This document shows, piece by piece, positions 1 to 46,955 of a stretch of 46,955 nt of DNA. Source of the stretch: Bacteroidota bacterium (GTDB taxonomy: Bacteria > Bacteroidota > Ignavibacteria > Ignavibacteriales > Ignavibacteriaceae); the NCBI GenBank assembly GCA_021815365.1, contig JAKAGZ010000018.1, forward strand, positions 1 to 46,955, read 5' to 3'. Made by a program: the position numbers and the translations under genes. Under the pieces are notes generated by a model that was not told the DNA's origin, searched no databases, and saw nothing but the letters and a program-made list of their open reading frames with translations. Numbering within the stretch: the first letter of the stretch is position 1; each line of letters begins with the position of its first letter.

Positions 1-523
1 GGAAAGTAGAATTTTACTGCGAGCAGGAAAATAAAGAAATGACAAAAGATTTCTACTCCCCGTTGGGGAAGGGGAATTAAGTACAGCTCCCTGTTTACGA
101 AAAAGTATTTCACAACAACCCCTGAAAATTTTGAAAAAAGTTTTAGCTTTTATTTTTATATGTACTTTCAAGAGAAATTGTATTACACCCCCCTAAACGC
201 AATACCTGTGCCAGCCCAAAAAGTTGTAGTTATGATAAATAAGCTAATAGTACTTTATTGAAGGATGTAATTGTTACTGATAACACGTGCAAAAATTACC
301 TTTTTGTAAAAAAATTTTACTCTTTTTAATAAAAAACTTGAAATTTAAGCGATAAATAAATCTTTTCAGGAAAATTTCTGTCTGAATTGCTTTAAGTACT
401 CAGATAAAGAACATAAAAACAAAAGTAAACTGTGGGAAATGAACTAAATTACTTTCTTGTCAGCCACAGATTAAGAATCTGTTCCTTTAGTAATTGCTGT
501 GAGAAAAATAAAGAAGTGATAAA
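1..523. other. Non-coding stretch at the window edge
   Basis: No convincing gene is visible here. Any gene on the left would end at or before the first few bases. A short hairpin lies at 57-69 (TCCCC-GTT-GGGGA), and a perfect 7-bp hairpin at 466-482 (ACAGATT-AAG-AATCTGT) lies about 40 bases past the stop codon of the minus-strand barrel gene. The second could help end that transcript, but it has no U-tract, so I do not call it a terminator. Confidence 0.5.
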
Positions 524-1945
524 TTAAAACTTCCAGCGTGAGCCGAGAGCAACTGAGATTTGTTTACCTTTATTTGCTGCTACCAGACTTTCCATATTCG
601 AAGTTGCAAAGTTAAATTCTACGATACCGGCATCCATTCCTAAACCTAAAGCCCAGTTAAATCCTGCTTCACCGCCTAACGAAATTCCTGACCTGACATA
701 AGGGAGCCACCTCATCGGTTTCCATTCAGTTCCGAGAGAGAAGCGGGGCTTGGTGCTGTTGCCCGGCATATCATTAAAGCCCTGGTTATAATCGAATGCT
801 AAAAGAAGGCTGCCGGAATCATCGTTTTGCTGCCCTAAGAAATAATGTGATATTCCAAAACGGAAAGCAGTTGCAAGCTGTGTCGAAAATCCATCTATCC
901 TTTTTCCCTTTCCGGTAATTTGATCTTTCAGCGAATCGCGCTGGGCTTGATTAGTAGGGTCATCAAAATAAATGTTACCATAACCGGTAAACTCGGCAGT
1001 GTTCACATCCCAATTAATTTTTCCTATATCTGTAACAGCTAACGAAACATTCCACTCGTTGGCAATCATTGTGCTTATTCCAAAATCAAACCCTACTCCT
1101 TTCCCGGCGGGGCTTGGAAACGGTCCCATATTTCTTTGAGCGCTTTGTTTCAATGAATCGGAATCGAAGCTGTACTTAAAACCAAAGTCCTGTGAAAATG
1201 CAGACAACGCCCGAAGGTCTGATGTTCCTGTGATCTGGTTTTTATCTCCCGCTTGGAATGAAGTGTTGACCCTGTCTGTCCCTGCATAAGAAAATCCCTG
1301 CACGAGCTTAATTGAAAAACCGGCTGCAAATTTTGAAAAGAGACCGGGTAAGAAACCGGTCAGATCTCTGGCGTAAGTGAGAGAATAATTTCTTATCCAC
1401 CAGCTTTTTACGTTTGAGTCGTTTAAGCTGTAGGTTTTATTATTTGTATTTCCATTTAATCCGATATCAATAAGAGCTTGCGGGAAATTAATCCGCGCCC
1501 CTGCATAATCACTAATTGAAATTCCAAAAGCTCCGGCGCCGGTGGTTAAACTTAATGAAACCAACCCGACTTTTGCATCAGCAAAAATAAATCCTCCATT
1601 GCTGAATAAGTCATTAAATCTAGTTTTATCTTCGGGGGTCAGGATTCTGCTTTGTCCATTCACTCCACCGAAAAAATAATTAATATCATCAATGGTCAGA
1701 AAATTTGTGCCTGTTTTAACAGAAATATCAGGCAATGGTAAAACGGTGTTAAGGTTGAAACTATATTTTTCATTGCCCAAAAGATTTGCAGGGTTAATAC
1801 CGATAGCAAAAACCCCCTGTGCAGTTGTGTTATATGTTTTTGCCATTCCCATGCTTCTTGCATCAACAGAACCAAGCGAGCCGGACTGAGCTTTTATGGC
1901 AGCAGAAAAAATTATAATTATAAATATGACCTTAATGATTTTCAT
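524..1945 (-). CDS. Outer-membrane beta-barrel protein, DUF5723/PorV-like
   Basis: Predicted 473-residue outer-membrane barrel. An N-terminal signal peptide (about residues 1-19, ending SAAIKAQ) is followed by a motif ARSMGMAKTYNTTAQGV and then GINPANLL, the opening seen in Bacteroidota barrels of the DUF5723/PorV-like type. The rest is rich in alternating Gly/aromatic strands, and the protein ends in Phe, as expected for a substrate of the BAM machinery. It starts 11 bases after the stop of the upstream lipoprotein gene, so the two probably form an operon and may act together in the envelope. The substrate or partner is not visible. The family name is from motif recall only; the barrel call is more secure. 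Confidence 0.7.
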   Translation of the reverse strand: MKIIKVIFIIIIFSAAIKAQSGSLGSVDARSMGMAKTYNTTAQGVFAIGINPANLLGNEKYSFNLNTVLPLPDISVKTGTNFLTIDDINYFFGGVNGQSRILTPEDKTRFNDLFSNGGFIFADAKVGLVSLSLTTGAGAFGISISDYAGARINFPQALIDIGLNGNTNNKTYSLNDSNVKSWWIRNYSLTYARDLTGFLPGLFSKFAAGFSIKLVQGFSYAGTDRVNTSFQAGDKNQITGTSDLRALSAFSQDFGFKYSFDSDSLKQSAQRNMGPFPSPAGKGVGFDFGISTMIANEWNVSLAVTDIGKINWDVNTAEFTGYGNIYFDDPTNQAQRDSLKDQITGKGKRIDGFSTQLATAFRFGISHYFLGQQNDDSGSLLLAFDYNQGFNDMPGNSTKPRFSLGTEWKPMRWLPYVRSGISLGGEAGFNWALGLGMDAGIVEFNFATSNMESLVAANKGKQISVALGSRWKF

Positions 1946-1956
1946 TTTTTCTTTTC

Positions 1957-4005
1957 TCAGGGTTCAATTTTATAAGTTGCAGATCCGTAGATCCTGATGC
2001 TGAACGGATTGCTGGTTTTGAATTTCACCGCCTGGTTATTTGTCCCGGAAGTATTAAAGCTGATATTACTTATTAATTTATGACCATTTAAAAATTTATT
2101 TATTTCATCCTGGTTCAGTTCGATTACAATTTTATTTGAACTTGCTGTGGTTACATCGCCATTTGCGTCAACAGATGCAGCAGGTATTGTTACGGCTGAA
2201 GGGTTTGGCGCACGGTTCGGAGGCAGATCCATCAGAAAAACACCGGCAGAATCATAAACCTTGCCGGAAAATGAAAACCCTGCAGGCACTCCGTTTGAAA
2301 GTTCGATAGTCAGAGAAAACTTACCGATCTTATCTTTCTTATTACGAACGTCCTGATCAAAATTAAGGTCAGTAGTATCTGAAAAAGTTCCGCCGCTTAT
2401 TCCAAGCTTTAGCGGTATTTCAACTACTGCGTTTCCGTAAATTGAATCTGTACTTGAAACACTTCCAACAATATAATTGGGGTTAGCAACTCCGTCGCCC
2501 TCTACAGTAAGTGAGTCAGGCAGTTTCCCTGTAAAGCTGTTAAGAAAATTTTTGAACTGAACCGGATCAAGTGTAATAGTGTTTTCACCCTGACCAAGTA
2601 CGGTGTAAGGAATAGCCATCGTTTTTGTTTGCGTCCCATTTTTCCCGGTGATCTTCCCGGAATATCCAACCTGAATACCTGTGGACTGCTTCAGCTTGAT
2701 CTGAACATTTGCATCTTCAATATTTATCTGGTTAAGAGAGTATTTATTTTGAGCATCTCCCAGACCCATGCTGAAAGTTCTTTTATCAACATTAACATGG
2801 GTAGGTTTTATCTGACCGGAAAAACTTTGAACAATAATTCCGGAGAGGTTAGCGACTGCGCGGACAAAATCTGTTTTGGTTAAAGTAACTACACCGTTCG
2901 ATGCTAAAGTCTGAACTGTTACATCATAAGGCAATTGGTTTGTGAGATTGTTGCCAGGACCTCTGAAAGAATATCCTGCCAGTGAAGAAATATTAATTAC
3001 TTTGTTTTGCTGCTTACGTCCTAATGTCGTGTTAATGCTGAATTCCTTTCCATTTGCATCATACATATTGTGAATGACGACATTTGTAGTTAAAGATATA
3101 TCAAGTCCGTTTGATATCGTCAAACTTAACTGCCCGTCTTTTAAAACTGCATTCTGTATTTTTGTGGAGTCATCAATCGTAAAAGAACCATTAAAATTAA
3201 ATGGTGCCTGCGGCGGCAGGTCTGCAGTTACCTGGTAAATTGTAAAATTTTCTATGCTTGCCGTAATTCCAATACCAGCATCCTGAGCTAAAGTAACCGG
3301 CTGACCGCCGCTTCCGCTCGATGAAACAAAAGCAGTAAGAGTAAGGTTTTGCTTCACAGTTTTTTCTGCGATTGTATAATTTTTAGTCACGCTTTGACCC
3401 GGTCCGATAAACACAGAGGAGTTATCCTGAAATATAACCGAGTTATCACTAGTATTTTTAATAGTAAAGCCAGAGAGGGTTGCATCTACCGGCATTTTAT
3501 TCTGATAAGTTATTTTGATTGTAGCGGTACTAAACAGCGCCGATTGGAACTGAGTAATAGTTTCAAATGATTTTGAGACCTGTGTAGCAGGAATTGGAGG
3601 AACTATTATTGTGCTGCCCGGTGTTAATGCAGGATTAAGATCAGTCGAAGAAATACTTGCATGAACAGGGGTTGGACTATTAATAGTTACTGAATCTAAT
3701 TTTACCGAAGCGTCAGTTGAAAAAGGATCCATTGTCAGGTTATTGCCAACAGTTACCGCATCTATAGTTTTTGTATTGCTGAAATAAAGCAAACCAAGTC
3801 TTGCAGGGTCCTTGTACGACTTGACCATAGTAGAATCATTTTTAATCGCATCCTGAAGAGTATAACTGCGGTTATAAACAGGAACATTAAGATCAACGTT
3901 CCATGTAGGCATCACAAGTTTGCTTGGGAAATCTGCACAGCCTGAATAGAAGAAAAAGGTTATCAGCGCTGCAAGGTAAAGGGGCTTTTTGACTGCTTTG
4001 TACAT
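1957..4005 (-). CDS. Large putative lipoprotein of unknown function
   Basis: I do not recognise the family. The protein has about 682 residues and begins with a lipoprotein signal: a hydrophobic run followed by the lipobox FYSGC, with the lipidated Cys about 23 residues from the start. I chose the ATG at 4005; a TTG at 4014 in the same frame is possible but would only lengthen the signal region. The mature part is rich in Ser, Thr, Asn and Val with many short beta-strand-like stretches, suggesting repeated beta-sandwich domains, and contains few charged catalytic-looking motifs. It is the first gene of a probable operon with the outer-membrane barrel downstream and diverges from glnE. A structural or assembly role at the outer membrane is an inference from this pairing. 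Confidence 0.65.
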   Translation of the reverse strand: MYKAVKKPLYLAALITFFFYSGCADFPSKLVMPTWNVDLNVPVYNRSYTLQDAIKNDSTMVKSYKDPARLGLLYFSNTKTIDAVTVGNNLTMDPFSTDASVKLDSVTINSPTPVHASISSTDLNPALTPGSTIIVPPIPATQVSKSFETITQFQSALFSTATIKITYQNKMPVDATLSGFTIKNTSDNSVIFQDNSSVFIGPGQSVTKNYTIAEKTVKQNLTLTAFVSSSGSGGQPVTLAQDAGIGITASIENFTIYQVTADLPPQAPFNFNGSFTIDDSTKIQNAVLKDGQLSLTISNGLDISLTTNVVIHNMYDANGKEFSINTTLGRKQQNKVINISSLAGYSFRGPGNNLTNQLPYDVTVQTLASNGVVTLTKTDFVRAVANLSGIIVQSFSGQIKPTHVNVDKRTFSMGLGDAQNKYSLNQINIEDANVQIKLKQSTGIQVGYSGKITGKNGTQTKTMAIPYTVLGQGENTITLDPVQFKNFLNSFTGKLPDSLTVEGDGVANPNYIVGSVSSTDSIYGNAVVEIPLKLGISGGTFSDTTDLNFDQDVRNKKDKIGKFSLTIELSNGVPAGFSFSGKVYDSAGVFLMDLPPNRAPNPSAVTIPAASVDANGDVTTASSNKIVIELNQDEINKFLNGHKLISNISFNTSGTNNQAVKFKTSNPFSIRIYGSATYKIEP

Positions 4006-4145
4006 TAAGTCCAAAATTTATTATGAGAAATATGTGTAATAATTATTTCAGAAACAACAACCCGGATTTAATTCTAAGTTTAGCAGGCTAACTATATACG
4101 CTTTAATTTATTAGATTTCGTAATAAAATTTCACAACCTAAAAGA

Positions 4146-7025
4146 TTGAAAAGAAAAGTTAAAAATCATTCCGCAGAAAGAGGTACAAAAGACTTTGTAA
4201 ATAGTATAGTCGAAATTTCCGGCGGATATTTTACAACAGTTCAGCTCGATGAACTCTTTGAATTAATAGAAACAGAAAAACAGAAATTTTATTCCGACTC
4301 CTCTTCTGAAAATAACTTGCTTAGAATAGTGCAGGGGATGTACAATAAGAGGACATTTTTGGAAGAATGTATCAGATACCCGCACTACGTTGAAATAATT
4401 ACAGCAATTTCAACTCATAGCAACTACTTAACGGATATATTGGTCAGAAACCCTGAGTTGTTCTACTGGGTAGTAAACCCTTCAACACTGAAATTAAAAT
4501 TGGATATAAGGATTTTTTCAGGATCGCTCACTAAAATGCTGCAGTCATACAACTCTTTCCCGGCAAGAGTAAACGCTTTACGGCTGGTGAAAAGGAAGGA
4601 GATTTTGAGAATCGGTTTGAAAGATATACTCGGAATGGAAAATTTAAAAACGGTGACTGAAGAATTATCAATCCTCGCAAAGGGCATAACCTCAAATCTT
4701 TTTAACACCTGTTACAATGAAATCATAAAGAAATATAGTATTCAAAAACCGGGCAGTAAATATTGTCTCATCGCACTTGGAAAACTCGGCGGAAATGAAC
4801 TGAACTACAGCTCGGACATTGACCTGATGATCTTTTATGACAAGAACACTAAAGTCAGTGAAAAAAAAGATTACCACGAATTTCTCACCGAGGTCATCCG
4901 ATTATTTATTCAGTCTGCTGCTTCAATAACAGATGCAGGATTTATTTACCGTGTTGATTTCAGACTCCGCCCTGATGGAAAAAATTCATCTTTATGCAAT
5001 TCATCTTCAAGCTATTTAAATTATTATGAAAGCAGAGGAGAAGACTGGGAAAGGCAAATGCTGATAAAGGCAGATTTCGTTTGTGGAGACAAAACTCTTT
5101 ATAATAATTTTTTCCAATACCTCTCACCTTTCATTTATCCGGCTACATTCTCGATCTCTCCTTTAGAACAGATAAGAAGCCTGAAATCAGATATTGAAAA
5201 TAATTTAAGAAATGACGAGAACATCAAACTAAACCAGGGCGGAATAAGAGACATAGAGTTTTCAGTTCAGGCGTTACAGTTATTGAATGGGGGAAAATTT
5301 AAAGAGATAAGATCGCCAAATACTTTAGAAGCAATCGGGAAATTGGAAGAGAACAAATTACTTTCCTCTGCTGAAGCTGAAGCACTTATTAATGCTTATA
5401 CATTCTACAGAAAGACAGAGCATTATCTTCAATTGATGAACAATACACAGACTCACATTATTCCTGAAGATACTGCAATGCTCAACAAACTCAGTTCCTA
5501 TTTAGGCTTTAACAGCATTTCCGCCTTTCGTAAAAAATTATTCGAGCACAGGAATTCTGTTTTAAATATTTACAAATCTATAACCGGGGAGAAGGCACTT
5601 AAGATAAATACAAACCAGCCAGCCCGCACACCGGGACCTCTGAGTCAACCCAAAGAGAACAGAACGGAAAAATATATCAGGTTTAACAACAAGTCTAAAG
5701 CTGTAACAGACCTGGATTACCTCAGAGGCGGGAAGGGGCTGCTCGGGCAGAAACAATTTGATAAAAAATCCATCGCTGCTTTTCAAAAAATAGAACACGA
5801 TTTGTTCACTTACCTGGCTGAATCTCAAAACCCTGACCTGGTGCTTCAGAATTTTGTAAGAGTTATGAGAAATGTGGAATTTCCTTCAATATGGTACGCA
5901 GAATTTTTAGATAAGAATTTCTTCAAATCTTTTCTGACGATCTGTGAATATTCACAAAGGTCTATTGACCTTTTTTCAGAGGATAAAGATTTAAGAGAAG
6001 ACTTCCTGACAAGGAAAGTATTCGAAAGGTTGAGTAAAGAAAAACGAAAGACCCTTAACACAAAGAAATTCCTTTTTTCACTGCTCTGCCAGTTCACATT
6101 AAAAATAATTCATCCGGATAAAGTGCCGGAGCTAATGAAATATTTTTTTGCTGAGAAGATCAAAATATATTCAGACGACATTATTTCTTTCAGACTGCAG
6201 GACTATTTTATTGCATCGCTGGGAAGCTTTGGCTCCGGTGAAATGAACTTTGCTTCAGATATTGATTTAATATTTGTAGTAAGCAATATTGATGCTTCGA
6301 ACAGGATTGAAAATGAGTTTCAATCTTTTCTTTTAAAATTAAAAAAAGAGTTTTATCCGTTTGAAGTTGACTGCAGGCTGCGCCCCGAAGGTAAAAGCAG
6401 CCAGCTTGTGTGGGAATTGTCTTCTTACAGAGAATACCTTGAGAAACGTGCAAGGACGTGGGAACTGCAGTCATTATGCAAATTAAACTTTATCTCCGGA
6501 AGCAAAACACTGTTTAACAGGTTTTCAAAAGCTGTAAAGGAGGAGGTTGCTGATGCAAAAAGACAGGAATTAAAAAAAGATATTCTGGAGATGAGAAAAA
6601 AATTATACCCCCAGCATATTTCAGGTTTATCAGAAGTATTTAATTTTAAAAAAAGCAGGGGTGGAGTTACAGATATTGAATTTGTCCTGCAATTTCTTTT
6701 ACTGTCGGATCCAGGGCGTTTTTCTTCATTAAAAGGCAAAAGGGACAAACAAATAATTGAAAAGCTCTCCGGTGAATTTAATTTACTTCGCAGGCACAAA
6801 AACAATCTAATTGAAGGCTGCGGCTTTTTGAAAGAGCTTGAGATGGTCAATCAAAATATTTTCAACGTAAACAGCCGCCTGCTGGTTATTGAAAAAGAGA
6901 AGATGAAGCCGGTACTTTCATTTTTAGGTTTTCATAAGCTGGAAGATTTCAGAAAGCATTTATCGGGAATTATTAAATTGAATCAGACTTTATTCCAAAA
7001 ACTTATTCCAGATAACAAGCAATGA
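4146..7025 (+). CDS. glnE: Glutamine synthetase adenylyltransferase/deadenylase
   Basis: Bifunctional enzyme that adds and removes AMP on glutamine synthetase in response to nitrogen status. It has 959 residues, close to the usual 940-950. Two nucleotidyltransferase halves are visible: the first with LGKLGGNELNYSSDIDL at about 210-226 and GGIRDIEF; the second with GSFGSGEMNFASDIDL at about 692-708 and GGVTDIEF. The catalytic DxD is kept in both, but the usual GKLGG of the C-terminal half reads GSFGS. A poorly conserved Pro-rich linker lies at about 485-515. The start is TTG: an in-frame stop lies about 40 bases upstream with no ATG between, and the first internal ATG would remove conserved sequence. 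It overlaps the next gene by four bases (ATGA). No GlnB or glutamine synthetase gene is in the window. Confidence 0.9.
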   Translation: MKRKVKNHSAERGTKDFVNSIVEISGGYFTTVQLDELFELIETEKQKFYSDSSSENNLLRIVQGMYNKRTFLEECIRYPHYVEIITAISTHSNYLTDILVRNPELFYWVVNPSTLKLKLDIRIFSGSLTKMLQSYNSFPARVNALRLVKRKEILRIGLKDILGMENLKTVTEELSILAKGITSNLFNTCYNEIIKKYSIQKPGSKYCLIALGKLGGNELNYSSDIDLMIFYDKNTKVSEKKDYHEFLTEVIRLFIQSAASITDAGFIYRVDFRLRPDGKNSSLCNSSSSYLNYYESRGEDWERQMLIKADFVCGDKTLYNNFFQYLSPFIYPATFSISPLEQIRSLKSDIENNLRNDENIKLNQGGIRDIEFSVQALQLLNGGKFKEIRSPNTLEAIGKLEENKLLSSAEAEALINAYTFYRKTEHYLQLMNNTQTHIIPEDTAMLNKLSSYLGFNSISAFRKKLFEHRNSVLNIYKSITGEKALKINTNQPARTPGPLSQPKENRTEKYIRFNNKSKAVTDLDYLRGGKGLLGQKQFDKKSIAAFQKIEHDLFTYLAESQNPDLVLQNFVRVMRNVEFPSIWYAEFLDKNFFKSFLTICEYSQRSIDLFSEDKDLREDFLTRKVFERLSKEKRKTLNTKKFLFSLLCQFTLKIIHPDKVPELMKYFFAEKIKIYSDDIISFRLQDYFIASLGSFGSGEMNFASDIDLIFVVSNIDASNRIENEFQSFLLKLKKEFYPFEVDCRLRPEGKSSQLVWELSSYREYLEKRARTWELQSLCKLNFISGSKTLFNRFSKAVKEEVADAKRQELKKDILEMRKKLYPQHISGLSEVFNFKKSRGGVTDIEFVLQFLLLSDPGRFSSLKGKRDKQIIEKLSGEFNLLRRHKNNLIEGCGFLKELEMVNQNIFNVNSRLLVIEKEKMKPVLSFLGFHKLEDFRKHLSGIIKLNQTLFQKLIPDNKQ

Positions 7026-8953
7026 ATTTTGTCAAAAAACATTTTGCTTCATTAACAGCCTTATTTGTTTTTATTTTTTACCTGGTAACACTTGCACCTT
7101 CTGTTGTCGAGATTGATTCGGGAGAACTTGCTGCAGTACAAACTACGCTGGGCATAGCCCATCCCACCGGTTATCCTCTTTTTACAATAGTGGGCTATCT
7201 CTATTCATTACTCCCTTTACCTTTTAGTAAAATTTATCAGCTTAATATTCTTGCTGCATTATGGTGCAGCATGGCTACCGGAGTTTTCGTATTCACTTCA
7301 AAATTTTTGCTTGATAATATCAGCAGCATTAGTCCAAAAGTTGTGCGGGAGAAACCAGCAAAAAATAAAATCAATATTAAAAAAGAAAGCAGAGAGACAA
7401 TTCCTGAAGAAAAAAAAATCCTTGCCTCTGTTTCTGGGGGATTGATCTTAGCATTCAGTAAAACCTTCTGGATGCAAAGCACATCTGTTGAAGTTTACTC
7501 ACTGCATATTTTTTTAATTTTGCTGGTAATATTTTTCCTGCTGAAAGGTTATTTGCACCAGCATAATCAGAATGAAAGATTTTTAAGTACACCGTGGATA
7601 TTTTTTGCCGCGGCATTAGCATTAAGCTTTTCTAACCACATGACAACCATACTGATACTACCCGGTGCGGCTTATCTTTATTTCAGCAAGTATAAATTCA
7701 ATAAAAAAAGTTTTGTACAGATTGGCTTGATGCTTTTGATATTCATTCCGATCCTGTTCCTGTTATACGCATATCTTCCTATAAGAGCTTCTCAGAATCC
7801 GGTAATGAACTGGGGAAATCCTGTTGACCTTGAAAGGATTATAAGGCACGTATCGGGAAAGCAATACCAGGTCTGGCTTTTTTCATCAACAGAATCTGCA
7901 AAGAAACAGTTTCTTTATTTCATTAACGAACTCCCCGCTGAATTTACGCTCGGTCTGTTTATAATACTGATCGGACTGGTTGCAGCGTACAAACTTTCAA
8001 AAAAATTATTCATCTTTTTAATGATCACTTTTTTATCAACCGTTTTATACTCTATTAACTATGACATAAATGATATCGCTTCATATTTCCTCCTGGCATA
8101 CATCGCATTATCATACTTTGCGGTGTTCGGGTCATTTGTAATCTTAAGAGAATTCAGATATAAAAATCACTCATATATATTCCCTGTCTTCTTTATTACT
8201 TTCATTCTGCTTACGCACATTTATATCACATACGCTGACGTTAATCAAAGAGATAATTACGCTTTCAAAGATTACACGAAAGCTTTAATTAACAGCACGG
8301 ATAAAAATTCCATTATACTCAGCTACCAGTGGGATTACTTTGTTTCGCCCTCATATTATTTCCAGTTAGTTGAAAATTACAGGACAGATGTTACAATTGT
8401 TGATAAAGAATTATTAAGGCGCTCCTGGTATTATCATCAGCTTCAGACAAATCATCCGAAACTTTTTTCAGCGATGCAGCCTGAGGTAAATGATTTCCTG
8501 GCAGCAGTTGCTCCTTTTGAAAAAGGCGAAAACTTTAACTCTCAAATTATTGAAAACGCTTATCAGACTTTAATGACTAAATTAGTTTCAACGAACATTG
8601 ACCAGCATAGTTTCTATATCGGGCCGGAACTTTTTGAAAATGAAATGCAAAGAGGACAATTTAAATTGCCAGCCGGCTATACAATTGTTCCTGAGCTTTT
8701 TCTTTTCAAGGTTATAAAAGGAAATGATTACGTTCCTGCCCCTGACCCTGATTTCAAACTCAGGCTGCCAAAGCACAAAGACATTTATATAAAAATGATG
8801 GAAAATATTCTCGGCTCGATGCTGACAAGAAGAGCGCTTTATGAAATGCAGTTTGATAAAATTGATCGTGCAAAAATTTTTATAAGAAAAATAATTTCTG
8901 ACCTGCCTGATTATACTTTGCCTAATGGGCTTGCCGATGTTCTGACGAGATGA
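7022..8953 (+). CDS. DUF2723 multi-pass membrane protein (GT117/PMT-like)
   Basis: Integral membrane protein of 643 residues. The N-terminus carries the DUF2723 signature: LAPSVVEIDSGELAAVQ followed by GIAHPTGYPLF, with roughly ten hydrophobic segments through about residue 400 and a soluble C-terminal third. The family is common in Bacteroidota and resembles protein O-mannosyltransferases; a lipid-linked sugar transferase role is proposed for it but is not shown by this sequence. The acidic ID-x-GE motif near residues 30-34 matches the loop 1 acidic position of such enzymes. It is shorter than many Bacteroidota members, which often reach about 1000 residues with TPR tails. It is translationally coupled to glnE by an ATGA overlap and converges with the DUF4837 gene, leaving only three bases between stop codons. 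Confidence 0.82.
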   Translation: MNFVKKHFASLTALFVFIFYLVTLAPSVVEIDSGELAAVQTTLGIAHPTGYPLFTIVGYLYSLLPLPFSKIYQLNILAALWCSMATGVFVFTSKFLLDNISSISPKVVREKPAKNKINIKKESRETIPEEKKILASVSGGLILAFSKTFWMQSTSVEVYSLHIFLILLVIFFLLKGYLHQHNQNERFLSTPWIFFAAALALSFSNHMTTILILPGAAYLYFSKYKFNKKSFVQIGLMLLIFIPILFLLYAYLPIRASQNPVMNWGNPVDLERIIRHVSGKQYQVWLFSSTESAKKQFLYFINELPAEFTLGLFIILIGLVAAYKLSKKLFIFLMITFLSTVLYSINYDINDIASYFLLAYIALSYFAVFGSFVILREFRYKNHSYIFPVFFITFILLTHIYITYADVNQRDNYAFKDYTKALINSTDKNSIILSYQWDYFVSPSYYFQLVENYRTDVTIVDKELLRRSWYYHQLQTNHPKLFSAMQPEVNDFLAAVAPFEKGENFNSQIIENAYQTLMTKLVSTNIDQHSFYIGPELFENEMQRGQFKLPAGYTIVPELFLFKVIKGNDYVPAPDPDFKLRLPKHKDIYIKMMENILGSMLTRRALYEMQFDKIDRAKIFIRKIISDLPDYTLPNGLADVLTR

Positions 8954-8956
8954 TTT

Positions 8957-10042
8957 CTAATTCGCAGCACTAAGCAGGTCTTCTTTCCTGCCGGGTTTTA
9001 TTTCAGCTTCTGTCATAAATGATTGAAGCGTTACATCCATTTGCTGGATCAAATTTCGTTTATAATACTTAGGCGCATAAACTGAGCCATCAATCATGTA
9101 TATGCGGTGTGTTTTGTCATCATAAAAAGTATAGTTTACAAACGGTCCGTCCATTGCCTTTGTATTGAGATCCCACAAGCCTTGAGTTAGTAATGCATAC
9201 CTGTCGTTGAAGTTAGCCTCGCTTGTTGTATAGTAGTCATCAGCAATCACTACATACCCGCCGTTTTTAGTAATGTGGTAATATTTTTTTGTCATTCTGT
9301 CCCGGATGATCCTGACAGAATCAGGATTTAAATATGCGGGTGAGGCGTTATCAATCCAGTGAACAAATATCCATCTCTCAACATCACTTTCAGGTGAACA
9401 TCTCATCCAGACGAAATGATTTACTGAATCATTTACAGCTACTTTAAAATCAGGCTGAACATAAATTATCCAGCCATAATCTTTCAGGAATCGCCCTTCA
9501 ACATTTTTCTGTTCGAAGTGCGAATTATAAAGACTCTCGAACAATCTTTTATCAGAAATTTTTTGATAAGAGTTAAGCAGGTCATCAGCGTTGCGAGATA
9601 TTTTTGAAATTAACTCACGCATCCCCGGCGCAGAAAGAACCATCACAAGTTGATCTTTAGCCCAGAGATTATATTTCCTTACTATCAGGTTGCTGTCTGA
9701 AATTATTTTATTTCTGACTGCATCGTCTATCACATTGTTAATATACCTGGAGGTTTCTGATTTTGAATCGAGAGGCGCAAGGAAAATTAAATTCTTTCTG
9801 TCTTTATAATTATTAATTCTCTCCACAGAAATTCTTTTAACTGTAAATAATTTTTCTGGCTGCGGGGTATTGATTATTCTTTCAAATGTAGAATCAATAA
9901 CAGGTTCGAGAACCGTAAATTCTGCTGAATCTGCAACTACGTAAATTTCATCTTCCGGTCCCTTTGCGGGTTTCATAGGATTGCAGGAAGAAAAAATAAT
10001 TCCTGCAGCGATAAAACAGATCGGCATAAAAATCTTTTTCAT
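8957..10042 (-). CDS. DUF4837 family lipoprotein
   Basis: Protein of about 361 residues beginning MKKIFMPICFIAAG and ending its signal in a lipobox (FSSC), so it is likely lipid-anchored in the envelope. The sequence after the Cys (KGPEDEIYVVAD) and the overall length match DUF4837, a Bacteroidota family of unknown function. I placed the start at 10042: it puts the signal peptide at the N-terminus, leaves two bases after the stop of the upstream kinase-like gene, and is preceded by a GAGG ribosome-binding site inside that gene's end. It is the last gene of the tilS-hpt-ftsH operon. No catalytic motif is visible. Confidence 0.75.
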   Translation of the reverse strand: MKKIFMPICFIAAGIIFSSCNPMKPAKGPEDEIYVVADSAEFTVLEPVIDSTFERIINTPQPEKLFTVKRISVERINNYKDRKNLIFLAPLDSKSETSRYINNVIDDAVRNKIISDSNLIVRKYNLWAKDQLVMVLSAPGMRELISKISRNADDLLNSYQKISDKRLFESLYNSHFEQKNVEGRFLKDYGWIIYVQPDFKVAVNDSVNHFVWMRCSPESDVERWIFVHWIDNASPAYLNPDSVRIIRDRMTKKYYHITKNGGYVVIADDYYTTSEANFNDRYALLTQGLWDLNTKAMDGPFVNYTFYDDKTHRIYMIDGSVYAPKYYKRNLIQQMDVTLQSFMTEAEIKPGRKEDLLSAAN

Positions 10043-10044
10043 AA

Positions 10045-10713
10045 TTACCTCGCTACATTTGGAAGAGTCAGATGTAATTGCGGCAGCAAGAGAAGATATA
10101 AACCCCACATCGTAAATCCGATTGAGATGGGGATCGTCAGATTATCATCCATCCATCCGTAAGAAATATTTTCAACTATTGCAGCAACTGCAGCGGCGAT
10201 TATTCCAATCAGGTATTCAAGTAAAAGTCCTTCAGCTTTTGGTGTAAAGAAAACAACGATGCTTCCACTTATAAAAAAAGCCAAAGTTCCTTCAAGCGAC
10301 TTTGAAAACAGGGGATGTTTGCCAAATTTTCTGCCGACCAATGCAGCAACTGAATCGCTGATTATCAGAATGCTGAATGCTGTAACAAAAAAAACTTTTG
10401 GAAAAATAAATACGCTGACAAGTGCGGAGATCAGCACATAAGTTGCCCCATTTAAATTTTTCTTCTGTTCATCCAGTTCGTGCTTTCGAAGCAGGAATCC
10501 AAAAATCGAATAGAATATTTTTCCAAAACCGTTTGAAAAGTAGCGAAGCATATCAATGACCAAAGCAATAAAAGTTATTATGCCCAGGATAATTATTGCA
10601 TCTGTCCATGGAATAAAATAATATACAACCGGAATAGACAAGGAGGAGAGATGAATCAGCTTGCGGACTATTTCATCTCTGTAATGAATTGTTGCATTGT
10701 CATTCTGAGTCAT
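10045..10713 (-). CDS. Diacylglycerol/polyprenol kinase family membrane protein
   Basis: A 222-residue polytopic membrane protein with about six or seven hydrophobic segments. The central part [18 protein letters not shown] followed by [10 protein letters not shown] is the signature of the dolichol kinase / phytol kinase / CDP-DAG-like family, which uses CTP to phosphorylate lipid alcohols. The N-terminal [11 protein letters not shown] (conserved RK-x-x-H) is also typical. The true lipid substrate cannot be told from sequence. It overlaps the end of ftsH by 14 bases and runs directly into the DUF4837 lipoprotein, so it belongs to the same operon. Confidence 0.82.
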
Positions 10714-12790
10714 CTTTCGGGGCAGGCTCTTTTTTTCTTTGTTCCAGTAATTTTTTTACATGCTCAGGTACATCCCCAGCATTCCCGACGGCTTTGTCGC
10801 CCCCATCTTTTTTGAAAGCAGGCAGTTCGCCTCTATTAATTAAAGTGTCGATCTCAGATGAATCAAGACTTTCTCTCTCAAGCAATTCTTTTGAAAGTTT
10901 GTGTAAGAGATCAATATTATCTTTAAGAATTTTCTCTGCCCTGCTCATAGAAGTATTAACTATCTTCCTGATCTCCTCATCAATTTCTACCGCTGTTTTT
11001 TCACTGTAGTCTTTGTGTCTCTGAATTTCTCTTCCTAAAAAGATTTCTTCCTCTTTAGCACCGTAATTTAACGGGCCTAACTTATCGCTCATTCCCCATT
11101 CACAGACCATTTTTCTTGCTATGCCTGTTGCTTTTTCGATATCATTGCCCGCTCCAGTAGTGTAATGATCAAAAATTATTTTTTCAGCGGCTCTGCCTCC
11201 GAGTGCGTAAGTTATAATTGCTTCGAGATATTCTTTTGAATAAGTATGCTTCTCATCTATAGGAAGATAACTTGTAACTCCAAGTGCTCTGCCTCGTGGT
11301 ATAATTGTTACTTTGTGAACAGGATCAGCTTCGGGCAGCATTCTTGCAACAAGCACGTGACCAATTTCGTGGTAGGCAGTTGTTTTCTTTTCTTCCTCTG
11401 AAATGATGAGGCTTTTCCTTTCCATCCCCATCATAACTTTATCTTTCGCCTCTTCGAAATCCAGCATCTGAACTTTTTTCTTGTTCTTTCTTGCTGCGAG
11501 CAGCGCAGCTTCATTTACAAGATTGGCAAGTTCTGCGCCTGCAAGTCCCGGTGTTCCTTTTGCAAGAACCTCAAGATCTACATCAATATCAAGAGGAATA
11601 TTTCTGGTATGAACTTTTAAAACGCCTTCTCTTCCTTTTACATCGGGTCGGTCAACGACTACCTGCCTGTCAAATCTTCCCGGTCTGAGCAGTGCAGGAT
11701 CAAGCACATCGGGGCGGTTTGTTGCAGCAATTATTATTACTCCGCTGTTCTGTTCAAACCCGTCCATTTCAACAAGAAGCTGATTGAGAGTCTGCTCTCT
11801 TTCATCGTGTCCTCCGCCGAGTCCTGCGCCTCTGTGGCGACCTACTGCATCAATTTCATCTATAAAAATAATACACGGAGCGTTTTTCTTTCCTTGCTCG
11901 AAAAGATCACGGACACGGCTTGCACCAACTCCAACAAACATTTCAACAAAGTCAGCACCGCTGATTGAAAAGAAAGGTACACCTGCTTCACCGGCTACCG
12001 CTCTTGCAAGAAGGGTCTTGCCTGTTCCCGGAGGCCCTAATAAAAGAACGCCTCTCGGAATTTTTCCTCCAAGCTTCTGAAACTTGGATGGCTCTCTCAG
12101 AAATTCAATAATTTCCTGCAGCTCAACTTTAGCTTCGTCTGCGCCTGCAACATCCTTAAATGTAATTTTTGTACCAGACTGAGTAATTAATTTTGCTTTA
12201 CTCTTACCGAAAGAAAAAATTCCTCTTGAGCCTCCGCCCTGCCCCTGCATTCTTCTTAGTATCAGGACCCAGGCAATAATGATTAAAACCCACGGCAGGA
12301 AACCTATAAGCATATTCAGCCATTCGCTGGACTCTTTGTCGAATGTAAAATCAATACCTTTCTGTTTCCAGGCAGTCACCTGGTCTTTGATCATAGATTC
12401 AGGAAGGTAAACAGAAATATTCTTTACAGCTACCTGTTTATTGCCTATGTTAATTTCCTGTTCGCTTTTAAGCTCAGCTTTAAAATAATAATCATTTATA
12501 TCCGATTTAATTATCCTGGCTGATTTTATCTGATCCTGGTTTAACAATTTTTCATATTCGATATACGGAACTTCGGTGTAAGTAGCGCTATTCGATTTAA
12601 ATAGCTGCATAACAATAACAGCTACAACCACAACAGCTCCCCATCCAAAGACCAGCTTAATTATTTTTGACCAGTCGAAATTATCATCAGGCTTGTTAGG
12701 TCCGATGTTTTTAGGGAGCTTCGGCGTCTTTTTCTTTTTCGTATCGTTATCATTTTCTGCCATCAGCAGTTTTTTATCAAAAATATTCAT
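10700..12790 (-). CDS. ftsH: ATP-dependent zinc metalloprotease FtsH
   Basis: Membrane-anchored AAA+ protease that degrades misfolded and regulatory membrane proteins. It has 696 residues: a charged N-tail, a first membrane helix at about 43-64, a periplasmic domain, a second helix at about 160-178, the AAA module with Walker A GPPGTGKT near 255 and Walker [10 protein letters not shown], the second region of homology ([19 protein letters not shown]), and a protease domain with HEIGH near 472. The usual motif is HEAGH; the HExxH zinc ligands are intact. A second ATG nine codons in is possible, but the first has a GGAG upstream. It lies between hpt and a polyprenol-kinase-like gene, in the conserved tilS-hpt-ftsH order. 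Confidence 0.97.
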
Positions 12791-12808
12791 GAAATAAAAA
12801 TTTCTCCA

Positions 12809-13372
12809 TTATTCTCGTAAAACATAAATTGACCTTAAATTTCTGTACTTCTGTGCATAATCCAATCCATAGCCTATCACAAATTTACTTGGAATATTGA
12901 AACCAATATAATGAATTTTTACATTATATTTAAGGCTATCGGGCTTAACAAGAAGCGAGCAAACTTTCATACTCGCAGGATTGTGCCGCATAATTAAATC
13001 TTCTATAAACTTAATAGAAAGCCCGGAATCAACAATATCCTCAACTATTACAATATCTCTTCCCGTCACATCACAGTTAAGTTCCTTTAATAAAGTAACT
13101 TTGCCGGATGAGATTTTTTCATCTCCATAACTCGATAGTTTGAAAAAATCAATTTCGCAGTCGATCTTAATATTCTTGATCAGGTCAGCAAGGAAGAGGA
13201 AAGCACCGTTCAAAACGCCAATAAATACGGGAGTTTTCCCCTGATAATCTTTAGTTATCTGTTTTCCCAGCTCAGTTATCCTTGACTGGATCTTTTCTTC
13301 CTCAAGGAAAGGAACAAAAACCTCTTTGCCAGTAATTATCTGATCAGTATTTTTATTTTTTACTTCAGGCAT
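12809..13372 (-). CDS. hpt: Hypoxanthine phosphoribosyltransferase
   Basis: Purine-salvage enzyme that makes IMP/GMP from hypoxanthine/guanine and PRPP. Its 187 residues are the normal length. The PRPP-binding loop VIVEDIVDSGLS is at about 108-119 and the N-terminal GVLNGAFLF stretch matches the family. It overlaps the 3' end of tilS by 13 bases and precedes ftsH by 18 bases; tilS-hpt-ftsH is a widely conserved gene order. Confidence 0.95.
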   Translation of the reverse strand: MPEVKNKNTDQIITGKEVFVPFLEEEKIQSRITELGKQITKDYQGKTPVFIGVLNGAFLFLADLIKNIKIDCEIDFFKLSSYGDEKISSGKVTLLKELNCDVTGRDIVIVEDIVDSGLSIKFIEDLIMRHNPASMKVCSLLVKPDSLKYNVKIHYIGFNIPSKFVIGYGLDYAQKYRNLRSIYVLRE

Positions 13373-14730
13373 AATTCAAAAATCCTGTTTGTTTTATCCG
13401 TAATTTTAAATCTTTCATCAAGCCTTAACCCAATAACCCAGACAATTTTACCACCGTTGGTCAGTACGAGCTGATTTTTTTTATCAACCGAACTTATCTT
13501 TTGTTCGTTCAGAAAATCTGACAGCTTTTTTGTCCCTTTCAAACCTATCGGATGAAACCTGTCGCCGGGTTTCCATTTTCTTATTAAAAAATTTTCTTCA
13601 ATATTATCGGCAGAGATATATTCTCTGTTTCTGTCTGATGAAAATTTCAATGGGAGTTTTACACTATTAACAATTGAAAATTTTTTTGAATTCAATTTAA
13701 CTGTCTGACCACTTCTAATTTCAACAGCGGCGTTAGCAAATTCCCGCTCACTCTTTTTCTTCAGCACAACAATTTCATTTCTTTCTCTTAATGCCGTTAT
13801 TCCTTTAGACAAAATTATCTGTGTGCCCGTCTGTGCTTGTATTAATGAAAGAATGTCTTTCAGGTTTTTAAAATTAAGTGAAATACCAAATTTTTTTTCA
13901 ATTGAAACTTTAAATATATAGCCTGCAATTTCCCCGTCAAATTTTTTCAGGGCAGCAATGGATATTTTTAACCTCCCGTTCCTGAATTCAGAAATTTCCC
14001 CGGCGGCATTGTCAATAATTTTCTCGAACTGATTTGAAAAGCTTCTGATCAGAGATGAAGCATTAAAAACTTTCTCTTCGAATGCCGCATTTAATTTATT
14101 TTTAATTAATGGGAATAATTCATTACGGATAAAATTCCTGTCAAAATCAGATTGCAAATTAGATGCATCTGTCCTGAAACTAATTCCGTTATCCTCAAGA
14201 TATTTTAGAATTTCACTCTTCGTAAGAATCAGCAGAGGACGGATAATATTCCCGCGCTGGTAAGGGATCCCGGCAAGACCTTTAACACCTGTCCCTTTAA
14301 TTAAATTAAGGAACACAGTTTCGGCATTATCACTGCAATTATGTGCCGTTGCAATTTTTGTAAAATTATTTCCCTTCGCCGTTTTGCTGAACTCTGTGTA
14401 CCTGATTTCTCTTCCTGCTTCTTCAAGAGATAATTTTTTCTTCCTGGCGTAACTTTTTACATCTTTATTTATAGTATAAAAAGGAACAGAAAATCTTTCA
14501 CATAATTCTTTGCAAAATTTCTGGTCGTTATCTGAGTCTGCGCCTCTCAGCTTGTGATTAATATGAACAGCACCAAGGCTGATCCTGAATCTCCTTTTAT
14601 ATTTATTTAAAAAGTAAAACAAAAAAACAGAGTCCGGTCCGCCGCTCAAAGCAATAAGAATTTTATCGTTTTTGCCGATCAGATTTTTATCGTCTATAAA
14701 TTTCAGTACTTTTTGTTCTGTCTTTTTCAT
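13360..14730 (-). CDS. tilS: tRNA(Ile)-lysidine synthase
   Basis: Converts C34 of the CAU anticodon of a minor tRNA-Ile to lysidine, which is essential for reading AUA. The N-terminal PP-loop ATPase motif SGGPDS is at residues 29-34 and the family motif HNCSDNAETVFLN follows. The C-terminal substrate-binding domain is recognisable from RKWKPGDRFHPIGLKGTKKL. It has 456 residues, within the usual 420-480. It appears to be the first gene of the operon that continues into hpt and ftsH; the 430 bases upstream hold a repeat element rather than a gene. Confidence 0.95.
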   Translation of the reverse strand: MKKTEQKVLKFIDDKNLIGKNDKILIALSGGPDSVFLFYFLNKYKRRFRISLGAVHINHKLRGADSDNDQKFCKELCERFSVPFYTINKDVKSYARKKKLSLEEAGREIRYTEFSKTAKGNNFTKIATAHNCSDNAETVFLNLIKGTGVKGLAGIPYQRGNIIRPLLILTKSEILKYLEDNGISFRTDASNLQSDFDRNFIRNELFPLIKNKLNAAFEEKVFNASSLIRSFSNQFEKIIDNAAGEISEFRNGRLKISIAALKKFDGEIAGYIFKVSIEKKFGISLNFKNLKDILSLIQAQTGTQIILSKGITALRERNEIVVLKKKSEREFANAAVEIRSGQTVKLNSKKFSIVNSVKLPLKFSSDRNREYISADNIEENFLIRKWKPGDRFHPIGLKGTKKLSDFLNEQKISSVDKKNQLVLTNGGKIVWVIGLRLDERFKITDKTNRIFELCLK

Positions 14731-14925
14731 TTAACAAATTTTATTTTAGCCGGTTCTGTCGGATCTGTTGCAGAACTTTTTTTGTGTCATTCCCGTGAAA
14801 AAGCATAAGCGTCTTCTTAATGATAAATTAAAAGTATTATTCAATGTAAATAATGTATTAAAACAAGCAAAAATTAAAAAAATTATTGTTGCGACAGAAT
14901 TAAAAAATGTAAAGTTATCATTGAT

Positions 14926-15123
14926 AATAAGTCTCTCCCTTCGCAAGGGAGACCTGCCTGCCGGCAGGCAGGGATTAGAGAGGGTTCAAAGAATTCAGCA
15001 AAGCAAAGAACCCATCCCAACCTCGTTAGAGTCCGACAGACTCTAACGGTCGAAGACTCCGTCTGAGCCTTCGGACTCTGACGAGAGTCTGGCGACCCTC
15101 CCTTAGAAATGGAAGGGCTTATT
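14926..15123. repeat. 198-bp fold-back element with terminal inverted repeats
   Basis: The ends are imperfect inverted repeats about 26 bases long (14926-14951 and 15098-15123; about 19 of 26 match, with AATAAG at both outer ends and AAGGGAG at both inner ends). Inside are a perfect 20-bp palindrome at 14953-14972 (CCTGCCTGCCGGCAGGCAGG), an inverted GGGTTC/GAACCC pair (14982-14987, 15008-15013) and a perfect 10-bp-arm hairpin at 15024-15048 (CGTTAGAGTC-CGACA-GACTCTAACG). The region codes for nothing convincing. It sits between the ribE stop and the tilS start. No transposase is present, so it is MITE-like or REP-like at most. Confidence 0.7.
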
Positions 15124-15156
15124 GGTAGAGATCACTTTGTAATTAGTAGAATTAAC

Positions 15157-15834
15157 TTAGCGATCATCATTCTGCCTACTAATTTTTTCACTTGTTTCAT
15201 TTTCATTCTGCTCTGTCAACCGAACTATATATTTACCAAGCACATCAAATTCGAGGTTTACAGTGTCGCCGGGTTTTTTATCAGCAAATATTGTTTCTTC
15301 CCACGTATGCGGAATTACACCGACAGAAAAACTGTCTTTACGCAATTCTGCAACTGTCATGCTTACGCCGTCTATCGCAATTGAGCCAACTGGTATCAGG
15401 TATTTGCTAAACTTTTTCTGAAATGAAATCGTAATAAAATGGCTGCTGTTCAATTCCTTGATGCTTTCAATTCTACCGGTTGTATCAATGTGACCAAGGA
15501 CAAAATGCCCGCCTAATCTTGCGTCAGCTTTCAATGGTCTTTCAAGATTAACAGGGTCATTTAACTTCGCAGTTCCCAGGTTTGTTTTCTTCAATGTCTC
15601 TTCAATTACATCAACTGAAAAAGTTCCTTTAGTTTTTTTAACCACAGTTAAACAGACACCGTTCACTGCAATGCTGTCACCTGTTTTAAGATCATCCATA
15701 ATTTTTTTTGCAGAGATTGTCAATCGCAGTCCTTGCTCCTCAGGATGCCCGGATGAACTTCTATTGAGGCTTCCCACGCCTGTCTGAACTTTTTCAGTTA
15801 TATAACCTTTTTCTTCGACTAATCCTGTGAACAT
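15157..15834 (-). CDS. ribE: Riboflavin synthase, alpha chain
   Basis: Dismutates two 6,7-dimethyl-8-ribityllumazine molecules into riboflavin. The two tandem lumazine-binding barrels are clear: MFTGLVEE at the start with GDSIAVNGVCLTV in the first, and VGSIAIDGVSMTV in the second, plus the linker LGGHFVLGHIDTTG. At 225 residues it is longer than the usual 200-215. The extra length comes mainly from residues about 17-34, a Ser/Gly/Pro-rich stretch between the first two strands that looks like translated repeat DNA (see findings). It follows ribD by 15 bases in the greA-ribD-ribE operon. Confidence 0.94.
   Translation of the reverse strand: MFTGLVEEKGYITEKVQTGVGSLNRSSSGHPEEQGLRLTISAKKIMDDLKTGDSIAVNGVCLTVVKKTKGTFSVDVIEETLKKTNLGTAKLNDPVNLERPLKADARLGGHFVLGHIDTTGRIESIKELNSSHFITISFQKKFSKYLIPVGSIAIDGVSMTVAELRKDSFSVGVIPHTWEETIFADKKPGDTVNLEFDVLGKYIVRLTEQNENETSEKISRQNDDR
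15733..15786 (-). repeat. Probable in-frame repeat insertion inside ribE
   Basis: Codons 17-34 of ribE encode QTGVGSLNRSSSGHPEEQ, which has no counterpart between the first two strands of usual riboflavin synthases, where only a few residues are expected. The DNA reads, on the coding strand, with GCATCCTGAGGAG, a string typical of dispersed repeats in environmental genomes. It keeps the frame, and the rest of the protein looks intact. Confidence 0.5.
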
Positions 15835-15849
15835 TTTTTACCGGTTAAA

Positions 15850-16935
15850 TTATTTTACAAGCTCGGCTAAAATATCATCGCCGATTCTTTCGATTGAGCC
15901 AAACTTTGTCTTAAGTGATTTGTTTATATTTTTTATTCCAAGGTTGCCGACAATCGGAATTCCGCATCCTACGATCTTCGGAGAAATAAAAACAAAAACA
16001 TCATCGAACAGGTTTTCTTTTATAAAGCTGTTGAATATTTCGTTCCCTCCTTCAACAAGGACAGAAGAAATTTTTCTTTTGCCTAATTCCTTCAACGCAC
16101 TTTTCAGATTAATTTTCCCTTTATGCTCTCCTGTAAAAATAATATCAGCACCTTTCGATCTTATCTTTTTTATTTTATTCACCCTGTCAATATTTTTTTT
16201 CGAAGTAATAATTATAAGTTTCTTATCGCTGTTGTTTGAAAATAATTTATGCCCTGAGCTGAGCCTGAGTTTTGTATCGAGAACAACTCTTTTGGGATTT
16301 CTTCCTTCAATCAGCCTGACTGTTAAGCTCGGATTATCTTTTAACACTGTCCCCAGCCCTACGAGAACAGCATCATATTTTGATCTCAGCTCGTGAACGA
16401 ACCTTCGTGAAGGCAGCGAGGTAATCCATTTTGATCCGCCTTTAATATCGGCGATCTTGCCGTCCAGTGTTTGTGCTGCTTTTAATGTAACATAAGGAAT
16501 TTTTTTTGTAATGTATTTAAAGAAAAATTTGTTCAGGGCAATACACTCTTTTTCAAGCACGCCCACCTTAACGTCTATTCCGGCAGATTTTAATTTCCGA
16601 ATTCCCTTACCTCTTACAAGCGGGTTCATATCCATTGTGCCGATGACGACACGTTTAATTTTATTTTCTATAATTTTATCAACGCACGGGGGCGTAAGTC
16701 CGTGATGGCTGCACGGTTCAAGATTTGTATACAGAGTCGAGCCTTCAATACTTTCCCTCGCAGAATTTATTGCATTAACTTCTGCGTGATTGCTGCCGTA
16801 CTTCTCGTGGTAGCCGGCTCCGATTATCCTCTCGTTCTTAATAATTATGCAGCCGACCAAAGGATTAGGGCTTACATTCCCTTTTCCCTTTTTAGCAATC
16901 TCAATAGCAAGCTGTATATAGGACTCGTCTGTCAA
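15850..16935 (-). CDS. ribD: Bifunctional riboflavin deaminase/reductase
   Basis: Carries out the second and third steps of riboflavin synthesis from GTP: pyrimidine deamination, then ribose reduction. The N-terminal deaminase has the zinc site HAE (residues 50-52) and PCSHHGLTPPC (Cys75, Cys84), and the substrate motif SPNPLVG. The C-terminal reductase has TLKAAQTLDGKIA, KWITS and VLVEGGNEIFNSF. The length of 361 residues is normal. The start codon is TTG, 12 bases after the greA stop; no in-frame ATG lies closer, and the N-terminus then begins exactly where family members do. No FMN riboswitch is seen upstream. Confidence 0.95.
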   Translation of the reverse strand: MTDESYIQLAIEIAKKGKGNVSPNPLVGCIIIKNERIIGAGYHEKYGSNHAEVNAINSARESIEGSTLYTNLEPCSHHGLTPPCVDKIIENKIKRVVIGTMDMNPLVRGKGIRKLKSAGIDVKVGVLEKECIALNKFFFKYITKKIPYVTLKAAQTLDGKIADIKGGSKWITSLPSRRFVHELRSKYDAVLVGLGTVLKDNPSLTVRLIEGRNPKRVVLDTKLRLSSGHKLFSNNSDKKLIIITSKKNIDRVNKIKKIRSKGADIIFTGEHKGKINLKSALKELGKRKISSVLVEGGNEIFNSFIKENLFDDVFVFISPKIVGCGIPIVGNLGIKNINKSLKTKFGSIERIGDDILAELVK

Positions 16936-16946
16936 AGTTTGTTTAT

Positions 16947-17423
16947 TTATTTGATTGATAATATCTCAAACTCCAGTATACCAGCCGGTGCATTTACTTT
17001 TACCCGTTCACCGGCTTTCTTGCCTATAAGCCCCTGCCCGACAGGCGAAGTAACAGAAATTTTACCTGATTGAAAGTCTGCCTCCTCGGCTGAAACAAGT
17101 GTGTACTGAAAAATCTTCGAGGTCTTTAAATTTTTAATTTTAACTTCAGAAAGAATATGCACCTGGTCTTCGGGAAATTGCGCAGGATCAATAATACGCA
17201 CACGAGACAGAATATTTTCGAGTTTGCTTATTTTTAATTCAAAAAGTCCCTGCTCTTCTTTGGCAGCATCATACTCTGCATTTTCAGAAAGGTCGCCGTG
17301 CGCTCTTGCCTCGGCAATTTTCTGGGCGATTTCTTTTCGCCCGTTGGTTTTTAGATCCTGCAATTCTTTCTCAAGCTCTACAAGCCTTTCCTTGGTTAAA
17401 TAGACAAAATTTGTGTCTGCCAT
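16947..17423 (-). CDS. greA: Transcript cleavage factor GreA
   Basis: Rescues backtracked RNA polymerase by stimulating cleavage of the nascent RNA. Its 158 residues are the standard length. The N-terminal coiled coil carries the tip motif ARAHGDLSENAEYDAAKE with the acidic pair Asp44 and Glu47; the C-terminal domain contains the family motif SPVGQGLIGKKAGE. It leads an operon with ribD and ribE. Upstream lie a good promoter and a hairpin with a U-tract, so its expression may be attenuated. Confidence 0.96.
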   Translation of the reverse strand: MADTNFVYLTKERLVELEKELQDLKTNGRKEIAQKIAEARAHGDLSENAEYDAAKEEQGLFELKISKLENILSRVRIIDPAQFPEDQVHILSEVKIKNLKTSKIFQYTLVSAEEADFQSGKISVTSPVGQGLIGKKAGERVKVNAPAGILEFEILSIK

Positions 17424-17457
17424 TATTTTAACTCTTTTAATTATTAAGAAGGATTTT

Positions 17458-17496
17458 AAAAAAAATTACCACTGCCCCGGCATTCCGGCGCAGTGG
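17458..17496 (-). terminator. Terminator-like hairpin in the greA leader
   Basis: Read on the minus strand, CCACTGC and GCAGTGG (17496-17490 and 17475-17469) pair perfectly around an inner CCGG/CCGG stem with loop AATG, and eight T residues follow three bases later (17465-17458). This is a textbook intrinsic terminator shape, lying between the predicted greA promoter and the greA start, about 35 bases before the ATG. A transcript ending here would be about 40-45 nt. Confidence 0.6.
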
Positions 17497-17505
17497 CATC
17501 AGAAA

Positions 17506-17532
17506 AATATAAAATTTGGGTTAGGTTGTCAA
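17506..17532 (-). promoter_or_regulatory. Predicted promoter of greA-ribD-ribE
   Basis: On the minus strand TTGACA (17532-17527) is followed by TATATT (17511-17506) at 15 bases, or by TATTTT at 17. In Bacteroidota terms, TTG and TATATTTT are 18 apart. Either reading places the RNA start near 17500, just before the leader hairpin. Confidence 0.5.
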
Positions 17533-17540
17533 GAAGAAGA

Positions 17541-17570
17541 AATTTCTAAAATTGAATTTTCTAAAATTGA
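17541..17570. repeat. Tandem 15-bp direct repeat
   Basis: Two adjacent copies of A-A/T-TTTCTAAAATTGA (17541-17555 and 17556-17570) differing at one base. They lie just upstream of the greA promoter, in the divergent region shared with the antitoxin-like gene. No function is evident. Confidence 0.6.
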
Positions 17571-17689
17571 ATGCGACATATAATCTATTTTTTAAAAGAG
17601 CGAGTGCTGCGGCTTGTGATGTTAAGTGTGCTGTATGCTATTCGAAAAATTATCTAATACTTGTATATTAACAAAAAAGGAAACGAAAA

Positions 17690-17905
17690 ATGTCTGGTAC
17701 AGTTATTCAAGTCAGTAAGCAAGAGCTTAAGAGGATAATTTCTAATGTTGTCGAACAAAAGCTTGTCGAATTGTTTGGCGATCCAGATGATAGCCTTACG
17801 ATAAAAAAGAATCTGAGAAACCGACTTCTCAGACAGAAACGTGCCGTCGAAAAAGGTGATAGAGGAACCGATCTTTCCTCAATTCGTAAGGGCCCGGGTT
17901 TATAA
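17690..17905 (+). CDS. Putative antitoxin of a RelE/ParE-type module
   Basis: Small 71-residue protein. The pattern of a helical N-terminal part, then LVELFGDPDDSLTIKK and a basic stretch RNRLLRQKRAVEKGDRG, resembles small antitoxin-like proteins encoded directly before RelE/ParE toxins. A ribosome-binding site (AAGGAAACG) precedes the ATG. The downstream reading frame begins right after its stop codon and matches the N-terminus of such a toxin but is broken. Function is inferred from context and general sequence character; no DNA-binding domain is certain. Confidence 0.55.
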   Translation: MSGTVIQVSKQELKRIISNVVEQKLVELFGDPDDSLTIKKNLRNRLLRQKRAVEKGDRGTDLSSIRKGPGL

Positions 17906-18061
17906 TTGTACTCTGTCAGGCTCCTTAAATCTGCAACCAAAGAATTAGAAAAGCTCTATCGAACGATCGCAAAGCGTATTATCGAACGTCTTTAATGGCT
18001 CTCAATGAATATTAATTCTGTAAAATTGCTTTCTCTCAAAGGTGAATTGAGAAGATTGTTC
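17906..18061 (+). pseudogene. Broken RelE/ParE-family toxin remnant
   Basis: Starting at a TTG immediately after the antitoxin stop, the frame reads YSVRLLKSATKELEKLYRT and IAKRIIERL, the usual N-terminus of a RelE/ParE mRNA interferase or gyrase toxin. A TAA at 17993 stops it after 29 codons. In the same frame the family sequence resumes (WLSMN, then SLKGELRRLF) up to about 18061, where homology ends. The expected C-terminal half, with the core strands and catalytic residues, is missing, and the frame closes at a TGA 24 bases later. So the toxin has both an internal stop and a lost C-terminus and should be inactive. Confidence 0.65.
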
Positions 18062-18090
18062 ATACACGGCTACACCTCGAACAGTTGACC

Positions 18091-18117
18091 AAGCCGCCGT
18101 CACCGGCTGGGCTTTTT
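18091..18117 (+). terminator. Intrinsic terminator after the toxin remnant
   Basis: AAGCC-GCCG-TCAC-CGGC-(TG)-GGCTT followed by TTT (18091-18117) forms a GC-rich hairpin with a short T-tract on the plus strand. It would end the antitoxin/toxin transcript just before the convergent restriction endonuclease gene. Confidence 0.55.
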
Positions 18118-18125
18118 GTGTTGCT

Positions 18126-18740
18126 TTAAGGTTCGATTCCGAAAATCAAAAGGGGAACTGGAGGATTATTTCGTCCGTGTCTTAATATGTTATATACTTC
18201 GCCTTCATAATAAGCCACTCCGCTACTCATTTGAGATTGCATTTTCTTAGTCGGTAGAACTTCAATTCCCAAGTTTATTACACCCCCTGAGTAAAAAAGC
18301 AAATGTTTTACAAACAAATCAAAAGCTACGAAAGCATATTTTCCAAACTGAATTTCAATGGCTATTTGATCTTTTACGAAGTCGGTCTGTTTGTAAGAGG
18401 AAATCGGTTCTTTAACTCCATTTGCCATCAAAAATTCTTTTTGCTTTTCGTATGGTAAAGTAATTAGTCTCGGAAGCAGTTTTTGATTTGTGGTTACGTA
18501 ATACTGATATCTTGTTTCATGCCAATCAAGCTTATTGAAACTATTGTTAAAAGCTTTATTCAGTTCAACAGGACTATAGAGTATTTTGCCTGTCATAGTT
18601 TTTTCCTTGCTTTCCTTGGTCAAAAACTTTGAGGCATCAATATTATCGATCACATTTACAATTTCCTTATATAATTTTTTATGGTGAACTATTAAGTATT
18701 CTTCTCCATTCAGGTGCGAATATTTTTGTGCTATTTTCAT
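18126..18740 (-). CDS. Type II restriction endonuclease, BglII/BstYI family
   Basis: A 204-residue endonuclease. The core DFVKDQIAIEIQF holds Asp120, Glu129 and Gln131 with the same spacing as the metal-binding residues of BglII (Asp84, Glu93, Gln95 in DFGKRDTLVEVQF). The N-terminal YKEIVNVIDNIDASK and the closing PVPLLIFGI are also like this family. Members cut GATC-centred sites such as AGATCT or RGATCY, so a related target is likely but not shown. It starts five bases after the stop of the methyltransferase gene, so the protective enzyme is translated first. It converges with the toxin remnant, making a small accessory island. Confidence 0.8.
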   Translation of the reverse strand: MKIAQKYSHLNGEEYLIVHHKKLYKEIVNVIDNIDASKFLTKESKEKTMTGKILYSPVELNKAFNNSFNKLDWHETRYQYYVTTNQKLLPRLITLPYEKQKEFLMANGVKEPISSYKQTDFVKDQIAIEIQFGKYAFVAFDLFVKHLLFYSGGVINLGIEVLPTKKMQSQMSSGVAYYEGEVYNILRHGRNNPPVPLLIFGIEP

Positions 18741-18745
18741 TAATT

Positions 18746-19705
18746 TTAGTTTACTTCGTTTCTGTCAACAAATTCAAACAGCATCCATTCTTTAGGAATT
18801 TGTGCAACCTTGTCATTCACTGACGGTTTATGAATTGGCTTATTCATTGGTCTGATTTTTAATTTCCCTTCTTTGAGGTCTGCAATTCTTTTGTTTGCGA
18901 TTCTGCAATATTCTTTTTCTTTTTCAATTCCAATCGCATTTCGGTGGTTCTTTATTGCACCAATTATTGTCGAACCAACCCCTGCGAATGGATCAAGCAC
19001 CCAACTATTTTCCTCTGTCAACGCTAAAACACAGCGTTCAACAAGTTCAATTGGAAATTGACAGGGGTGCTCAGTTTTTTCGGGATGATTTGATTTTACA
19101 TTTGGAATATTCCACATAGCTTTTTCCCAGTCCTGTTCGATTATTTCCCAAATATCACTTGGATTTTTACCTAAGGGATTTCCAGATAGTTGTCCTTTTT
19201 TCGGACCTTTAAAATGTCTTTTACCAGGATATTTAGCAGGAATACGAACCTTATCAAGATTAAAAATATAATCGTCTGTTTTACTGAACCACAAAATAGT
19301 TTCATAGCGCCCGCTAAACCGATTACTTGCATGTAATCCATGTCCAAAATGCCAAACAATTCTGTTTCTAAGTTTCAGGCCGTGTTTCTTGAAAATTTGA
19401 TAATAAAAAATGTCCAGGGGAAAAACTTCTCCTTTGTCAACGTAGTTACCTACTTGCCAACATAAATTACCTCTTTTAGAAAGAGTCCTCACGAGTTCTG
19501 ATATTATTTCTTCCTGTGTTTCAAGATATTTTTCTATGCTTGTTTTAGTCTCATAGGACTTGCCAACATTGTAAGGCGGTGAAGTAAGAATTAAATCAAA
19601 CTTACAATCTTCAATTTTTTTTAAAACTGTCAAGCAGTCGCCAATTTTTATTACATATTCGGTGTCAGGATTTATATAATCAAATAATGGCTCTTTTACT
19701 TTCAT
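18746..19705 (-). CDS. Site-specific DNA methyltransferase of the adjacent type II system
   Basis: Beta-class amino-methyltransferase of 319 residues: the catalytic motif TSPPYN comes first (residues 41-46) and the AdoMet motif DPFAGVGST comes near the C-terminus (238-246), the order that defines the class. SPPY is more often found in N4-cytosine enzymes than in N6-adenine ones, which fits the N4-cytosine methylation known for the BglII system; this is an inference. The ATG at 19705 is preferred to an in-frame TTG nine codons upstream. It forms an operon with the restriction endonuclease downstream and has its own promoter. Confidence 0.88.
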   Translation of the reverse strand: MKVKEPLFDYINPDTEYVIKIGDCLTVLKKIEDCKFDLILTSPPYNVGKSYETKTSIEKYLETQEEIISELVRTLSKRGNLCWQVGNYVDKGEVFPLDIFYYQIFKKHGLKLRNRIVWHFGHGLHASNRFSGRYETILWFSKTDDYIFNLDKVRIPAKYPGKRHFKGPKKGQLSGNPLGKNPSDIWEIIEQDWEKAMWNIPNVKSNHPEKTEHPCQFPIELVERCVLALTEENSWVLDPFAGVGSTIIGAIKNHRNAIGIEKEKEYCRIANKRIADLKEGKLKIRPMNKPIHKPSVNDKVAQIPKEWMLFEFVDRNEVN

Positions 19706-19757
19706 TTTGTTGTTATAAATTATAATGAACAAACTCTATAATTTTATTTACCTTGCT

Positions 19758-19788
19758 AAAATATACATTACAATAAATCATTTTACAA
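19758..19788 (-). promoter_or_regulatory. Predicted promoter of the methyltransferase-endonuclease pair
   Basis: On the minus strand TTG (19788-19786) and TATATTTT (19765-19758) are separated by 20 bases, the Bacteroidota -33/-7 layout. It lies about 50 bases before the methyltransferase ATG and past the stop of the M1 peptidase gene. No C-protein gene or box is seen. Confidence 0.45.
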
Positions 19789-19803
19789 AAAAAATTCCGT
19801 GGC

Positions 19804-21795
19804 TCACTTCACCAGAACCATCTTCCTCGTCTGATGAAAATCATCTGTGGTGAGCGTATAAAAATAAACGCCGCTCGCGTATTTACTACCGTCGAACCGG
19901 ACTGAGTAACTGCCAAGTAACTGGTCTTCATTCACAAGCGTTGTGGCCTCCTTTCCCGCAGCATCGGTTATAACCAGTTTCACAAAAGTTCTCTTCGGCA
20001 GATGATAACGTATCACTGTAAATGGATTGAACGGGTTCGGGTAATTCTGGTCGAGTGTGTATTCAGTTGGAATTATTTCTTTCGGGATTTCAGTCTGCAC
20101 AGCTTCTTTCATAATAAAATTATTCGGGTCGAACACAAGGTCAACAGGGCGCCCTTTCACAACAAAAGTAAATGACTGGTTTTTCTGATTATTAAAAACC
20201 GTCAGCAGAGTATCGCCGGCATCCGTGCTGACTTTCAGTTGTATCGGCATTATAAAAAAATCTGGGTTCAAACGGGAAGCCTGCTCAACATCAAAACTTA
20301 TCTGATACATTCCGCCGCCTATGTGAGTGTAATTCCATTTAAACTTATACGAAGGATAACCCACTCCGTAAATCCATTCATTAAAAAAATAACGGAGATC
20401 AAGCCCGGAAACATTTTCTGCAACAGATTCAAAATCAGAAGTTGAAGCAACTCCATAAGCAAACCTCGGATCGTTGTTATAAGTGCGAAGAATTTTGAAA
20501 AAAGTTGAGTCACCAACAATTCCTCTCAGCATATGAAGCACGACTCCGCCTTTGGCATAGCTTGTTGAATAATTAAAGATCCTGCCGACCGAGCTGATAT
20601 CATCCACATACACCGATCTTCTTTTATCAACTTCTGCAGTTTTCATTAAACTTGTTATGTAGGAATCATACGCCTGTTTTCCGTACTCATTTTCGTAATA
20701 AATACTTTCAGAGTAAGTAGCGAAGCCTTCGTTAAGCCAGATGTCATTCCAGGTTTTGCAGGTTATTTTATCTCCGAACCACTGGTGCGCAAGCTCGTGA
20801 GCGATCAAAGTTTCATAGTAAGCGCCCACCGAAGTTATCGTCTGATGTTCCATTCCGCCTGACCAGCCGAACTGTGCGTGACCGTATTTTTCTTTCAGGA
20901 AGGGATATGGTCCGTAAACTTTTGAATATATACCGATCATATTTGCAGTTTTATTAAGCACGTTTTTTGTCGCATCGTTAAAATCTTTCCGCCAGATGTA
21001 GTTCGAAATAAGCATTGAATCTGTCGGGCTGTATTTGAAATAAGTATTGTAAACTGAGTAATTAGCAATCGCCATTGAAATAAGATACTGCGCAATCGGG
21101 TAACTGTTTTTCCATCTGAACGTGTGTGTACCATTGCCGTTATTGATTATCTGCTGCAGCACTCCGTTGGAAACTGCCGTTAAACTATCATCAACAGTGA
21201 TCCACACATCGGAGGAATCGGCTTTATCTGCAGGAGTATCTTTACAGGGCCACCAATCGCTGGCGCCGTAAGGCTCGCTCAAGGTGTAAATTGCTGGTCC
21301 GCCGGAGCCGTCATCGCCGAATGTAAAACTTCCGAATCCGCTTGAACCGGGAGTTCCCTGGTAATAAATATTGATCGAAAATTGTTGACCGGCATTGTAA
21401 ATAGTGTTGAGTGTAATCACAAGTTTAGCAGACGCAGTGGGCTGAGAAAAATTTAATTTTAATGAGCCAATCTTAACAGAATCAACCTTCATAGTATTCT
21501 GCAGATCGAGGAACAATTTATCTAAAGCCGGCACCGTGCTTTTTGCTGAAACAGTAACGACACCTTTCAGATACTTCGGCTGGTTGGTCAATGAAAGATC
21601 CAGCTTATAATATGTTATATCAATTGTTGAATCCCCGGGATACTGGACATCGAGAATTTTATTCAGCCTTTCATACTGAAGTTTTTCCGATTTAACAATT
21701 TCCTTTTCGGACTTTGTCCTGTCCGGGAAAGTCTGAGAGTAAAGAGAACAACTCACTGATAAAAAAAAGCTGAGCAGGCAGAAAAGTTTTTTCAT
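19804..21795 (-). CDS. Secreted M1-family aminopeptidase with type IX sorting domain
   Basis: Zinc aminopeptidase of 663 residues. A signal peptide (about 1-20) is followed by the M1 N-terminal beta domain, the exopeptidase motif GGMEH near 312, the zinc site HELAHQWFGD near 333 and NEGFATYSE with the third ligand. After a connecting domain, the last about 85 residues start at YTLDQNYPNPFNP and end GVYFYTLTTDDFHQTRKMVLVK-like, the C-terminal sorting domain of type IX secretion. So the enzyme should be exported across the outer membrane to the cell surface. It starts 12 bases after the AddB-like gene and is last in that operon. Confidence 0.93.
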   Translation of the reverse strand: MKKLFCLLSFFLSVSCSLYSQTFPDRTKSEKEIVKSEKLQYERLNKILDVQYPGDSTIDITYYKLDLSLTNQPKYLKGVVTVSAKSTVPALDKLFLDLQNTMKVDSVKIGSLKLNFSQPTASAKLVITLNTIYNAGQQFSINIYYQGTPGSSGFGSFTFGDDGSGGPAIYTLSEPYGASDWWPCKDTPADKADSSDVWITVDDSLTAVSNGVLQQIINNGNGTHTFRWKNSYPIAQYLISMAIANYSVYNTYFKYSPTDSMLISNYIWRKDFNDATKNVLNKTANMIGIYSKVYGPYPFLKEKYGHAQFGWSGGMEHQTITSVGAYYETLIAHELAHQWFGDKITCKTWNDIWLNEGFATYSESIYYENEYGKQAYDSYITSLMKTAEVDKRRSVYVDDISSVGRIFNYSTSYAKGGVVLHMLRGIVGDSTFFKILRTYNNDPRFAYGVASTSDFESVAENVSGLDLRYFFNEWIYGVGYPSYKFKWNYTHIGGGMYQISFDVEQASRLNPDFFIMPIQLKVSTDAGDTLLTVFNNQKNQSFTFVVKGRPVDLVFDPNNFIMKEAVQTEIPKEIIPTEYTLDQNYPNPFNPFTVIRYHLPKRTFVKLVITDAAGKEATTLVNEDQLLGSYSVRFDGSKYASGVYFYTLTTDDFHQTRKMVLVK

Positions 21796-21807
21796 AAAAA
21801 TTATTCC

Positions 21808-24800
21808 CTAATTCACTTCCTGGATTCTGCAGATTGACCTGAAGCCGCAATTATTACAAACTTTATTATCACGGTCCTTTAATTTAGTAAGATTAAATTT
21901 CCCGCTCACTATCGCCTGTACATATTTCCTGATTGAATCTATACAAATATCAATCAGCATATTATTCGCAAAAATATATTCTTCTTCAGAGGTATTCCTT
22001 TTCTTAGAATCAGAATTTTTTATTTTTTTTCTGCCGAAGTCAGAGTCGGAAAATTTAAGAGAATAAATTTCAGCCGAAGCCGGATCAAAATCTACAGAGA
22101 GCTGCGCCTTTATCAACTGCTTTGCTGCGAACATATAAAGGGGTAGCTGCAATGAAATTCCGTCAAGAAGGTCTTTTGCCACGGGCATTTTCCCCCCTGA
22201 TTTATAGTCAATCACCCTGAACAGATTTTTTGCGGAGTCAATATCTATGCGGTCTATTTTCCCCCTTATATTAATTTTGTTCACTGAGAAATCAGACAGG
22301 GGAGAGTGCTTCCCGCTTCTGCCAGTAAATTGTCCGCCAGAATTGGTCACTATGTGAAAAGTTTCTTCAAAATACTGCGGCGTAAAACCATCACGATTTT
22401 CTTTTTCAGCAGTCAAAAACATAAACAGGATAGAATTTTTTTTATCGCCGTTTATTCCCAGGATTTTCTCTTTCTCAAAGAAAGAAACGGGGGAGTGAAA
22501 ATTTACCTTCTCAATTTTCTCTTCAGCTATCTTAAAAATTAAATCAATTGCAAAATTAAATTCTGCAGTTGAACAGCCTGCCAGAATTATTTTCTTTTTG
22601 CTAAGCTCAGAATAAAATTCATATAATATAGAATGAAGAAGAGTACCCATTTCGAGAGCTTCAATTTCTTCGGTCGGTTCTTCAACAGGCTTTAATTTCA
22701 GAACCCGTTCTGCAAAATATTTATAAGGGCATTTGGCATAGGTTTCCAATTGTGAAATTGAATAATGCTTCTCATTGTAATCTTGTAATTTTTCTTTAGC
22801 CTCTTCGGTAAGATCATTAAATATGCTGCCGGTAAACTGCGAATCACCAAAGGGATCGTTGATCCTTTTATCGTTAACTTCTATCGCTTCTTTTATTGGT
22901 TCAAGCTCTAAATTATAATTTCTGATCGTGTCAATCTTTTTAACATTCTCCACACCATTTTTGCCGATGAACTTCAGCACCTCCTCTTTTGAAAATAATC
23001 CGGCAGTCGCGGTATCAAAATCTTTTTCTGTTTTTTCAGAAACAGAAAAGAGATTCGTGAACTCTGTCAGGAAATTTGATTCGACAAATTCCTTTTTCTC
23101 TTCGTGTAAGGGCATAGTGAGATACAAGCCCTTATTCCAGGCAGAAAGCGACTGGTAAAAATGATAGCGCTCTTCAGCCTGATGCTTTTGCTCGTCTTTA
23201 ACGTAGGAAGGAGAAAAGAAAATTTCGGGAGTATATCTTGTCGGGAAATCACCGTCGCACAATCCTGAAATAAAAAGATAATCGAATTCCAGTCCCCGTA
23301 TTTCGCTAAGGTTTGTTACCTGAACTCCATAGCCCTGTCTTTCTTTAATATTATATCTTGTAGAGTTAACAGCAGTCCTGATATGATTCAGAAAAAATTT
23401 CAGAGAAAATTTTTCATCTTCCTTATACTCGAGACTGAACAGTTCCATTAATTCAGTAACTGTTTCTATCAAAGTAGTTATTGCTTTTACATTCTCTTCA
23501 ACCCTGTCTCCGCCCTGCGTAACAGATTTAACAGGAATACCCAGCTTGAAAATTAACTCAGTAAAATTTTTCAGGAACTCTTTCGGTGACATCTTTTTAT
23601 CGAACGGATGGAGAAACTCATTTATAGTTTCAATATCTTCAAGAGCTTTTTTGTATTCGTTTTTACTCCCTGCAGCAATTGAACTAAACTCTTCATTGTC
23701 TTCCTCAGACTTCTGCATCAGAGCATCCTGAATTGAATCCACCCAATTCTTATAACCCGATATGATCTTCAATTCAACAGACACCCGGATCAGGTTTGAC
23801 TTGCGAACTCCTATAGCATCAAGATAACCGCCTGATAATGCCCGCAGGATATTCTTGTAATAAAAATCATTCTCAAGGACCTCTAACAAATTTATTATTG
23901 CTATTACCGGCGGCGAAGCATTAAGCGAATACCTGTCTGTAAGATTAAAAGGAATCCCGTAAACTGAAAATATATCCCTGGCAGCAGGAGAATATTTTTG
24001 TATCAGGTTAAAAGCAACACAAATTTTATCAGGTTCGGCTTTCCCTTGAGTGAGCAGGCATTTTATTTCCTTGGCTATTAATTCTATTTCTTTTTCACGA
24101 TTCTGTGCTGTGAACTTTATGATCTTGTTTTTGAAGTCCCCTATCTTTTCATCTGTTTTAGCCTTAAATAATTTTTCTCTTACTGCTGCCCTGAATTTAT
24201 TTTGAAGTGCTGGGGAAGAATCTGTTACTTGTCTGAAACCTTTGCCTTCCAACTTATAATAACATTTATCAAGATGCGAGAACATTAAAGGGTTATAAAA
24301 ATAATAGTCAAACGAAAGAAACAGCTCAAGATTCTGCAGCCCGGAAGCTGTGTTAAGTATTTCAATTTCGGGAGAAGTAAATTCATCAAACCCATTGACA
24401 ATCATTAATTTTACATCCGGGAAAAAAGCCCTGAATCTTTTTTCAAATTCTGCTTTATCAAATTGATTAAGCAAATGATAAACATCGCCGATCTCTTTTA
24501 CAGATATCTGGTCACATTTTGCCTGGTATTTTTCGTAGATGCCTGCTATATCTTCAGCCTTAAGTTTTTCGGAACCCTCGAGCTGCTCGGATTCTTTTCT
24601 TAAAACGTCAGGAGTTATGCCGTGCTTTTTATATTCTGAAATAACATTCTTAATTCTTTCAAGTGTACCCGAAGGAATTCTGTCCTTATAATTAGAAAAA
24701 TATTTGGGTTTGATTTCCTGGAAGCTCTGGTTCAAAAGCACAGTCGAAGCAGCATCGCTGAGAATTGTCCCTTTAATTTCAGGGTCATTAAAGAAAAGCT

Positions 24801-25005
24801 TTGCAGCAAATGTGCCTATTGTTTCAAGATTTATTTTGCCTGTTGATTTTGCCGGTGATGAGTTAATGATCTTTTTTTTCATGTCCCTGATCTTCCTGTT
24901 AGTCGGGACTAAGATCAAAATTTCGTTTAACCTCCCAGACTGGATTTTCTGGTCAATCTCAAAATCAATATCAAGCTCTTTTCTTTCACTCTTTGTGAGT
25001 ATCAT
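21808..25005 (-). CDS. AddB/RexB-like PD-(D/E)XK nuclease (inactive helicase fold)
   Basis: Protein of 1065 residues resembling the B subunit of AddAB recombinational repair nucleases. A degenerate UvrD-like helicase part (ILVPTNRKIRDMKKK near the start, EIRGLEFDYLFISGLCDGDFP later) lacks a Walker A motif. The C-terminal nuclease contains LETYAKCPYKYF near 757, GKIDRID, VIDYKSG, and the Cys cluster CNNCGFRSIC near 1048-1057, so the four Cys for an iron-sulfur cluster are present. The partner helicase AddA is not in this window. It overlaps the upstream CYTH gene by four bases (ATGA) and precedes the M1 peptidase. Confidence 0.82.
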   Translation of the reverse strand: MILTKSERKELDIDFEIDQKIQSGRLNEILILVPTNRKIRDMKKKIINSSPAKSTGKINLETIGTFAAKLFFNDPEIKGTILSDAASTVLLNQSFQEIKPKYFSNYKDRIPSGTLERIKNVISEYKKHGITPDVLRKESEQLEGSEKLKAEDIAGIYEKYQAKCDQISVKEIGDVYHLLNQFDKAEFEKRFRAFFPDVKLMIVNGFDEFTSPEIEILNTASGLQNLELFLSFDYYFYNPLMFSHLDKCYYKLEGKGFRQVTDSSPALQNKFRAAVREKLFKAKTDEKIGDFKNKIIKFTAQNREKEIELIAKEIKCLLTQGKAEPDKICVAFNLIQKYSPAARDIFSVYGIPFNLTDRYSLNASPPVIAIINLLEVLENDFYYKNILRALSGGYLDAIGVRKSNLIRVSVELKIISGYKNWVDSIQDALMQKSEEDNEEFSSIAAGSKNEYKKALEDIETINEFLHPFDKKMSPKEFLKNFTELIFKLGIPVKSVTQGGDRVEENVKAITTLIETVTELMELFSLEYKEDEKFSLKFFLNHIRTAVNSTRYNIKERQGYGVQVTNLSEIRGLEFDYLFISGLCDGDFPTRYTPEIFFSPSYVKDEQKHQAEERYHFYQSLSAWNKGLYLTMPLHEEKKEFVESNFLTEFTNLFSVSEKTEKDFDTATAGLFSKEEVLKFIGKNGVENVKKIDTIRNYNLELEPIKEAIEVNDKRINDPFGDSQFTGSIFNDLTEEAKEKLQDYNEKHYSISQLETYAKCPYKYFAERVLKLKPVEEPTEEIEALEMGTLLHSILYEFYSELSKKKIILAGCSTAEFNFAIDLIFKIAEEKIEKVNFHSPVSFFEKEKILGINGDKKNSILFMFLTAEKENRDGFTPQYFEETFHIVTNSGGQFTGRSGKHSPLSDFSVNKINIRGKIDRIDIDSAKNLFRVIDYKSGGKMPVAKDLLDGISLQLPLYMFAAKQLIKAQLSVDFDPASAEIYSLKFSDSDFGRKKIKNSDSKKRNTSEEEYIFANNMLIDICIDSIRKYVQAIVSGKFNLTKLKDRDNKVCNNCGFRSICRIQEVN

Positions 25006-25508
25006 TTTTGTTTTTCCAGCATTAAATCCCTGTTAGATTTTTTAACCTGATTTTTAAGATCGAGCTGAAGCAGGGAGACAATTTTATCGAACCGTTTTTT
25101 AGCATTTTGCTGTCCGCGCAAAACTAAAGTTTCGAGTTCAAGATAATTTCCCAATCCTTTTATCTTATCAAGATGGATCCTTGTGTTATCATACATGTAA
25201 AGCGATCTTTTTTTATATACCACAGTTTCAATTTCGAAAAGCTCTGCAAGAAATTTCTCAGCATTCCCTTCTCTGAACTTCAGCAGGCTATAATCCGACC
25301 ACCGGTCTTTTGAATTCTCATTTCTTTTATACTTGATCAGACTCTCTGCACCATTTTCAATCCTTAATTTCAGAAGCCCCTTTTTGTTTTTGTAATAAAC
25401 ATCTTTCTGATTTAAGCTGGCAGTAAATTCAGCACCGATCTGGTTTAATTTTTTTTTAACCCCATCAAAAGATTTAAATTTTATTTTTAGTTCAAGATTT
25501 CTTGGCAT
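25002..25508 (-). CDS. CYTH-domain protein (class IV adenylate cyclase/triphosphatase-like)
   Basis: A 168-residue single-domain protein of the CYTH (triphosphate tunnel) superfamily. The N-terminal motif reads NLELKIKF, near the family ExExK, and the C-terminal HLDKIKGLGNYLELETLV matches the conserved acidic strand; LLKLRIENG and LIKYKR supply the basic tunnel residues. Members hydrolyse triphosphates, polyphosphate or thiamine triphosphate, or make cAMP; which applies here cannot be told. It lies three bases after the TPMT-like methyltransferase and overlaps the AddB-like gene. Confidence 0.82.
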   Translation of the reverse strand: MPRNLELKIKFKSFDGVKKKLNQIGAEFTASLNQKDVYYKNKKGLLKLRIENGAESLIKYKRNENSKDRWSDYSLLKFREGNAEKFLAELFEIETVVYKKRSLYMYDNTRIHLDKIKGLGNYLELETLVLRGQQNAKKRFDKIVSLLQLDLKNQVKKSNRDLMLEKQK

Positions 25509-25511
25509 ATC

Positions 25512-26117
25512 TTATTTAGTATAAAGCTGTATAACTTCTCTGCCCTTTCTTGGTTTTATCGAGTTTACATCTTTTGTGAAATAACTGAGCTTTAAATATT
25601 TTGAAAATACACTGATGCATTCCAGCGGATCCACTCCAAATGGCGGACCTCCTTCTCTTTTTTCAACCGGGAAAAGGATAGTAAGAAATACCCCTCCCTT
25701 CTTCAGTAAAGAAGAAATTTTCTTAGCAAAGTCATCGTGTCTTTCAGGATTGATCGCACAATAAGTTGTGTATTCATAAATCGAATCAAAATAATTTTCA
25801 AACTCCGCGCCGAGATTAAAAATATCTTCCTGGATAAAATTAATATTCGCCGATACTTTTCCTGCGAGAGTCTTTGCAAAATTTATGGCTTCGGAAGAAA
25901 AATCAACCGCTGTTACTTCGTACCCTGATTCAGCAGCAGCCAAGGCATCATAACCTTTTCCGCAGCCAGGAATCAGTAATTTACCTTTGTTCAATATTTT
26001 ATTCCCCTTTAATATTTCTACAAAAACCGGGTTAGCACTTTTCAGATCCCAACCCGACTCATTATTTTTATACAGGTTGTCCCAAAAATAAGCCTTGTCA
26101 ACATCATTTACCGGCAT
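25512..26117 (-). CDS. TPMT-like SAM-dependent methyltransferase
   Basis: A 201-residue class I methyltransferase. The opening FWDNLYKNNESGWDL and the later REGGPPFGVDPLE are signatures of the thiopurine/halide methyltransferase family; the AdoMet motif is LLIPGCGKGYDALAAA. Such enzymes methylate small anions (halides, thiols, thiocyanate, metalloids), so a detoxification role is reasonable but the substrate is unknown. It is the first gene of a four-gene minus-strand operon and diverges from the outer-membrane gene at 26191. Confidence 0.85.
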   Translation of the reverse strand: MPVNDVDKAYFWDNLYKNNESGWDLKSANPVFVEILKGNKILNKGKLLIPGCGKGYDALAAAESGYEVTAVDFSSEAINFAKTLAGKVSANINFIQEDIFNLGAEFENYFDSIYEYTTYCAINPERHDDFAKKISSLLKKGGVFLTILFPVEKREGGPPFGVDPLECISVFSKYLKLSYFTKDVNSIKPRKGREVIQLYTK

Positions 26118-26190
26118 TTGATATTTCTTTTTTTATATGTTGAAATTGTTCTATGGTTCATTATTTTTATAACAAAGATTTTGGACTTAT

Positions 26191-26838
26191 ATGAAACCAC
26201 TATCACTGCTGGCAATATTACTAATTAGCTTTATCAATGTAAATGCACAAGGCATCGGAAAGCTGGCGCCTATAAAACCGCCGGAAAAATTTCCGCCCAA
26301 TGCTTTAGGCGGCGAACTGGTTTTCAGCGAAGGCGGAATTGGTGCAGGAGCTTTTTATAAGCATTCCATTTCAATGGAACTTACGCTGACCTCTACTTTT
26401 TCGATTACCGAAGCCAAAGACGATAATGAATTCACTTATATAGACCCTTATACACTCCAAACATTCACAGTAGGAAAAGTCAACAGGGTTTTCCTGATAC
26501 CTTTTACGATCGGACTGCAATACAGAATGTTCACAGAAGAACTCAGCGATAACCTGAGACCCTTCGTTGATTTCGGCTTAGGCCCGTCATTTGTAATTAC
26601 GACACCTTACGATCAGGATTTTCTGAAAGGTTTCGGGAAAGCACATAATAATTTTGCCGCCGGCGGCTACGTCGGTTTTGGAGCTAACTTCGGAACTGAT
26701 AAATCAAGCCTTGTCGGCTTAAACGTTCGTTATTATTATGTACGCTTGTTCAACGGCGGAGTTGAGAGCCTTAGAAACAGACCCCGAAATAATTTTGGCG
26801 GAATATTCATCACCCTCAGCCTCGGGTTTATGTATTGA
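26191..26838 (+). CDS. Small outer-membrane beta-barrel protein
   Basis: A 215-residue protein with a signal peptide (MKPLSLLAILLISFINVNAQ) and a mature part of repeated amphipathic strands with many Gly and aromatic residues, ending TLSLGFMY. This is the profile of an eight-to-ten-strand OmpA/OmpW-like barrel, though I cannot place it in a named family. Its stop codon overlaps the start of the following DUF2461 gene. Confidence 0.65.
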   Translation: MKPLSLLAILLISFINVNAQGIGKLAPIKPPEKFPPNALGGELVFSEGGIGAGAFYKHSISMELTLTSTFSITEAKDDNEFTYIDPYTLQTFTVGKVNRVFLIPFTIGLQYRMFTEELSDNLRPFVDFGLGPSFVITTPYDQDFLKGFGKAHNNFAAGGYVGFGANFGTDKSSLVGLNVRYYYVRLFNGGVESLRNRPRNNFGGIFITLSLGFMY

Positions 26839-27563
26839 GCAATTCGGGAAAAAAATTTCAGGGATTTGATCCGGGAATTTTTAAATTCTTCATCCATCTT
26901 GAAAAGAATAACACAGCAGAATGGTTTTCGAAAAACAGGGAGAGATACCAGCAAGTTGTTGTTAAACCTGCACGCGAATATGTAGAAGCCATCGGCGAAT
27001 TTTTTAATCACCTTAACCCAGCCATTAGAACGGAACCAAAATTTAATAAAACATTAATGCGTATAAACAAAGATATGCGTTTCGCAAAAGGCGCGCCTTA
27101 CAGAACTTATTTCCTGATTCACTTCGGAAGATTCAAGATGGACAGCGAATTTTTTGTTTACTTCGATAAATATGGAATTGAATATGGAATGTTCCTTAAT
27201 AATTCCGGCGGTGATGGTCTTTATTTAAATAATAACCTTTCCAAATACAGAAAAGAAATCATCCAAACCTTTAACAGATATGAATTGAACAATAGATTTG
27301 ATCTCTGCACTTTCGACAGCGAAGCAGACATAGTTCAAAAGAAGGTGAACCTTAACAAACATTTCACAAAATTTTCTGAGTTGAAATATATTCTTTTACA
27401 AAAGAACTATGACAGAAGAAAGAAATCAGTTTTGTCTGCTGATTTTTTAACCGAATCAATAAAAACTTTTTCCAAGCTTTACCCGGTTTATTGTTTTGCT
27501 ATTTCGCGCGACCCAATGAAATTACTCCAGGATTTTGATGAAAGACTTGGTGTTGCTAACTGA
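26835..27563 (+). CDS. DUF2461 domain protein
   Basis: Protein of 242 residues matching DUF2461 through FFIHLEKNNTAEWFSKNRERY near the N-terminus and RINKDMRFAKGAPYRTYF in the middle. The family occurs across bacteria and fungi and has no established activity. The start is TTG, overlapping the upstream stop (TTGA), which gives the expected N-terminus and implies translational coupling. Its stop abuts the stop of the convergent redoxin gene with no bases between. Confidence 0.85.
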   Translation: MSNSGKKFQGFDPGIFKFFIHLEKNNTAEWFSKNRERYQQVVVKPAREYVEAIGEFFNHLNPAIRTEPKFNKTLMRINKDMRFAKGAPYRTYFLIHFGRFKMDSEFFVYFDKYGIEYGMFLNNSGGDGLYLNNNLSKYRKEIIQTFNRYELNNRFDLCTFDSEADIVQKKVNLNKHFTKFSELKYILLQKNYDRRKKSVLSADFLTESIKTFSKLYPVYCFAISRDPMKLLQDFDERLGVAN

Positions 27564-28109
27564 TCAATAACTCTTCCACTTAATTGTGCAGCCGATTGAA
27601 AAAGTTTCCGGGATAGAAATTTCTTTGCCAGCCAGCAATTCATCCAGTGCACTTCGGAGGTATTTTGTTTTAACTTTCTCGGGCTCTTTCCAATTGTCGT
27701 CTATCTTACCATGATAAACAAGCCTTCTCTTTTCATCGAAGAGAAAAATTTCAGGTGTGTGCGTAGCATCAAAAGCTCTTGCAACTGACTGGTCCTTATC
27801 TCTGAGGTAAAGAAAATTAAAAGATTTTTCCAAAGCCCGCTTTTTCATATTTTCAAATGAATCTTCTTCATACTGCAGATCATCATTGGAGTTGACAGCT
27901 ACAATTTGAACGCCTTTTAGCCTGTAATCGTTCTGGATATTTTTTATTCTCTCTTCATAAGCCTGAACATAAGGACAATGATTGCAACTGAAAATAACCA
28001 CGAGAGCTTTTTTATCTTTGAAAGATTCAGGGGTGTAAAATTTTCTGTCTGTACCCTCCAGATTAAAGTCAGGCAATGCCGATCCGATCTTTAAAGTTTT
28101 CGTTGCCAA
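27564..28109 (-). CDS. Thioredoxin-fold redoxin (AhpC/TSA-like)
   Basis: A 181-residue thioredoxin-fold protein. It begins IGSALPDFNLEGTD and carries the CxxC site CNHCPY (Cys42, Cys45), typical of a Bacteroidota/cyanobacterial redoxin group annotated as thioredoxin family. The cis-Pro region is THTPEIFLFD. No signal peptide is seen, so it is probably cytoplasmic. A TTG start preceded by AAGGG gives the standard N-terminus; no nearby ATG fits. The redox partner is unknown. Confidence 0.85.
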   Translation of the reverse strand: MATKTLKIGSALPDFNLEGTDRKFYTPESFKDKKALVVIFSCNHCPYVQAYEERIKNIQNDYRLKGVQIVAVNSNDDLQYEEDSFENMKKRALEKSFNFLYLRDKDQSVARAFDATHTPEIFLFDEKRRLVYHGKIDDNWKEPEKVKTKYLRSALDELLAGKEISIPETFSIGCTIKWKSY

Positions 28110-28199
28110 AATACTACCCTTATTTGCCTAAAAATATTTAGTATATAATTAAAGTTATAATTAAATTAAACTATTAGCAGAACAACTCTTTTCCAACTT

Positions 28200-29609
28200 A
28201 TGTCTGACTTAGAATTTGCAAAGCATTTATATAATGAATATGAAGATTATCTTGAAAGAAGCCTTACCATCAGAAGATTTAAGCATTCAGATATTCTCCA
28301 GCTTATCAACAAGATAAAAAATAAAGATAAATTCAAAATTAAAAAAGCAGGTTTGTCTTCGCAGGGAAGAGAAATTTACCTGATCTCCTTCGGCGCGGGC
28401 AAAACAAAGGTTTTCCTGTGGTCACAGATGCACGGCGACGAAGCAACAGCTACAATGGCAATTTTTGATGTGCTGAATTTCCTCTCTTCGCAAAATAAAC
28501 ATGATGAGATCAGAAAGGAGTTTGAGCAAAAGCTTACGATTTATTTTATGCCGATGGTCAACCCTGATGGCGCGGAGCTTTTCCAGAGAAGAAATATTTT
28601 CGGAATCGACATCAACCGTGATGCACTCAGACTTCAGTCAGACGAAGCAAAATTGTTAATGAAAATATTTAAGAAATTAAAAGCTGATTTTGGCTTTAAT
28701 TTGCATGATCAAAGCAATCAGTATTCTGCTGGTAATTCTTCCAAACCGGCGGCGTTGTCATTCCTGGCGCCAGCTACCGATGAAAAAAGAAAAATGACCG
28801 CTGAAAGAAACAATGCAGCAAAATTAATTGCAAAACTTTTTAAGCTAATTTCCTGTTTTATTCCCGGGCATATTGCAAAATATTCAGATGAATTCGAACC
28901 GAGAGCGTTCGGAGATAATTTTCAAAAGCTCGGCACATCTACCATCCTGATAGAATCCGGCGGCTGGAAAGATGACACAGAAAAACAGTTCATAAGAAGG
29001 TTGAATTTTGTTACGCTTCTCTGTGCGTTTAAGAGCATTGCAGAAAAAAGTTACCTGAAAGAAAAAATTCAGACTTATGATAGCATTCCTTTCAACCAGG
29101 AATTAATGAGAGACATAGTTTTCAGGAACTTAATATATTATGTTGATGGTAAGAAATGTCTTGTTGATATAGCAGTAACCTTGAATGAAATTAATACAAA
29201 GGATGCAAAAAATTTCTACTATAAATCTGTTATTGATGATATTGGAGACCTTTCGACACTGCGCGGCTATAATGATTATAATTTCAGGGGTTTAACTGTT
29301 GAATACGGTAAAACATACAGGGAAAGAATATTCGCAGTAGAAGAATTAAAGGATCTTAATTTTACAGAAATGTACAGAAACGGGTTTACAAGCATTGTCG
29401 TTCAAAATTGTGAGAGCAGGGAATACAATCAATTCCCGATTAATATTGTTAAAAAAGACTGCGGAGAAAATGAGGAAAATATTAAAATTGATTCGCCTGC
29501 AAATTTAATATTCAGAAAAAACAACGTTGTTAAATTTGTGGTGGTGAATGGTTTCCTTTTTAACACAGAAGACTCTTTGGGAAATATCAAAAACGGCATT
29601 ATCCTTTAA
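28200..29609 (+). CDS. M14-family zinc carboxypeptidase
   Basis: A 469-residue peptidase. The zinc site is His78-x-x-Glu81 (MHGDEA) with His169 (NLHD), and Glu252 in ILIESGG matches the catalytic Glu. The NPDGAE and INRDA segments hold the substrate-binding Asn-Arg pair. The catalytic domain fills about residues 20-290, and a C-terminal region of about 170 residues follows with no family I recognise. No signal peptide is visible, so a cytoplasmic role on peptides or amidated substrates is likely. Confidence 0.85.
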   Translation: MSDLEFAKHLYNEYEDYLERSLTIRRFKHSDILQLINKIKNKDKFKIKKAGLSSQGREIYLISFGAGKTKVFLWSQMHGDEATATMAIFDVLNFLSSQNKHDEIRKEFEQKLTIYFMPMVNPDGAELFQRRNIFGIDINRDALRLQSDEAKLLMKIFKKLKADFGFNLHDQSNQYSAGNSSKPAALSFLAPATDEKRKMTAERNNAAKLIAKLFKLISCFIPGHIAKYSDEFEPRAFGDNFQKLGTSTILIESGGWKDDTEKQFIRRLNFVTLLCAFKSIAEKSYLKEKIQTYDSIPFNQELMRDIVFRNLIYYVDGKKCLVDIAVTLNEINTKDAKNFYYKSVIDDIGDLSTLRGYNDYNFRGLTVEYGKTYRERIFAVEELKDLNFTEMYRNGFTSIVVQNCESREYNQFPINIVKKDCGENEENIKIDSPANLIFRKNNVVKFVVVNGFLFNTEDSLGNIKNGIIL

Positions 29610-29677
29610 ATTGTTTTTTCAGCTTATGATATTTTTGATATTTCAAATATAAATTTTAATTAAAGCAATAATACAAT

Positions 29678-30265
29678 ATGTTTCCTTTTCTTTTTGCTCT
29701 GCTTGACGAGCAAAAACAGATATACATAGATTTTGAAGCTGAAGCCATACCGCATATGGATTCACTTTACAACTTTGCCCTTCGGATGACAGGCGATGCG
29801 GACGATGCAAATGACCTGACACAGGAAACATACCTAAAGTCATTTCGCTTCTTTGACAAGTTTGAAAAGGGAACTAATTGTAAAGCCTGGTTGTTTCAGA
29901 TTATGAAGAATACGTACATAAACTCGTACAGGAAACAGGTAAAAGAACCAGTTAAAATTGATTACGAAGAGATAGAAAATTTTTATGAGAATATAAAATC
30001 TTCAGGCGTTAATGCCTCACACTTAGAGAAAGAGTTATTTGATAGTCTCCTGGATGATGAAATTACAGAAGCTATAAGTTCTCTCCCTGAGGATTTCAGG
30101 ACTGTTGTCATTCTTTGTGATATTGAAGGATTTTCTTACGAGGAAATTGCTGACTTTGTAGACTGTCCGATCGGAACAGTAAGATCGAGATTACACAGGG
30201 CAAGAAAAATATTATTTACCAAACTCTATAAATATGCTGAGCAAAAAGGCTACCTGCAGAAATAA
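29678..30265 (+). CDS. ECF-type RNA polymerase sigma factor
   Basis: A 195-residue sigma-70 family factor with only regions 2 and 4. Region 2 contains DANDLTQETYLKSFRFFDKFEKG and CKAWLFQIMKN; region 4 contains ITEAISSLPEDFRTV and the helix-turn-helix YEEIADFVDCPIGTVRSRLHRAR. The region 2 sequence is like the SigH/RpoE subgroup. It lies 17 bases before a membrane protein that looks like its anti-sigma factor. The promoter it recognises is not evident upstream. Confidence 0.92.
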   Translation: MFPFLFALLDEQKQIYIDFEAEAIPHMDSLYNFALRMTGDADDANDLTQETYLKSFRFFDKFEKGTNCKAWLFQIMKNTYINSYRKQVKEPVKIDYEEIENFYENIKSSGVNASHLEKELFDSLLDDEITEAISSLPEDFRTVVILCDIEGFSYEEIADFVDCPIGTVRSRLHRARKILFTKLYKYAEQKGYLQK

Positions 30266-30282
30266 AGTTCTGAAAGACAAAT

Positions 30283-31113
30283 ATGAAAAATAAATTTACT
30301 GAAGAATTAATTACTGCTTATCTTGATAATGAAATAAAAGATGCTGAGGAACTGCGTAAGTTTCAGAGCATGCTTTCCGAAGATCCTTCCCTGGATTTTG
30401 ATATTAAAGCTGCAGCAATGACAAAAGAGCTGGTGAAAAAGAAAAATCTCAGAAAGAATGCACCCGGCAGGCTGAGAGAAAACATCCTTAAAAATATTTC
30501 TGAAGCATCGGCTTTAAGGGGGAAAAGAAATTTTATTTCAGCAAAAATTTATTCACAGAAATTTATTGCATACAGCACAGCCGGCGTGATTTTAATTGCC
30601 GTGCTTCTTCTTTTATTCAACCGTCCAAACCCGACTACTAATAATATTTCCAGGCAAACAGGTAATAATAATATGCTTGTTATGGCTGAGAGTTACTTCG
30701 AAAATTTTCTTTCAGGAAATAACACGCCGCAATTTATTTCTAATAGTGCTGACGATATAAAGAATTTCTTTCAGGCGCAGGGTGTTAAGTTCGCAGCATA
30801 TATTCCATCATACAAAGACTATTCTCTTGCCGGAGCTTCGGTAATAGAACTAAACGGAGTAAAGCTTGCTCATCATATATATGCCGGCAAAAACGGAAAA
30901 TTTATTTATGTGTTCCAGGTCCACGAAAGCTGTTTCGAAGGTGATAGCATAATCCGTCTTACTAACGATCTGCTTAATTATATAAAAGATGGGCACGATT
31001 ATAAAACAAGGCGGAAAGATTATGTGACTATTCTTCAGCAAAAAAAAGAAAATATTTTAGCAGTAGTCTCAAACCTGCCTGATAACGAACTGCCGGAAGA
31101 TATTTATAAATAA
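30283..31113 (+). CDS. Putative membrane anti-sigma factor
   Basis: A 276-residue protein: a helical N-terminal domain (about 1-60, FTEELITAYLDNEIKDAEE), one membrane helix near 95-112 (YSTAGVILIAVLLLLF), and a C-terminal periplasmic domain. This layout and its place right after an ECF sigma gene argue for an anti-sigma factor. The N-terminal domain has no HxxxCxxC motif, so it is not a zinc-type redox sensor; the only evident Cys is in the C-terminal domain (ESCFEG). How it senses a signal is not visible. Confidence 0.72.
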   Translation: MKNKFTEELITAYLDNEIKDAEELRKFQSMLSEDPSLDFDIKAAAMTKELVKKKNLRKNAPGRLRENILKNISEASALRGKRNFISAKIYSQKFIAYSTAGVILIAVLLLLFNRPNPTTNNISRQTGNNNMLVMAESYFENFLSGNNTPQFISNSADDIKNFFQAQGVKFAAYIPSYKDYSLAGASVIELNGVKLAHHIYAGKNGKFIYVFQVHESCFEGDSIIRLTNDLLNYIKDGHDYKTRRKDYVTILQQKKENILAVVSNLPDNELPEDIYK

Positions 31114-31712
31114 TGCTTCTTAGTCTATTACAAAAGTCGTTAATCCAAAAAATTCATTAGGAATGCCCCGATTTTATCGGCGTGCCGAAGGCTGTCCCCA
31201 CAAAAAGTCGTGGCGGGTTAACCCCCGATAAGCCGTGCAGTAATTAAAGTATTGCAAGGAAAATCTTCTTCTCGATGATAACAGCTTTTTCTCATATCAG
31301 TTACGGCTTGTCGTCCCGAAGAGCAAATTTTCCTTTAGTAAAATTTGGATTAAATATTTATCCATTCCTGCCGGCAAAACCATAAACATTCTTTCATAAA
31401 CAGGTCTTCTTTTCCATTGATAAAACATGAGGTTTTATGTAGCTTATGTCAGGTTAAATCTGAGATAATTAACATAAAACATCATTATAAGAGTTATCTC
31501 TTGAAAGAAATACTAAACTTTACAGAAGATAAAAGAAAAGCCGGCATTCCTGAAATGAAAAATAAAAATATTTCATATCGTTAGTCTGTTCTCCTAAAAC
31601 ATTTGTCAGATCCAGCGGAAAATTTCGCTGCTAATTCAATTCAATTTTTCAATATTGATTGTCCGTATCAGATAATTGTGTTAATTTTTCCTCCGATAGA
31701 AAAAAATTTTTT
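31114..31712. other. Palindrome-rich non-coding stretch
   Basis: No gene is supported here. It holds several inverted repeats: CCGAT-TTT-ATCGG (31168-31180), the palindrome GGGTTAACCC (31215-31224), ATAAAAC-ATGAG-GTTTTAT (31420-31438) and GAGATAA/TTATCTC (31462-31468, 31494-31500). The first two lie in an 85-base stretch with base composition richer in G and C than its surroundings, probably another dispersed repeat. One hairpin may terminate the sigma/anti-sigma transcript, but none has a clear T-tract. Confidence 0.5.
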
Positions 31713-32453
31713 ATGCAATTCAAAGATCATTTTACAAAGCAAGCAGAAAGTTATGCAAAATTCCGACCGGATTACCCGGATGGATTGTTCAAATATCTTT
31801 CTGAAATTTCACCTTCGAATGAATTAGCCTGGGACTGCGCTACCGGCAATGGTCAGGCTGCGAACGGTCTTGCAAAATATTTCATTAAAGTGATTGCAAG
31901 CGATGCCAGTGAAAAACAGATTATGAACGCTATAAAAAATGAAAAGATTGAGTATAAAATTTTTCCTGCTGAAAAAAGTGGGATCGCTTCATCAACAGTT
32001 GATCTTGTTACTGTTGCGCAGGCATTACACTGGTTCAACTTTGAAAAGTTTTACGAAGAAGTAAGAAGAGTTTTGAAGAAGAATGGGATTATTGCTGCCT
32101 GGATGTATAACATTGTTGAAGTATCGCCGGAAATCGATTCTATAATTAAAAAGTTTGACAGCGAAATATTAAAAGACTATTGGCCTCCTGAGAGACAATT
32201 ATTTTACGATGAATACAAAACAATCCCTTTCCCTTTTGATCGGATAGAAGCACCTGAATTTAAAATGTCAGCATATTGGTCAATCGAACATCTGCTGGGA
32301 TTTTTAAGTACCTGGTCAGCCGTACAAAAATTTAAAGATGAAGAAGGTTCTGATCCATTAAATTTAATAGAAGAAGATCTGAGAAAAGCATGGGGGAATG
32401 AGAAATTTCGGAATGCCTTCTGGGCTTTGGTCATAAATATCGGAAGAGTTTGA
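31713..32453 (+). CDS. Class I SAM-dependent methyltransferase
   Basis: A 246-residue methyltransferase of the Methyltransf_11 type. It starts MQFKDHFTKQAESYAKFRPDYP, the usual opening of a family related to yeast TMT1-like and plant methyltransferases, followed by the AdoMet motif WDCATGNGQAA and the post-motif VAQALHWFN. I chose the ATG at 31713 because upstream in-frame sequence (from a TTG at 31659) is not conserved-looking. The substrate is unknown. The cupin gene follows after 20 bases. Confidence 0.85.
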   Translation: MQFKDHFTKQAESYAKFRPDYPDGLFKYLSEISPSNELAWDCATGNGQAANGLAKYFIKVIASDASEKQIMNAIKNEKIEYKIFPAEKSGIASSTVDLVTVAQALHWFNFEKFYEEVRRVLKKNGIIAAWMYNIVEVSPEIDSIIKKFDSEILKDYWPPERQLFYDEYKTIPFPFDRIEAPEFKMSAYWSIEHLLGFLSTWSAVQKFKDEEGSDPLNLIEEDLRKAWGNEKFRNAFWALVINIGRV

Positions 32454-32473
32454 TAAAAATATATGAGGAATAA

Positions 32474-32836
32474 ATGCCCGCTAAGATAATTTCGCCTTCA
32501 ATAATTACTGCCGCAGGAAATAAGCCCAAAAAGATCGAGGAGTTTATCGGTAGAGTAAATTCAAAAACTGATGCAGTAAGCATTGCAAGGATGACAAGCC
32601 CATCCGGCTGGGTTGAGCCCGGTCAGCGCCCTGAGTTTGATGAGTATACAGTGGTAATAAAAGGGCTGCTTCGTGTAAAAACTGAAAAAGAGATCATTGA
32701 TGTAAAATCAGGAGAAGCTGTCATTACTAAAAAGGGTGAGTGGGTGCAGTACAGCACTCCCGGACCTGAAGGAGCCGAATACATTGCTGTTTGTCTTCCG
32801 GCTTTTTCTCCCGATATTGTACACAGAGATTCATAA
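32474..32836 (+). CDS. Cupin-domain protein
   Basis: A 120-residue single-domain cupin. The strand pattern PGQRPEFDEYTVVIKGLLRVKT, then VKSGEAVITKKGEWVQYSTPG, fits the two cupin motifs, though the first lacks the usual HxH metal ligands, so metal binding is uncertain. A GAGGAATAA ribosome-binding site precedes the ATG, and the gene probably forms an operon with the methyltransferase upstream. Function unknown. Confidence 0.75.
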   Translation: MPAKIISPSIITAAGNKPKKIEEFIGRVNSKTDAVSIARMTSPSGWVEPGQRPEFDEYTVVIKGLLRVKTEKEIIDVKSGEAVITKKGEWVQYSTPGPEGAEYIAVCLPAFSPDIVHRDS

Positions 32837-32867
32837 AAATATTTTTATAAAAAAAGGAGAAAAGAAA

Positions 32868-33362
32868 ATGAAAAAGTACGAGCAGATCTTTTATATCACC
32901 TTAGTTACTCTTTTTTCTGTATTTGGCAGTAATATAAATGCACAGGAAAGACCGATTCAGATTTCTTTATTTACACCGGTACAAATTTTTCCTGCAAGTT
33001 ACAGCATCACGGGTATCAGGTTGAATTTAATATACGGCAGGAATGCTTCTGTCAGCGGGCTTGATATTGGTTTAGTTAATCAAACTACTGCTGGTATTTC
33101 AAAAGGCGTTCAATGGGGAGTTGTTTCAATTAATGATAACCAATTTATGGGCTGGCAAAATAATTTTGTAAATATCACAAAAGAAAAGTGCGAAGGCTTC
33201 CAGTGGGGATTAGTAAATTACGCCGGGACGATGAGCGGGTTTCAACTCGGGCTGGTAAATTTTGCCGGGACTATGAACAAGGGTCTGCAGATCGGTCTTG
33301 TCAATATTATTAATCACGGCGGGCAGTTCCCGGTTTTCCCGATCGTTAACTGGGCTTTTTAG
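32868..33362 (+). CDS. Secreted surface-repeat protein (LA_2272-like)
   Basis: A 164-residue protein with a signal peptide (ending SNINAQ). The mature part has repeats of about 16-20 residues of the form GxQxGLVNxAGTM: LDIGLVN, VQWGVVS, FQWGLVNYAGTMSG, FQLGLVNFAGTMNK, LQIGLVNI. This is the pattern of the LA_2272/LA_2273 surface repeat family. The start at 32868 is fixed by a strong AAAGGAG site and the signal peptide; the open frame continues further upstream but overlaps the cupin gene. Confidence 0.75.
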   Translation: MKKYEQIFYITLVTLFSVFGSNINAQERPIQISLFTPVQIFPASYSITGIRLNLIYGRNASVSGLDIGLVNQTTAGISKGVQWGVVSINDNQFMGWQNNFVNITKEKCEGFQWGLVNYAGTMSGFQLGLVNFAGTMNKGLQIGLVNIINHGGQFPVFPIVNWAF

Positions 33363-33447
33363 TCTTGTAAATTTTAAAAATTCTTGTGGTCGCAACTCTG
33401 AGGAGGAGCGCTTTTTTTATTCTGCTTCGCAAAATGTCCCGCTTGAC

Positions 33448-33786
33448 GCGCATAGGTGTCAACTTTATTTTTTTATAATGTACAGCTCACAGTTGTAATT
33501 ATTTAAGATTAACACAATTTAGAATCCTCATAATACACCCTCTACGAGGATGTGGGCTTATGGGTCATTAATTTATTCTACAATAATAAAACTTCTACGA
33601 AGTTTTTCTACCGACCTCGTAGAGCCTGCCTGCGGTAGGCAGCGTCAAATTATTGTAGTAAATATTCCCATTTCAAGCACAAATCCTCGTAGAGGATTTA
33701 TTAAGATTTTTTATTTATGGAAAGATTTTTAAATAATTTTCCACAATTTCATTTTTTCTCTTTACGTTAAATTGACGCCTATGCGC
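33448..33786. repeat. 340-bp fold-back element with nested palindromes
   Basis: The ends are inverted repeats: GCGCATAGGTGTCAACTTTA (33448-33467) and the complement of TAAATTGACGCCTATGCGC (33768-33786), differing by one substitution and one indel. Inside are palindromes of one type, with arms around TAC or GTA: CCTC-TAC-GAGG (33539-33549), AAAACTTC-TAC-GAAGTTTT (33588-33606), CCTCGTAGAG (from about 33615) and AAATCCTC-GTA-GAGGATTT (33681-33699). The third is interrupted by a different hairpin, CTGCCT-GCGGT-AGGCAG (33626-33642), related to the palindrome at 14953. No transposase is encoded. Confidence 0.68.
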
Positions 33787-33963
33787 TTTATGCGGCGAGG
33801 TTCATTTTAAAATCTCATATTTACAAATCTTTTTGGCTCACTATTTGAATCTTTAATGACACAAAAAGCTGAAAGCGATTAATTAATTTCATTTTCAGCA
33901 GAAATTTATCGGTTTTAATTAATAGAACCTGAATAAAGTTGTATCAAATTAATTGAACACATC

Positions 33964-33985
33964 TCAGAATTGTGCATAATTCTGA
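33964..33985. promoter_or_regulatory. Near-perfect 22-bp palindrome before the deacetylase gene
   Basis: TCAGAATT-GTGCAT-AATTCTGA: two perfect 8-bp arms and an inner TGCA. It ends 18 bases before the start codon. It could be an operator for a dimeric regulator or an RNA hairpin in the 5' leader; the sequence does not decide between them. Confidence 0.45.
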
Positions 33986-34003
33986 CTAAATCTAGGTATG
34001 TGA

Positions 34004-35605
34004 ATGATGAGCAAGAGCAAAATACTGGCAGTTTTTCTATTCTTTTCAGTATCGGTATATTCTCAAACTATCGGGCAAGTAACAGTTAAAACCTGGGCAG
34101 ACAACAGGAAGGCTGCTTTCTCATTTACCTTTGACGACGGCTACAAATCACAGTACGATTATGCCTTGCCTGTACTGGATTCTTTCGGCTTTAAGGCAAC
34201 GTTTTATGTTATTGCCGGCTCATTAACCGAAGACTCTCAGCCCTTAAACTGGCGCTACGGCACTTGGGGAGAGTTCAGACAAATGGCTTATGAAGGACAC
34301 GAAATAGGCTCGCATACAATGACTCACCCTCATCTGCCTAATCTGCCGGCTGGAGATATTTCAACTCCAAATACAATTTACTATGAACTCTATCAATCCA
34401 AAAATTTAATTGAACAGAAAATTTCCGGGATAACTGTCACAACTCTTGCATATCCTTATATAGAGTATAACGGAACAGTTCAAAATATTGCACAGCAGTA
34501 TTATGAGGCTTCACGCGAAGGTGGTGATATTCCGAACAGCTCAACTATCACGGGGATTAAATGGCAAAACTTAAATTCTTATACGATTCAATTCGATCTG
34601 CCAAGAAATTCCGTTTCAGATGACGATGATGAATTGCAGCAGTTTGAAACTTCGATGCAGAATGATGTCATCAATAATAAAAAATGGGGAATGCTTTTTG
34701 CGCACGAGGTTCTGCCTTTTTCTCAAATCCCCCAAGCTGTTGCGGCAGGATACTGGTACCCAATGTCGACTGAATGGCTAACAGCACTATGCCAGTGGAT
34801 GAAAACAAAATCGGATAACAATGAACTTTGGATCACCACTGTTGCAAATATTACAAAGTATATAAAGGAAAGAGAAAACTTTACTTCAAGTGTCATTGCA
34901 TCAACTGATTCAAGAATCGAACTGAATGTTACAGATAATCTCGATGACTCAATATTCAATTATCCGTTGACGGTTGATATTCAGGTACCATCCGGCTGGC
35001 AGGATGTAAAAATAATGCAGGGAACTGATACAACTTCAGCAGTTGCATTTATTTCGGGCGGTAATACATTTGTCAGAACCAATGTAGTGCCAGATGCCGG
35101 TAATGTAATTTTAACTAATGCAAGTTCGCTGTTTGCTCTAAGCGGAAAAGTAACTTATGATAACACATCATCTACGCCATTAAAAAATGTCACACTCGAA
35201 ATAAAAGATGTAAATAATATACATCAGACCACAGTTACCGATAGTCTAGGTAATTATAGTTTTACAAATTTACCAGTCGGTAGTTATACGCTAACAGTAA
35301 GCAAAACGGGTAATTGGGGCGGTGTGAATGCAGCAGATGCTTTGATTGACCTAAAATATTTCACAAATTCAGTAACATTCGATCAACTGCAGATCGCTGC
35401 AGGAGATGTTGACAACAACGGGATAATAAATGCAGCCGACGCTTTGCTGATGGTGAGAAGATATGCTGGTCTGATATCTTCATTTACAATATCCGATTGG
35501 CTGTTCGATTCAATGAACTCTGCAATTATTATTTCCAACCAGGATGTAATAAAAAATATTAAGGGCATTGCGGCTGGAGACGTAAGCAAGTCGTACATTC
35601 CGTAA
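34004..35605 (+). CDS. Secreted polysaccharide deacetylase with dockerin-like C-terminus
   Basis: A 533-residue exported protein. After a signal peptide (ending SVYSQ) comes a carbohydrate esterase 4 (NodB) domain with FTFDDGY (catalytic Asp pair) and the metal site HEIGSHTMTH. A linker follows, then a carboxypeptidase-regulatory-like beta domain (about 377-430, LSGKVTYDN to LPVGSYTLTV), then a type I dockerin-like pair of calcium loops (GVNAADALIDLKYF and AGDVDNNGIINAADALLMVRRYAG). It likely removes acetyl groups from a surface or external polysaccharide. There is no type IX sorting domain. Confidence 0.85.
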   Translation: MMSKSKILAVFLFFSVSVYSQTIGQVTVKTWADNRKAAFSFTFDDGYKSQYDYALPVLDSFGFKATFYVIAGSLTEDSQPLNWRYGTWGEFRQMAYEGHEIGSHTMTHPHLPNLPAGDISTPNTIYYELYQSKNLIEQKISGITVTTLAYPYIEYNGTVQNIAQQYYEASREGGDIPNSSTITGIKWQNLNSYTIQFDLPRNSVSDDDDELQQFETSMQNDVINNKKWGMLFAHEVLPFSQIPQAVAAGYWYPMSTEWLTALCQWMKTKSDNNELWITTVANITKYIKERENFTSSVIASTDSRIELNVTDNLDDSIFNYPLTVDIQVPSGWQDVKIMQGTDTTSAVAFISGGNTFVRTNVVPDAGNVILTNASSLFALSGKVTYDNTSSTPLKNVTLEIKDVNNIHQTTVTDSLGNYSFTNLPVGSYTLTVSKTGNWGGVNAADALIDLKYFTNSVTFDQLQIAAGDVDNNGIINAADALLMVRRYAGLISSFTISDWLFDSMNSAIIISNQDVIKNIKGIAAGDVSKSYIP

Positions 35606-35738
35606 TAAAAACGATTTTAAACCCCTCTTTACACTATAAACCCTTTTTCGTTTGAATATTTAACTTCCTGTCTGCAATTTCAAAACATTCCAAAATTTAT
35701 ATTGAAAAGGAATGACTATTGAACTAAATTGTATTGTC

Positions 35739-36608
35739 ATGAAAAAATTATTTTTTGCAAAAATGAGCGGAGCCGGAAACGATTTTATTGTATTCGATAA
35801 AGATCTGAATCCCGATCTTACGCTTAATGCTGATACAATAAAAAAATTGTGTGACAGGAGAAATGGCATCGGTGCCGATGGAATAATAACTATAGCAGAT
35901 TCAGACAGCTTTGATTTCACAATGGAATACTTTAATGCTGACGGATCAACAGGAAGCCTGTGCGGTAACGGTGCCCGTTGTGCTATCAAATTTGCTGAAT
36001 CTACGAAAAGACTGAAAAATGAAAAGACTAAATTCATTTCAAACGGGCTGCCTTATCTTGGAGAAATATTAAGTGAGAGCCAGGTGAAATTTTATTTTAA
36101 CGAGCCGCGGGATTTTAAATTAAATTTTAAAGTTAAAGCCGGTGGTCAATTAATAAATGCAAATTACGTAAATACCGGTTCACCTCACGTTGTTATTAAT
36201 ATTAAAGATATTCTCAAAAATCCACTTAAACCTCTGTCATCTTATGAAGACATAAATGAACTTCCGGTCTTTGACCTTGGTAAAGAGATCAGAAATCTTC
36301 CCGAATTTTCACCACAGGGGACGAATGTAAATTTTTACCAGGTTAAAAATGGCAAAGTTTATATAAGGACGTTTGAAAGAGGCGTTGAAAATGAAACTCT
36401 TGCCTGCGGAACAGGTAATGCTGCAACTGCTGTTATTCTAAATGAGATTGAAAACATTCTGCCACCAGTCCATTTAATAAATAAAGGGGGAGAGGTGTTG
36501 GTCATTGATTTTAAGAATGAAAATAACTTTATCAGTAATTTAACTTTAACAGGTCCTGCGAAAATAGTTTTCACAGGTGAAATTTTATCTAACAATATTC
36601 TAAACTAA
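35739..36608 (+). CDS. dapF: Diaminopimelate epimerase
   Basis: Interconverts LL- and meso-diaminopimelate for lysine and peptidoglycan synthesis. With the ATG at 35739 the protein has 289 residues and begins MKKLFFAKMSGAGNDF, as in the family. The two catalytic Cys are present: Cys75 in GNGARC-adjacent LCGNGAR and the second in LACGTGNAAT near 221. A more upstream in-frame ATG at 35712 adds nine unconserved residues. The next gene starts 11 bases after its stop. Confidence 0.95.
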   Translation: MKKLFFAKMSGAGNDFIVFDKDLNPDLTLNADTIKKLCDRRNGIGADGIITIADSDSFDFTMEYFNADGSTGSLCGNGARCAIKFAESTKRLKNEKTKFISNGLPYLGEILSESQVKFYFNEPRDFKLNFKVKAGGQLINANYVNTGSPHVVINIKDILKNPLKPLSSYEDINELPVFDLGKEIRNLPEFSPQGTNVNFYQVKNGKVYIRTFERGVENETLACGTGNAATAVILNEIENILPPVHLINKGGEVLVIDFKNENNFISNLTLTGPAKIVFTGEILSNNILN

Positions 36609-36619
36609 ACGGAGACTAA

Positions 36620-36928
36620 ATGGGAAAAGTTCTGTTGAGCATCAGATATGAAATACAACCAGCAAAGAGAGACGAATACCTCAGTGTTGTAAAAGAATTG
36701 AAGAGTGTTTTAAAGACTGATGGTCTGGAAAACTATTCTGTTTTTGAAGTAAAAGGGAAGGCTAATCATTTTGAAGAAATTTATACTTACAGTTCTGTCC
36801 AGGCTTATGAAGAAGCAGATGACAGTGAAAATGAAAGAATAAATATTCTTATAAATAAAATTACTGAAATGACAGCCGGCAATTCTACAAAATACACAAC
36901 ACTGTATGAAGTTGGTGAGAGTAATTAA
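36620..36928 (+). CDS. Small ABM-like alpha/beta-barrel protein
   Basis: A 102-residue soluble protein. The order of elements (LLSIRYEIQPAKRDEYLSVVKEL, then ENYSVFEVKGKANHFEEIYTYSS, then helix and TKYTTLYEV) fits a dimeric ferredoxin-like fold such as antibiotic-biosynthesis monooxygenase proteins, but I do not recognise a specific family. A GGAGA site precedes the ATG and it probably shares a transcript with dapF. Function unknown. Confidence 0.6.
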   Translation: MGKVLLSIRYEIQPAKRDEYLSVVKELKSVLKTDGLENYSVFEVKGKANHFEEIYTYSSVQAYEEADDSENERINILINKITEMTAGNSTKYTTLYEVGESN

Positions 36929-36980
36929 GACTTATGCTTTGTCCCTTTAATGTAATGAAGTTAAAACCATAACCTATGCT

Positions 36981-37886
36981 TTAAATATTTTCTTTATTGC
37001 AATTTGTTCCAACGTGTTGGGAAGAATCCTTTTCAATCTGGATTGTTGAATGTTCTATTCCAAAATTAGCATGCAGATGTTTGCACACTTTACTTAAAAA
37101 AGTGTCGTCTTTCTGTTCACCGGGCATTAAGAAGTGAGCTGTTAAAGCTGTTTCAGTAGTGCTCATCGCCCAGATATGCAGGTCGTGCACATCCTCCACA
37201 CCTTCAAGTGATTCGAGGTATCTTTTCACTTCGTTAAAATTAATATTCTTCGGCACTGCATCCATTGAAAGATGGAAAGATTCCCTTAATAAGCTCCACG
37301 TACCTGCTGTTATTACTACAACAATGACAAGGCTTATTATCGGGTCTATTAAATAAAATGCTGTAAGGTTAATAAGTAAACCGGCTGCAACAACACCGAG
37401 CGATACTCCTGCATCTGCTGCCATATGTAAAAATGCACCTTTAATATTTATATCCGATTCTTTCCCTTTCATAAAAAGCAAAGCAGTTAATGTATTAACT
37501 ACAACTCCTATTCCTGCAACTGTCATCATTGTTGTTCCACCGATTGGTTCCGGCTCAATAATTTTTCTGATTGATTCAATAGAAATTGCGCCAACTGCAA
37601 TCAAAAGTATTATCGCATTGAAGAGCGCAGCAAGTATTGTTGATTTTCTTAATCCATAAGTTCTTTTGTTATTTGCCGGAGTTGCTGCAAGGTAGTTAGC
37701 CCCCCATGCAAGAAGCAGCCCAAGTACATCACTAAAATTGTGCCCTGCATCAGCTATCAATGCCATTGAACTGATCGCCAGACCAAAGATTACTTCTACA
37801 ATTATATAAAATACATTCAGTGCAATACCTGCAGCGAATGCTTTGTTATAATTTTTTACTTTGTTATATGACCTGTTATTTTCCAA
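36981..37886 (-). CDS. Cation diffusion facilitator (CDF) metal exporter
   Basis: Proton-coupled exporter of zinc, cadmium or cobalt, 301 residues, with six membrane helices. Helix 2 carries the metal site ALIADAGHNFSD (His-x3-Asp) and helix 5 carries HMAADAGVSLG; the cytoplasmic C-terminal domain includes VHDLHIWAMSTTETALTAH. This matches the CzcD-like zinc group. The start appears to be TTG at 37886, with the first helix beginning about 15 residues later. It is the last of four minus-strand genes led by the SmtB/CadC-type repressor, so it is probably metal-induced. Confidence 0.92.
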   Translation of the reverse strand: MENNRSYNKVKNYNKAFAAGIALNVFYIIVEVIFGLAISSMALIADAGHNFSDVLGLLLAWGANYLAATPANNKRTYGLRKSTILAALFNAIILLIAVGAISIESIRKIIEPEPIGGTTMMTVAGIGVVVNTLTALLFMKGKESDINIKGAFLHMAADAGVSLGVVAAGLLINLTAFYLIDPIISLVIVVVITAGTWSLLRESFHLSMDAVPKNINFNEVKRYLESLEGVEDVHDLHIWAMSTTETALTAHFLMPGEQKDDTFLSKVCKHLHANFGIEHSTIQIEKDSSQHVGTNCNKENI

Positions 37887-37919
37887 AATAAATCTAAATC
37901 TGTTAAGCTAAATAATTAT

Positions 37920-38267
37920 TCATTTGATAATTGAGACTTTTGCCGCGACAAAACTATTTCCGTGCATGTGCCCCATTAGCTCAACTACTTCTGCATTAAC
38001 AATTTCTTCCGGTGCAGGTTCGTGCAGAGTTATTTTCGCTTCGATATTATTTTTATCGAGTGCATAAAAAGCAGTGATACCGCCCTTTGCATCTCTTTCA
38101 AAGCCTTTCGATTTAACAACGGCTACATTTATTTTTTGGTTAACTTCGCTTCCGCCGCTGAATCTGCTGAATGAACCTAATTGTTTTGAAGGAGCAAAAT
38201 ATGTTAAGTATATTACGAAAATAACCACGGCAAATATTAATGGTAAGATTAACTTTGATATTTTCAT
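37920..38267 (-). CDS. Small membrane-anchored protein, possibly CcmE-like OB fold
   Basis: A 115-residue protein with one N-terminal membrane helix (about 5-25) and an exported domain. The domain (INVAVVKSKGF, AFYALDKNNIEAKITLHEP, VNAEVVELMGHMHGNSFVAAKV) has the strand order of a small OB fold and ends somewhat like haem chaperone CcmE, but the His used for haem in CcmE is not clearly present. GHMHG could bind metal. It sits between two CDF-related genes, so a role in metal handling is an inference from position. Confidence 0.45.
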   Translation of the reverse strand: MKISKLILPLIFAVVIFVIYLTYFAPSKQLGSFSRFSGGSEVNQKINVAVVKSKGFERDAKGGITAFYALDKNNIEAKITLHEPAPEEIVNAEVVELMGHMHGNSFVAAKVSIIK

Positions 38268-38281
38268 TTTGTATTTCTTTC

Positions 38282-38914
38282 TTATTCGCAGTTGCAGATT
38301 AAATTGCCTGTTCTTGCTTTTTCTAAAGATTCTTTTCCTTCTTTAAAAGAGTAATAAGCAATTCCCAGCGATCCGAGAACATCTATAAATCCGATCCCCA
38401 ATAATTCATAAAGCATGCTCGCCCCCAGCAGGATAAAAGATAAATAGAAGCACGTCCTTGTGCAATTAGCATCAGCAATAATTGCATCTGAGTTTAGCAA
38501 TTTTCCCGCGCTTAATTTTGATTTCATCAGCCAATACATAGTTATTATTGATATGGAAGAAATAATTATTCCCGGAACAGTAGTGCCAGGTTTAGATCCT
38601 TCAATCAGGTTAATTACTGACGCTAAAATTAATCCCAAGGTTAATAAATAAAAACTATAACCGGTCACTTTAAGTGCCGTCTTTTCAAATTTATCTTGTG
38701 TAACAACTTTGGAATATTTCATTCTTAGGATTAAATGAAGTATCCCAATCCCGGAAATAACTTCTACAAAGCTGTCAACACCAAATCCAAACAATGCTAA
38801 TGTTTCATCTTTAGTTCCGAAAAAAACTGATGCGATACCTTCGGCAAAGTTGTAAGTTACTGTAACAATACTTAATAGTAACGCCTGCTTTAACAGTTTA
38901 TCGGTATTATTCAT
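38282..38914 (-). CDS. CDF-like cation transporter, membrane domain only
   Basis: A 210-residue protein with about six hydrophobic segments. ALFGFGVDSFVEVISG in helix 2 and SDAIIADANCTRTCFYLS in helix 5 lie where CDF proteins hold their metal ligands (Asp residues kept, two Cys added). The usual cytoplasmic C-terminal domain is missing; the protein ends in NLICNCE, a possible metal-binding tail. It overlaps the repressor gene by eight bases. Substrate not known; the Cys-rich features suggest a soft metal. Confidence 0.72.
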   Translation of the reverse strand: MNNTDKLLKQALLLSIVTVTYNFAEGIASVFFGTKDETLALFGFGVDSFVEVISGIGILHLILRMKYSKVVTQDKFEKTALKVTGYSFYLLTLGLILASVINLIEGSKPGTTVPGIIISSISIITMYWLMKSKLSAGKLLNSDAIIADANCTRTCFYLSFILLGASMLYELLGIGFIDVLGSLGIAYYSFKEGKESLEKARTGNLICNCE

Positions 38915-39275
38915 TTACGTGTTCTTTCAACTGGTCGACTAAATTTTTGATATGGTCATCATCTATATTATAATAAACCATTTTATTTTCTTTGCGGTAT
39001 TTGACCAGCTTTACATTTCTCAGCAGCCTCAATTGATGTGATACCGCTGAAACAGAAGCGCCGGTAACAGCCGAGAGATCGCATACGCACAATTCATTCT
39101 CAATCAAAGCTAAAATAATTTTTAATCTTGTCGGGTCGCCGAGGATTTTAAATATCTCAGCGATCTGCATAGTTTCATTTCTGCCGGGCAATTTAGATTT
39201 AGTGGCTCTTACTTTAGCTTTATCAATAATTTCTACTTCGCAGACAGGTGCAATTTTATTCATAAATAAATTCAT
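38907..39275 (-). CDS. ArsR/SmtB-family metal-sensing repressor
   Basis: A 122-residue winged-helix repressor. It appears to hold both classic metal sites: the alpha-3N type (Cys12 with Cys63 and Cys65 in ELCVCDL, as in CadC) and the alpha-5 type (Asp106, His108, His119, Glu122, with exactly SmtB spacing). The recognition helix is SVSAVSHQLRLLR. Two ATGs (39275 and 39263) are possible starts; the predicted RNA start lies so close to the first that the second may be used. The operator overlaps its promoter, so it likely represses itself and the CDF genes that follow. Confidence 0.92.
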   Translation of the reverse strand: MNLFMNKIAPVCEVEIIDKAKVRATKSKLPGRNETMQIAEIFKILGDPTRLKIILALIENELCVCDLSAVTGASVSAVSHQLRLLRNVKLVKYRKENKMVYYNIDDDHIKNLVDQLKEHVNE

Positions 39276-39295
39276 TTGAATACTTGTTCAAATAT
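39274..39295. promoter_or_regulatory. SmtB/CadC-type operator
   Basis: ATTTGAATACTTGTTCAAATAT is an imperfect inverted repeat (TTTGAA/TTCAAA) matching the known ArsR/SmtB operator pattern TGAACA-n-TATTCA on the minus strand (TTTGAACAAGTATTCAAA). It overlaps the -7 region and the first possible start codon of the repressor. Confidence 0.65.
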
Positions 39296-39319
39296 ACAAA
39301 CAGGTTCAACTGAAGGCAA
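39289..39319 (-). promoter_or_regulatory. Predicted Bacteroidota-type promoter of the repressor-CDF operon
   Basis: On the minus strand TTG (39319-39317) and TATATTTG (39296-39289, a perfect TAnnTTTG) are 20 bases apart. The SmtB-type operator covers the -7 element. Confidence 0.6.
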
Positions 39320-39339
39320 TAAGCGAGTGATTTTTCCCC

Positions 39340-39370
39340 TTTGGCAATCATAATTATTTCAGTATATTTT
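39340..39370 (+). promoter_or_regulatory. Predicted Bacteroidota-type promoter of the RND operon
   Basis: TTTG (39340-39343) and TATATTTT (39363-39370) with 19 bases between, ending 10 bases before the ATG at 39381. It diverges from the repressor promoter, with about 20 bases between the -33 elements. No second SmtB-type operator is seen here. Confidence 0.5.
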
Positions 39371-39380
39371 AAAACAAAAA

Positions 39381-39704
39381 ATGAAAATTAATCTGACAAA
39401 ATATTTAGCCCTGATTCTGCTTGCCCTATTTTTTATTTCAACAAATGAGTTGAACGCTAAAGAAGCCGAGCAAAACTTCAGAGCCGAGACACACATCTTT
39501 ATTGGCGCAGATTATTTTGGTGTAAAGATTTCCTTAAATAAGCAGAATAGAGATAGCAAAAAAAATTTTACGCCTTATCTTTTTTTCTACGACTTAGATT
39601 CTTCAAATAATTATTTCACCTCACTTTCTTCGACACAGCTAAAATTTGTCCCGCATTCACCCTATGAAAGCATCAGCCTGAAGAATTCCATATTCCTGAT
39701 TTGA
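39381..39704 (+). CDS. Small secreted protein of unknown function
   Basis: A 107-residue protein with a signal peptide (about 1-27, ending ELNAKEA). I do not recognise the mature part, which is rich in Ser, Asn, Phe and Lys (GADYFGVKISLNKQNRDS, FTPYLFFYDLDSSNNYF) and has no His/Met/Cys clusters that would suggest metal binding. It precedes the RND adaptor by 82 bases and probably shares its promoter. It occupies the place where an outer-membrane efflux channel often lies but is far too short to be one. Confidence 0.5.
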   Translation: MKINLTKYLALILLALFFISTNELNAKEAEQNFRAETHIFIGADYFGVKISLNKQNRDSKKNFTPYLFFYDLDSSNNYFTSLSSTQLKFVPHSPYESISLKNSIFLI

Positions 39705-39786
39705 AAATTTCTTTTTGCCGCTGATTTTTGAGTACTGCAAGTTTCCTTGCTTTATTTAGTGAATTATTTAACATAAAGAGTTTCAA

Positions 39787-40887
39787 ATGAAAATAAATAA
39801 GAATTTTAAGATCATACTTTCAGTTTTAATATTGATAGGTCTTGTTGTTTCTGCAGCTTTAATATTCAAACCAAAAGAAAGAGTTACCACTGATAAAAAG
39901 AGAGATAGCCGGATTAATTCATCTTCAAGCAAAATTTCTGATGGAATAACAACAATTGATTTAAGTGAATCAAAAATTGCTAACTCCGGCATTACTGCTA
40001 TAAAATTAGTTCCAAAGTTACACCGGGCTCAGTTGATTGCTTACGGTTCAGTTATTTCCGTAAAGGAATTAGCAAACGATGTTAGAAATTTTACATCTGG
40101 CAAAGCACGGTTAGCTAAAGCCGAAGAAAATCTTTTAATCTCACAGAAAAATTTCGAACGAACAAAAAGTCTTTTTGAAAGTAAACTTGCAAGCGAGCAG
40201 GATTTCCAATCGTCGCAGGCTGCGTTTTTATCAGACAGAGCTGATGTGAATTCCGCCCGCTCGGATTTAAATAGTTTGAAAAGTTCGATAACTGAACAAT
40301 GGGGCAACGGGATTTCGCAATTGATTTTTAGTGGCATTTCCCCGCAGGGAAACTATTCTGAGGAACTACAGCGGATACTTTCAATTGAGGACAAACTTGT
40401 TCAGGTATCACTTCCGAATCAGGAAGCCGGTATAAAATTTCCCTACAAAATTTATGTTCAGTCTGTTTCGGGAAGTCCTGTTAAAATTTTATGCAGATTT
40501 GTTTCGACAGCTTATCGTGCAAATCTGCAGTTTCAAACGAGCACGTTGTATTATCTTACCTCCGACGCTTCATTAAATGCAGGGATGAATGTCAAAGTTT
40601 TTTCCCCTGTCGGGGAAAAATTAAAAGGGGTTTTTGTTCCTGCCTCATCAGTTATCTGGTATCAGGGTAAAGCGTGGGTCTATGTTGAAATGTCTTCCAA
40701 TAAATTTACGCGTGTAGAAATTAATACTGATGATCAGTCAGGTGCTGATTATTTTATTCCGGCAAACAGCGGAGTAATAAATCCGGGCGTTACTGTAGTA
40801 AAGGATGGCGCACAGCTTTTATTGTCTGAAGAATTGAAGCCTCAGCCAGGTGCAAAAACCGGAGGAGATGGGGGAGACAATGACTGA
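39787..40887 (+). CDS. RND efflux periplasmic adaptor subunit
   Basis: Membrane-fusion protein of 366 residues of the CusB/CzcB type. An N-terminal signal anchor (about 9-28) is followed by a long alpha-hairpin (KAEENLLISQKNFERTKSLFESKLASEQDFQ) and beta-barrel and membrane-proximal domains (LNAGMNVKVFSPVGEKLKGVFVPASSV). It links the inner-membrane pump to an outer-membrane channel. It overlaps the pump gene by eight bases. No His/Met-rich metal-binding tail is visible. Confidence 0.85.
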   Translation: MKINKNFKIILSVLILIGLVVSAALIFKPKERVTTDKKRDSRINSSSSKISDGITTIDLSESKIANSGITAIKLVPKLHRAQLIAYGSVISVKELANDVRNFTSGKARLAKAEENLLISQKNFERTKSLFESKLASEQDFQSSQAAFLSDRADVNSARSDLNSLKSSITEQWGNGISQLIFSGISPQGNYSEELQRILSIEDKLVQVSLPNQEAGIKFPYKIYVQSVSGSPVKILCRFVSTAYRANLQFQTSTLYYLTSDASLNAGMNVKVFSPVGEKLKGVFVPASSVIWYQGKAWVYVEMSSNKFTRVEINTDDQSGADYFIPANSGVINPGVTVVKDGAQLLLSEELKPQPGAKTGGDGGDND

Positions 40888-43800
40888 CGAAAAGGGTCTT
40901 TTAAATTCAATCGTCCGCTTTGCTCTTCGCTTCCGCGGAATAATAATAGCACTGAGTATTTTGTTTACCGGTTATGGGATCTACACACTTACGCAGGCAA
41001 AATTTAGTGTCTTCCCTGAATTTGTACCGCCGCAGGCTGTTATTCAAACAGAATCGCCGGGTCTTTCACCAGAACAGGTTGAGCTTCTTGTTACACAGCC
41101 AATTGAAAATGCAGTTAATGGAATTGTCGGCATAGAGTCATTAAGGTCAAAATCAATCCAGGGACTTTCGGTTGTGACAGTAACTTTTAAATACGGCAGC
41201 AATATTTATAACGATCGTCAGTTTGTAACAGAGCGTCTTTCAACTTTAGCCGGTCAGCTTCCTGCAGGAGTAAAGCAGCCTCAGATGACTCCGCTTGTTC
41301 CTTCTACCGGGCTTGCTCTTGTAATCGGGTTAACATCAACCGAAAAAAATTTGATGCAGCTCAGAACTTTTGCAGACTGGATTTTAAAGCGAAGGCTTCT
41401 TTCTGTAAAAGGAGTTGCAAATGTAACTGTTTACGGCGGGGAAGTAAAGCAATTTCAAATTCAGCTTCATCCTGGTAGACTGATTAAATATAATTTATCG
41501 ATAGAAGATGTTCTTTTAGCCGCGCGCAAAGCTACAGCAGTAGAGGGTTCCGGTTTCATCGAAAATCATAATCAAAGAATTATACTTCAGACTGAAGGAC
41601 AATCTTTAACAGATGCTGATCTTGCAAAGACAATTATTCTCCACAAGAATAATATGAATGTGACATTGGGCGATGTTGCAGACGTTCTGACAGCGCCCGA
41701 ACCTCCGATTGGCAGTGCTACTATAGAAGGAAAACGGGGAGTGATTCTGATGATTTACGGGCAGTATGGCTCAAACGCACTTGAAGTAACAAAAAATGTT
41801 GAAGCCGCATTAACAGATATGCAGACAGCATTCAGCTCTGGAAAAATTAATTTGATTACTCTGTTCCGCCCCGCTGATTTTATTTACACAGCCCTTGGCA
41901 ATATTGAAGGGTCGTTGATATTAGGAGCAGTTTTAGTCGTTATTGTGCTGCTGCTTTTTCTTTTCAATTTCAGAACTGCAGCGATTTCCTGCACTGCAAT
42001 TCCTCTTTCACTGTTAGCCGGAATAGTTGCGTTACAGTCTTTCGGCTATACGATCAATACAATGACGCTTGGGGGTTTGGCAATTGCCATCGGTGAGGTG
42101 GTTGATGATGCAGTGATAGATGTTGAAAATATTTTGAGAAGATTAAAAGAGAACCGTTTATCAGTAAATCCGGAACCGGTTTTTCGTGTGGTGCTTGAAG
42201 CCTCATTGGAAGTTCGTGCTGCAGTTATTTATGCAACACTGGCTGTAGTGCTGGTCTTTATTCCGATTCTTACATTGTCAGGAGTAGCTGGAAGTTTATT
42301 CTCTCCGCTGGGCATCGCCTATATATTTTCTGTCCTCGCTTCGCTTGTTGTTGCTCTTACTGTAACCCCTGCTTTAAGTTTTGTATTACTTGGTAAACAA
42401 GCTAACGTATCAGGTGACGAAAAAGAATCTCCGTTTGTCGGCTGGCTTAAAAAAAATTATAAAGTGATCCTGAATAAAGTTGAACTGAATTCAGGGAAGG
42501 TGATCGTAACTATTATAATCATTACGCTGACTGGTTTTGCATTTTTACCATTTTTAGGTGAGAGTTTTATTCCTGAATTAAAGGAAGGACATTTTATTGC
42601 TCACATTTCCACTGCGCCGGGAACATCTATTAACCAATCAGTTCGGATCGGTAAAAAAGTATCCGCTGCACTTTTGAAGCTTCCATTTGTTCAAACAGTT
42701 GCACAGCGTGTTGGACGGGCAGAAAAAGGTGATGATACCTGGGGAACTAATTACAGCGAATTTGAAATTCAGCTGAAGCCATTAAGCAACAGACAGATGG
42801 AAAAAGCTCAGGCGGGGATAAGAGAGACGCTTAATTCATTTGCTGGTGTCAGCGCGGGAGTCAATACTTTCCTGACTGAACGTATGTCAGAAACTCTTAC
42901 AGGCTACACTACCTCAGTAGTCCTGAATATTTTTGGAAATGATCTGAATTCACTGGACGCACTTGCAAAAGAAACCGCACAGGTGCTTTCTAAAATTCCG
43001 GGTGCTGTTGATGTTCAGATTCAATCGCCGCCGGGGATGCCGCAGCTAACAATTAACCTGCGCAAAGCCGACCTGCAGCGCTGGGGATTTGATGCAAAGG
43101 ATGTTCTTGATGAAGTTCAGACAGCTTACCAGGGCACGAATGTCGGGCAGGTTTATGATGGTAATCAAGTATTTACGGTTTCCGCAATTTTGGATTCTAA
43201 GGACCGTGAGTCAGTAAACAATGTTTCAAACCTTTTATTGAAAAACTCAGACGGCGTTTTTGTCAAACTAAGTCAGCTTGCAGATGTTTATGAAACTTCC
43301 GGCAGATATATAATTCTTCATAACGGAGCCAGGCGTGTGCAGACAATTACCTGCAATGTTTCAGGGACTGACGTTGTTTCATTTGTAAAGGAAGCAAAAA
43401 GAAAAATTGAATCATCAATTAATTTTCCTGAGGGAACTTATATTGAGTTCAGCGGCACTGCCGAGGCGCAATCACGATCGAGAACCGAATTGCTGGTCTA
43501 CTCTGCAATTGCCGGTACCGGAATTATTTTACTTCTTTTTATTGCATTAAAAAATATAAAAAATCTTTTGCTCGTCTTGTCAAACCTTCCTTTTGCTTTT
43601 GTCGGCGGCATAATTGCAGTACTATTAACAGGCGGATCGCTTTCACTTGGTGCAATGGTAGGTTTTATCACATTGTTTGGCATTACTATGAGAAATTCCC
43701 TTATGCTCATTTCACATTACGACCACCTGGTTAAATATGAAAACAAGGAATGGAATTTGGAAACAGCAATACTCGGAGCTTCAGAGAGACTCGTACCAAT

Positions 43801-44005
43801 TTTGATGACGGCACTCGTAACAGGTCTGGGACTGCTTCCGCTGGCAATCGGCAGCGGCTCACCCGGAAAGGAAATTGAAGGACCTCTTGCGATCGTTATA
43901 CTCGGCGGATTAACAACCTCGACATTATTAAACCTGGTAGTGCTGCCAACACTCTCGCTGCGCTTCGGAAGGTTTGAGAAGAATGTTTCTGAGGAAGAGA
44001 AATAA
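40880..44005 (+). CDS. CusA/CzcA-family heavy-metal RND efflux pump
   Basis: Inner-membrane proton-driven pump, 1041 residues from the ATG at 40880, which has a GGGGGAG site; an upstream in-frame ATG at 40850 is less likely. Twelve membrane helices and two large periplasmic loops are evident: FSVFPEFVPPQAVIQTESPGLSPEQVE after helix 1, the helix 4 motif AIGEVVDDAVIDVEN near 402-416, and GxxFxPELKEGHF after helix 7. The helix 4 motif is the site used to predict metal choice; here it reads GE-x2-DD rather than the DFG of zinc/cobalt pumps, so the metal is uncertain. No outer-membrane channel gene follows. Confidence 0.9.
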   Translation: MTDEKGLLNSIVRFALRFRGIIIALSILFTGYGIYTLTQAKFSVFPEFVPPQAVIQTESPGLSPEQVELLVTQPIENAVNGIVGIESLRSKSIQGLSVVTVTFKYGSNIYNDRQFVTERLSTLAGQLPAGVKQPQMTPLVPSTGLALVIGLTSTEKNLMQLRTFADWILKRRLLSVKGVANVTVYGGEVKQFQIQLHPGRLIKYNLSIEDVLLAARKATAVEGSGFIENHNQRIILQTEGQSLTDADLAKTIILHKNNMNVTLGDVADVLTAPEPPIGSATIEGKRGVILMIYGQYGSNALEVTKNVEAALTDMQTAFSSGKINLITLFRPADFIYTALGNIEGSLILGAVLVVIVLLLFLFNFRTAAISCTAIPLSLLAGIVALQSFGYTINTMTLGGLAIAIGEVVDDAVIDVENILRRLKENRLSVNPEPVFRVVLEASLEVRAAVIYATLAVVLVFIPILTLSGVAGSLFSPLGIAYIFSVLASLVVALTVTPALSFVLLGKQANVSGDEKESPFVGWLKKNYKVILNKVELNSGKVIVTIIIITLTGFAFLPFLGESFIPELKEGHFIAHISTAPGTSINQSVRIGKKVSAALLKLPFVQTVAQRVGRAEKGDDTWGTNYSEFEIQLKPLSNRQMEKAQAGIRETLNSFAGVSAGVNTFLTERMSETLTGYTTSVVLNIFGNDLNSLDALAKETAQVLSKIPGAVDVQIQSPPGMPQLTINLRKADLQRWGFDAKDVLDEVQTAYQGTNVGQVYDGNQVFTVSAILDSKDRESVNNVSNLLLKNSDGVFVKLSQLADVYETSGRYIILHNGARRVQTITCNVSGTDVVSFVKEAKRKIESSINFPEGTYIEFSGTAEAQSRSRTELLVYSAIAGTGIILLLFIALKNIKNLLLVLSNLPFAFVGGIIAVLLTGGSLSLGAMVGFITLFGITMRNSLMLISHYDHLVKYENKEWNLETAILGASERLVPILMTALVTGLGLLPLAIGSGSPGKEIEGPLAIVILGGLTTSTLLNLVVLPTLSLRFGRFEKNVSEEEK

Positions 44006-44087
44006 TTTTTAATGGTCTGTACTTACTTCAAATCCGATATGAAAAAACAGCAGCTTAAAAAAGTACGGTAAAAGCCAATTTTACCTT

Positions 44088-44179
44088 TCAGAATTGATTC
44101 CTTTGGGGAAAAGATTTAGAATGCAGTTATAAAATTTCAAGCTGCCCTGTCAGAATTGATCGCTATGCGGAAAGTAATA
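44088..44179 (+). repeat. Two upstream copies of the sugar-transferase 5' motif
   Basis: TCAGAATTGATTCCTTTGGG at 44088 and TCAGAATTGATCGCTATGCG at 44150 resemble TCAGAATTGACCCTATTGGG at 44406, which encodes codons 3-9 of the sugar transferase (IRIDPIG). Similarity runs about 25-30 bases in each copy. Neither upstream copy opens a usable frame. Confidence 0.5.
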
Positions 44180-44190
44180 TTTTTTTGAAA

Positions 44191-44314
44191 AATAGAACAC
44201 TGATGACGCGGATTAAACGGATTAACACAGACCTAATCCGCGAGAATCAGCCAAATCCATGCCTGCATGCCGTAGTGGCGTTTCGGCACGCAGGTGTATT
44301 ATCAGCGTTCTATT
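44191..44314. repeat. 124-bp fold-back element with 14-bp inverted ends
   Basis: The ends AATAGAACACTGAT (44191-44204) and ATCAGCGTTCTATT (44301-44314) are inverted copies with one mismatch. Inside are CGCGGATTA/TAATCCGCG (44207-44215, 44234-44242) and CCTGCATGCCG/CGGCACGCAGG (one mismatch, about 44262-44293). The string GCGGATTAAACGGATT is of a type often seen in dispersed repeats of environmental bacteria. No coding capacity. Confidence 0.72.
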
Positions 44315-44398
44315 AAAAGCACTGTGGCACTATGTAATTTTATTTTTAAGAGGTCTCAAATAATAAACTTTTTAGAGACTCATATATAAATTTTCAAA

Positions 44399-45091
44399 AT
44401 GACAATCAGAATTGACCCTATTGGGAAAAGAATAATAGACGTTACTGTTTCTCTGCTGATACTTATTGCAGGTCTTCCACTTATGTTCCTGATCCTGTTA
44501 ATGGCTTTTCTCAGCACAGGGCAGTTCCCGATAATCTTCCAGGAAAGGAAAATAACCCTGGAGAAAAAAGCCTTACGGATAATGAAGATAAGAACAATCA
44601 AGACAGGGGTCAGAATTGATCACTGTTTGAGAGACAAGTCCGTTCCTGAATGTATTTCCGAAATATTCATCAAAGGAGGGGGTGAGAAGCAGGTTCCGTT
44701 GTTTTGCAGATGGCTGAGGAAAACGGGGATAGATGAAGTTCCGCAGCTTATAAATGTTATAAAAGGAGAGATGTCAATCATCGGACCCCGCCCTTTGCTT
44801 GAAGATGATCTGCAGATCATAAAGAATGCAGAGCCTGAAAATTACCTCAGAAGGACAAAAATAAAATCAAAGCCGGGGATATCGGGAATGTGGCAGGTCT
44901 ATGGAGAAAGAGAGAAAGGCGCTGCAAATTTAGTCTGGCTTGATGAGGTGTACGAGAATAAAAAATCATTTCTGTTAGATTGCAGAATTATCCTGAGGTC
45001 AGCTTTAATTTTGTTTACAGCAGCACACTCAGATTCTATTGTGAGGAGTAAAGTGTTGCCTGTGGGATTTAGTAATCCGGCATACAGTTAA
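44399..45091 (+). CDS. Sugar phosphotransferase (PglC/WcaJ-like)
   Basis: Monotopic phosphoglycosyl transferase of 230 residues that moves a sugar-1-phosphate from a UDP-sugar to undecaprenyl phosphate, the first step in exopolysaccharide or O-antigen assembly. Visible marks are the N-terminal membrane segment (about 14-38), the catalytic dyad in RKTGIDEVPQLINVIKGEMS, SIIGPRPLL and KSKPGISGMWQV. It has only the short catalytic form, without the extra N-terminal helices of WcaJ. No other polysaccharide genes lie beside it, so it is an orphan here. Confidence 0.88.
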   Translation: MTIRIDPIGKRIIDVTVSLLILIAGLPLMFLILLMAFLSTGQFPIIFQERKITLEKKALRIMKIRTIKTGVRIDHCLRDKSVPECISEIFIKGGGEKQVPLFCRWLRKTGIDEVPQLINVIKGEMSIIGPRPLLEDDLQIIKNAEPENYLRRTKIKSKPGISGMWQVYGEREKGAANLVWLDEVYENKKSFLLDCRIILRSALILFTAAHSDSIVRSKVLPVGFSNPAYS

Positions 45092-45101
45092 GTCCCGAAA
45101 A

Positions 45102-45118
45102 ATTCATTTCTAATGAAT
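45102..45118 (-). terminator. Possible terminator after the DsrE gene
   Basis: ATTCATT-TCT-AATGAAT is a perfect 7-bp-arm hairpin in the gap between the convergent sugar transferase and DsrE genes. Read on the minus strand it is followed by TTTTTC, so it may end the sulfur-type operon. The stem is AT-rich and weak. Confidence 0.35.
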
Positions 45119-45137
45119 CGTCAGAGAGAAATAAAAA

Positions 45138-45491
45138 TCAAAAAGTAACTACTTTATCTGCTTCGACTGTCCATTGTGTCAGCTCTGACATATTGCTTAT
45201 TTCCACTCCTTCGATGAGAGGCAAATTTTTTATCCCCCTTGCATCTGTGCAGGTGCCGCAGGCTTTTACTTTGCCGCCTCTGTTTATTACCGACTTCAGC
45301 ATTCTTTCAATGTTGTAATATCCGTTTGGTGTGGTTTGATTTGGCACAGCGCAGCCGACAGCATCTGCCATAAGGAATATTAATACTTCTGTGCTTGTAT
45401 GTTCTTTTTGTAAAGTTATTGCAAGTCTGAGTGCGTTGTAAGCTTTTTCGGTTCCGTATGGGGCATCATTTATAAGAATGAGAATTTTCAT
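45138..45491 (-). CDS. DsrE-family protein
   Basis: A 117-residue protein of the DsrE/YchN fold. It begins MKILILINDAPYGTEKAYNALRLA and contains ADAVGCAVPNQ and ACGTCTDARG, with the Cys residues expected for a sulfur-carrying member of the family. No signal peptide is seen. It follows the SQR-like flavoprotein by 42 bases and lies downstream of a rhodanese, so a role in passing or sensing persulfide is a fair inference. Confidence 0.85.
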   Translation of the reverse strand: MKILILINDAPYGTEKAYNALRLAITLQKEHTSTEVLIFLMADAVGCAVPNQTTPNGYYNIERMLKSVINRGGKVKACGTCTDARGIKNLPLIEGVEISNMSELTQWTVEADKVVTF

Positions 45492-45533
45492 ATCATTTAT
45501 TTCCGTTTTTGATAGTTCATTAGTTGATTAGAG

Positions 45534-46796
45534 TTAAAATTTTATCGGGACATTAATAATCCTTGAGCCTAAAACAAGTATCAGGCGATACAATCTTTTT
45601 AGCGGACCATCGGGCGTCAGCCACCATTTTTCAAAGAGCACTTTAGAAAAGTGCCATATCTTTCCTACTTTTTTAAGTTTTACATCGGGGTTAGGTTCGC
45701 CGTAAAAATTTCCGTAGGCAAAGCCTGCCAGATCCTCGCCCGCTTCGAGCATGCAAAAACCATCAGCACAAAATTCTGCGGCAGCTTTTTTGCCGAGTAA
45801 TTTTGCAGCTATAATATCTGATACAACAACAGCCTGTGAGTGTGCAAACACACCGGCTTTCGGAAGGGGAAGGGGCTTATCAGGGCTCCATCTGCCCGGT
45901 AAAGTGATTGAAGCTACATCGCCAATTGCATAAACATTTTCAAATTTTGTTTCAAGAGTTAATCTGTTTACAGGAATCCATCCCGCCTGTCCGGCAGCAG
46001 GCAAGCCGGATTCATTTGTTAAGCCGGAATCTTTAACAACATCAGGAGCTTTGTGTTTGGGAATCGTAATCAGCAGGTCATATCCGTAAGAATTTCCATT
46101 TTCGAAAAATAATTTGCGATCCTCTTCATTAATTTTAACGAGCTTGTGCAGAGGATAGAAATTAATTTTCCCCGAGCGCAGAAGATCAACCACTGCTTTG
46201 CCTAACTGAGGACCTGCGACCGGTAAAGGCTGGGGTTCAGGAGTAAAAACATTCAGCCCGATTTTATCTTTTAAGTTTCTGCCTTCAAAATATTTTGATA
46301 TTAACATTGCAGCTTCAAAAGGAGCGCCGGGACATTTATAAGGAAGGGATTCGATCACAATGGCAATTTCGCCGCTTGTTACAGTATTTAGTTTATCACG
46401 TAATTTTACTGCTTCTTCAAGAGTGTAGAATGAAAATGCTTCGCGTGTTAGTTTATCAGAATGAGCTTCGAGTTCCGCCCCAAGGGCTATTATTAAGAAA
46501 TCATATTTTATATTCCGTCTATCGAGTTTGATAAGTTTTTCATCTACATTTATTTTTTTTACTTCGGAAAAAATTAATTCTACATTGCGGGGGACCAACT
46601 TTATCAGCGGAACAGAAATTTGTTCCGGGCTTCGTTTATTTACGATCAGCCAGAGATAAGAAGCAGCAAATGAGTGTGTCCTGTTCTTTTCTACAAGTAT
46701 AATTTTATATTCTTCAGGTAATTTTTTTCTAAGATTATTTGCTGCGATCAGTCCGCCGATGCCGCCGCCGAGAATAACGACTGTGCCTTTTACCAT
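45534..46796 (-). CDS. SQR-like FAD-dependent oxidoreductase
   Basis: About 420 residues, of the sulfide:quinone oxidoreductase/flavocytochrome c flavoprotein type. The N-terminal dinucleotide motif is VVILGGGIGGLIAANN; a later FAD motif is VYAIGDVASI. One Cys in YKCPGAPFEAAML and others in FCADGFCMLEAGE are where SQR-like enzymes carry redox Cys, and the C-terminal KWWL region may be membrane-associated. I prefer the ATG at 46796, preceded by a purine-rich stretch, over the one at 46832. An extra peptide, LPAAGQAG, interrupts the conserved SG-WIPV segment near residue 265. It lies between a rhodanese and a DsrE gene. Confidence 0.82.
   Translation of the reverse strand: MVKGTVVILGGGIGGLIAANNLRKKLPEEYKIILVEKNRTHSFAASYLWLIVNKRSPEQISVPLIKLVPRNVELIFSEVKKINVDEKLIKLDRRNIKYDFLIIALGAELEAHSDKLTREAFSFYTLEEAVKLRDKLNTVTSGEIAIVIESLPYKCPGAPFEAAMLISKYFEGRNLKDKIGLNVFTPEPQPLPVAGPQLGKAVVDLLRSGKINFYPLHKLVKINEEDRKLFFENGNSYGYDLLITIPKHKAPDVVKDSGLTNESGLPAAGQAGWIPVNRLTLETKFENVYAIGDVASITLPGRWSPDKPLPLPKAGVFAHSQAVVVSDIIAAKLLGKKAAAEFCADGFCMLEAGEDLAGFAYGNFYGEPNPDVKLKKVGKIWHFSKVLFEKWWLTPDGPLKRLYRLILVLGSRIINVPIKF
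45985..46006 (-). repeat. In-frame palindromic repeat inside the SQR-like gene
   Basis: The coding strand reads GCTTGCCTGCTGCCGGACAGGC here, a near-palindrome closely related to CCTGCCTGCCGGCAGGCAGG at 14953-14972. It is translated as LPAAGQAG and splits the usual ESG-WIPV motif. The insertion is a multiple of three, so the frame is kept. Confidence 0.6.
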
Positions 46797-46841
46797 AATT
46801 CTTCTCTCTCTCTTTAATAAATTGGAGCTCATAGTTAAAAA

Positions 46842-46955
46842 TTATTTTTCGATTTCTAAACCTGCAAAGCGCCAGGAGTTTATATCATCTTGCAGAATAG
46901 TAATTTTAAATCCTTTTTTCTTTAAAAGATTTGCAGCTTCAGGAGCCATTACACA
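46842..46955 (-). CDS. Rhodanese-like protein, C-terminal part (start beyond window)
   Basis: The last 37 codons of a gene whose start lies past the right edge. The sequence CVMAPEAANLLKKKGFKIT followed by LQDDINSWRFAGLEIEK matches the end of a rhodanese domain: a Cys at the active-site position, then the helix with AAxxL, then the closing Gly/Trp/Ala-Gly segment. It ends 45 bases before the SQR-like gene and is transcribed in the same direction, making a rhodanese-SQR-DsrE run. Confidence 0.65.
   Translation of the reverse strand, partial: CVMAPEAANLLKKKGFKITILQDDINSWRFAGLEIEK

Follow-up and report, generated by a model that had tools for sequence, protein, structure and literature searches.

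An in-frame loop in a sulfide quinone reductase-like gene is probably an old insertion of a tiny mobile palindrome

What accounts for eight residues, LPAAGQAG, in the middle of a conserved segment of a bacterial flavoprotein, and how is the DNA encoding them related to a perfect palindrome in the intergenic DNA of the same contig? We addressed these questions in the window, by which we mean the whole stretch of 46,955 nt that was analysed; it is contig C108 of a 3.09-Mb genome in 110 contigs. The loop is hosted by an ORF of 432 aa on the minus strand (45534–46832), characterized from the ORF listing and from Pfam, structure and NCBIfam matches. It contains the Pfam domains Pyr_redox_2 and FCSD_central, its best solved relative is the sulfide-quinone reductase 3hyv (E = 1.6e-33) and among the NCBIfam models the one for type III sulfide quinone reductase ranks first, with a score under its cut-off. 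Judged from its sequence, the protein is a flavoprotein of the SQR/FCSD type; we name it SQR-like because the top NCBIfam score stays below the model's cut-off. We propose, with a probability of about 0.88, that the loop is an old copy of a tiny non-autonomous mobile palindrome of 20–21 bp that inserts precisely and without target-site duplication. The data presented here establish a multicopy family, exact differences of 20 or 21 bp between empty and filled sites, in-frame copies and an occurrence in several phyla; the claim of mobility is limited in that movement within a strain has not been seen and no transposase is tied to the palindrome.

We searched 59 genomes, our own included, for homologues of the SQR-like protein, obtained matches in 46 and aligned the nine top-scoring homologues with loci (L031–L039); L040, which is partial, the more remote L041–L059 and two further proteins of 55–56% identity (G003:C53 and G014:C51) were left out of the alignment. 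A sequence-only reading of this DNA had claimed that an in-frame LPAAGQAG breaks the motif ESG-WIPV and had proposed checking whether close homologues lack exactly these residues. The minus-strand codons at 45981–46004, between ESG and WIPV, confirm the break, and exactly this loop is without counterpart in seven of the nine aligned homologues, which read ESG-WIPV or an equivalent there; the two carriers, L031 and L033, belong to other genera. The span given at that time for the palindrome, 45985–46006, was close, but the homologue alignment places the inserted DNA best at 45982–46005 (minus strand), 24 bp that comprise a decayed 21-bp palindrome and one extra triplet, in frame. On the minus strand the filled site reads GAATCCGG-CTTGCCTGCTGCCGGACAGGCGGG-ATGG, and the unfilled site of the seven homologues reads GAATCCGG^CTGG or similar. 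The closest homologue, L031, shares 65% identity and comes from genome G028, of another genus. Its protein reads ESG-LPAGQAG-WIPV and its DNA GAATCCGG-CCTGCCTGCCGGACAGGCAGG-CTGG, in which exactly 21 bp are added to the sequence of the empty site and the target is not duplicated. The same loop built from unrelated codons in other genera would have refuted the sequence-only reading; in L031 the codons agree with those of the window and the 21-bp palindrome is intact. In L033 (G027:C8) a longer, diverged loop, GLPGLPGGKQVDQAS, occupies the site, and its ends are still CCTGCCTG and CAGGCAAG, i.e. degraded palindrome ends, so that it is perhaps an independent or a nested insertion.

When the loop is excluded from tree building, the SQR-like gene of the window and L031 come out as sisters (support 100/100) and L033 remains unresolved. 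The insertion is common to the window and L031 and therefore most simply predates the split of the two genera; on this inference from sequence, the window copy would be an old insertion that later gained one codon and decayed, and gene exchange is not excluded. The shared 21 bp are identical at 19 of 21 positions, compared with 67.1% for the gene (P = 0.014), a difference too weak to separate a single old insertion from gene exchange. As single-stranded DNA, the intact 21-mer forms a hairpin of −8.9 kcal/mol (z = −3.78 against shuffles); the gene's own copy folds no better than its shuffles (z = −0.42). In an AlphaFold2 model of the enzyme, computed from 10 sequences, residues 274–282 have pLDDT values below 50, which is consistent with a flexible loop in the prediction and lends weak support to the earlier suggestion of a tolerated surface loop near the FAD; there are no activity data.

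The sequence-only reading had further derived the loop from a relative of the perfect 20-bp palindrome CCTGCCTGCCGGCAGGCAGG at 14953–14972 (no strand assigned), which a search of the window recovers as an intergenic copy of the family. This kinship stands by way of the intact 21-mer of L031 and fails as a direct likeness: the SQR-like copy is more than three mismatches away from the perfect 20-mer, its hairpin has decayed, and its membership of the family rests on the homologue L031, whose 21-mer at this site is intact. The 20-mer at 14953–14972 is the sole match at ≤3 mismatches in the window (mean of 100 shuffles, 0.00). It is preceded by CTCTCCCTTCGCAAGGGAGA and followed by GATTAGAGAGGGTT, and the three together make up a longer intergenic repeat at approximately 14931–14988 (unstranded); another copy of this repeat, at G000:C82:7309, has a shorter palindrome at the same position. 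The family consensus, CCTGCCTG-CCGG(N)-CAGGCAGG, consists of two 8-base arms and a loop of 4–5 bases. Rfam gives no match in the window at gathering score, i.e. no known structured RNA.

Genome-wide, the 16-base core yields 36 forward and 33 reverse matches at ≤2 mismatches (near-palindromes score on both strands in these counts) and the 21-mer 20 forward and 14 reverse matches at ≤3 mismatches, with 0 matches to the reversed pattern in either case. The family is thereby present far above chance. Counting in-gene against intergenic copies, as had also been proposed, we arrive at about 59 copies: the SQR-like copy and 58 further sites at ≤4 mismatches, of which 14 have an assigned host gene and 44 have none. 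The census of 58 sites covers the window and the stretches around the matches to the 16-base core and the 21-mer; four places with the 21-mer (two on C105, one each on C107 and C110) lie outside it, and "not in genes" means outside the 14 listed hosts, short ORFs not being judged. The 44 copies form only 22 flank clusters, among them one of 11 and one of 6 copies, because larger repeats multiplied some of them; independent insertions therefore number about 37, not 59. The 20-mer and the 21-mer with an A in the loop are free of stop codons in all six frames, and 21 bp correspond to seven codons. For the 21-mer with a T in the loop this property is ruled out, as one frame contains a stop.

The 14 in-gene copies beyond the SQR-like gene lie in hosts named by Pfam: MetRS, ComEC, PHP, 5′-nucleotidase, CCA-transferase/PcnB, GcvT, P-type ATPase, AMP-binding, beta-CASP nuclease, MiaB, aldehyde dehydrogenase, PhoH, UvrD-like and an unmatched protein on C28. 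Several of these names are shorthand, and NCBIfam agrees where scanned. We joined the 14 segments into one query, ran it against eight related genomes and fetched 40 more stretches; the host alignments took 70 stretches (L241–L310) from among the matches listed, not every match. Exactly seven residues are missing, among the matches listed, from all aligned homologues of MetRS (7/7), ComEC (5/5), PHP (6/6), 5′-nucleotidase (4/4), CCA-transferase (7/7), GcvT (7/7), P-type ATPase (4/4), beta-CASP nuclease (7/7) and aldehyde dehydrogenase (2/2); for MiaB, 11 residues are missing in 8 of 8 aligned homologues, again among the matches listed. The bare 21-bp form is accordingly not universal, the MiaB insert measuring 33 bp and the SQR insert 24 bp. 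Four of the 15 hosts are unclean: AMP-binding (three homologues) and UvrD-like (four) have larger gaps in poorly conserved regions, the N-terminus of PhoH fails to align (six homologues), and for the C28 protein no homologue was found among the eight related genomes. Within its own genome the joined query recovers each host once, the ATPase segment together with three weaker paralogues. A second close copy of the host genes was looked for there and not found, even for MetRS; hence no intact spare copy was found.

These alignments bear on the possibility that the loop is ancestral and was lost from most homologues. The SQR-like genes taken alone leave some room for it, since two other genera also carry a loop at this site and the tree requires two changes. 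In nine other hosts, however, all two to seven aligned homologues among the matches listed miss exactly the palindrome, genomes of another family (G043 or G053) are among the empty homologues in six of the nine, and losses would need to be both exact and recurrent. We therefore consider ancestry of the loop very improbable.

The coding phase of the inserts bears on a second alternative, in which LPAGQAG is an ordinary loop that arose by convergent codon use, the DNA palindrome being a by-product. By inference, LPAGQAG has the look of a flexible loop for which many proteins would have room. The same 20–21 bases, however, occur in intergenic DNA and in tRNA pieces, they are read in two phases in proteins (LPAGQAG as opposed to PACPAGR or PAFRTGR), and gaps of exactly 21 bp face them in homologues of unrelated proteins. 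We reject convergence, which these intergenic and tRNA copies, the two phases and the exact gaps contradict. For insertion of a mobile palindrome, the phase distribution is informative in another respect: 10 of the 15 hosts, the SQR-like gene included, use the LPAGQAG-like phase, five the PACRTGR/PACPAGR-like phase and none the phase beginning CLP. The probability of at least 10 of 15 in the LPAGQAG phase is 0.0085, which suggests selection on the peptide; the numbers are small and four of the 15 hosts are unclean.

Comparison with solved structures gives a mixed picture for individual carriers. In Yanofskybacteria RecG (L200), the palindrome peptide faces a seven-residue gap in the solved RecG 1gm5. 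For MetRS the gaps are 3 + 2 residues, without a clean gap of seven, and WOR-1 phosphomannomutase (L178) has a gap of two residues, not seven. A Staskawiczbacteria ORF of 235 aa, similar to pseudouridine synthases (L213:3285–3989), contains two in-frame copies and reads LPAGRQV twice; against solved structures, a three-residue gap lies at copy one, and copy two falls at the end of the alignment.

Precision of insertion is also apparent outside protein genes. In an intergenic repeat of our own genome, the empty form L018 reads AAGTCACCGTATT directly followed by TATGAATCA, and L004 is the same sequence with CCTGCCTGTCCAGCAGGCAGG added, exactly 21 bp more. A related empty repeat, L001, is one base shorter than L018, and relative to L001 the filling of L004 is 22 bp. 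Further palindromes lie within tRNA duplicates in L124 (WWE3), L177, L215 (Flavobacteriales), contig C93 of our own genome, G086 and G018; in G018, five units of one 450-bp tandem array contain one palindrome each. For each of the seven tRNA-derived copies tested, which lie near GIY-YIG genes, the locus also contains an empty counterpart (0–4 mismatches in 24 bases) relative to which exactly 20 or 21 bp are added without duplication, and in all seven the insert sits in the duplicated tRNA piece, with an intact, empty tRNA adjoining (L150 and L158, which are cut off, were left out). Target-site duplications are absent from L031, from L018/L004 and from the tRNA-derived pairs of empty and filled sites. 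Over 154 distinct flanks, direct repeats of ≥3 bases are not in excess, 1-base direct repeats are in slight excess (38 compared with 27 expected), the flank preference is weak (A/G at −1, T at +1, A at −3) and palindromic extension of the flanks is weak or absent.

Intact tRNA genes were considered as hosts and are ruled out: five tRNA-like copies yield no ARAGORN tRNA, either filled or with the flanks joined. The tRNA-like copies are partial duplicates with an intact tRNA adjoining. In L150, from an Agriterribacter humi isolate, the contig ends in a tRNA-like sequence whose D-arm contains a palindrome.

We determined the distribution of the palindrome at three taxonomic scales. At ≤2 mismatches it is found in 47 of 80 genomes of the family, our own included, and the exact palindrome is found in 33 of 395 genomes of the phylum; the reversed-pattern control gives 0 in both sets. 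A collection of 84,980 species genomes contains at least 117 palindrome-bearing stretches, and the 117 matches listed comprise 40 from Patescibacteria, 38 from Bacteroidota, 14 from Omnitrophota, 8 from unnamed bacteria, 6 from Nitrospirota, 4 from PVC, 2 each from Elusimicrobia and Ignavibacteria, and one each from Chloroflexi, WOR-1 and Lindowbacteria. Nine of these 117 are NZ_ isolate records, all from Bacteroidota and one of them a complete Maribacter chromosome; the palindrome is therefore no metagenome artefact. Isolates of Mucilaginibacter and Winogradskyella, like those of Maribacter, are among the carriers. Taken together with the empty homologues, with L031 and with the genome-wide family, the original proposal that a mobile palindrome entered the SQR-like gene in frame is supported.

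The mover remains unidentified, and two agents appear about equally likely, neither as more than a tentative candidate. One possibility is that the palindrome is a repeat of the REP/REPIN type, whose hairpins a RAYT (Y1 tyrosine, IS200-like transposase) excises and inserts as single strands. The hairpin form and the size of the palindrome would fit, and one six-copy cluster lies in repeats beside GTAG-containing palindromes. Y1_Tnp genes are present in 72 of the 80 family genomes, and their count correlates with copy number (rho = 0.45, p = 3e-5 in 80 genomes; 0.50 in the 52 that are ≥90% complete). Against a RAYT stand the consensus, which is without a GTAG or CGTC tag, the weakness of the flank preference, and the fact that none of the four Y1_Tnp loci of the genome has a copy (≤5 mismatches) within about 1.1–1.5 kb on each side, one of them having CTCGTAGAG-type repeats instead. 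In that locus (L227, G000:C71:2700–4000), direct repeats of these palindromes with a GTAG core form a REP/RAYT-like arrangement that is distinct from the CCTG palindrome. A correlation of the same size, moreover, exists for GIY-YIG genes (rho = 0.46 in 80 genomes, 0.66 in the 52 genomes ≥90% complete). Both correlations are positive and are uninformative as to the agent.

The other candidate, equally tentative, is a GIY-YIG nuclease associated with duplicated tRNA pieces, which would cut DNA, tRNA genes first, the palindrome being captured at the cut or blocking recutting. Besides the closer correlation in the more complete genomes, it is favoured by proximity: a profile finds five GIY-YIG genes among the 117 matches listed, three of them no more than 250 bp from a palindrome (P = 0.012 under random placement), and adding the gene of L158, recognised by eye and cut off at the end, gives four of six (P = 0.002). 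Seven sequences went into the profile, among them an out-of-frame piece of 29 residues (L124). The location of all seven tested inserts in duplicated tRNA pieces and the five filled units of the G018 array point in the same direction. These observations are offset by the way the stretches were chosen, namely for their palindromes, and by tandem units, which multiply single events. In the genome itself only one of 10 GIY-YIG matches has a copy in its locus at ≤4 mismatches, only two of eight stretches with GIY-YIG from other genomes have one, no connection with GIY-YIG genes came to notice for the in-gene copies, and degenerate tRNA copies may be merely unconstrained landing sites.

Small single-domain GIY-YIG genes often adjoin tRNA genes and duplicated tRNA pieces (L231–L237, L340–L347), an arrangement that spans G000, G001, G018, G025, G028, G086 and G088 and sometimes takes the form of near-perfect tandem arrays (a 315-bp unit repeated 5 times in G001 and a 450-bp unit repeated 5.3 times in G018). 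The whole resembles a separate mobile unit associated with tRNA genes. In L231 (G000:C26:24900–26000), tandem tRNA-Ser pieces contain other inverted repeats, CGTCCTGC...GCAGGACG and CGTTCCAAAGGAACG, at the position corresponding to the anticodon loop; copies of this sort may therefore also receive palindromes of other kinds. Further short inverted repeats occur in intergenic DNA of the window at 15020–15110 and 31170–31380, for example GTTAGAGTCCGACAGACTCTAAC near 15025. On the basis of these sequences alone, they suggest that the genome may contain several palindrome families.

For the insertion of a mobile palindrome we infer the following course. A nuclease encoded by the host or by an element would break or nick the DNA, where single-stranded copies of the hairpin would be captured, and the survivors within genes would be those copies that keep the frame and fall into protein loops, usually a leading C followed by CTG CCT GCC GGA CAG GCA GG (LPAGQAG). 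A bolder version, which we regard as possible and no more, is that the palindrome ranks with the smallest known mobile elements, crosses phyla (Bacteroidota, Patescibacteria, Omnitrophota, Nitrospirota and others) as a precise seven-codon cassette and has the GIY-YIG/tRNA-duplication units as its engine or main landing site. Clean empty and filled sites are available, as are cultured isolates, and both the mobility and the mover are therefore testable. The same seven residues recur in MetRS, RecG, GcvT and other proteins, a repeated natural experiment that maps sites at which proteins tolerate insertion. For annotators, stretches such as LPAGQAG or LPAGRQG in such genomes can be insertions and not signatures of a protein family.

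Protein-coding palindromes have been known from Rickettsia as a peculiarity, and a far smaller one now comes from environmental genomes as well as from cultured isolates of Bacteroidota. NCBIfam holds a curated protein-domain model for the RPEs of Rickettsia; an NCBIfam scan of 10 host proteins at E ≤ 0.01 gave no match to it among the matches listed. RPEs are 105–146 bp long and lie in intergenic DNA, in RNA genes and in frame within the genes of conserved proteins, one host enzyme remaining active (PMC2229807); those of R. conorii end in CGTC (PMC3733652). Both elements are thus palindromic, multicopy, intergenic and in frame within conserved genes. The trait of in-frame copies in conserved genes is met here, the length of about 105–146 bp is not met by 20–21 bp, and the CGTC tag is not met by a consensus ending in CCTG/CAGG; our palindrome also differs in occurring in several phyla. 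REPs are palindromic repeats of 20–40 bp, in some species also inside genes, that have GTAG or CGTC at one end, the GTAG type often lying near RAYT genes (PMC3733652, PMC3116915). REPs and REPINs resemble the palindrome as short palindromic repeats with in-gene copies in some species; they differ in two REP traits, the GTAG/CGTC tag and a RAYT neighbour, neither of which was found for the palindrome in its own genome, GTAG being absent from the consensus end. Elements of the IS200/IS605 group have subterminal hairpins that are acted on as single-stranded DNA (PMC6006769); the hairpin is a point of likeness, and a point of difference is that none of the four Y1 transposase loci of the genome has the palindrome nearby. 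A MITE with terminal inverted repeats, unlike this palindrome, generates a target-site duplication on insertion. Cyanobacterial small dispersed repeats (SDRs) are very small, dispersed, mobile-looking units described for cyanobacteria, and they are perhaps nearest to the palindrome in size. SDRs are mentioned by name in PMC3116915. The palindrome core and its peptides were not found described in the open-licence literature (subscription papers, preprints and supplements were outside the scope), which fits the initial remark that no description for this group of bacteria was at hand. The palindrome works like the RPEs; what sets it apart is that it is far shorter, does without the REP tags and extends across phyla.
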